In this document: positions 1 to 37,333 of the stretch, in pieces
How the letters are laid out: every line of letters starts with the position of its first letter
How positions within the stretch are numbered: position 1 is the first letter of the stretch
Origin: Gammaproteobacteria bacterium
GTDB lineage: Bacteria > Pseudomonadota > Gammaproteobacteria > Arenicellales > UBA868
Reading direction: 5' to 3'
Assembly (NCBI GenBank): GCA_014239255.1
Contig: JAAZZE010000017.1
Span: forward strand, 3,665 to 40,997
Length of the DNA stretch: 37,333 nt
The notes under the pieces: model-generated
What the model saw: only the letters and a program-made list of their open reading frames with translations
The model's database searches: none
What the model was told of the DNA's origin: nothing
Program-made: the position numbers and the translations under genes

Positions 1-330
1 GAGGAAGTCGAGCGTGGCCAGGTTCTGGCTAAGCCCGGCAGTATCAATCCGCATACCAAGTTTGAGGCTGAGGTCTACATCCTGTCTAAGGAAGAGGGCG
101 GACGACATACCCCTTTCTTCCAGGGTTACCGCCCACAGTTCTATTTCCGTACCACCGACGTCACCGGTCAGTGTGAACTGCCTGAGGGCATCGAGATGGT
201 CATGCCCGGCGACAATGTTAAGTTGTCTGCCCAATTGATCAACCCGATCGCAATGGAAGATGGCCTGCGCTTTGCCATTCGTGAAGGCGGTCGAACGGTC
301 GGTGCCGGTGTGGTGTCGAAGATCATTGAA
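1..330 (+). repeat. Near-identical duplicate of the tufA 3' end (330 bp, 5 mismatches)
   Basis: Positions 1-330 align without gaps to 16686-17015. I count five mismatches, all silent, in two small groups (102/105/111 and 165/168). The duplication is the well-known pair of tuf genes kept alike by gene conversion. Its true left border is outside the window; on the right, similarity stops at the stop codon. Confidence 0.95.
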
Positions 331-333
331 TAA
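1..333 (+). CDS. tuf: Elongation factor Tu, first copy, 3' part only (5' end outside window)
   Basis: The window opens in frame inside EF-Tu, the GTPase that delivers aminoacyl-tRNA to the ribosomal A site. The 110 visible codons cover the end of domain 2 and domain 3, from [13 protein letters not shown] to the C-terminus GVVSKIIE, ending in TAA. The protein sequence is identical to the last 110 residues of the complete copy at 15828-17018. The DNA differs at only five synonymous third positions (102, 105, 111, 165, 168) plus the stop codon (TAA here, TAG there). The gene is followed by tRNA-Trp and secE, the usual gammaproteobacterial context of the tufB copy. The start, the GTPase domain and any upstream tRNA genes lie outside the window. 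Confidence 0.97.
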
Positions 334-367
334 TTAGGTTATGCCGCTGTGAGCGGTAAAAGAAGTT

Positions 368-443
368 AGGCCAGTAGCTCAATTGGCAGAGCGGCGGTCT
401 CCAAAACCGCAGGTTGGGGGTTCGATTCCCTCCTGGCCTGCCA
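368..443 (+). tRNA. trnW: tRNA-Trp (anticodon CCA)
   Basis: A 76-nt cloverleaf can be folded by eye. The acceptor stem AGGCCAG (368-374) pairs with CTGGCCT (433-439), followed by discriminator G440 and an encoded CCA (441-443). The anticodon stem GCGGT/ACCGC flanks a CT-CCA-AA loop with anticodon CCA at 401-403, which reads UGG. The T loop is GTTCGATTC. It sits 34 bp after the tuf stop and 31 bp before secE, the arrangement seen in Pseudomonas and relatives, and is probably cotranscribed with tuf and secE-nusG. Confidence 0.97.
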
Positions 444-474
444 GAACAAGGAATTGATCGGGGCAACCGGAACA

Positions 475-822
475 GTGGCAGATAAACTGAAACTGGCAGC
501 AGCAGGGCTTGTTATCGTCGCAGCATTGGCACTTTTCTATGTGCTTGGCGACAACTCGTCTCTTATTCGTGCGCTCATTGTGGTTGTGGGTGTAGTGATT
601 GCTGCAGGCATCGCTCTGACTTCGGACTCTGGCAGGGCAACGTGGCAGTTTGCTTTGGCGACTCGCACTGAGGTTCGCAAGGTGATTTGGCCGACTCGTC
701 GTGAGACAGCGCAGTCGACCATGGTCGTGATACTGATGGTGCTGGTTGTGGGAATTTATCTATGGGTGTTGGATGCCTTGTCGTTTTGGGCAATCTACGA
801 CCTTACCTTGGGGTTGGGATAA
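475..822 (+). CDS. secE: Preprotein translocase subunit SecE
   Basis: SecE clamps the SecY channel in the inner membrane and is essential for Sec-dependent export. The 116-residue product has three hydrophobic segments (about residues 8-25, 33-49 and 83-105), the three-helix gammaproteobacterial form (E. coli 127 aa). The family signature EVRKVIWPTRRET (residues 66-78) lies just before the last, essential helix. I chose GTG at 475 (MADKLKL), with a GGGG tract 11 nt upstream. The alternative TTG at 454 would abut its AAGGAA directly, leaving no spacing, and would lie 11 nt from the tRNA end. The gene is followed 3 nt later by nusG, so the two are translationally close. Confidence 0.95.
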   Translation: MADKLKLAAAGLVIVAALALFYVLGDNSSLIRALIVVVGVVIAAGIALTSDSGRATWQFALATRTEVRKVIWPTRRETAQSTMVVILMVLVVGIYLWVLDALSFWAIYDLTLGLG

Positions 823-825
823 GAC

Positions 826-1425
826 ATGATGACTGATGCTGTAACAATGGATGCACCTATGAGTGAAGATACCCCGGAGACAGTTGTCGATTCAGACATG
901 AAGTGGTTCGTGATCCAGGCCTTTTCTGGATTCGAAAAGCACGTAAAGGAGTCATTGCGTGAATATATCCGCCGCGCCGGGATGGAAGACCAATTTGGTG
1001 AGATCGAAGTTCCGACCGAACAGGTAGTGGAACTTAGAAACGGGCAAAAACGTACCAGCGAACGCAAGTTTTTCCCCGGATATGTGCTGGTCCATATGAA
1101 GATGAGCGATGAGGCTTGGCACTTGGTCAAGTCAGTTCCTAAAGTGTCTGGCTTCGTCGGGGGCAGTGGCTCCAAACCTGTGGCGATCTCGGACAAGGAA
1201 GCCGGGGCTATTCTTCAGCAAGTTCAAGAAGGTGCGGAGAACCCTCGACCCAAGTACACCTTTGCCCCCGGAGAAGTGGTCCGGGTTGTCGATGGGCCGT
1301 TCAAAGAGTTCAGCGGGACAGTAGAAGATGTCAATTTTGAAAAAAGCAAACTGAAGGTTTCGGTATCTATATTCGGCCGGTCTACTCCGGTGGAATTGAG
1401 TTTCAGCCAGGTCGAGAAGGCCTGA
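826..1425 (+). CDS. nusG: Transcription termination/antitermination factor NusG
   Basis: NusG binds the RNA polymerase clamp to suppress pausing, recruits Rho through its KOW domain, and can bridge to ribosomal S10. The NGN domain starts near residue 26 ([15 protein letters not shown]) and includes FFPGYVLV; the C-terminal KOW domain runs from about residue 145 ([17 protein letters not shown]). The product is 199 aa against 181 in E. coli. The excess is an acidic N-terminal extension of some 17 residues, with in-frame ATGs at 826, 829, 847 and 859. ATG 826 has GGGA about 6 nt upstream; ATG 859 (MSEDTPE) resembles the usual start MSE. The true start is therefore uncertain by up to 11 codons. 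Confidence 0.97.
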
Positions 1426-1507
1426 CGCACTGCTGCTGTAGTTGCAGCCAAAACGAGTCGTTAATTAAAGGGGAGCTTTGCGGCGTTTGGACCCGACGGA
1501 GTAAGAA
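1426..1507 (+). promoter_or_regulatory. nusG-rplK spacer, probable L1-responsive leader of the L11 operon
   Basis: This 82-bp spacer precedes rplK, where ribosomal protein L1 represses rplKA translation in many bacteria by binding a mimic of its 23S rRNA site. A small stem GCTGC/GCAGC (1432-1436 with 1444-1448) is followed by a purine-rich GGGGAG (1470-1475) and by a possible stem across the TTTGGACCC segment next to the GGAG ribosome binding site (1498-1501). A TTGCAG...TTAAAG pair (1442-1447, 1465-1470, spacer 17) is too weak to call a promoter. The L1 assignment is inferred from position and the GGGGAG element, not from a proven fold. Confidence 0.4.
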
Positions 1508-1939
1508 ATGGCGAAGAAGATTGATGCGTATATCAAGTTGCAGGTACCGGCTGGGGGCGCTAAACCCAGTCCACCCGTAGGTCCGGCTCTGGGCCAGCAT
1601 GGCCTGAACATCATGGAGTTCTGCAAGGCATTTAATGCAGATACCCAGGAACTTGAGCCCGGCCTACCCATACCGGTTGTTATTACGGTGTACTCGGACA
1701 AGAGTTTCACCTACATCAAAAAGACCCCGCCCGCGTCGTTTCTACTGAAAAAGGCAGCCGGACTGGAAAAGGGCAGCGGAGAGCCTAACAAGAACAAGGT
1801 AGGCAAGGTCGGCCGGGCCGAACTTGAAGAGATCGCCAAGGTAAAAATGCCAGATCTCAGTGCTTACGATATGGATCAGGCAGTAAAGATCATTGCTGGT
1901 AGCGCCCGCAGTATGGGCATTGAAACGGAGGGCGTCTGA
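1508..1939 (+). CDS. rplK: 50S ribosomal protein L11
   Basis: L11 forms the base of the ribosomal stalk with 23S rRNA and takes part in GTPase factor function and the stringent response. The 143-aa product (E. coli 142) begins [16 protein letters not shown] and has the proline-rich N-terminal hinge [16 protein letters not shown] and the C-terminal rRNA-binding domain with GSARSMGIE near the end. A GGAG lies 6 nt before the ATG. The stop codon TGA (1937-1939) overlaps the rplA start in a TGATG arrangement, which couples the translation of the two genes. Confidence 0.99.
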
Positions 1940-2631
1940 TGGCAGCGCATAGTAAAAGATACCGCCAGGCCGCCGAGCATCGCACAGCAGATAACTACTA
2001 CCCCATCGATGATGCGCTGAAGGTTATCAAGAAAACCGCGTCGGCAAAATTTGATGAGACAGTCGACGTCAGTATTAATCTGGGTGTTAATGCGAAAAAG
2101 TCTGATCAGAATGTCCGGGGCGCCACTGTATTACCCAAGGGAACTGGCAAGACCGTACGCGTTGCAGTTTTTGCTGACGGTGCCGATGCCGAGGCTGCCA
2201 AGGGGGCAGGTGCTGATGTGATCGGGTTGGATGATCTTGCGGAGACCATCAAAGGCGGCACGATCGACTTCGATATTTGTATCGCTACGCCCGCGACGAT
2301 GCGGGTGGTTGGAAAATTGGGGCAGGTGCTTGGGCCACGAGGACTGATGCCTAATCCCAAAGTGGGCACGGTGACACAGGATGTCGCCAAGGCAGTCGGC
2401 AACGCCAAAGCCGGTCAGGTGCAGTTCCGTATCGATAAAGCTGGGGTCATCCACTGCCCCATTGGTAAAGTGTCTTTTGATGCCGATGCCTTGAAAGAAA
2501 ACCTGATGGCGCTGTTGGATGCGCTGAACAAGGCCAAGCCGTCCGCTGCCAAGGGTCAATACCTAAGGCGGCTGACCTTGTCCACGACGATGGGGCCGGG
2601 CGTTAAAGTCGACCGAGCCTCAGTAAGTTAA
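1939..2631 (+). CDS. rplA: 50S ribosomal protein L1
   Basis: L1 forms the mobile L1 stalk at the E site, and in many bacteria it represses its own operon. The product is 230 aa (E. coli 234). Recognisable segments are the N-terminal KRYRQAAE, the [14 protein letters not shown] strand, and the strongly conserved [16 protein letters not shown] block near residues 134-147, followed by [19 protein letters not shown]. The ATG overlaps the rplK stop by one base, so initiation probably depends on ribosomes finishing rplK. Confidence 0.99.
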
Positions 2632-2843
2632 ATAGATTTGTTTTGAGGGGCTCGACCATGGCTTTGCTGCCTTTTTAGGCAACAGAAAGTCGGGTGGGTT
2701 CGTCGAAGACCGTAGGTGTGAAGCCGGTGACGTTACTGGGTTTGCTTAATGGTGCTCCACCAGCCTGCGCAGGCGGTGCCCCAGATCCGAAGATTTTTCC
2801 AGGGTCAGGACACCAAGGTGTAACCAGTAGGGAGTAGTGCTAA
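2632..2843 (+). promoter_or_regulatory. L10 leader (autoregulatory rplJ-rplL mRNA leader)
   Basis: The 212-bp gap between rplA and rplJ carries conserved words of the gammaproteobacterial L10 leader: GAAGACCGTAGG at about 2705-2716, TTGCTTAAT at 2742-2750, CCTGCGCAGGCGGTG at 2764-2778 and CCAGATCC shortly after. In E. coli the L10-(L7/L12) complex binds this leader and represses translation of rplJL. A GCTGCC/GGCAAC stem-loop around 2662-2682 precedes the core, with no T tract after it. The rplJ ribosome binding site GGAG (2831-2834) lies 9 nt before the ATG. I see no convincing sigma70 promoter here, although E. coli has one. Confidence 0.8.
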
Positions 2844-3377
2844 ATGAGCCTTAATATCGATCAGAAAAAGGTCGTCGTCAGCGAGGTGACACAGATATTT
2901 TCTGTAGCCCAGGCTGCCGTTCTGGCTGAGTATCGCGGGCTTACCGTCGCACAAATTACCGAACTGAGAGGCGAAGCCCGCAACCAGGGTGTGGACGTGC
3001 GTGTTGTAAAAAACACTCTGGCCAAGCGCAGTGTTGCAGGCTCTGATTTTGAGTGTCTGGCGAACCACTTTACGGGACCGGTGTTGATCTCCTCGTCGGA
3101 AGATCCGGTGGCTGTAGCTAAAGTGGTTTCCAAGTTTGCTAAAAAGAATGATGACCTGAAGATCACGGTAGGCGCTATGAACGGCGACTTGCTTGATTTG
3201 GCGGCCATTCAGGTATTAGCCAAGTTGCCCAACCGTGACGAATTACTCGCCACGTTGGTGGGTACGATGGCAGCGCCGATAAGCAAACTGGTCCGGACTT
3301 TAAATGAAGTGCCTTCGAAGTTTGTGCGGACGCTGTCGGCTGTCAGGGATAGCCGGACTGAAGAACAGGTAGCGTGA
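2844..3377 (+). CDS. rplJ: 50S ribosomal protein L10
   Basis: L10 anchors the L7/L12 dimers to the 23S rRNA at the ribosomal stalk base, and with them represses translation of its own mRNA. The product is 177 aa (E. coli 165). The N-terminal rRNA-binding domain shows the typical AAVLAEYRGLTVAQITELR and VVKNTLAKR; the C-terminal helix that docks L7/L12 dimers is in the last 30 residues and carries a slightly longer tail (SAVRDSRTEEQVA). It is preceded by an L10-type leader and followed by rplL after 51 bp. Confidence 0.98.
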   Translation: MSLNIDQKKVVVSEVTQIFSVAQAAVLAEYRGLTVAQITELRGEARNQGVDVRVVKNTLAKRSVAGSDFECLANHFTGPVLISSSEDPVAVAKVVSKFAKKNDDLKITVGAMNGDLLDLAAIQVLAKLPNRDELLATLVGTMAAPISKLVRTLNEVPSKFVRTLSAVRDSRTEEQVA

Positions 3378-3428
3378 GAAACGGTCAAGCGCTTAAGACA
3401 GGAAAAATCTCAAGTTAGGGAGAGTCAA

Positions 3429-3809
3429 ATGAATCGCGAAGAAGTGTTAAATGCAGTAGCAGAAATGTCCGTCATCGAGTTGTCCCAATTGATCAAGGAC
3501 ATGGAAGAAAAGTTTGATGTTTCAGCCAGCGCCGCAGTGGCAGTAGCTGCCCCCGCAGCTGGCGAAACAGGTGGTGATGCAGGTGGTGCCGAAGAACAAA
3601 CCGAGTTTGATGCCATGCTGACCTCTTTCGGTGATAAAAAGGTCCCCGTCATCAAGGCAGTTCGGGCTCTTACCGGCCTGGGTTTGAAGGAAGCCAAGGA
3701 TCTCGTCGAGTCGGCACCTGCCGCTGTCAAAGAAGGCGTCACTAAGGCTGAAGCTGAGGAGATCAAGAAGCAGATCGAAGAAGCCGGCGGATCTGTTGAG
3801 ATTAAGTAG
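3429..3809 (+). CDS. rplL: 50S ribosomal protein L7/L12
   Basis: L7/L12 is the multi-copy stalk protein that recruits IF2, EF-Tu, EF-G and release factors. The 126-aa product (E. coli 121) has the expected three parts: an N-terminal dimerisation domain (about 1-33, with [17 protein letters not shown]), an Ala/Gly-rich flexible hinge (about 34-56), and a globular C-terminal factor-binding domain with [20 protein letters not shown] and the end GGSVEIK. A strong ribosome binding site GGGAG lies about 8 nt upstream, fitting the need to make more of this protein than its neighbours. Confidence 0.99.
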
Positions 3810-3856
3810 TAACCAGTTGTACACCTGCTGTAAATGGCAGGCGTGGACTGGTCTTG

Positions 3857-3899
3857 AAGGCGCGCCCGGGCAGCTTAGAAGCTCCTGGGCTCGCGCCTT
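3857..3899 (+). other. Long RNA hairpin in the rplL-rpoB spacer (processing site or attenuator)
   Basis: The 151-bp spacer 3810-3960 contains a near-continuous hairpin. AAGGCGCG (3857-3864) pairs with CGCGCCTT (3892-3899), CCCGGG pairs with CCTGGG through one G-U, and AGCT (3872-3875) pairs with AGCT (3880-3883). Only small bulges interrupt it. No T tract follows, so it is not a normal intrinsic terminator. E. coli has an attenuator and an RNase III cleavage site in this same spacer, which set the lower level of rpoBC relative to rplJL. A similar role here is inferred from position and structure. A smaller hairpin CCTGC/GCAGG lies just upstream (about 3824-3841). Confidence 0.7.
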
Positions 3900-3960
3900 A
3901 TGTAAAGCGATCGATCGGGTTACCCGACGGTTGATCACGCCCTAACGCTACGAGGTCTTC

Positions 3961-8043
<4,083 letters not shown>

Positions 8044-8099
8044 TCGAACCTATAGCGACCCCGTTCAAAGCAACCGATCCAGACACCCCGAGGAAAGTA

Positions 8100-11000
8100 A
8101 TGAAAGATCTTTTCAGCCAGTTCACAAGACACGACTCCACAGACGAGGAGTTCGACAATATTCGGATTGGTCTGGCATCGCCAGACAAGATCCGCTCGTG
8201 GTCATGGGGTGAAGTGAAGAAGCCTGAGACCATTAATTACCGGACTTTCAAGCCGGAGCGCGACGGTCTGTTCTGCGCTAAGTTGTTTGGACCGATGAGT
8301 GATTACGAATGTCTGTGCGGCAAGTACAAGCGTCTTAAGCACCGAGGTGTTGTCTGCGAGAAATGTGGTGTAGAGGTGACCCTTTCCACAGTTCGTCGCG
8401 AGCGTATGGGCCATATCGAACTGGCCAGTCCAGTGGCGCACATCTGGTTTCTAAAGTCACTGCCATCACGGCTCGGCGTGCTTTTAGATATGACAGTACG
8501 GGAAATCGAGCGGATTCTCTACTTCGAGGCTTATGTCATTACCGACCCTGGACTCACTGATCTTGAAACCGGTTCGTTAATGACAGAAGAGCAATACTAC
8601 GAGGCCATCGAGATGTACGGCGCTGATTTCGACGCCGCGATGGGTGCAGAAGCAGTCAAAGAGTTGCTTAAAGCCATGGAACTAAAGTCTTTGTCGACAC
8701 AGTTGCGCGAAGAACTCGCGGAATCTTCGTCTGAGACTAAGACCAAGAAATTGACCAAGCGGTTGAGGGTTGTCGAGGCGTTTCTGCACTCCGGGAACAA
8801 GCCAGAATGGATGATCATGGAGGCCTTGCCCGTACTACCACCGGATTTACGCCCGTTGGTGCCTCTAGAGGGTGGACGTTTTGCAACATCAGATCTCAAT
8901 GACTTGTATCGCAGAGTAATCAATCGTAACAATCGCTTGCGACGACTGCTCGATCTTAATGCGCCAGACATTATCGTGCGCAATGAAAAACGCATGTTGC
9001 AGGAATCAGTCGACGCCCTCTTAGATAACGGTCGTCGCGGTAAGGCGGTCACCGGCCCTAATCGACGCCAGCTGAAATCTTTAGCCGATATGATCAAGGG
9101 TAAGCAGGGACGCTTTCGTCAAAACCTGTTGGGTAAGCGAGTTGATTACTCCGGTCGCTCGGTGATCGTAGTTGGACCTACTCTTAAATTACACCAGTGT
9201 GGTTTACCGAAGAAGATGGCGCTGGAGTTGTTTCGACCGTTCATCTACAGCAAGCTCGAACTTCGAGGCCTGGCAACCACCATCAAGCAGGCCAAGAAGT
9301 TGGTGGAATCTGAGGAGCCGGAGGTCTGGGATATTCTTGAAGAAGTGATTCGCGAACATCCTGTACTGCTTAATCGGGCGCCGACGCTGCACCGACTGGG
9401 TATTCAGGCTTTTGAGCCGGTGTTGGTCGAGGGCAAGGCAATCCAGCTACATCCGCTGGTGTGCACTGCGTATAACGCTGACTTTGACGGTGATCAGATG
9501 GCGGTGCATGTTCCGCTTTCTATTGAGGCACAGCTCGAGGCTCGGACCTTGATGATGTCTTCTAACAATGTCCTTTCACCATCTAACGGTGAGCCAATTA
9601 TTGTCCCTTCCCAGGATATTGTGCTGGGCCTGTATTACATGACCCGCGAGATGGTAAACGCGCGCGGCGAAGGCAAGGTATTTGCAGATATTGCTGAGGT
9701 TCGCAGGGCGCTGGATAGCGGCGTGCTGTCAATACATGCCAAGATCAAGACGCGTATCCGGCAAGTGCTTGCTGATGAGGAAGGTCAGATGAGCGAAACA
9801 CTGACTTTGATAGATACCACCACGGGTCGGGCTTTACTATCGGAGATCCTCCCTGATGGATTGCCGTTTGAGCTGGTCAACCAGCCAATGAAAAAGCGCG
9901 CGATATCCAATATTATCAACGAGTGCTATCGTCAAGTAGGGCTCAAGGATACCGTAATCTTCTGTGATCGCTTGATGTATGCCGGATTTTCCATGGCTGC
10001 CAAGTCTGGTGTCTCAATTGGTATCGACGACATGGTGATTCCCGACAGCAAGATAAAGACCCTCGCTGTGGCTGAAAACGAAGTGAAGGCGATTCAGGAT
10101 CAGCACCGCCAGGGCCTACTGACAGACGGTGAGCGCTATAACAAGGTAGTCGATATATGGACCCATGCCAGTGACAAGGTAGCGGGTGAGATGATGGCTA
10201 AACTCAGTACCGAAACGGTTACCAACGCCCAGAGTGAAAGCGTCGAGCAGGAATCATTCAACTCGATTTACATGATGGCTGACTCCGGCGCTCGCGGCAG
10301 TCACGCACAGATTCGCCAGCTGGCCGGCATGCGGGGTCTGATGGCCAAGCCTGATGGCTCGATCATTGAGACGCCAATTACCGCTAACTTCCGCGAGGGG
10401 CTCAATGTTCTGCAGTACTTTATTTCAACCCATGGTGCTCGTAAGGGTCTTGCAGATACAGCGTTGAAAACCGCCAACTCCGGCTATCTCACCCGGAGAT
10501 TGGTGGATGTCTGTCAGGACCTTGTTGTTATCGAGGCCGATTGCGGCACTACCGACGGTATCTTGCGTGAAGCGAGGGTTGAGGGTGGCGAAGTAGTTAT
10601 TCCGCTCAGAGATAGGATTCTGGGCCGATCTGTTGCTGTAGATGTGGTCAGCCCGGTAGGCAAAAAAGTTTTGGTTAGCGCGGGCGAGATGATTGATGAG
10701 GCGATAGTTCTCTCACTGGAAGAGCACAATATTAACCAGGTCAAGGTTCGCTCTGCAGTGACCTGTGAGACCCGCTATGGCATTTGCTCGACCTGTTACG
10801 GTCGGGATCTGGCTCGGGGTCAACTGGTCAACCGTGGCGAAGCAGTAGGTGTTATGGCGGCACAAAGCATCGGCGAGCCCGGGACCCAGTTAACCATGCG
10901 TACCTTCCATATTGGTGGTGCTGCTTCAAGGACGGCAGCAGTTAGCGGTGTTGAGGTCAGGAACGACGGGACTGTTACTTTTACGCGCGTCAGGCGGGTT

Positions 11001-12320
11001 AAGCGCGCCGACGGTCGTAATATCGTAGTTTCTCGTTCCGCCGAGTTGGTGATTCACGATCAGCATGGTGTCGATCGTGAACGTTATCGTATTCCCTATG
11101 GCGCCGAACTGACGGTTAATGATGGTGATACCGTGACTGGGGGAAGTATTATCGCCTCCTGGGACCCGCACACCCATCCGATTATCAACGAAGTGGGTGG
11201 CAAGATCCGCTTCGAGAGCATGGTCGAGGGCGTGTCGGTAGCGGAGCAGGTCGATGAACTCACTGGGTCGAGTACTCACCTCGTCATAGATCCTAAGAGT
11301 CGACGTGGCACCAGTACTGATATAAAACCGACCATTGAATTGGTTGATGGAAAAGGCAAGCCAAAGGTTTTGCCAGGAAGCGAGTCACCGGCAAGATACC
11401 AGATGCCGCCGGGTGCCTCTATCGTGGTTGTCGATGGGGCGCAGGTGGGCGTTGGTGAGGTGTTAGCCCGAATTCCTCAGGAAGGCTCCAAGACGCGCGA
11501 CATTACCGGAGGCTTGCCCCGTGTGGCCGAGCTATTCGAAGCGCGTAAGGCCAAGGACCCAGCTATCCTGGCAACACACAGCGGGGTGATCTCGTTCGGT
11601 AAGGAAGTCAAAACCAAGGTGCGCCTGGTAATCACTGATGAGTTGGGTGAACCACATGAGATGGCTATTTCCAAAGGCCGATCTATCAGTGTCTTCGACG
11701 GTGAACATATCGACAAGGGTGACATCATTGTTGAAGGTGGGTTGACTGCCAGCGATATTCTGGAGCTCAGAGGCCGGAAAGAGCTTACCGACTATATCGT
11801 CAACGAGGTTCAGGAGGTGTACCGGCTGCAGGGCGTCAAGATCAACGATAAGCATATTGAAGTGATTATTCGTCAGATGTTGCGACGTGTCCGGATAGTT
11901 GATCCAGGCGACAGCCGTCACCTTGAAGGTGACCAGGTTGAACGTTCTGCACTGCTGGAGGCGAACGATCAGTTGGTAGCTGAGGGCAAAACGCCGGCCA
12001 CCTTTGCGCTCATACTTCTGGGAATAACAAAGGCTTCGCTGAGTACCGACTCATTTATCTCAGCGGCTTCATTCCAGGAGACAACTCGGGTGCTGACCGA
12101 GGCCTCCATGCAGGGTAAGGTGGACAGATTGCGCGGGCTCAAGGAGAACGTGATCGTTGGCCGTCTGATTCCTGCGGGTACTGGTCTGGCATACCATGAG
12201 GAGCGCCGTCGCCGTCGCGAGGAGCAGGTCAGTGGGAAAGCAGAAATTGCTGAGTTGACTTTTGCCAGTAGCGCCGAGTCAAAAGACGAGGCCGCGCCTG
12301 CTGAAGCGGTGCAGGGTTGA
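8100..12320 (+). CDS. rpoC: DNA-directed RNA polymerase subunit beta'
   Basis: Beta' carries the catalytic magnesium and the clamp. The product is 1406 aa (E. coli 1407). The N-terminal zinc-binding domain has C71, C73, C86 and C89; the active-site motif NADFDGDQ places the three Mg-binding aspartates at D461, D463 and D465; the second zinc site uses C815, C889, C896 and C899. The bridge helix/trigger loop region shows [16 protein letters not shown]. Large lineage-specific inserts are not apparent, since the length matches E. coli almost exactly. GAGGAAAG upstream of the ATG is a good ribosome binding site. The stop codon lies inside the 5' arm of a downstream hairpin. Confidence 0.99.
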
Positions 12321-12350
12321 GGTCCGGTTTAAGGCCTCAACCCAGAAAAT
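12314..12350 (+). terminator. Hairpin at the end of rpoC, possible weak terminator
   Basis: GGGTTGAGG (12314-12322) pairs perfectly with CCTCAACCC (12335-12343), and an inner CC/GG extends the stem across a one-base bulge. The rpoC stop codon TGA (12318-12320) is inside the 5' arm. The 3' flank AGAAAATTTCCC has only a short T run, so termination may be partial or the hairpin may only protect the mRNA end. It sits about 20 bp before the rpsL promoter, a sensible place for the rplKAJL-rpoBC unit to end. Confidence 0.5.
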
Positions 12351-12362
12351 TTCCCGGAAATG

Positions 12363-12391
12363 TTGACAAAAAACCGAGTTCTGCCTAGAAT
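12363..12391 (+). promoter_or_regulatory. Strong sigma70 promoter for the str operon (rpsL)
   Basis: A perfect -35 TTGACA (12363-12368) is separated by exactly 17 bp from TAGAAT (12386-12391; five of six consensus bases). The following bases CGCCGCCC (12392-12398) form a GC-rich discriminator, the hallmark of stable RNA and ribosomal protein promoters that are repressed by ppGpp and DksA. Transcription should start near 12398-12400, giving an rpsL leader of roughly 58 nt. This is the clearest promoter in the window. Confidence 0.88.
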
Positions 12392-12456
12392 CGCCGCCCT
12401 TTGCTGGGTTTGGTGATTGTGGGCTGAAAGCGGGGCCTAAGAGCGAGAAAAAGAAG

Positions 12457-12831
12457 ATGCCAACGATTAATCAACTGGTCAGAAAGCCTCGGGTACGCCG
12501 GACTCAAAAGTCGAATGTACCAGCACTGGCGGCCTGCCCACAAAAGCGCGGTGTATGTACGCGGGTATATACCACTACACCGAAAAAGCCGAATTCGGCT
12601 TTACGCAAGGTGGCTCGGGTACGTTTAACCAATGGCTTTGAAGTAACCAGTTACATCGGTGGCGAAGGGCACAATCTCCAGGAGCACTCGGTTGTGCTTA
12701 TCCGGGGCGGCAGGGTAAAGGATCTGCCGGGTGTGCGCTATCACACCGTACGGGGGACATTAGATACATCAGGCGTAGGCGATCGGCGACAGGGCCGCTC
12801 GAAATACGGGGCGAAACGACCGAAGTCGTAA
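12457..12831 (+). CDS. rpsL: 30S ribosomal protein S12
   Basis: S12 sits at the decoding centre and controls accuracy; it is the classical target of streptomycin resistance. The product is 124 aa, as in E. coli. The [12 protein letters not shown] loop has K43 and the [14 protein letters not shown] loop has K88 and D89 (numbered from Met), so the usual resistance positions are wild type and the aspartate modified by methylthiolation in E. coli is present. The gene is first behind the 12363-12391 promoter. Its ribosome binding site is only a loose purine run. It is followed by an unusually long spacer before rpsG. Confidence 0.99.
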
Positions 12832-13189
12832 CGTAAACAAATACACGGGATTTGGGACTGGTTGCTCCAGGGCGACTAGTAGTAATTAAACCGTAAATAG
12901 GCCGGTATAGCTGACTGGCCACGGTGATAAAGGCGACCTTGCCAGAATAAATAAAGGCCGCCACAGAAGTCGCGAAGGCAGCATCACGCTGTTAGCGACA
13001 AAAAGCTGTCTCACCGTATGATTTCGCTCCGGTGGCGAAAGCCGCTGGTGCGAACTGACTGTTGCGCCTGTTCGATGGGCGATCAAGACAGTTGCTACAG
13101 GGATTGGTAAAAAGCCGGTGCGCCGGCCCAGAAACTGAACCGTCTGCCCCGGAGTGGCAACGGTTCTCTGATAGTGGAACTGAAAATAG
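12832..13189 (+). other. 358-bp structured spacer between rpsL and rpsG, no gene recognised
   Basis: This is the largest non-coding stretch in the window. In E. coli the rpsL-rpsG gap is about 100 bp and contains the S7 translational operator. Here a series of stem-loops can be drawn on the + strand: 12900-12920 (7 bp, one G-T), 12932-12962 (9 bp with one mismatch), 13022-13040 (TTTCGC/GCGAAA), 13058-13092 (ACTGT/ACAGT plus CGCC/GGCG), 13114-13127 (GCCGG-TGCG-CCGGC) and 13137-13166. A 30-codon frame from ATG 13018 to the stop at 13108-13110 lacks a recognisable product. No terminator and no convincing promoter were seen. The region is best read as a long structured leader of rpsG. Confidence 0.6.
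13137..13166 (+). promoter_or_regulatory. Strong hairpin just upstream of rpsG, candidate S7 operator
   Basis: GAACCGT (13137-13143) pairs with ACGGTTC (13160-13166), and TGCC (13145-13148) pairs with GGCA (13156-13159) across a single bulged C, giving an 11-bp stem closed by CCGGAGT. It ends 23 nt before the rpsG ATG. In E. coli, S7 represses the str operon by binding the rpsL-rpsG intercistronic RNA, so this is the natural candidate here. The match is positional; I did not establish similarity to the E. coli S7 site. Confidence 0.4.
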
Positions 13190-13660
13190 ATGCCCAGACG
13201 TCGTGAAGTCCCAAAACGGATAATCCTGCCGGATCCGAAATTCGGTGATGAGACCATTGCCAAATTCATCAATGTCATGATGAAGGACGGCAAGAAGTCG
13301 ATTGCTGAACGCGTCCTGTACGGCGCTTTAGACACTATTCATGGCCGGGGTTCATCTGAACCGCTCGACGTGTTCTACCAAGCGCTCGAGAATATTCGAC
13401 CCGTCGTCGAGGTAAAAAGTCGGCGCGTGGGTGGCGCAACCTACCAGGTACCCGTCGAGGTTCGCCCTAGTCGCCGCAATGCGTTGGCCATGCGTTGGTT
13501 GGTTGAAGCCGCCCGCAAACGGAATGAGAAATCGATGACCGACCGGCTGGCGGGTGAATTGATGGATGCTGCAGACAAACGTGGTGGTGCTGCAAAGAAA
13601 AAAGATGAAGTACACCGAATGGCCGAAGCCAACAAAGCGTTCTCTCATTTCCGTTTCTGA
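13190..13660 (+). CDS. rpsG: 30S ribosomal protein S7
   Basis: S7 is a primary assembly protein of the 30S head, lines the E site, and in E. coli represses the str operon. The product is 156 aa, the length in most bacteria. It begins [19 protein letters not shown] and contains the [19 protein letters not shown] hairpin that contacts 16S rRNA. GGA at 13176-13178 is a modest ribosome binding site, 11 nt from the ATG. A long structured spacer precedes it; fusA follows after 44 bp. Confidence 0.99.
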
Positions 13661-13704
13661 CTAAAAGATCAACTCCCCGAAACTCTGAATACGGATCCTT
13701 GACA

Positions 13705-15801
13705 GTGGCACGAAGAACCCCTCTTGAGCGTTATCGCAACATCGGCATCATGGCCCACATCGATGCGGGAAAGACTACGACTACGGAGCGCATTCTTTTT
13801 TATACCGGTATCTCTCATAAGATCGGTGAAGTTCATGAAGGAAACGCCGTCATGGACTGGATGGAGCAGGAGCAAGAGCGCGGTATCACCATTACCTCTG
13901 CCGCAACTACCTGTTTCTGGAGCGGTATGGACCAGAATTATGCAGAACACCGCATCAACATTATCGATACTCCTGGCCATGTTGATTTTACTATCGAAGT
14001 AGAGCGTTCATTAAGAGTACTCGACGGCGCTGTTGGAGTTTTCTGTGCGGTTGGTGGCGTTGAGCCACAGTCCGAAACAGTATGGCGCCAGGCGGATAAA
14101 TACAGCGTGCCCCGTCTGGCGTTTGTCAACAAGATGGATCGAACCGGCGCTGATTTTTTTCGTGTGGTTGACCAGATCCGGGACCGTCTCGGCTCGAATG
14201 TCGTTCCGATACAGGTACCTATCGGAGCTGAAGATGCTTTCCAGGGTGTTGTTGATCTGATCAAGATGAAGGCGATTTACTGGGATGAGGAAACTCGGGG
14301 CGCCAAGTTCGAAGAACGTGATATCCCCGATGACATGTTAGAGCAGTGTACTGCCCTGCGTGAGCAAATGCTTGAAGCGGTTGCTGAAGTCAGCGAGGAA
14401 ATGATGGAAAAGTACCTTGAGGAAGGCGACCTTTCCGCGACCGAAATCAAGGACGGCCTGCGACAGCGGACCATTGCTAACGAGATAGTTCTCGTAACTT
14501 GTGGCTCAGCGTTCAAGAACAAGGGTGTTCAGGCCATGCTCGATGCGGTTATCGATTTCATGCCCAACCCAACTGAGGTCCCCGCCATTCGTGGGATTCT
14601 TGAAGATGAAGAAACCGAGGAAGAGCGACTGGCATCGGATGATGCGCCCTTTGCCGCTCTGGGCTTTAAGATCATGACTGATCCATTTGTAGGCCAGCTG
14701 GTTTTTTTCCGCGTGTACTCGGGGGTCGTTAATTCAGGCGACAGCATCTACAACCCAGTGAAAGGAAAGAAGGAACGTATTGGCCGTATTTTGCAGATGC
14801 ATGCCAACTCGCGCGAAGAAATAAAGGAAGTTCGGGCTGGCGACATCGCTGCAGCTGTTGGCCTTAAGACCATCACAACTGGGGACACACTGTGCGACCC
14901 TAGTAAAGTGATTACGTTGGAGCGTATGGAGTTTCCTGAGCCGGTTATCTCGCAGGCTGTGGAACCTAAGACCAAAAGCGATCAGGAAAAACTCGGCGTT
15001 GCGCTGAGCAAACTTGCCCAGGAAGATCCTTCCTTCCGGGTGCGGACTGACGAAGAGTCCGGGCAGACGATTATCTCAGGTATGGGTGAATTGCACCTGG
15101 AGATTATTATCGACCGGCTGCGTCGCGAGTTCAGCGTTGATGCCAATATCGGTAAGCCCCAAGTAGCCTATCGTGAAACCCTGAACGCGTCAGTCGAGCA
15201 GGAGCATAAGTACGCCAAGCAGACCGGCGGCCGGGGCCAGTATGGCCATGTTTACCTAAGGGTAGAGCCGCAGGAGCGCGGCGGTGGTTTCGAATTTGTG
15301 GATAAGATCAAAGGTGGCGTCGTGCCCCGTGAGTATATTCCAGCCGTTCAAAAGGGCGTGGTCGAGGCCATGGGGTCCGGGATAGTTGCCGGGTATCCGG
15401 TGATCGATGTAAAGGTCACGCTGTACGATGGCTCCTACCACGAGGTGGATTCATCGGAGCACGCCTTCAAGGCAGCCGCTATCCAGGCCTTTCGTGAGGC
15501 CAGCCGAAAAGCAAAGCCCACATTACTCGAGCCGATTATGCGGGTCGAGGTCGTCACTCCCGAGGAATATATGGGGGGTGTTACGGGTGATCTGAACTCG
15601 CGCCGCGGCATGATTTCCGATATGGAAGATGTTCCTGCCGGCAAGATTGTTCGGGCCGAGGTTCCGCTGGCGGAAATGTTCGGTTATGCGACATCGTTGC
15701 GTTCCGCATCACAAGGCCGTGCCACCTATTCAATGGAATTCAGTCAGTACCTTCCAGCACCAAGCAGCATCACCGAGGTGGTGATGAAAAAGGCCAGTTA
15801 A
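13705..15801 (+). CDS. fusA: Elongation factor G
   Basis: EF-G is the GTPase that drives translocation of tRNA and mRNA and, with RRF, ribosome recycling. The product is 698 aa (E. coli 704). The G domain shows G1 [12 protein letters not shown] (residues 17-28), switch [13 protein letters not shown]3 DTPGHVDF and G4 NKMDR; the C-terminal domains show GGRGQYGHV and [18 protein letters not shown] chose GTG at 13705 ([15 protein letters not shown]), which matches the family N-terminus and has GGA at 13693-13695 with 9-nt spacing. An in-frame TTG at 13699 lies only 3 nt from that GGA. This is the canonical fusA in its str operon context. Confidence 0.98.
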
Positions 15802-15827
15802 TCACGCACTGTTGAGGAAATCAGAAA

Positions 15828-17018
15828 GTGGCGAAAGAAAAATTCGAACGCAGCAAGCCGCACGTTAATGTCGGTACCATCGGTCACGTCGATCATGGTA
15901 AGACCACTTTGACTGCAGCTCTGACCAGAGTCCTGGCGGCCAAGCATGGTGGTGACATCAAAGCCTTTGATGAGATCGACAACGCTCCTGAGGAGCGCGA
16001 GCGCGGCATCACAATTGCCACGGCCCACGTTGAATACGAAACAGATGCCCGGCACTACGCCCACGTCGATTGCCCGGGTCACGCGGACTACGTCAAGAAT
16101 ATGATTACCGGCGCCGCACAGATGGATGGCGCGATCCTGGTGGTCTCGGCAGCCGATGGCCCCATGCCTCAGACCCGCGAGCACATTTTGCTGGCGCGCC
16201 AGGTTGGAGTGCCTTATATCGTGGTCTTTTTGAACAAGGCTGATATGGTTGATGATGCCGAGTTGCTTGAATTGGTCGAGATGGAAGTACGTGACCTGCT
16301 CTCCAGCTACGAATTTCCAGGTGACGACACCCCGATTGTGACCGGCAGTGCCCTGAAGGCACTCGAAGGAGATGAATCAGAAATCGGAGCAGGCGCCATC
16401 ATGCAGCTTGCCGATGCCCTGGATTCCTATATTCCTGAACCTGAGCGTGCCGTGGACGGCGCATTCCTGATGCCCATCGAGGATGTTTTCTCTATCTCCG
16501 GGCGCGGCACCGTAGTCACTGGACGTATCGAGCGCGGCGTGGTCAAAGTCGGCGAAGAGATTGAGATTATCGGTATCAAGGATACCGAAAAGACCACCTG
16601 CACCGGAGTTGAGATGTTCCGCAAACTCCTCGACGAGGGTCAGGCGGGTGATAATGTCGGTGTACTGCTGCGCGGCACCAAGCGTGAGGAAGTCGAGCGT
16701 GGCCAGGTTCTGGCTAAGCCCGGCAGTATCAATCCGCATACCAAGTTTGAGGCTGAGGTCTACATCCTGTCTAAGGAAGAGGGCGGCCGGCATACTCCTT
16801 TCTTCCAGGGTTACCGCCCACAGTTCTATTTCCGTACCACCGACGTCACTGGCCAGTGTGAACTGCCTGAGGGCATCGAGATGGTCATGCCCGGCGACAA
16901 TGTTAAGTTGTCTGCCCAATTGATCAACCCGATCGCAATGGAAGATGGCCTGCGCTTTGCCATTCGTGAAGGCGGTCGAACGGTCGGTGCCGGTGTGGTG
17001 TCGAAGATCATTGAATAG
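15828..17018 (+). CDS. tufA: Elongation factor Tu, complete copy
   Basis: EF-Tu carries aminoacyl-tRNA to the ribosome as a GTP complex. The product is 396 aa (E. coli 394) with a GTG start and a GAGGA ribosome binding site 9 nt upstream. The G motifs are GHVDHGKT (residues 19-26), [16 protein letters not shown] and GSALKALEG; domains 2 and 3 follow with the conserved [13 protein letters not shown] and [12 protein letters not shown]. The DNA of the last 330 bp is almost identical to the partial copy at the window start. It follows fusA by 26 bp and precedes rpsJ by only 33 bp, so str and S10 genes are effectively contiguous. Confidence 0.99.
16686..17015 (+). repeat. Second member of the tuf direct repeat
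   Basis: This is the copy of 1-330 inside the complete tufA gene, in direct orientation about 16.7 kb downstream. Recombination between the two copies could in principle delete or duplicate the whole nusG-rpoBC-str block, so the repeat is also a place where assemblies can be misjoined. Confidence 0.95.
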
Positions 17019-17051
17019 CTTAAACCCAGATTCTTAACGGACATTAACCAC

Positions 17052-17375
17052 ATGGCAGTTAACGTTAGCAACCAAAAAATCAGGATTCGACTGAAGGCTT
17101 ATGATCACCGGATGATCGACAGGTCGGCGATAGAAATCGTTGATACGGCTCGGCGGACTGGCGCAGTCGTGCGTGGGCCAATTCCGTTGCCGACCCGGAT
17201 AGAGAGTTTTACCCTTCTGCGCTCGCCGCACAAATACAAGGATTCCCGAGATCAACTCGAGATTCGTGTTCACAAGCGTATTTTGGATATCGTGGAGCCG
17301 ACCGAAAAAACCGTCGATGCTCTAATGAAATTGGACCTCGCTGCCGGGGTTGATGTCGAGATTAAGCTGGGCTAG
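17052..17375 (+). CDS. rpsJ: 30S ribosomal protein S10 (NusE)
   Basis: S10 is a 30S head protein that also acts as NusE, pairing with NusB in antitermination and with the NusG KOW domain in transcription-translation coupling. The product is 107 aa (E. coli 103), with four extra N-terminal residues before [17 protein letters not shown]. The long loop includes [18 protein letters not shown]. The spacer from tufA is 33 bp, with only CGGA as a weak ribosome binding site and no room for the L4-controlled leader that precedes S10 in E. coli. Confidence 0.98.
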
Positions 17376-17407
17376 GCGACGCTGGAGCCCGATAGGAGCA
17401 GGACACG

Positions 17408-18058
17408 ATGTCTTTAGGATTGGTTGGGAAAAAAATTGGGATGACCCGCGTGTTTGATGACGATGGCGTATCGACGCCGGTTACGGTTGTTGAAGTTGAG
17501 CCGAACCGGGTGACCCAGGTCAAAAGCGACCTAGTTGATGGCTATTCCGCGTTGCAGACGACTACCGGGTCACGCCGGGCGACTCGGGTCACCAGGCCGC
17601 TTCGCGGACAATTTGCGAAAGCCGGTACTGAGGCAGGAAGAGGACTCTGGGAGTTTCGAGTTGATATTGAGACAGCAGAAAAATACGCTGCCGGGACCGA
17701 ACTGACAGTCGAACTGTTTGAGGTCGGGCAAAAGGTGGATGTGCGTGGCACGACAATTGGTCGTGGATTCGCCGGTGTCATTCGGCGTCATAACTTCGGT
17801 GGCGGGCGGGCGACCCATGGAAACTCGAAGGCTCATCGCAAGGCAGGGTCAATTGGTCAGAACCAAGATCCCGGACGGGTGTTCAAAGGCAAGAAGATGG
17901 CCGGCCATATGGGTAACGTTACCCGGGTTCAACAGAATTTAGAGGTCGTTCGGGTAGACACGGAACGCAACCTGGTTCTGATTCGTGGATCAGTGCCCGG
18001 CCCCAGAGGATTTGATCTGATTATTCAACCGTCAGTGAAGGGCGCGAAGGTCGCCTAG
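17408..18058 (+). CDS. rplC: 50S ribosomal protein L3
   Basis: L3 is an early assembly protein whose long loop reaches towards the peptidyl transferase centre. The product is 216 aa (E. coli 209). The N-terminus [14 protein letters not shown] and the loop [20 protein letters not shown] are typical; the glutamine methylated by PrmB in E. coli (Q150, in GQNQ) is present. An AGGAG-like site lies upstream of the ATG. It is separated from rplD by 64 bp. Confidence 0.98.
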
Positions 18059-18122
18059 GCGACTGATATTGGCCAATCAGAGATAAGACGACGCCAGGAC
18101 TATAAGGGAAAAGGAATATAAC

Positions 18123-18743
18123 GTGGAACACGCAGTCGTAAAATTGGATGGCTCTATCGAGCGTCAGGTCAGCCTGGCGGACGCCGTGTTCAATGTCGAT
18201 TTCAAGGAGCCGCTGGTGCATCAGGTGGTTTCGGCATATCTTGCCGGCGCCCGCGCCGGTACCAGTTCGCAAAAGAATCGCTCAGCAGTCAGTGGTGGTG
18301 GAGCCAAGCCATGGCGCCAGAAAGGCACTGGACGTGCGCGGGCCGGCACCAGCCGTAGCCCGATATGGCGTGGTGGTGGCCGCACATTTGCTTCGACTCC
18401 GCGCAGTTATGCGCAGAAGGTTAACCGAAAGATGTACCGCGCCGCGATCCGTTCAATCCTTTCGGAATTGATTCGGCAGGGGCGTGTTCGTATATGCGAT
18501 GAGATTCAACTGGATCAACCGAAAACAGCCCATATGGCTGAGGCGCTTGGGCAGATGGGTGTTATTGGCAGAACTCTGCTGGTGACGGCCGATTACAACT
18601 TAAACGTAATGCTCTCGGCTCGCAACCTGGTGAGCGTTGAGGCACTGGAGGCGGCTCAATTGGACCCGGTGAGCCTGGTCGGGAGCGAAAACGTGGTATT
18701 CACAGTCGATGCGCTGCGCAAAGTCGAGGAAGCACTGCAATGA
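18123..18743 (+). CDS. rplD: 50S ribosomal protein L4
   Basis: L4 lines the constriction of the peptide exit tunnel; in E. coli it also represses the S10 operon through a leader that is not evident here. The product is 206 aa (E. coli 201), starting at GTG with AAGGAA about 8 nt upstream. The tunnel loop is recognisable as GGGAKPWRQKGTGRARAG followed by SPIWRGGG. The TGA stop overlaps the rplW ATG by the sequence ATGA (18740-18743), which points to translational coupling. Confidence 0.98.
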   Translation: MEHAVVKLDGSIERQVSLADAVFNVDFKEPLVHQVVSAYLAGARAGTSSQKNRSAVSGGGAKPWRQKGTGRARAGTSRSPIWRGGGRTFASTPRSYAQKVNRKMYRAAIRSILSELIRQGRVRICDEIQLDQPKTAHMAEALGQMGVIGRTLLVTADYNLNVMLSARNLVSVEALEAAQLDPVSLVGSENVVFTVDALRKVEEALQ

Positions 18744-19039
18744 ATCCAGAACGAATACTCCAGGTGTTATTGTCGCCAATCATTTCCGAGAAGAGTACGT
18801 TCGCTTCTGATACCGCCAACCAGGTCGTTTTTAAGGTCTTGGCAGATGCCACAAAGCCGGAAATTCGTAAAGCGGTAGAACAACAGTTCAGCGTATCTGT
18901 TGAGGCGATTCAAGTCATAAATGTACGCGGCAAAATGAAACGTTTTGGGCGCACCCCAGGCAAACAAAAGAACTGGAAGAAAGCTTATGTTCGTCTGGCG
19001 CAAGGCCACGATATTGATTTTCTGGGTAGCGGCGCCTGA
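18740..19039 (+). CDS. rplW: 50S ribosomal protein L23
   Basis: L23 sits at the tunnel exit and is the docking point for trigger factor and SRP. The product is 99 aa (E. coli 100). It shows the conserved SPIISEKST segment near residue 12, the NQVVFKVLADATKPEIRKAV strand-helix, and the rRNA-binding loop with GKMKRFGRTPGKQKNWKKAYV. Its ATG overlaps the rplD stop. rplB begins 38 bp downstream. Confidence 0.98.
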   Translation: MNPERILQVLLSPIISEKSTFASDTANQVVFKVLADATKPEIRKAVEQQFSVSVEAIQVINVRGKMKRFGRTPGKQKNWKKAYVRLAQGHDIDFLGSGA

Positions 19040-19077
19040 GCCGGTTGGCCAGCTAGAGTGTTTACAGGATAACAAGC

Positions 19078-19902
19078 ATGCCAGTCATTAAGCAAAAACC
19101 AACTTCCCCGGGCCGTCGGGGTATGGTTCGGGTAATCTCGAGCGAGCTACACAAAGGCAAGCCCGTTGCCTCATTGGTTGAGTCAAAAAACTCGATCAGC
19201 GGGCGAAATAGTGCTGGCCGCATCACCGTACGCCACCGCGGCGGTGGCCACAAGCGCCACTATCGCTTGATTGATTTCGTGCGTGCCAAGGACGGTATCC
19301 CGGCTCGTGTCGAGCGTCTTGAATATGACCCCAATCGAAGTGCTCATATCGCTCTTTTGTTGTATGCAGATGGGGAACGCCGCTACATTATCGCGCCCAA
19401 AGGTTTAAGTGCTGGTGACTCCGTGCTTTCCGGGATTGATTCACCGATCCGTGTAGGCAATACGCTTCCACTGAAAAATATCCCCGTGGGAACGGTCGTG
19501 CATTGTGTGGAGTTAAAACCAGGTAAAGGAGCTCAGTTGGCCCGTTCCGCCGGAGCCTCTGTCCAGTTTTTAGGTCGTGAGGGTGCGTATGCGCTAATGC
19601 GCCTGCGATCTGGCGAGACCCGCAAAGTGTTCATTGAGTGCCGTGCTACGATTGGTGAGGTAGGCAACTCTGAGAATTCTCTGCGTAAGCTCGGCAAGGC
19701 GGGGGCCAAGCGCTGGCGCGGAATTCGTCCAACAGTTCGTGGTGTTGCGATGAACCCAGTAGACCACCCCCATGGCGGTGGTGAAGGACGTACTTCGGGA
19801 GGTCGTCATCCAGTCAGTCCCTGGGGCGTACCTACTAAAGGGTTTCGCACCCGGCGTAACAAACGTACCAGTTCAATGATTATCCGAAGACGGAAGAAAT
19901 AA
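19078..19902 (+). CDS. rplB: 50S ribosomal protein L2
   Basis: L2 is needed for subunit joining and lies near the peptidyl transferase centre. The product is 274 aa (E. coli 273). The [12 protein letters not shown] and [17 protein letters not shown] segments are typical, and the C-terminal [10 protein letters not shown] motif contains the histidine corresponding to E. coli H229. AGGA lies about 9 nt before the ATG. The next gene, rpsS, starts 2 bp after the stop. Confidence 0.99.
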
Positions 19903-19904
19903 AT

Positions 19905-20177
19905 ATGCCCCGATCAGTAAAAAAAGGTCCTTTTGTGGATCACAGCCTCTGGTCGAAGATCTCTAAGGCCAAAAAAGAAGGGTCGCGTCGGCCGATTAAA
20001 ACCTGGTCGCGGCGCTCGATGATCATGCCCGAATTCGTCGGCTTAACGATCGCCGTACATAACGGTCGCCAGCATGTACCAGTGCTGGTTACCGAGAATA
20101 TGGTCGGCCACAAGCTAGGTGAGTTCTCTGTCACGCGGACATTCCGTGGCCACATCGCCGATCGCAAGGCTAAGTAG
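19905..20177 (+). CDS. rpsS: 30S ribosomal protein S19
   Basis: S19 is a 30S head protein that binds with S13 and contacts the 50S subunit. The product is 90 aa (E. coli 92), starting [15 protein letters not shown] and containing [21 protein letters not shown] and the C-terminal [10 protein letters not shown]. Only 2 bp separate it from rplB; a GGAAGAAA run inside the end of rplB serves as ribosome binding site. Confidence 0.99.
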
Positions 20178-20198
20178 AAGGAAGGGAAGGAAAGCGCT

Positions 20199-20546
20199 AT
20201 GGAAGTAAAAGCTATCGCTAGGTTCGTGCGACTTTCGCCGCAGAAAGGACGCCTAGTCGCTGACCAGGTTCGTCAGATGCCGGTGGGTAAAGCGTTGGAG
20301 TTCCTCCAGTTTAGCCCGCGTAAGGCTGCGACAGTGATCCGCAAGGTTCTTGAATCTGCAATCGCGAATGCAGAACATAATCAGGGTGCGGACATTGACG
20401 AGCTGAGAGTCAGCCAGATCATGGTGGATGAGGGCCCGGTTGCAAAACGTTGGCGGGCGCGGGCAAAAGGACGGGCGAACACGATAATTAAGCGCACCAG
20501 TCACATTACAGTCAGCGTCAGTGATGGCGCCTCAGGGAGTAATTAA
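20199..20546 (+). CDS. rplV: 50S ribosomal protein L22
   Basis: L22 is another tunnel protein whose extended beta hairpin meets L4. The product is 115 aa (E. coli 110). Visible are [19 protein letters not shown] near the start, [16 protein letters not shown] in the centre, and the hairpin [21 protein letters not shown]. The C-terminus has a short Ser/Gly-rich extension (SDGASGSN). An AAGGAAAG ribosome binding site precedes it; rpsC starts 3 bp after its stop. Confidence 0.98.
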
Positions 20547-20549
20547 CAG

Positions 20550-21233
20550 ATGGGCCAGAAGATTCATCCGAATGGGTTTCGCCTCGGAGTAATCCGGGAC
20601 TGGGATGCAAAGTGGTTTGCCACCGGTAAGAGCTATTCCCGGAACCTGGTCGCTGACCAGATGGTACGGGGGTTCATTCGAAAACGGTTAGCCAATGCGG
20701 CTGTCAGCAAGATTGAAATCGTCCGCGCTGGCGAAAACTTGAATGTGACCATCCATACAGGCCGACCTGGAATTGTCATTGGTAAAAAAGGCGAGGATAT
20801 CGAAAGACTTCGTCGGGACGTTCTAAGAATGAACAACAATGTCCCTGTACAGATTGCGGTCGAGGAGATACGCAAACCGGAACTGGACGCCCTATTGGTC
20901 GCCGATAACGTTTGCCAGCAACTGGAAAAACGAATTATGTTTCGCCGCGCAATGAAGCGTGCTGTGCAAAACACCATGCGCCTTGGCGCTAAAGGGATAA
21001 AGGTCATGGTGGCGGGCCGCCTAAATGGCGCCGAAATAGCCCGCTCAGAATGGTATCGAGAAGGTCGTGTGCCACTGCACACATTGCGGGCCGATGTCGA
21101 CTACGGCTTCGCCGAAGCGCATACCACCTACGGTGTGATCGGCGTAAAAGTTTGGATTTTCAAAGGCGAAATTATGCCAGGGGCGGCCGAGACGGAGGTC
21201 TCTCAAGCACCTCAGCCCAGGGCTTCAGCTTGA
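20550..21233 (+). CDS. rpsC: 30S ribosomal protein S3
   Basis: S3 is part of the mRNA entry channel and its helicase activity. The product is 227 aa (E. coli 233). The start [18 protein letters not shown], the KH-domain [18 protein letters not shown] near residues 70-87, and the C-terminal [19 protein letters not shown] are all typical. The TGA stop forms part of a TGAGGA that serves as the ribosome binding site for rplP. Confidence 0.99.
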
Positions 21234-21245
21234 GGATGAACTGCA

Positions 21246-21659
21246 ATGCTGCAACCTAAAAGGACTAAGTTCCGTAAACAGCAAAAAGGACGCAATCGCG
21301 GACTTGCTGTTCGGGGTAGCCGCGTGAGTTTCGGCGATTTCGGCCTGAAATGTGTCGGCCGTGGGCGACTGACGGCGCGTCAGATTGAGGCAGCCAGGCG
21401 TGCTATTAACAGGCACGTCAAGCGCGGCGGACGGGTCTGGATCCGGGTATTTCCCGATAAGCCGGTTTCGAAAAAGCCTCTGGAAGTTCGTATGGGTAAG
21501 GGTAAAGGAAACCCCGAGTTTTGGGTGGCACTCGTGCAACCGGGAACCATGCTCTACGAGATCCAGGGAGTTGAAGAGGATCTGGCGCGAGAGGCTTTCC
21601 GGCTTGCCGGAGCCAAGCTGCCAGTAGCGACATCATTTGTGAAACGTCAGGCGGCCTGA
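21246..21659 (+). CDS. rplP: 50S ribosomal protein L16
   Basis: L16 helps to position tRNA at the A site. The product is 137 aa (E. coli 136), starting [19 protein letters not shown]. The [20 protein letters not shown] segment includes the arginine that is hydroxylated in E. coli (R81). The C-terminus is [13 protein letters not shown]. The stop TGA is one base before the rpmC ATG. Confidence 0.99.
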
Positions 21660-21660
21660 T

Positions 21661-21858
21661 ATGGCAGAGAAAAAAGTAACAGATATGGATTCGACAGAAC
21701 TCAAAGTTGAATTACTTGAGCTTCGAAAAGAGCAATTTAATCTGCGTATGCAGCGTGGAACGGGACAACTGACAAATTCCTCGCGTTTTAAGGTTGTGCG
21801 ACGTCAGATCGCGCGAATCAAGACTCAAATGGGCGAGATCAACAGGACAACATTATGA
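21661..21858 (+). CDS. rpmC: 50S ribosomal protein L29
   Basis: L29 is a small two-helix protein at the exit tunnel next to L23. The product is 65 aa (E. coli 63), with [18 protein letters not shown] and the second helix with [16 protein letters not shown]. The start is 1 bp after the rplP stop and the TGA stop overlaps the rpsQ ATG (ATGA, 21855-21858), so the trio rplP-rpmC-rpsQ is tightly coupled. Confidence 0.98.
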
Positions 21859-22142
21859 GTGAGGACAAAGCAACAACTCCTGCTGCGAAGGCCCGAAGTG
21901 TCCAGGGGAGTGTCGAGAGCGCGAAAATGGATAAAACCATCACGGTTCTAGTGGTGCGTCAGTTGCAGCACCCTCTTTATAAAAAATATATCAGACGATC
22001 GACCCGGTTGCATGCCCATGATGATCAGAACGAGTGCCAGGAAGGCGACACGGTGGTTATTGAGGAATGCCGGCCAATTTCCAAATTAAAAAGTTGGCGT
22101 CTGGTCCGTGTGGTAGGACGGGTAGAGGGTGGCGATCAGTAA
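21855..22142 (+). CDS. rpsQ: 30S ribosomal protein S17
   Basis: S17 is a primary 16S-binding OB-fold protein. The product is 95 aa (E. coli 84). The conserved core starts around residue 12 with [18 protein letters not shown] and includes [16 protein letters not shown] and [21 protein letters not shown]. The first dozen residues ([12 protein letters not shown]) are an acidic/alanine-rich extension. The start overlaps the rpmC stop, and no better ATG lies nearer the core, so the extension is likely real. It is the last gene of the S10 group. Confidence 0.97.
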
Positions 22143-22238
22143 ATTGCGCCAGTATAGGAGTCATACCACGGTAATCGGGTACGGTATCCAACCACAAAAT
22201 TAGAAATTGAAAGTAAAAGTTAAAAGGCGATAAGAAAA
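22143..22238 (+). other. AT-rich spacer between S10 and spc gene groups
   Basis: This 96-bp spacer separates rpsQ from rplN, the place where E. coli has the spc promoter. Its second half is AT-rich and ends in AAAAGGCGATAAG before the rplN ATG. A TTGAAA (22207-22212) has no acceptable -10 at the right distance before the start codon, and TTGCGC (22144-22149) has none either. I therefore cannot call a promoter, although one is expected from other genomes. Confidence 0.4.
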
Positions 22239-22607
22239 ATGATTCAGATGCAGACAAACCTCTACGTCGCGGACAATAGCGGGGCTCGTAGGGTGCAGTG
22301 TATCAAGGTGCTGGGGGGTTCCAAGCGGCGTTATGCCGGTATCGGCGATATCATAAAAATCAGCATTAAAGAGGCAATACCCAACAGCCGTGTAAAAAAA
22401 GGTGAAGTATTTGACGCAGTGGTCGTTCGCACTCGACACGGGGTTCGTCGGCCCGATGGGTCACTGATTCGTTTTGATCGAAACGCCGCGGTTCTGCTCA
22501 ATGCTCAGTATCAACCAGTCGGCACCCGTATATTTGGGCCGGTAACCCGCGAACTACGCTCAGAGCGTTTTATGCGAATTATCTCGCTCGCACCGGAAGT
22601 GCTGTGA
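22239..22607 (+). CDS. rplN: 50S ribosomal protein L14
   Basis: L14 is at the subunit interface and is the binding site of the silencing factor RsfS. The product is 122 aa (E. coli 123), starting [17 protein letters not shown], with the conserved [21 protein letters not shown] and [13 protein letters not shown]. It opens the spc gene group. Its TGA stop is fused to the GAGG ribosome binding site of rplX. Confidence 0.99.
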
Positions 22608-22617
22608 GGTTCTTTTT

Positions 22618-22938
22618 ATGAAAAAGTTTCGAAAAGGTGATGAAGTTGTCGTCCTGACTGGGCGCGACAAAGGGAAACGGGGAACCATTCTGCGAATGCT
22701 GGATGGCGAGCGAGTATTGGTCGACAACGTAAATATTGTTAAAAAGCATTTACGTCCGAATCCGAATAAGGGAGAAACCGGCGGGATTATTGAAAGAGAA
22801 TCACCGATCCGTATTTCTAACCTTGGCATGTATAACCCGAATTCTAAGAAGGCTGACCGCGTTGGTATCAAGCACCTTGAAGATGGCCGACGGGTTCGAA
22901 TATTCAAATCTGACAGCGAGGTGGTCGACGTCACTTGA
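22618..22938 (+). CDS. rplX: 50S ribosomal protein L24
   Basis: L24 is an assembly initiator protein with a KOW motif. The product is 106 aa (E. coli 104). The N-terminal [17 protein letters not shown] is the KOW motif; [19 protein letters not shown] is also typical. The stop TGA (22936-22938) lies in a small hairpin that precedes rplE. Confidence 0.98.
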
Positions 22939-22942
22939 CGTC
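22927..22942 (+). other. Hairpin at the rplX-rplE junction, position of the S8 operator in E. coli
   Basis: GACGTC (22927-22932) and GACGTC (22937-22942) are self-complementary and form a 6-bp stem with loop ACTT that spans the rplX stop codon, 16 nt before the rplE ATG. In E. coli, S8 represses the spc operon by binding mRNA at this junction. The stem is short and I did not find the internal-loop signature of an S8 site, so the role is only a suggestion. Confidence 0.3.
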
Positions 22943-22958
22943 AGGCAGGCAAGTAACG

Positions 22959-23498
22959 ATGGCAAGACTTCACGAACATTATCAAAAAGCTGTGGTTCCG
23001 GCATTAATGGAGCAGTTCGAGTACTCCAGTGTCATGCAGGTTCCCCGGATCACTAAGATTACCCTTAATATGGGTGTAGGCGAAGCCGTTACCGACAAGA
23101 AGGTAATGCAAGCTGCAGTTGAGGAAATGACGCAAATTGCAGGACAGAAACCCGTCGTAACCAAAGCCCGAAAGTCAGTCGCTGCGTTTAAGATTCGGGA
23201 AGGCTGGCCTATTGGCTGTAAAGTGACATTGCGCCGCAGCCAAATGTATGAATTTCTCGACAGATTGATCTCTGTTGCCTTTCCTCGTGTCCGTGACTTC
23301 CGAGGGGTTTCCCCGCGAGCTTTTGACGGACGCGGCAACTTCAGCGTAGGTCTTAAAGAACAAATTGTTTTCCCCGAAATCGATTACGACAAAGTAGACG
23401 CAATTAGAGGGATGGATATCACCATAACCACAACTGCCCGCACCAACGAAGAGGGTGAGGCGTTACTGCGCGGATTTAATTTTCCGCTTCGCAAATAG
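22959..23498 (+). CDS. rplE: 50S ribosomal protein L5
   Basis: L5 binds 5S rRNA and contacts the P-site tRNA and S13. The product is 179 aa, exactly as in E. coli. The start ATG at 22959 gives [14 protein letters not shown], matching the family; AGG at 22947-22949 is 9 nt upstream. A TTG at 22935 in the same frame would overlap the rplX stop and add eight unrelated residues. Typical segments are [35 protein letters not shown] and the C-terminal [13 protein letters not shown]. Confidence 0.98.
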
Positions 23499-23508
23499 GA
23501 TTCTGTTT

Positions 23509-23814
23509 ATGGCTAAAAAATCAATGATTGCCCGAGAGGTTAAACGCCGAAATTTGAACGTCCAATTTCGCGCTCAACGTGAGCAACTAAAAAAGCAGGT
23601 GGTAGATGAATCATTCTCTTACGACGATCGATGGCAGGCGATGTTGGATTTGCAGAAATTGCCACGGGACTCGGCTCGTACCAGACAGCGGAACCGCTGC
23701 GCCCTAACCGGACGTCCGCGTGGCTATTTTCGACGTTTCGGCTTGGCCAGGAACGCCCTGCGCGAAGTGGTAATGCGTGGCGAAGCACCCGGCGTAACCA
23801 AGGCCAGTTGGTAG
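23509..23814 (+). CDS. rpsN: 30S ribosomal protein S14 (zinc-independent form)
   Basis: S14 is a late-assembling 30S head protein. The product is 101 aa, as in E. coli, starting at ATG 23509 (MAKKSMIAREVKRRNL) with AGGA 8 nt upstream. It is the long, zinc-independent type: there is no CxxC pair, and the C-terminal half reads RQRNRCALTGRPRGYFRRFG and ends KASW. In-frame codons upstream overlap rplE and match nothing in the family. Confidence 0.98.
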   Translation: MAKKSMIAREVKRRNLNVQFRAQREQLKKQVVDESFSYDDRWQAMLDLQKLPRDSARTRQRNRCALTGRPRGYFRRFGLARNALREVVMRGEAPGVTKASW

Positions 23815-23831
23815 CACACAAGGAAAAAACT

Positions 23832-24227
23832 ATGAGTATGTCTGACCCTATTGCCGATATGTTGACCCGGATCCGTAACGGACTGGCGGCAAGGAAAAAG
23901 AGTGTGACGATGCCTTGCTCAAGCATGAAGCAGGCCATCGCTAAAGTTTTGAAGGACGAAGGCTATATTGACAAGGTGACTGTTGATACAGAAGGGGTTA
24001 TCAAGAACATGACCATCACGTTGCGTTATACCGGCGGCGAACGCGCAATTGAAGAGATTCAGCGTATCAGTAGGCCGGGCTGCAGGGTCTATTGCAACGC
24101 GTCTGATATGCCCCAGGTCCGGGGCGGGTTGGGGATCGTCATGGTCTCGACATCCAGGGGATTGATGACCGATCGCCAGGCACGCTCCACCGGAATTGGT
24201 GGTGAAGTGGTCTGCAAAGTCTTTTAA
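23832..24227 (+). CDS. rpsH: 30S ribosomal protein S8
   Basis: S8 binds the central domain of 16S rRNA and in E. coli represses the spc operon. The product is 131 aa (E. coli 130). ATG at 23832 gives [17 protein letters not shown], the family N-terminus, with AAGGA about 8 nt upstream. The C-terminal part has [20 protein letters not shown], the conserved rRNA-binding block. The open frame further upstream lies inside rpsN and is not used. Confidence 0.98.
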
Positions 24228-24258
24228 CCTGAATTCTGAGTTTTGGAGTATTTGCAAA

Positions 24259-24786
24259 ATGTCCCGTGTAGCCAATAGCCCGATTAATGTTCCTAGCGGT
24301 GTCGACGTCAAGCTCGACGGCGCAGCAGTGAGCGTTAAGGGACCCAAGGGCCAACTTGCCCTGGAATTGCATCCCACCGTAGGCGTGAAGCAGTCTGATA
24401 ACGTTTTGCAAGTCAGCGCCGCGAATGACGCAGCACGACCCATGGCCGGAACCTTTCGATCGTTGATTAACAACATGATTACCGGCGTCAACCATGGGTT
24501 TGAAAAGAAGCTGGAGATTATTGGTGTCGGCTATCGTGCGCAAGCCCAGGGCACTAAGTTAAATCTCAGCCTGGGTTTCTCTCATCCCGTGGTCTATAAC
24601 CTGCCCGATGGCGTTAAAGTGGAAACACCGATCCAGACCCAGATCGTAGTCACTGGCGCTGACAAACAGCAGGTAGGGCAGGCAGCAGCCGAGATTCGAG
24701 CCTTTCGCCCCCCCGAGCCTTACAAAGGTAAAGGCATTCGTTACGTCGGCGAGCATGTAGTTCGCAAGCAGGCGAAAAAGAAGTAA
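24259..24786 (+). CDS. rplF: 50S ribosomal protein L6
   Basis: L6 lies near the factor-binding site and the sarcin-ricin loop. The product is 175 aa (E. coli 177). ATG 24259 gives [19 protein letters not shown], with TGGAG 10 nt upstream. The two repeated domains are visible, with [21 protein letters not shown] in the middle and the signature [15 protein letters not shown] near the C-terminus. Codons upstream of the ATG overlap rpsH and are rejected. Confidence 0.98.
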
Positions 24787-24812
24787 TTGCGCCAAGCACA
24801 GAGTTTATTAAG

Positions 24813-25169
24813 ATGAGTGAAAAAAAGACCGCCCGACGACGCCGAAGCGTAAAAACCCGGGCAAGAATTACCCGCAATCGCGAGAACCGGATGTGTATTT
24901 TCCGCACGCCGCGACATATCTATGTTCAGATAATCGACCCCTCGGGCGGTAAAGTCTTGGCCAGCGCTTCTTCGCTAGAAGCCCAAGTTAAAGTTGAGGT
25001 GAAAAACGGAGGCAACGTTGCCGCGGCGAGCATGGTAGGTAAGCGCATCGCTGACAAGGCGAAGGCGGCAGGTGTGGAGCGGGTTGCATTCGACCGCTCG
25101 GGATTCAAATATCATGGCAGGGTAAAGGCCCTGGCTGAGGCCGCGCGAGAAGGCGGTCTTCAGTTTTAA
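24813..25169 (+). CDS. rplR: 50S ribosomal protein L18
   Basis: L18 binds 5S rRNA together with L5. The product is 118 aa (E. coli 117). It shows [24 protein letters not shown], a [21 protein letters not shown] helix-strand and the C-terminal [18 protein letters not shown]. The ribosome binding site is weak (AGAG about 12 nt upstream of the ATG), unusual for this cluster. Confidence 0.98.
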
Positions 25170-25194
25170 CTACTGAGAGGCACTGGACAGTCAT

Positions 25195-25710
25195 ATGGCC
25201 AATAGAGCAGACCAGATAAATTCTGACGGCGACGGTTTCATCGAGCAGTTAATTAACGTGCGTCGAGTAGCCAAGGTTGTCAAGGGTGGGCGTATTTTCG
25301 GTTTTTCGGCACTGACCGTAGTCGGCGACGGCAAGGGTCGAGTTGGGATTGGTCGTGGGAAGGCGCGGGAAGTGCCGGTCGCGGTTCAAAAAGCGATGGA
25401 TGAAGCGCGACGAAATATGCGCAAAATTAATTTGCGAAAAGGGGGTACTTTGCACTACGCGACCGTTGGACGTCATGGCGCTGCACGCGTCGTGATGCGC
25501 CCTGCATCTGAAGGCACGGGAATTATCGCAGGTGGCACTATGCGAGCGATATTTGAAGCGGCTGGAGTAAAGAACGTACTGGCTAAGATTATTGGAACCA
25601 CTAATCCGGTCAATGTCGCTAGAGCAACGATTGCTGGGCTTGGCACGGTACGCAATGCACGTGAAGTCGCGTCACGCCGCGGTAAGTCGATTGAGGAAAT
25701 TACAGGGTAG
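25195..25710 (+). CDS. rpsE: 30S ribosomal protein S5
   Basis: S5 contributes to decoding accuracy and the mRNA entry channel; spectinomycin-resistance mutations map to its N-terminal loop. The product is 171 aa (E. coli 167). The double-stranded RNA-binding fold is seen in [38 protein letters not shown], and the C-terminal domain contains [20 protein letters not shown]. The stop is part of the AGGAAA ribosome binding site of rpmD. Confidence 0.98.
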
Positions 25711-25721
25711 GAAACAGACAG

Positions 25722-25907
25722 ATGTCAGCGAAACGTATCAAGGTCACTCTGGTGAAAAGTAAGTACGGCCGCGGCGCACGACAACTTGCCTGTGTGCATG
25801 GGTTGGGGTTGCGGCGCATCCACCAGACGGTAGAACTGGAAGATTCACCAATGATTCGGGGAATGGTCAACAAGGTATCCCACCTGATTCGGGTAGAGGA
25901 AAGCTGA
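25722..25907 (+). CDS. rpmD: 50S ribosomal protein L30
   Basis: L30 is a small 50S protein. The product is 61 aa (E. coli 59), with [15 protein letters not shown] at the start and the typical [20 protein letters not shown], ending in [12 protein letters not shown]. The TGA stop is one base before the rplO ATG, and the GAGGAAAG at its 3' end provides the ribosome binding site for rplO. Confidence 0.98.
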
Positions 25908-25908
25908 A

Positions 25909-26343
25909 ATGCGGTTGAACGAATTAAAGCCAGCCGAGGGCTCACACCGCCCAGCCAAGCGCGTTGGACGAGGACCGGGGTCCGGCTTGGGTAAGACAGC
26001 GGGGCGTGGCATGAACGGGCAGAAATCCCGTTCTGGCGGGTATCACAAGATTGGGTTCGAAGGCGGGCAGATGCCATTGCAGAGGCGTTTGCCGAAACGT
26101 GGTTTTCGGTCGCTGGTGCGGCGCAAGGTAGCCGAGGTTCGGCTACATGAGTTGCAAAAAATCGAGGGCGGCGACATCGACCTCGCGACGCTCAAGGCAG
26201 CTGGCGTTGTGAAACATGATGCGATCCGAGCCAAAGTTATCGCTTCAGGCAGTATTGACCGCGCCGTGGTACTGCGTGGCGTCAGCACGACCCGTGGTGC
26301 GCGAGAGGCTATTGAGCAGGCTGGAGGAAAGGTCGAGGCCTGA
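25909..26343 (+). CDS. rplO: 50S ribosomal protein L15
   Basis: L15 is a late-assembly protein that threads into 23S rRNA. The product is 144 aa, as in E. coli. The basic, glycine-rich N-terminal extension ([20 protein letters not shown]) and the middle [17 protein letters not shown] are diagnostic; the C-terminus is [17 protein letters not shown]. It is followed by secY after only 4 bp. Confidence 0.98.
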
Positions 26344-26347
26344 CACC

Positions 26348-27679
26348 ATGGCAGCATCTCCCCTCGCAGGTCTCGGAAAAATGACAGAGTTGCGCCAGCG
26401 TATTGTTTTTGTGCTGGGCGCTATGGTTATTTATCGTTTGGGCTCTCATATACCCATTCCAGGTGTCGATCCCACGGCAGTAGCAGCGCTTTTTGAGCAG
26501 ACTCGCGGTTCCATTATCGATGTTTTTAATATGTTTTCCGGTGGCGCCCTGAAGCGCCTGTCGTTGTTTGCTCTTGGCGTGATGCCCTATATTTCGGCGT
26601 CAATCATTATCCAGATGATGACGTCGGTCATTCCTCATCTTGAACAGTTAAAGAAAGAGGGGGAATCAGGTCGACGGAAGATTACCCAGTACACAAGGTA
26701 CGGCACAGTGGCGTTGGCAACCTTTCAGGGTCTCGGGATCGCTATTGCGATAGAGGGCCAGCAGGCAGGCGGCTCACCTGTGGTATTAATCCCTGGAATA
26801 GGCTTTACCATCACCACTGTCGCTGCGTTGGTGACTGGGACGATGTTTCTGGTGTGGCTGGGCGAACAGATTACTGAGCGGGGTATAGGCAATGGCATCT
26901 CGCTAATCATTTTCGCGAGCATTGTTGCAGGGCTGCCTTCCGCGGTCGCTGGTACTTTGGAATTGGCGCGTACCGGTGCGTTTAGTCCACTCGGTGTGTT
27001 AGCGCTGTTTGTGGGTGCCATCGGCGTAACTGCGGTCGTGGTTTTTGTCGAGAAAGGGCAGCGGCGGATTACCGTCAATTACGCAAAACGGCAACAGGGG
27101 CGACGTATGCTTGCTGGCCAGTCCAGTCATTTACCGCTCAAACTCAACATGGCAGGGGTGATCCCCCCGATCTTTGCGTCTAGCATCATTTTATTCCCGG
27201 CTAGTCTGGGAAGTTGGTTTGGTCAGGCTGATGGTATGAGTTGGCTGCGGGATATCTCAACCACGTTGTCGCCCGGTCAACCGATTTATACCCTGGTGTA
27301 TGCGAGCATGATTGTATTTTTCTGTTTCTTCTATACCGCGTTGGTGTTTAACCCGAAAGAAATTGCCGACAACCTGAAAAAGTCAGGGGCCTTTGTGCCC
27401 GGGGTTCGACCGGGAGCTCAGACCGCTGGCTACATCGATAAGGTGGTCTCTCGCCTTACCTTAGCCGGAGCGGTCTACCTCACTGTTGTCTGTTTAATCC
27501 CCGAATTCATGATCGTGAAGTGGAGCGTACCTTTTTATTTTGGCGGTACGTCACTATTGATCATCGTCGTGGTCATGATGGATATGATGTCTCAAATCCA
27601 GTCCTATCTGATGTCCAGACAATACGAAAGCCTGATGAAGAAATCTTCGTTGGTAGGCGGCATGGGTATGCCGCGTTAG
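26348..27679 (+). CDS. secY: Preprotein translocase subunit SecY
   Basis: SecY is the protein-conducting channel of the inner membrane and partners SecE (encoded at 475) and SecG. The product is 443 aa, as in E. coli, with ten hydrophobic segments. Recognisable parts are the N-terminal amphipathic [19 protein letters not shown], the plug-region [18 protein letters not shown], the signature [13 protein letters not shown], and [10 protein letters not shown] of the cytoplasmic loop that contacts SecA and the ribosome. ATG 26348 follows the rplO stop by 4 bp, with GAGG about 11 nt upstream. Codons further upstream lie inside rplO and are not used. Confidence 0.98.
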
Positions 27680-27699
27680 GAAATACTAGGAGAGAATCA

Positions 27700-27813
27700 A
27701 TGAAAGTACGCGCATCGGTCAAAAAAATGTGCCGCAACTGCAAGATAATTCGCAGAAATGGAAGTGTACGGGTAATTTGTGTTGATCCTAGGCATAAACA
27801 GCGCCAGGGTTAA
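27700..27813 (+). CDS. rpmJ: 50S ribosomal protein L36 (zinc-binding form)
   Basis: L36 is the smallest 50S protein. The product is 37 aa and reads [15 protein letters not shown] at its start; ATG 27700 follows an AGGAGAG ribosome binding site. The zinc ligands C11, C14, C27 and H32 are all present, so this is the zinc-containing paralogue. It is one residue shorter than E. coli RpmJ. It follows secY by 20 bp, as usual at the end of the spc group. Confidence 0.97.
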
Positions 27814-27860
27814 ACAAGGAGCCGGAACCGCTTGGGAATCAACATTAAGAGGCAAGAACA

Positions 27861-28217
27861 GTGGCACGTATAGCAGGAATTAATTTACCAGCCCACAAGC
27901 ATGTCGCAATCGCTTTGACGTCGGTTTATGGAATAGGCCGAATCACAGCGCAGAAGGTCTGCGATGACGCTGGTGTTGGCCGCAACACCAAGGTCCACGA
28001 CCTTTCAGAGGATGATGCAGATCGACTGCGCTCCCAGGTTGCCGCAATCCCTGTCGAGGGTGACTTGCGCCGCGAAGTGTCAATGAATATCAAAAGGCTG
28101 ATGGATATGGGCTCTTACCGGGGTATGCGGCATCGCCGCGGCCTGCCAGTACGCGGCCAGCGGACATCAACCAACGCACGCACACGTAAGGGCCCAAAGC
28201 GGCCGATTCGAAAGTAA
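27861..28217 (+). CDS. rpsM: 30S ribosomal protein S13
   Basis: S13 forms inter-subunit bridges with L5 and contacts the P-site tRNA. The product is 118 aa, as in E. coli, with start GTG 27861 ([15 protein letters not shown]) and GAGG about 8 nt upstream. [16 protein letters not shown] is the helix-hairpin region, and the C-terminus has the basic [19 protein letters not shown]. The 47-bp gap before it is too short for the S4-binding pseudoknot leader that precedes the alpha operon in E. coli. Confidence 0.99.
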
Positions 28218-28233
28218 CACCAGGAACTAATTA

Positions 28234-28629
28234 ATGGCCAAGGCACAAACTAAGAAACGCACGAAGGCGAAAGTTCGAAAGAACGTGTTAGAGGGTGTAG
28301 CGCATATTCACGCAACTTTCAATAACACGATCATCACTATTACCGACCGACATGGGAACGCTCTTTCATGGGCCACGTCGGGCGGTGCCGGCTTCAGGGG
28401 ATCTCGTAAGAGCACGCCCTTCGCAGCCCAGGTAGCCGCTGAAACTGCAGGCCGTAGTGCGCAGGAATTCGGTATGAAGCAGCTCGACGTTAAAATCACG
28501 GGGCCAGGCCCGGGCCGGGACTCATCGGTTCGAGCTCTTAATAACCTTGGTTTTGAGATCAACTCAATTACCGATGTAACGCCGGTTCCCCACAACGGCT
28601 GTCGCCCACCCAAGCGTCGGCGCGTCTGA
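28234..28629 (+). CDS. rpsK: 30S ribosomal protein S11
   Basis: S11 lies on the 30S platform near the anti-Shine-Dalgarno end of 16S rRNA. The product is 131 aa (E. coli 129). It has a basic N-terminus, then [21 protein letters not shown] and the C-terminal [29 protein letters not shown] ribosome binding site lies upstream. It is 15 bp from rpsD. Confidence 0.99.
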
Positions 28630-28644
28630 CAAAGAGATACTGAT

Positions 28645-29268
28645 ATGGCCAGATATAGAGGACCTACTTGTAAGCTTGCCCGCCGGGCCGGCACGGACCT
28701 GTTCCTAAAAAGCCCAGTCCGCTCGCTGGACTCCAAGTGCAAGTTTGATCGCCCGCCAGGTTTTAAAGCAGGCGCTCGCCGACCGCGGGTAACCGTGTAC
28801 GGGACCCAACTACGCGAGAAGCAGAAGTTGCGTCATATCTATGGGTTGATGGAAAAGCAGTTCCACAGTTATTACGTTGCGGCTGCGAGTGCACAAGGCT
28901 CTACAGGCGAAAAACTACTTCAGCTACTGGAATCCCGACTCGATAGTGTTGTTTATCGAATGGGTTTTGGTATTACCCGAGCCGAAGCTCGCCAATTGGT
29001 TGGGCATAACGCCATCCTGGTAAACGGAGCCAGGGTTAACATTGCTTCCTATCAGGTTAAACCTGGCGACGAACTCATGATTCGGGAGAAGAGTCGTACT
29101 CAACTGCGAATCAAATCGGCCCTTGATATTGCAGAGCAATTGGGTTTTGTTCCTTGGGTTGATGTGGAAGCCAAGGGATTCAAGGGTGTTTTTAAGGCAG
29201 TGCCCGACCGTGCCGAATTATCGCAGGAGATAGATGAGTCTTTGGTCGTCGCGCTGTACTCCAAGTAA
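28645..29268 (+). CDS. rpsD: 30S ribosomal protein S4
   Basis: S4 nucleates 30S assembly at the five-way junction of 16S rRNA, contributes to decoding fidelity, and acts as a repressor of the alpha operon and an antiterminator in E. coli. The product is 207 aa (E. coli 206). It is of the zinc-free type: C9 and C32 are present but not the full cysteine set. The S4 RNA-binding domain is visible at [15 protein letters not shown], then VLVNG-like [19 protein letters not shown]. Confidence 0.99.
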
Positions 29269-29290
29269 ACCCGTTATTTGTTTTTTTGCC

Positions 29291-29313
29291 GTCTGACCAT
29301 AGGCTGGTCAGAC
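29291..29313 (+). other. Perfect 8-bp hairpin between rpsD and rpoA
   Basis: GTCTGACC (29291-29298) and GGTCAGAC (29306-29313) form a perfect stem with a 7-nt loop in the 95-bp rpsD-rpoA spacer. The only T tract (29281-29287) lies before, not after, the stem, so this is not an intrinsic terminator on either strand. An mRNA processing site, a stability element or a protein-binding site are possible. Confidence 0.6.
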
Positions 29314-29363
29314 AACATAGTTACTGAAACTAAAGTACCCAACATTCCAGAGGTAAGCATTCT

Positions 29364-30365
29364 ATGCCCCAAGCCAGAGAAGAATTTCTCAAGCCAACAG
29401 TGATCAACGTTGATACGGTTGATGATACCCGCGCCCGCGTTACCCTAGAACCCCTGGAGAGAGGATTCGGTTATACGCTCGGACATGCGTTGCGTCGTAT
29501 TCTGCTGTCCTCAATGCCAGGGGCGGCAGTTACAGAAGTGCGTATTGACGGGATTAGCCACGAATACTCGGCAGTCCCGGGCGCGCAGGAAGACGTCATT
29601 GCCATTCTCCTAAACCTTAAGAATCTCGCAGTCCGTATGCACAACCGTGATGAAGCGGTACTAAGGGTCTCGAAAAAAGGCCCGGGTGCTGTGACCGCGG
29701 GCGACATCCAACTCGATCATGATGTCGAAGTTGTTAATCCAGATCACCTGTTGGCTAATCTTTCGGCTGAAGGAGAGCTTAATATGGAGATTACGGTTAG
29801 CACCGGCCGGGGTTACCAGGTCGTGGAATCTGATCCTGAAAACGCAGAAACCCGCGGCGTTGGGGTCTTGCGCCTAGACGCGTCTTACAGTCCAATCCGT
29901 CGAGTGTCCTACACGGTCGAAAATGCCCGGGTCGAACAACGTACCGACCTTGACAAATTAGTCATGGAAATCGAGACCAACGGTGCGATCGATGCCGAGG
30001 ACGCGGTGCGCCGCGCCGCAACCATCCTGCACGAGCAGATTTCGGTTTTTGTACGCCTCGAGGAATCCGAGCAGTCGGATACCACGATTCTGGAAGAGAA
30101 AATAGACCCTGTCCTGCTGCGCTCTGTAGATGATCTCGAATTGACGGTCCGATCGGCGAACTGTCTAAAGGCGGAGAATATTTACTACATTGGTGATCTC
30201 ATCCAACGCACCGAAGTGGAGTTGTTGAAAACACCTAACTTAGGTAAGAAGTCCCTGACCGAAATCAAGGACGTGCTGGCAACGCGTGGCCTGTCCTTGG
30301 GGGTTAAACTTGAGCATTGGCCACCTGCGTCCCTGCAGCGGGACAAACATGAAGGCCTACACTGA
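29364..30365 (+). CDS. rpoA: DNA-directed RNA polymerase subunit alpha
   Basis: Alpha dimerises to start assembly of RNA polymerase and its C-terminal domain reads UP elements and contacts activators. The product is 333 aa (E. coli 329). The N-terminal domain includes [20 protein letters not shown] and runs to about residue 235; the C-terminal domain includes [18 protein letters not shown], with R263 at the position of the DNA-binding E. coli R265, and [17 protein letters not shown]. An AGAGG ribosome binding site lies about 9 nt before the ATG. It is the penultimate gene of the supercluster. Confidence 0.99.
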
Positions 30366-30386
30366 TTAAAGTCCGGAGAGACGGTT

Positions 30387-30767
30387 ATGCGTCATCAGAA
30401 AACTGGCCGTCAACTCGGCCGTAATTCAAGTCATCGTAAAGCCATGTTTGCGAACATGGCGGTGTCACTTTTCACCCACGAGCAGATTCGGACAACCTTA
30501 CCCAAGGCTAAGGAATTGCGACGGGTTGCGGAGCCGCTGATCACGCTGGCTAAAAAGCCCACGGTTGCAAACCGGCGGCTTGCCTACGCCCGACTGCGTG
30601 ATCGTGACGCTGTAAGTAAACTTTTCGATACGTTGGGGCCACGTTTTCTGGAACGCGCCGGAGGTTACACTCGAATTCTTAAGTGTGGAGTTCGATCCGG
30701 CGATAACGCGCCAATGGCATTTGTGCAGTTGCTGGACCAACCAGAGTCCAGCGACGAGGCAGAGTAA
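30387..30767 (+). CDS. rplQ: 50S ribosomal protein L17
   Basis: L17 is a 50S protein near the exit tunnel. The product is 126 aa (E. coli 127), starting [20 protein letters not shown] and containing [19 protein letters not shown], then an acidic C-terminal tail. GGAG lies about 9 nt before the ATG. It is the last gene of the ribosomal supercluster and is followed 20 bp later by a strong terminator. Confidence 0.99.
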
Positions 30768-30787
30768 ATCCAACTCTTTACGACTTC

Positions 30788-30813
30788 AACCCCGCCTCCT
30801 GGCGGGGTTTTTT
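30788..30813 (+). terminator. Strong intrinsic terminator after rplQ
   Basis: CCCCGCC (30790-30796), loop TCCT and GGCGGGG (30801-30807) form a perfect 7-bp GC stem, followed at once by six T residues (30808-30813); two A residues before the stem can pair with the first T residues. This is a textbook Rho-independent terminator and marks the end of the ribosomal transcription unit. Confidence 0.96.
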
Positions 30814-30882
30814 GTTGGCTCTACACCACCGGATTGTTGCAAAACGTTAATCTTTCACACCCACAAACTCATTTTTGGGTAC

Positions 30883-30908
30883 CTTGATACTTGATAGCCA
30901 GTATCAGG
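30883..30908. repeat. Inverted repeat in the rplQ-ampD spacer
   Basis: CTTGATACT (30883-30891) and AGTATCAGG (30900-30908) form a 9-bp inverted repeat with one G-T and an 8-base centre. A direct repeat TTGATAcTTGATA overlaps the left arm. It lies about 66 bp upstream of a possible ampD promoter, so an operator is conceivable; no T tract follows, so it is not a terminator. Confidence 0.4.
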
Positions 30909-30970
30909 TATTGATCAATGGGCGGTAGTGCAAGCTCGACATTTGAAACCATCGTTTACTGCGCTAAGCC

Positions 30971-30979
30971 TGATATATT
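30971..30979 (+). promoter_or_regulatory. Possible extended -10 promoter for ampD
   Basis: TGATATATT (30971-30979) combines a TG extension with TATATT, five of six consensus -10 bases. No good -35 lies 16-18 bp upstream, as expected when an extended -10 compensates. It would start transcription near 30986, about 40 nt before the ampD ATG, just downstream of the rplQ terminator. The support is moderate at best. Confidence 0.35.
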
Positions 30980-31026
30980 CCTGAGTGTATCTCTGACCAT
31001 AACGCCAGTTTAAATAAAGACAGCTG

Positions 31027-31593
31027 ATGAAAGATCGTGAGTATGCAATTGATGGCCGGACCGGGATCGTACATGGCGCAACAGTCCTTCTTTCGCCACA
31101 CTGCGATAGGCGTCCGGCGGGAATTGAGATTGACTTGCTGGTGATTCACGCTGTCAGCCTGCCGCCGGGCGAGTTTGACACATCTGATGTGATTGACCTT
31201 TTTATGGGTAGCCTTAATCCGACAGCCCAGCCGGGATACGACGAGTTGGCGACGAGTCGGGTCTCAGCTCATTTTCTGGTGAGCCGGGAAGGGCAGATCT
31301 TCCAGTTTGTGTCGATCATGGAGCGTGCGTGGCATGCCGGCGTCTCGGTGTTTGCCGAAAGAGAACAGGTTAACGATTTTTCGGTTGGTATCGAGCTGAT
31401 TGGGAGCGATTCGTGTGCATTTACCGATCATCAATACCATAGTCTGTCTCAACTGACCAAGGTTATCGGGTCGATCTGCCCTGGAATCACGGGCGATCGG
31501 GTAGTCGGCCATTCTGATGTAGCCCCAGGGCGAAAAACTGACCCTGGACCTCATTTTGATTGGAACCGATACCTGGCTTCAGTGGGCTGGTGA
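31027..31593 (+). CDS. ampD: 1,6-anhydro-N-acetylmuramyl-L-alanine amidase AmpD
   Basis: AmpD is a cytoplasmic zinc amidase that cuts the bond between anhydro-muramic acid and L-alanine in recycled muropeptides; in bacteria with inducible AmpC its loss raises beta-lactamase. The product is 188 aa (E. coli 183) with no signal peptide, fitting AmpD and not periplasmic AmiD. Zinc ligands are H41 (VIHAVSLPPGEF), H162 and D172; E123 (GIELIGSD) and K170 (APGRKTDPGP) match the catalytic pair. RVSAHFLV and RAWHAGVS are also typical. The ribosome binding site is poor. It is convergent with the PduO gene, with a 49-bp gap. No ampE follows. Confidence 0.95.
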   Translation: MKDREYAIDGRTGIVHGATVLLSPHCDRRPAGIEIDLLVIHAVSLPPGEFDTSDVIDLFMGSLNPTAQPGYDELATSRVSAHFLVSREGQIFQFVSIMERAWHAGVSVFAEREQVNDFSVGIELIGSDSCAFTDHQYHSLSQLTKVIGSICPGITGDRVVGHSDVAPGRKTDPGPHFDWNRYLASVGW

Positions 31594-31642
31594 TGGGTTT
31601 TAGCTGCCGCTAAGCGAAAACTTCAGGTAAGCGATTACCAGA

Positions 31643-32200
31643 TCAGTCTTTATGTGACTTGCTGTGTTGCCAGAGAATGTCGGGCTGGCCGGCGAGTTGA
31701 TTTAGGCTGCGTGCCATTACGAAAAGCAGATCCGACAGGCGGTTGATGTATTGTTGGGAAATATCAGATATTGGGTGCCCATCGTCGACAGAAACAAGGG
31801 CACGCTCGGCGCGCCGACAGGCACTGCGTGCCACGTGACAATGGGCGGCTGTACGTGCGCCGCCGGGCAGTATGAATTCCTCCAGTGGAGCTAACGATTC
31901 GTTCAGGCTATCAAGCATTTGCTCGACTGCGACAATCTGGTCGGAGTTGACAAGAACATGTCCGGGCAAGCTGAGTTCGCCTCCCAGGTCAAACAACGTG
32001 TGCTGAACTAAAACAAGGAAATCACCGATGTGATCGGGCAGAGGTTCGGTCATCAGAAGCCCAATCAGGCTGTTCAGTTCATCAACCTCACCCATAGCTT
32101 CGACTCGGGTCGAAGTCTTTGGTACCCGGGAGCCGTCGCTCAGTCCTGTTGTACCATCATCACCGGTTCGGGTGTAGATCTTGCTTAGTCGCTTTCCCAT
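31643..32200 (-). CDS. PduO-type ATP:cob(I)alamin adenosyltransferase
   Basis: The enzyme transfers the 5'-deoxyadenosyl group of ATP to cob(I)alamin or cobinamide to make the adenosyl cofactor. The 185-aa product has the three family blocks: TRTGDDGTTGLSDGSR (residues 10-25, the ATP-binding glycine loop), RSACRRAER (125-133) and the YINRLSDLLFVMAR helix near the C-terminus. I chose ATG at 32200 (MGKRLSKIYTRTGDD), the usual PduO start, with GGA 7 nt upstream; a TTG at 32230 would add ten unrelated residues. It lies 37 bp downstream of the glycerate kinase gene on the same strand, so the two may be cotranscribed. No other cobalamin gene is in the window. Confidence 0.93.
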   Translation of the reverse strand: MGKRLSKIYTRTGDDGTTGLSDGSRVPKTSTRVEAMGEVDELNSLIGLLMTEPLPDHIGDFLVLVQHTLFDLGGELSLPGHVLVNSDQIVAVEQMLDSLNESLAPLEEFILPGGARTAAHCHVARSACRRAERALVSVDDGHPISDISQQYINRLSDLLFVMARSLNQLAGQPDILWQHSKSHKD

Positions 32201-32237
32201 AAAGAGTCCGTCGGTTGATTTTGGGGTCAATAATAAA

Positions 32238-33524
32238 TCAACCAGGGCCTTTAAGACAGGCTATTGCTCGGAAATCATTAACGTTGGTGCGGGTCGGGCC
32301 CGTGGCTACCGTGTCACCTAGTGCTTCAAAAAATGCGCCGGCATTGTTATCAGCAAGGTAAGTTCCCGGATTCATTCCGAGCAACTTGGCTCGGCTCAGT
32401 GTATCGGGTGTGATGATGGCGCCGGCGACCTTGCTTGCGCCATCAATCCCATCGGTATCACAGGCGATGGCGAAAATGTTATCCATGCCATTTAACTCGA
32501 TCGCCAGAGCCAGCAGGTATTCTTGGTTGCGCCCGCCGGTTCCTTGCCCCTTGACCATAACTGTGGTTTCTCCTCCGGATAGCATCACGGTCTTGGGCCC
32601 AGTCCCGGAAAATTGGTCGGAATCGATAACCAGCCGCGAATGGACGCGAGCGAGTTCGTGGGCAATGCCTTCCTCAGCATCACCGCGGTTGATGACCTTT
32701 AGCCCTCTTTCGTGCGCACGTGCAGCAGCAGCAGCCAACGCTTCGGCGGGCGTGGCAATAATAGACAGTCTTGAGTGGCTGAGATGGACGTGTCCTGGTG
32801 AGGGGCTTTCGGATGCCGGGGCCCTAAGTACAGCATCTACCGCTTTTGGAAGCTTGATTGCATACTTTGCCAGTATGGCCATAGTCTGCTCGGTGGTTGT
32901 CGGGTCGCCTGTGGTTGGGCCAGAGGCAATAGTGGCAGGATCGTCACCGGGAACATCGGAGATAAGGAGGCTCTCGGTACGGGCTGGGTAAGCTGCCTGA
33001 GCCAGGCGCCCTCCTTTGATACTGGATAAGTGTTTGCGGACAGTGTTGATTTCGTGAATAGGTGCACCGCAGACCAATAGTTGGCTTGTGATCGACTGTT
33101 TCTGTTCCAGGCTGATGCCCGGAAGCGGCAAGCTGAGCAAAGAACTGCCCCCGCCCGATAATAGGCACAGCAAAAGATCATCCGGGCCAAGGCTGCAGGC
33201 AAGGTCAAAAATGCGCTGCGCACCCACCTGCCCAGCCAAGTCAGGGACAGGATGCCCAGCTTCAATGATCTCAATAAACTTACAGTCAAGACCGTGGTTA
33301 TAAGGCACTAACACAAGGCCTTCCAGTGGTCCGGGCCAAACTTTTTCCAAGGTCTGCGCCATTGATGCGCCCGCTTTCCCGGCGCCGACGACTACGACTT
33401 TCCCTATCGGGGGTTGTGGAAGCGAACCGGCCATATTTTCTGATGGATCGGCCCGCGCCACGGCATGGGAAAAAAGATCTAGCAACAGGTCTCGAGGGTC
33501 GGCATCGAAGAGTATTTTATTCAT
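32238..33524 (-). CDS. Glycerate 2-kinase (MOFRL family, GckA/TtuD-like)
   Basis: This class II glycerate kinase phosphorylates D-glycerate to 2-phosphoglycerate with ATP, feeding it to glycolysis from glyoxylate/tartronate or serine-type pathways. The product is 428 aa, the family's usual length. The N-terminal domain has VVGAGKAG (about 45-52), LSGGGSSLL and INTVRKHLSSIKGGRLA; the C-terminal MOFRL domain has LSGGETTV, GTGGRNQEYLLALA, ACDTDGIDG and GPTRTNVNDF. Members are often annotated as hydroxypyruvate reductase after TtuD, but the kinase assignment is better supported. No clear ribosome binding site is seen before the ATG (33522-33524). It is divergent from the ureohydrolase gene, with 211 bp between. 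Confidence 0.93.
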   Translation of the reverse strand: MNKILFDADPRDLLLDLFSHAVARADPSENMAGSLPQPPIGKVVVVGAGKAGASMAQTLEKVWPGPLEGLVLVPYNHGLDCKFIEIIEAGHPVPDLAGQVGAQRIFDLACSLGPDDLLLCLLSGGGSSLLSLPLPGISLEQKQSITSQLLVCGAPIHEINTVRKHLSSIKGGRLAQAAYPARTESLLISDVPGDDPATIASGPTTGDPTTTEQTMAILAKYAIKLPKAVDAVLRAPASESPSPGHVHLSHSRLSIIATPAEALAAAAARAHERGLKVINRGDAEEGIAHELARVHSRLVIDSDQFSGTGPKTVMLSGGETTVMVKGQGTGGRNQEYLLALAIELNGMDNIFAIACDTDGIDGASKVAGAIITPDTLSRAKLLGMNPGTYLADNNAGAFFEALGDTVATGPTRTNVNDFRAIACLKGPG

Positions 33525-33735
33525 CAGTTAGTTGTGGGTTGCCAGTATGATTTTGAAAAGACGTTAACCATGCGACATTATGCATGATGAAGTTTTAGGT
33601 TGATTAGGTCTTGCCTCGAACCCTCAATCGTGCGCCGAGTGCAGTTAAGTATTGCCATGGGGTTGCACAGTTACCATCAAAAAGGGCATTCTTGTGGGGT
33701 TGCTCAATTAAAAACGTTTCCTGGAAGGAGGTTTC
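33525..33735. promoter_or_regulatory. Divergent intergenic region between the glycerate kinase and ureohydrolase genes
   Basis: These 211 bp must hold promoters for both directions, but no sigma70 pair of good quality is visible on either strand. I looked for guanidine riboswitch motifs (ykkC-I conserved loops, the paired ACGR hairpins of guanidine-II, the type III pseudoknot words) and found none. The only firm element is the ribosome binding site at the right end. Confidence 0.5.
33725..33732 (+). promoter_or_regulatory. Full-consensus Shine-Dalgarno of the ureohydrolase gene
   Basis: AAGGAGGT is an eight-base perfect complement of the 16S rRNA 3' end and stands just before ATG 33736. It is stronger than the ribosome binding sites of most ribosomal genes in this window and fixes the start codon. 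Confidence 0.85.
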
Positions 33736-34707
33736 ATGTATCAATACGACGCCTACGAGGATCCAATCCAGCGCCCACGTTACACGGGCTTGGCTACCTT
33801 CATGCGTGCGCCCTATCGGGAAGCCTGGCAGGGGGTCGATATCGGTCTCATCGGGGTACCCTTTGACGGTGGTGTAACCAATCGCCCTGGAGCCCGGCAC
33901 GGACCACGTGAAATACGCAACCAGTCGAGCCTTATGCGCCGACGTAACCAGTCCAGCGGTATAGCCCCTCATGACATATGCGCCGTCGCAGATCTGGGCG
34001 ACGCCTGGGTGCAATCGCCTTTTCACCTGGAAAAAAGCTTAGACGAAATCCAGGCATTCTTTGCTCAGGTTAATTCAGAGGGCATCGTTCCGGTCTCCGC
34101 CGGAGGCGATCATTCAGTCACTTTGCCGATTCTTCGGGCGATTGCCGCGGATGCTCCGGTCGGACTGATACATTTCGATGCGCATTGCGATACTGGTGAT
34201 GATTATCTGGGTTCAAAATTTCACCATGGAGCGCCTTTTCGCCGTGCGGTCGAGGAAGGCCTGGTAGATCCAAAACGCACCATCCAGATTGGTATTCGCG
34301 GTTCACTGAACGACCTTGATCAGTGGCAGTTCAGTCATGAAACGGGGATGCGAGTCATCTATATGGACGAATTCTACGAGATGGGAGTCAAGGCCGTAAT
34401 CGAAGAGATTTACCGGGTAGTGGGTGAGAGTCCCTCATATCTTACCTTCGACGTAGATGGTCTGGATCCGGTCTATGCTTCAGGGACCGGAACGCCGGAA
34501 GTCGGTGGCTTCAGTACTGTAGAGGCGCAGTTGATGATTCGTGGGTGCCGCGGTTTGAATCTGATAGGCGGTGATCTGGTTGAGGTTGCGCCACCGTTTG
34601 ATCCCAGTGGTAATACCGCGCTGACGGGAGCGACTATGATGTTCGAGATTCTGTGTGTTGTAGCCGATGCTGTATCTTCTCGTAAGGCCTCTGAGAGTGC
34701 AGCCTAA
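33736..34707 (+). CDS. Ureohydrolase family protein (agmatinase or guanidino-acid hydrolase)
   Basis: Ureohydrolases use a binuclear metal centre to release urea from a guanidino group. The 323-aa product has all six metal ligands: H126 (GGDHS), D148, H150 and D152 (FDAHCDT), and D239 and D241 (FDVDGLDP). The N-terminal RYTGLATFMRAPY, the NRPGARHGPREIRNQSSL segment and the C-terminal TGATMMFEILC resemble the guanidinobutyrase/guanidinopropionase (GbuA/GpuA) branch as I recall it, as much as classical SpeB agmatinase, so the substrate is open: agmatine, 4-guanidinobutyrate, 3-guanidinopropionate or another guanidino compound. A complete ABC importer follows 71 bp downstream. No nickel chaperone genes are nearby. 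Confidence 0.9.
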   Translation: MYQYDAYEDPIQRPRYTGLATFMRAPYREAWQGVDIGLIGVPFDGGVTNRPGARHGPREIRNQSSLMRRRNQSSGIAPHDICAVADLGDAWVQSPFHLEKSLDEIQAFFAQVNSEGIVPVSAGGDHSVTLPILRAIAADAPVGLIHFDAHCDTGDDYLGSKFHHGAPFRRAVEEGLVDPKRTIQIGIRGSLNDLDQWQFSHETGMRVIYMDEFYEMGVKAVIEEIYRVVGESPSYLTFDVDGLDPVYASGTGTPEVGGFSTVEAQLMIRGCRGLNLIGGDLVEVAPPFDPSGNTALTGATMMFEILCVVADAVSSRKASESAA

Positions 34708-34748
34708 ATCGACGGGCACGGGAGACCCCGACTCTAGATCGGAATTTT

Positions 34749-34761
34749 AATTGTGACAATT
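34749..34761. promoter_or_regulatory. 13-bp palindrome upstream of the ABC transporter genes
   Basis: AATTGT-G-ACAATT is a perfect 6+6 inverted repeat with a one-base centre, placed 18 bp before the binding protein ATG in the 71-bp gap after the ureohydrolase gene. It could be an operator for a regulator of the importer. A small CCGA/TCGG stem followed by AATTTT at 34727-34748 might be a weak terminator, but it is too short to call. Confidence 0.3.
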
Positions 34762-34778
34762 TCTAAGAGGGAATCACA

Positions 34779-35774
34779 ATGAATGTTAGACATTTTATGC
34801 GACGACTTATTGTCCGGTTGGGTTGGCTGTTCTGCGGACTACTTCTGCCCTCACAATTTGTTGTCGCGGGTGAGATTCGCCTTGGGGTTCTCAAGTTTGG
34901 CACGGTCAACTGGGAACTCGACGCCATGGTGCACAATGGCTTTGCCGCGGACGAAGGGGTTGACCTGACCATCGTAGCGTTGGCTAACAAGAACGCGACC
35001 AGTGTTGCTCTACAGTCTGGCGACGTCGATATGATCGTGACCGACTGGATCTGGGTCTCGCGCCAACGGGCAGCTGGTGCAGATTTCACCTTCGCTCCGT
35101 ATTCTGCAGCAGTGGGTGCGCTCATGGTGCCGCCCGACTCGAGTATCAAGAACCTTTCCGATCTCGCTGGTAAACGGGTTGGTATTGCCGGTGGGCCAGT
35201 GGATAAGAGTTGGGTACTGTTTAAAGCGCTTGCGAAGGCCCGATATGATCTGGATCTCGACCAACAGGTAGAACGCGTATTTGGTGCACCACCCCTGATC
35301 AACCAGCAAGTATTATCTGGTGGGGTCGACGCTGCGGTTAATTTCTGGCACTACAATGCTCGACTCAAGGCGGCAGGATTACGCGAAGTCGTTGCTGTAG
35401 CAAGTACTGCTGCAGCTTTAGGAATTGTTGAGCCGGTGCCTATGCTTGGTTATGCATTCAGCGCCAGTTGGGCCGAAGATCAACGCGAGGACGTGATCGG
35501 TTTTCTCAGAGCGAGTCGTACCACCAAAACTCTTTTGGCCAAATCGACAAAACAATGGCAGCGGCTTCGCCCCAGGATGAAGGCCGAGGAAGATGCAGTT
35601 TTTAAGGCGTTAGTAGCTGGCTATCGTGCCGGTATCCCGGCCCACTGGGGCAGTGAAGAGCGTAGGGCAGCCGCAAATCTTTTTGCAGTCATGGCTAAGG
35701 CAGGCGGCAAGAGACTCGTCGGTGACTCACTCAGTCTTGCACCAGGGACCTTCTGGGCCGATTGGACTTTTTAA
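34779..35774 (+). CDS. NitT/TauT-type ABC transporter, periplasmic substrate-binding protein
   Basis: The protein should capture a small solute in the periplasm and hand it to the permease encoded next. The 331-aa product starts with a signal peptide: basic residues at R8, R9 and R13, a hydrophobic core at about 10-23, and likely cleavage after VVA (residue 30). The mature part starts GEIRLGVLKFGTVNWELD and has the NrtA/SsuA-like features LQSGDVDMIVTDWIW, SDLAGKRVGIAGG and GGVDAAVNFWHY. The GAGGGA ribosome binding site is good. No lipobox is seen. The ligand is not predictable from sequence alone; the family includes nitrate, taurine, sulfonates and pyrimidines, and the ureohydrolase neighbour suggests a guanidino compound. 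Confidence 0.88.
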   Translation: MNVRHFMRRLIVRLGWLFCGLLLPSQFVVAGEIRLGVLKFGTVNWELDAMVHNGFAADEGVDLTIVALANKNATSVALQSGDVDMIVTDWIWVSRQRAAGADFTFAPYSAAVGALMVPPDSSIKNLSDLAGKRVGIAGGPVDKSWVLFKALAKARYDLDLDQQVERVFGAPPLINQQVLSGGVDAAVNFWHYNARLKAAGLREVVAVASTAAALGIVEPVPMLGYAFSASWAEDQREDVIGFLRASRTTKTLLAKSTKQWQRLRPRMKAEEDAVFKALVAGYRAGIPAHWGSEERRAAANLFAVMAKAGGKRLVGDSLSLAPGTFWADWTF

Positions 35775-35781
35775 GACTCGT

Positions 35782-36531
35782 ATGCCGCCCCTGGCAAATC
35801 TGTGGTGGTCGTTGATATCGTTACTGGTGTTGCTAGGTCTTTGGCATCTTGGGGCAAGTTTTGCGGATAGCCGCGTATTACCTAGCCCGTTGGTGGTTTT
35901 CAGTGTCCTTGTCGAGGGCATAGGCTCGGGTGAGGTTCCCTATCATCTCGCCGTGACCCTGGCACGCGTGGCAGCGAGCTTCGTGTTGGCAATGTCCATC
36001 GGAGTAGCGGTTGGTATAGCGATGGGTCGATTGTTAGGCCTTAACCGTTTTCTCGATAGTTGGCTGATTTTCTTTTTAAATCTCCCAGCACTTGTTACCA
36101 TCATCCTGTGTTACGTTTGGTTCGGTCTGGTTGAAAGTGCTGCGGTGCTGGCGGTGGCTATCAACAAGATACCCAATGTCATTGTCACAGTGCGCGAGGG
36201 AGCACGTTCACTCAACCGCGACCTTGACGAGATGTGCCGTGTCTATCGTCTTAATGGTATGGCACGACTACGTCATGTCATACTGCCTCAGCTTTCGCCT
36301 TACTTGTTAGCGTCAGTGCGGTCGGGGCTTGCGCTCATATGGAAGATCGTCTTGGTTGTGGAACTGCTGGGCAGAAGTAACGGGATCGGGTTTCAATTAA
36401 GTGTGTTTTTCCAAATGTTTGATGTGGCAAGCATATTGGCGTACTCACTAGCCTTTATTATGATTGTTCAGATTATCGAATGGTTCGGCTTACGACCGCT
36501 TGAGACTGCCTTAAATCGGTGGCGCCGATGA
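35782..36531 (+). CDS. NitT/TauT-type ABC transporter, permease
   Basis: This is the inner-membrane subunit of the importer. The 249-aa product has about six hydrophobic segments, beginning LANLWWSLISLLVLLGLWHL. The ATPase-docking EAA-type loop is visible as EMCRVYRLNGMARLRHVILP (residue spacing EAA---G---I-LP). I chose ATG 35782, 7 bp after the binding protein stop; the open frame before it overlaps that gene and carries no recognisable family sequence. The ribosome binding site is weak, so translation is probably coupled. The TGA stop overlaps the ATPase start (ATGA, 36528-36531). Confidence 0.9.
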   Translation: MPPLANLWWSLISLLVLLGLWHLGASFADSRVLPSPLVVFSVLVEGIGSGEVPYHLAVTLARVAASFVLAMSIGVAVGIAMGRLLGLNRFLDSWLIFFLNLPALVTIILCYVWFGLVESAAVLAVAINKIPNVIVTVREGARSLNRDLDEMCRVYRLNGMARLRHVILPQLSPYLLASVRSGLALIWKIVLVVELLGRSNGIGFQLSVFFQMFDVASILAYSLAFIMIVQIIEWFGLRPLETALNRWRR

Positions 36532-37253
36532 ATAGCCTACAGGTCAACTTGTGCAAAAAAACTTTTCCGGGGGTATCACAGGCACCGCCACACCAAGCTC
36601 TAGCCTCAATTAAGTTTTCAATAAAGCGCGGCCAGTTCGCGTGTATTACCGGCCCGTCGGGCTGTGGCAAGACAACGTTGTTGAACATATTGGCTGGCCT
36701 GGACCATGACTACGATGGTGAGATCCACCTGCCACTCACATCGGAACACCAGAAAGCGGTTATTGGCTATGTATTTCAGGCACCCCGGCTGCTGCCCTGG
36801 CGGACGGTGGGGCAGAATCTCACCCTTATCAAGGATCGATCGGCGAGCACAGTCGATGTCAGCGAACTGCTTAGCCTGACTGGTCTTACGGATTTTTGCC
36901 ATGCCTATCCTGACCGCCTGTCTACCGGTATGCAACGGCGACTTGCTTTGGCGCGTGCTTTCGTAGTGGAGCCCGACTTACTGTTACTCGATGAGCCATT
37001 CACCTCGCTTGATGAGCCGACGGCTGCGCGATTGCGTTTACTGCTGCTAGAGATCTGGCGCAGGCACTCCACTACAGTGATTTTTGTAACCCACGACCTG
37101 CGGGAGGCAATCCAGCTGGGGCAACGGATCATCCGATTGACTGGCGCACCGGGCAAAGTCGACCTTGATATACCAATTCTCCTTAGCCCAACAGAGCGCT
37201 CGGACACGCAGGTAGTCGAAGCCTGGCGAACGCGAATTCTTCAGGCAGGGTAA
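36528..37253 (+). CDS. NitT/TauT-type ABC transporter, ATP-binding protein
   Basis: This subunit powers the importer. The 241-aa product has Walker A GPSGCGKTT (residues 42-50), the Q-loop glutamine Q84 (FQAPRLLPW), the signature LSTGM (131-135; most relatives have LSGGM), Walker B LLLLDE (D155, E156), the D-loop SLDE and the H-loop H189 (VTHD). The start ATG 36528 overlaps the permease stop; a GTG at 36519 in frame is less likely. The SSGGM-type core deviation (Gly to Thr) is a conservative oddity that probably does not abolish activity. After its stop, 80 bp remain with no gene recognised. Confidence 0.93.
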   Translation: MNSLQVNLCKKTFPGVSQAPPHQALASIKFSIKRGQFACITGPSGCGKTTLLNILAGLDHDYDGEIHLPLTSEHQKAVIGYVFQAPRLLPWRTVGQNLTLIKDRSASTVDVSELLSLTGLTDFCHAYPDRLSTGMQRRLALARAFVVEPDLLLLDEPFTSLDEPTAARLRLLLLEIWRRHSTTVIFVTHDLREAIQLGQRIIRLTGAPGKVDLDIPILLSPTERSDTQVVEAWRTRILQAG

Positions 37254-37333
37254 TTAGTACGATTTGGGTTTAAAAAAGCTGGAGTAGTACCGTAACTAAA
37301 GTGAGCTAAAGGTTTTGACAAATCTCATTGGAG

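Follow-up and report, generated by a model that had tools for sequence, protein, structure and literature searches.

The window analysed here is a 37,333-nt stretch of gammaproteobacterial DNA in which the stop codon of rpsL (TAA, 12829-12831) and the start codon of rpsG (ATG at 13190) are separated by an extended spacer:

12832-13189, forward strand: rpsL-rpsG intercistronic region, 358 nt, containing a conserved element

This region is present once in the window's own genome. The original prediction described it as a 358-bp spacer without a recognisable gene, and we agree: no conserved open reading frame is apparent in 12832-13189, and the idea of a hidden gene was dropped because the longest stop-free stretches of relatives disagree in both frame and length. 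No intrinsic terminator of the kind that defines an attenuator leader was found in the gap, and the search for an internal promoter returned one weak match only (9/12), which by eye is not conserved.

The long rpsL-rpsG gap is a trait of the source family, an uncultured gammaproteobacterial family for which we used 33 genomes, with rpsG found in 26. All 26 genomes with rpsG on a contig have a gap of 325-400 nt, compared to 14-201 nt at the loci examined outside the family (same order and other Proteobacteria).

The spacer had also been called hairpin-rich, and folding supports this description. The folding energy of the gap is -134.2 kcal/mol compared to -111.1 +/- 5.3 kcal/mol for dinucleotide shuffles (z = -4.37), and none of the 100 shuffles equals it. 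Alignment of the 26 gaps reveals a block of around 122-130 nt that stands out from its flanks by much stronger conservation. This core, with a mean fold z of -4.1 in 22 relatives, consists of a hairpin (P0) followed by a three-way junction (P1/P2/P3):

12888-13017, forward strand: conserved core RNA (P0 hairpin and three-way junction P1/P2/P3), described by covariance model R1
12890-12894, forward strand: ACCGU upstream of P0, of which ACCG is invariant in 22 aligned sequences
12890-12894, forward strand: hypothetical alternative pairing of the same ACCGU with (A)CGGU of the P1 5' strand, mutually exclusive with P1
12900-12920, forward strand: P0 hairpin, 6 bp (12900-12905/12915-12920), loop UAUAGCUGA; 3 of 6 pairs change on both sides
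12921-12927, forward strand: P1 5' strand ACGGUGA, partner of 13011-13017; CGGUG is invariant in 22 aligned sequences
12932-12962, forward strand: P2 hairpin (12932-12939/12955-12962); 6 of 8 pairs change on both sides, and 8 of 8 when the divergent genus g5 is included
12963-12968, forward strand: junction J2-3, ACAGAA, nearly invariant
12969-12999, forward strand: P3 hairpin, composed of P3a (12969-12973/12995-12999) and P3b (12978-12982/12988-12992)
12974-12977 and 12993-12994, forward strand: P3 internal loop GAAG/UA, between P3a and P3b
13000-13010, forward strand: junction J3-1, AAAAAGCUGUC, a nearly invariant strand
13011-13017, forward strand: P1 3' strand UCACCGU, from the covariation analysis of the core

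The core of the window scores 136.7 bits against R1 (E = 5.6e-33), the window being among the sequences used to build the model.

As the original prediction had proposed, we aligned the spacers of relatives and tested them for covariation, using a MAFFT alignment made without structure input and leaving out genus g5. The pairing of the core is kept in 96.4% of cells (100% for P3a and 94% for P3b) and 16 of the 36 pairs change on both sides, a result matched by none of 500 shuffles. Sliding the partners by 1-3 columns as a control lowers the pairing to 27-48%, and RNAalifold independently predicts P0, P1, P2 and P3. We also applied a phylogeny-preserving null, a home-made procedure in the style of R-scape that places the same substitutions randomly on the family tree (21 sequences). 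Under this null, 3 of 36 pairs reach E < 0.05, and 10 pairs have p < 0.025 where around 1 is expected.

Genus g5, the most divergent of the family, was also left out when building R1. The model recovers all four g5 copies in the same gap, with E values of 3e-6 to 3.5e-5 (226 kb searched). With g5 added, 20 of 31 pairs change on both sides, in an alignment fitted to R1. Because P1 is invariant in 22 of the 26 sequences, its support comes mainly from g5, where the two strands appear as GUAA opposite UUAC; P3 is the part best kept in g5 according to the R1 alignments. Positions 12888-13017 thus form a conserved, covarying structured RNA that is always located in the rpsL-rpsG gap.

Two further pairings within the core were considered and rejected. 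A pseudoknot between AGCUG of J3-1 and UAGCU of the P0 loop is possible from the letters but weakly supported: it pairs in nearly all cells, yet its positions are mostly invariant or change on one side, and the signal is not significant. RNAalifold also proposes a pairing of J2-3 with J3-1 (CAG/CUG), which competes with this pseudoknot and is not kept in g5.

Outside the core, the gap contains further hairpins:

12857-12880, forward strand: 5' hairpin (ACUGGUUGC/GCGACUAGU) from the centroid fold, not strongly conserved
13023-13054, forward strand: P4 hairpin just 3' of the core, from folding of relatives
13137-13166, forward strand: last hairpin before rpsG (GAACCGU.C.UGCC/GGCA.ACGGUUC; 11 bp, one bulged C), from folding and alignment

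Many relatives have a hairpin of other sequence at the position of 12857-12880, and the mean fold z of the 5' part of the gap is -1.6. Likewise, most relatives folded have a stem about as far from the core as P4, and its sequence differs greatly between them. The 3' part as a whole is structured on average (mean z = -2.4) and not conserved in sequence. The original prediction had placed its emphasis on the last hairpin. Its geometry is exactly as described then, an 11-bp stem with one bulge at 13137-13166, 23 nt before rpsG. The emphasis was the weak point: this hairpin shows poor conservation and can be aligned in the closest relatives only, and the constrained part of the gap is 12888-13017.

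Next, we searched for the element in other genomes. Exactly 26 of the 33 family genomes, those carrying rpsG, have a strong match to R1, one in each, and the seven family genomes without rpsG on a contig have none. Across the order, 26 of 109 genomes are positive, all of them within the source family. The sample of the class (369 genomes) gives no match besides the window itself, and the sample of the phylum (398 genomes) gives, besides the window, one match at chance level (genome G521, E = 0.004). This match is inside coding DNA, and we take it as chance. The element is therefore held to one family in the order, class sample and phylum sample scanned, with the proviso that very divergent copies may be missed by the stricter filters of the larger scans. 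Weaker second matches are seen at locus L138 (G006:C44:2620-2706; E = 0.016, 23 bits) and in genome G015 (E = 0.8).

We compared the core with described RNAs of this operon and of ribosomal protein genes. Scanning the window with Rfam 15 at gathering scores identifies a tRNA at 368-440 only, outside the gap; with E values up to 10, nothing credible is found in 12200-13900 or in ten family loci. In E. coli, S7 binds the rpsL-rpsG intercistronic region and represses only the rpsL-coupled translation of rpsG (PMC10931766). The gammaproteobacterial S7 operator and the core share the operon, the rpsL-rpsG position and a structured mRNA before rpsG. Nonetheless, the canonical operator motif AGUAAGG...CCUGAA is found in none of the 33 family loci, while 34 comparison loci have it. 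In these loci the gaps are mostly around 80-160 nt, compared to 325-400 nt in the source family, where the three-way-junction fold is different and the core lies far from the start codon. We therefore rejected an E. coli/Pseudomonas-type S7 operator as the identity of the element. Three loci from other families of the order (L028, L029 and L030), with gaps of 90-147 nt, contain neither the canonical S7 motif nor the core element, which suggests that S7 control may differ between families of the order.

The nearest description in our literature search, which returned no S7 leader of the form of the core, is that of the Pelagibacter rpsL motif, from 'Cand. Pelagibacter ubique' (Meyer et al. 2009, PMC2704228). 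According to the description of the motif there, it belongs to the str operon and has three stems around a junction whose J2-3 is conserved, its partner is not known, and it likewise comes from one marine lineage and from marine metagenomes. Unlike the core, it sits between rpoC and rpsL, with only occasional occurrences before rpsG or fusA, and has a bulged P1; this comparison draws on the published description of the motif. The cyanobacterial rpsL-rpsG region is also structured and located before rpsG, and its similarity to the part of 16S rRNA that S7 binds has been reported (Meng et al. 1989, as cited in PMC10931766). Leaders for S15 have distinct folds in different phyla (PMC4137082). These and a set of 20 candidate leaders (PMC7247131) share with the core that they are leader RNAs found via covariation and position; a search of the text of PMC7247131 gives no S7 or rpsG candidate. 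With a conserved, covarying RNA upstream of rpsG, consistently in one operon, the element fits the general kind of ribosomal leader, and this kind is known; for this lineage-specific core RNA, no description was found. The source family has a well-defined, alignable RNA in its rpsL-rpsG gap with a structure distinct from that of the known operator.

The original prediction had left a choice between an expanded S7-responsive leader and a distinct structured RNA. The second half is supported, since the RNA is conserved, covarying, limited to one family and not of the S7-operator type. For the first half, S7, the product of the next gene, is the most likely ligand purely on position and precedent; a 16S-like S7 site is not demonstrated by the sequence. 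When the core is compared with the 16S rRNA of a member of the order (L140), the S7 domain takes first place among 139 windows, with three short matches. With the source family's own 16S rRNA (L144), the S7 domain is not first and the short matches fade, and we therefore do not claim 16S mimicry. In a similar alignment test, six S7 operators of known type are mostly no better than shuffles. The 16S sequence used first in the mimicry test (L141, from G014:C209) looked foreign to the source family; its 3' end is clearly unlike that of L144 (G030), and by eye it looks like a contaminating contig.

We infer that the core is regulatory and acts in cis, and that it probably helps regulate the cell's own production of ribosomes and elongation factors. 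Our preferred reading, held with moderate confidence, is a cis-acting, family-specific leader RNA for rpsG-fusA-tuf with S7 as the likeliest putative ligand. The least likely explanation is a neutral or decaying spacer. Free variation does characterise the first 56 nt of the gap and much of its last 172 nt, and the view of the original prediction that such variation would argue for neutral DNA largely holds there. It clearly fails for 12888-13017, where neutrality is contradicted by the covariation and by the recovery of the held-out copies, and we consider this explanation for the gap practically negligible. It is unlikely, to a far lesser degree, that the gap is a constitutive processing or stability element that acts without a ligand, as a roadblock or a landing site for RNase, parting the rpsL message from that of rpsG-fusA-tuf and setting the ratio of the two. 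A large structured gap far from the start codon would suit such a role, as would hairpins of changing sequence 3' of the core and the lack of a terminator. A mere barrier would have no need, however, for unpaired junctions that hardly vary and an internal loop that does not vary at all; these instead suggest a specific partner.

The partner could be S12, EF-G, EF-Tu or another ribosomal protein rather than S7. The gap precedes the genes rpsG-fusA-tuf together, and the Pelagibacter motif, as described in PMC2704228, provides a three-stem junction in the same operon with no known partner; S7 is nevertheless the sole regulator described at the rpsL-rpsG position in the review PMC10931766, and we find a leader for another protein quite improbable. 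A junction with conserved unpaired strands also looks switch-like, as does the choice of the P1 5' strand between two partners, one excluding the other, in all 22 core sequences. Riboswitch classes are usually found before genes for metabolism or transport, and in several lineages. The element, in contrast, is present in a single copy per genome and solely before a translation gene, and the alternative pairing is not kept in g5, making a riboswitch for a small molecule or ion very improbable. The chances are similarly slim, and if anything slimmer, for a trans-acting small RNA transcribed or cut from the gap: the core folds compactly and on its own, well away from the start codon, but it occupies one locus only, the same operon gap in every family member, and the gap offers only the one weak promoter-like match (9/12).

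Returning to a cis-acting leader that responds to S7, we propose how it might work. P0 and the three-way junction would expose J2-3, J3-1 and the GAAG/UA loop of P3 as the likely binding surface. Surplus S7, in excess of 16S rRNA, would bind the core and thereby lower the output of rpsG and the genes behind it. The 3' end of the core is located 130-220 nt upstream of the rpsG start. At this distance, the core is unlikely to block the ribosome-binding site directly, and a gap of 325-400 nt makes rpsL-coupled translation of rpsG unlikely as well; the distance thus argues against the coupled-translation mechanism of E. coli. Together with the lack of a terminator, it favours, as a speculative readout, altered cleavage or stability of the mRNA, or refolding over a long range, rather than a direct block of coupled translation.

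For the refolding, the P1 5' strand would pair with either the upstream ACCG or the downstream UCACCG. In all 22 core sequences, the pairing with ACCG is formed by the nascent prefix, and in the full core the P1 pairing is favoured by around 2-6 kcal/mol in all but one of the 22. The letters of ACCG and UCACCG are invariant in those sequences and thus show no covariation for the predicted switch, and the divergent genus g5 does not keep the upstream pairing. The P1 5'-strand switch is accordingly put forward as a hypothesis. More tentatively, and with some doubt on our side, the element may represent a new structural class, in which a far-upstream three-way junction replaces the S7 operator in one family, and two exclusive pairings of the P1 5' strand let S7 or another ligand control the operon without translational coupling. 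Such a leader would add one case of a ribosomal operon that has an unrelated RNA for its control in a single lineage; should S7 bind the core, it would also provide a test of how flexible recognition by S7 is.

Finally, the gap between rpoC and rpsL contains a near-consensus sigma-70 promoter at 12363-12391 (TTGACA, 17 nt, TAGAAT; 11/12), which suggests a separate promoter for the str operon in the source organism.
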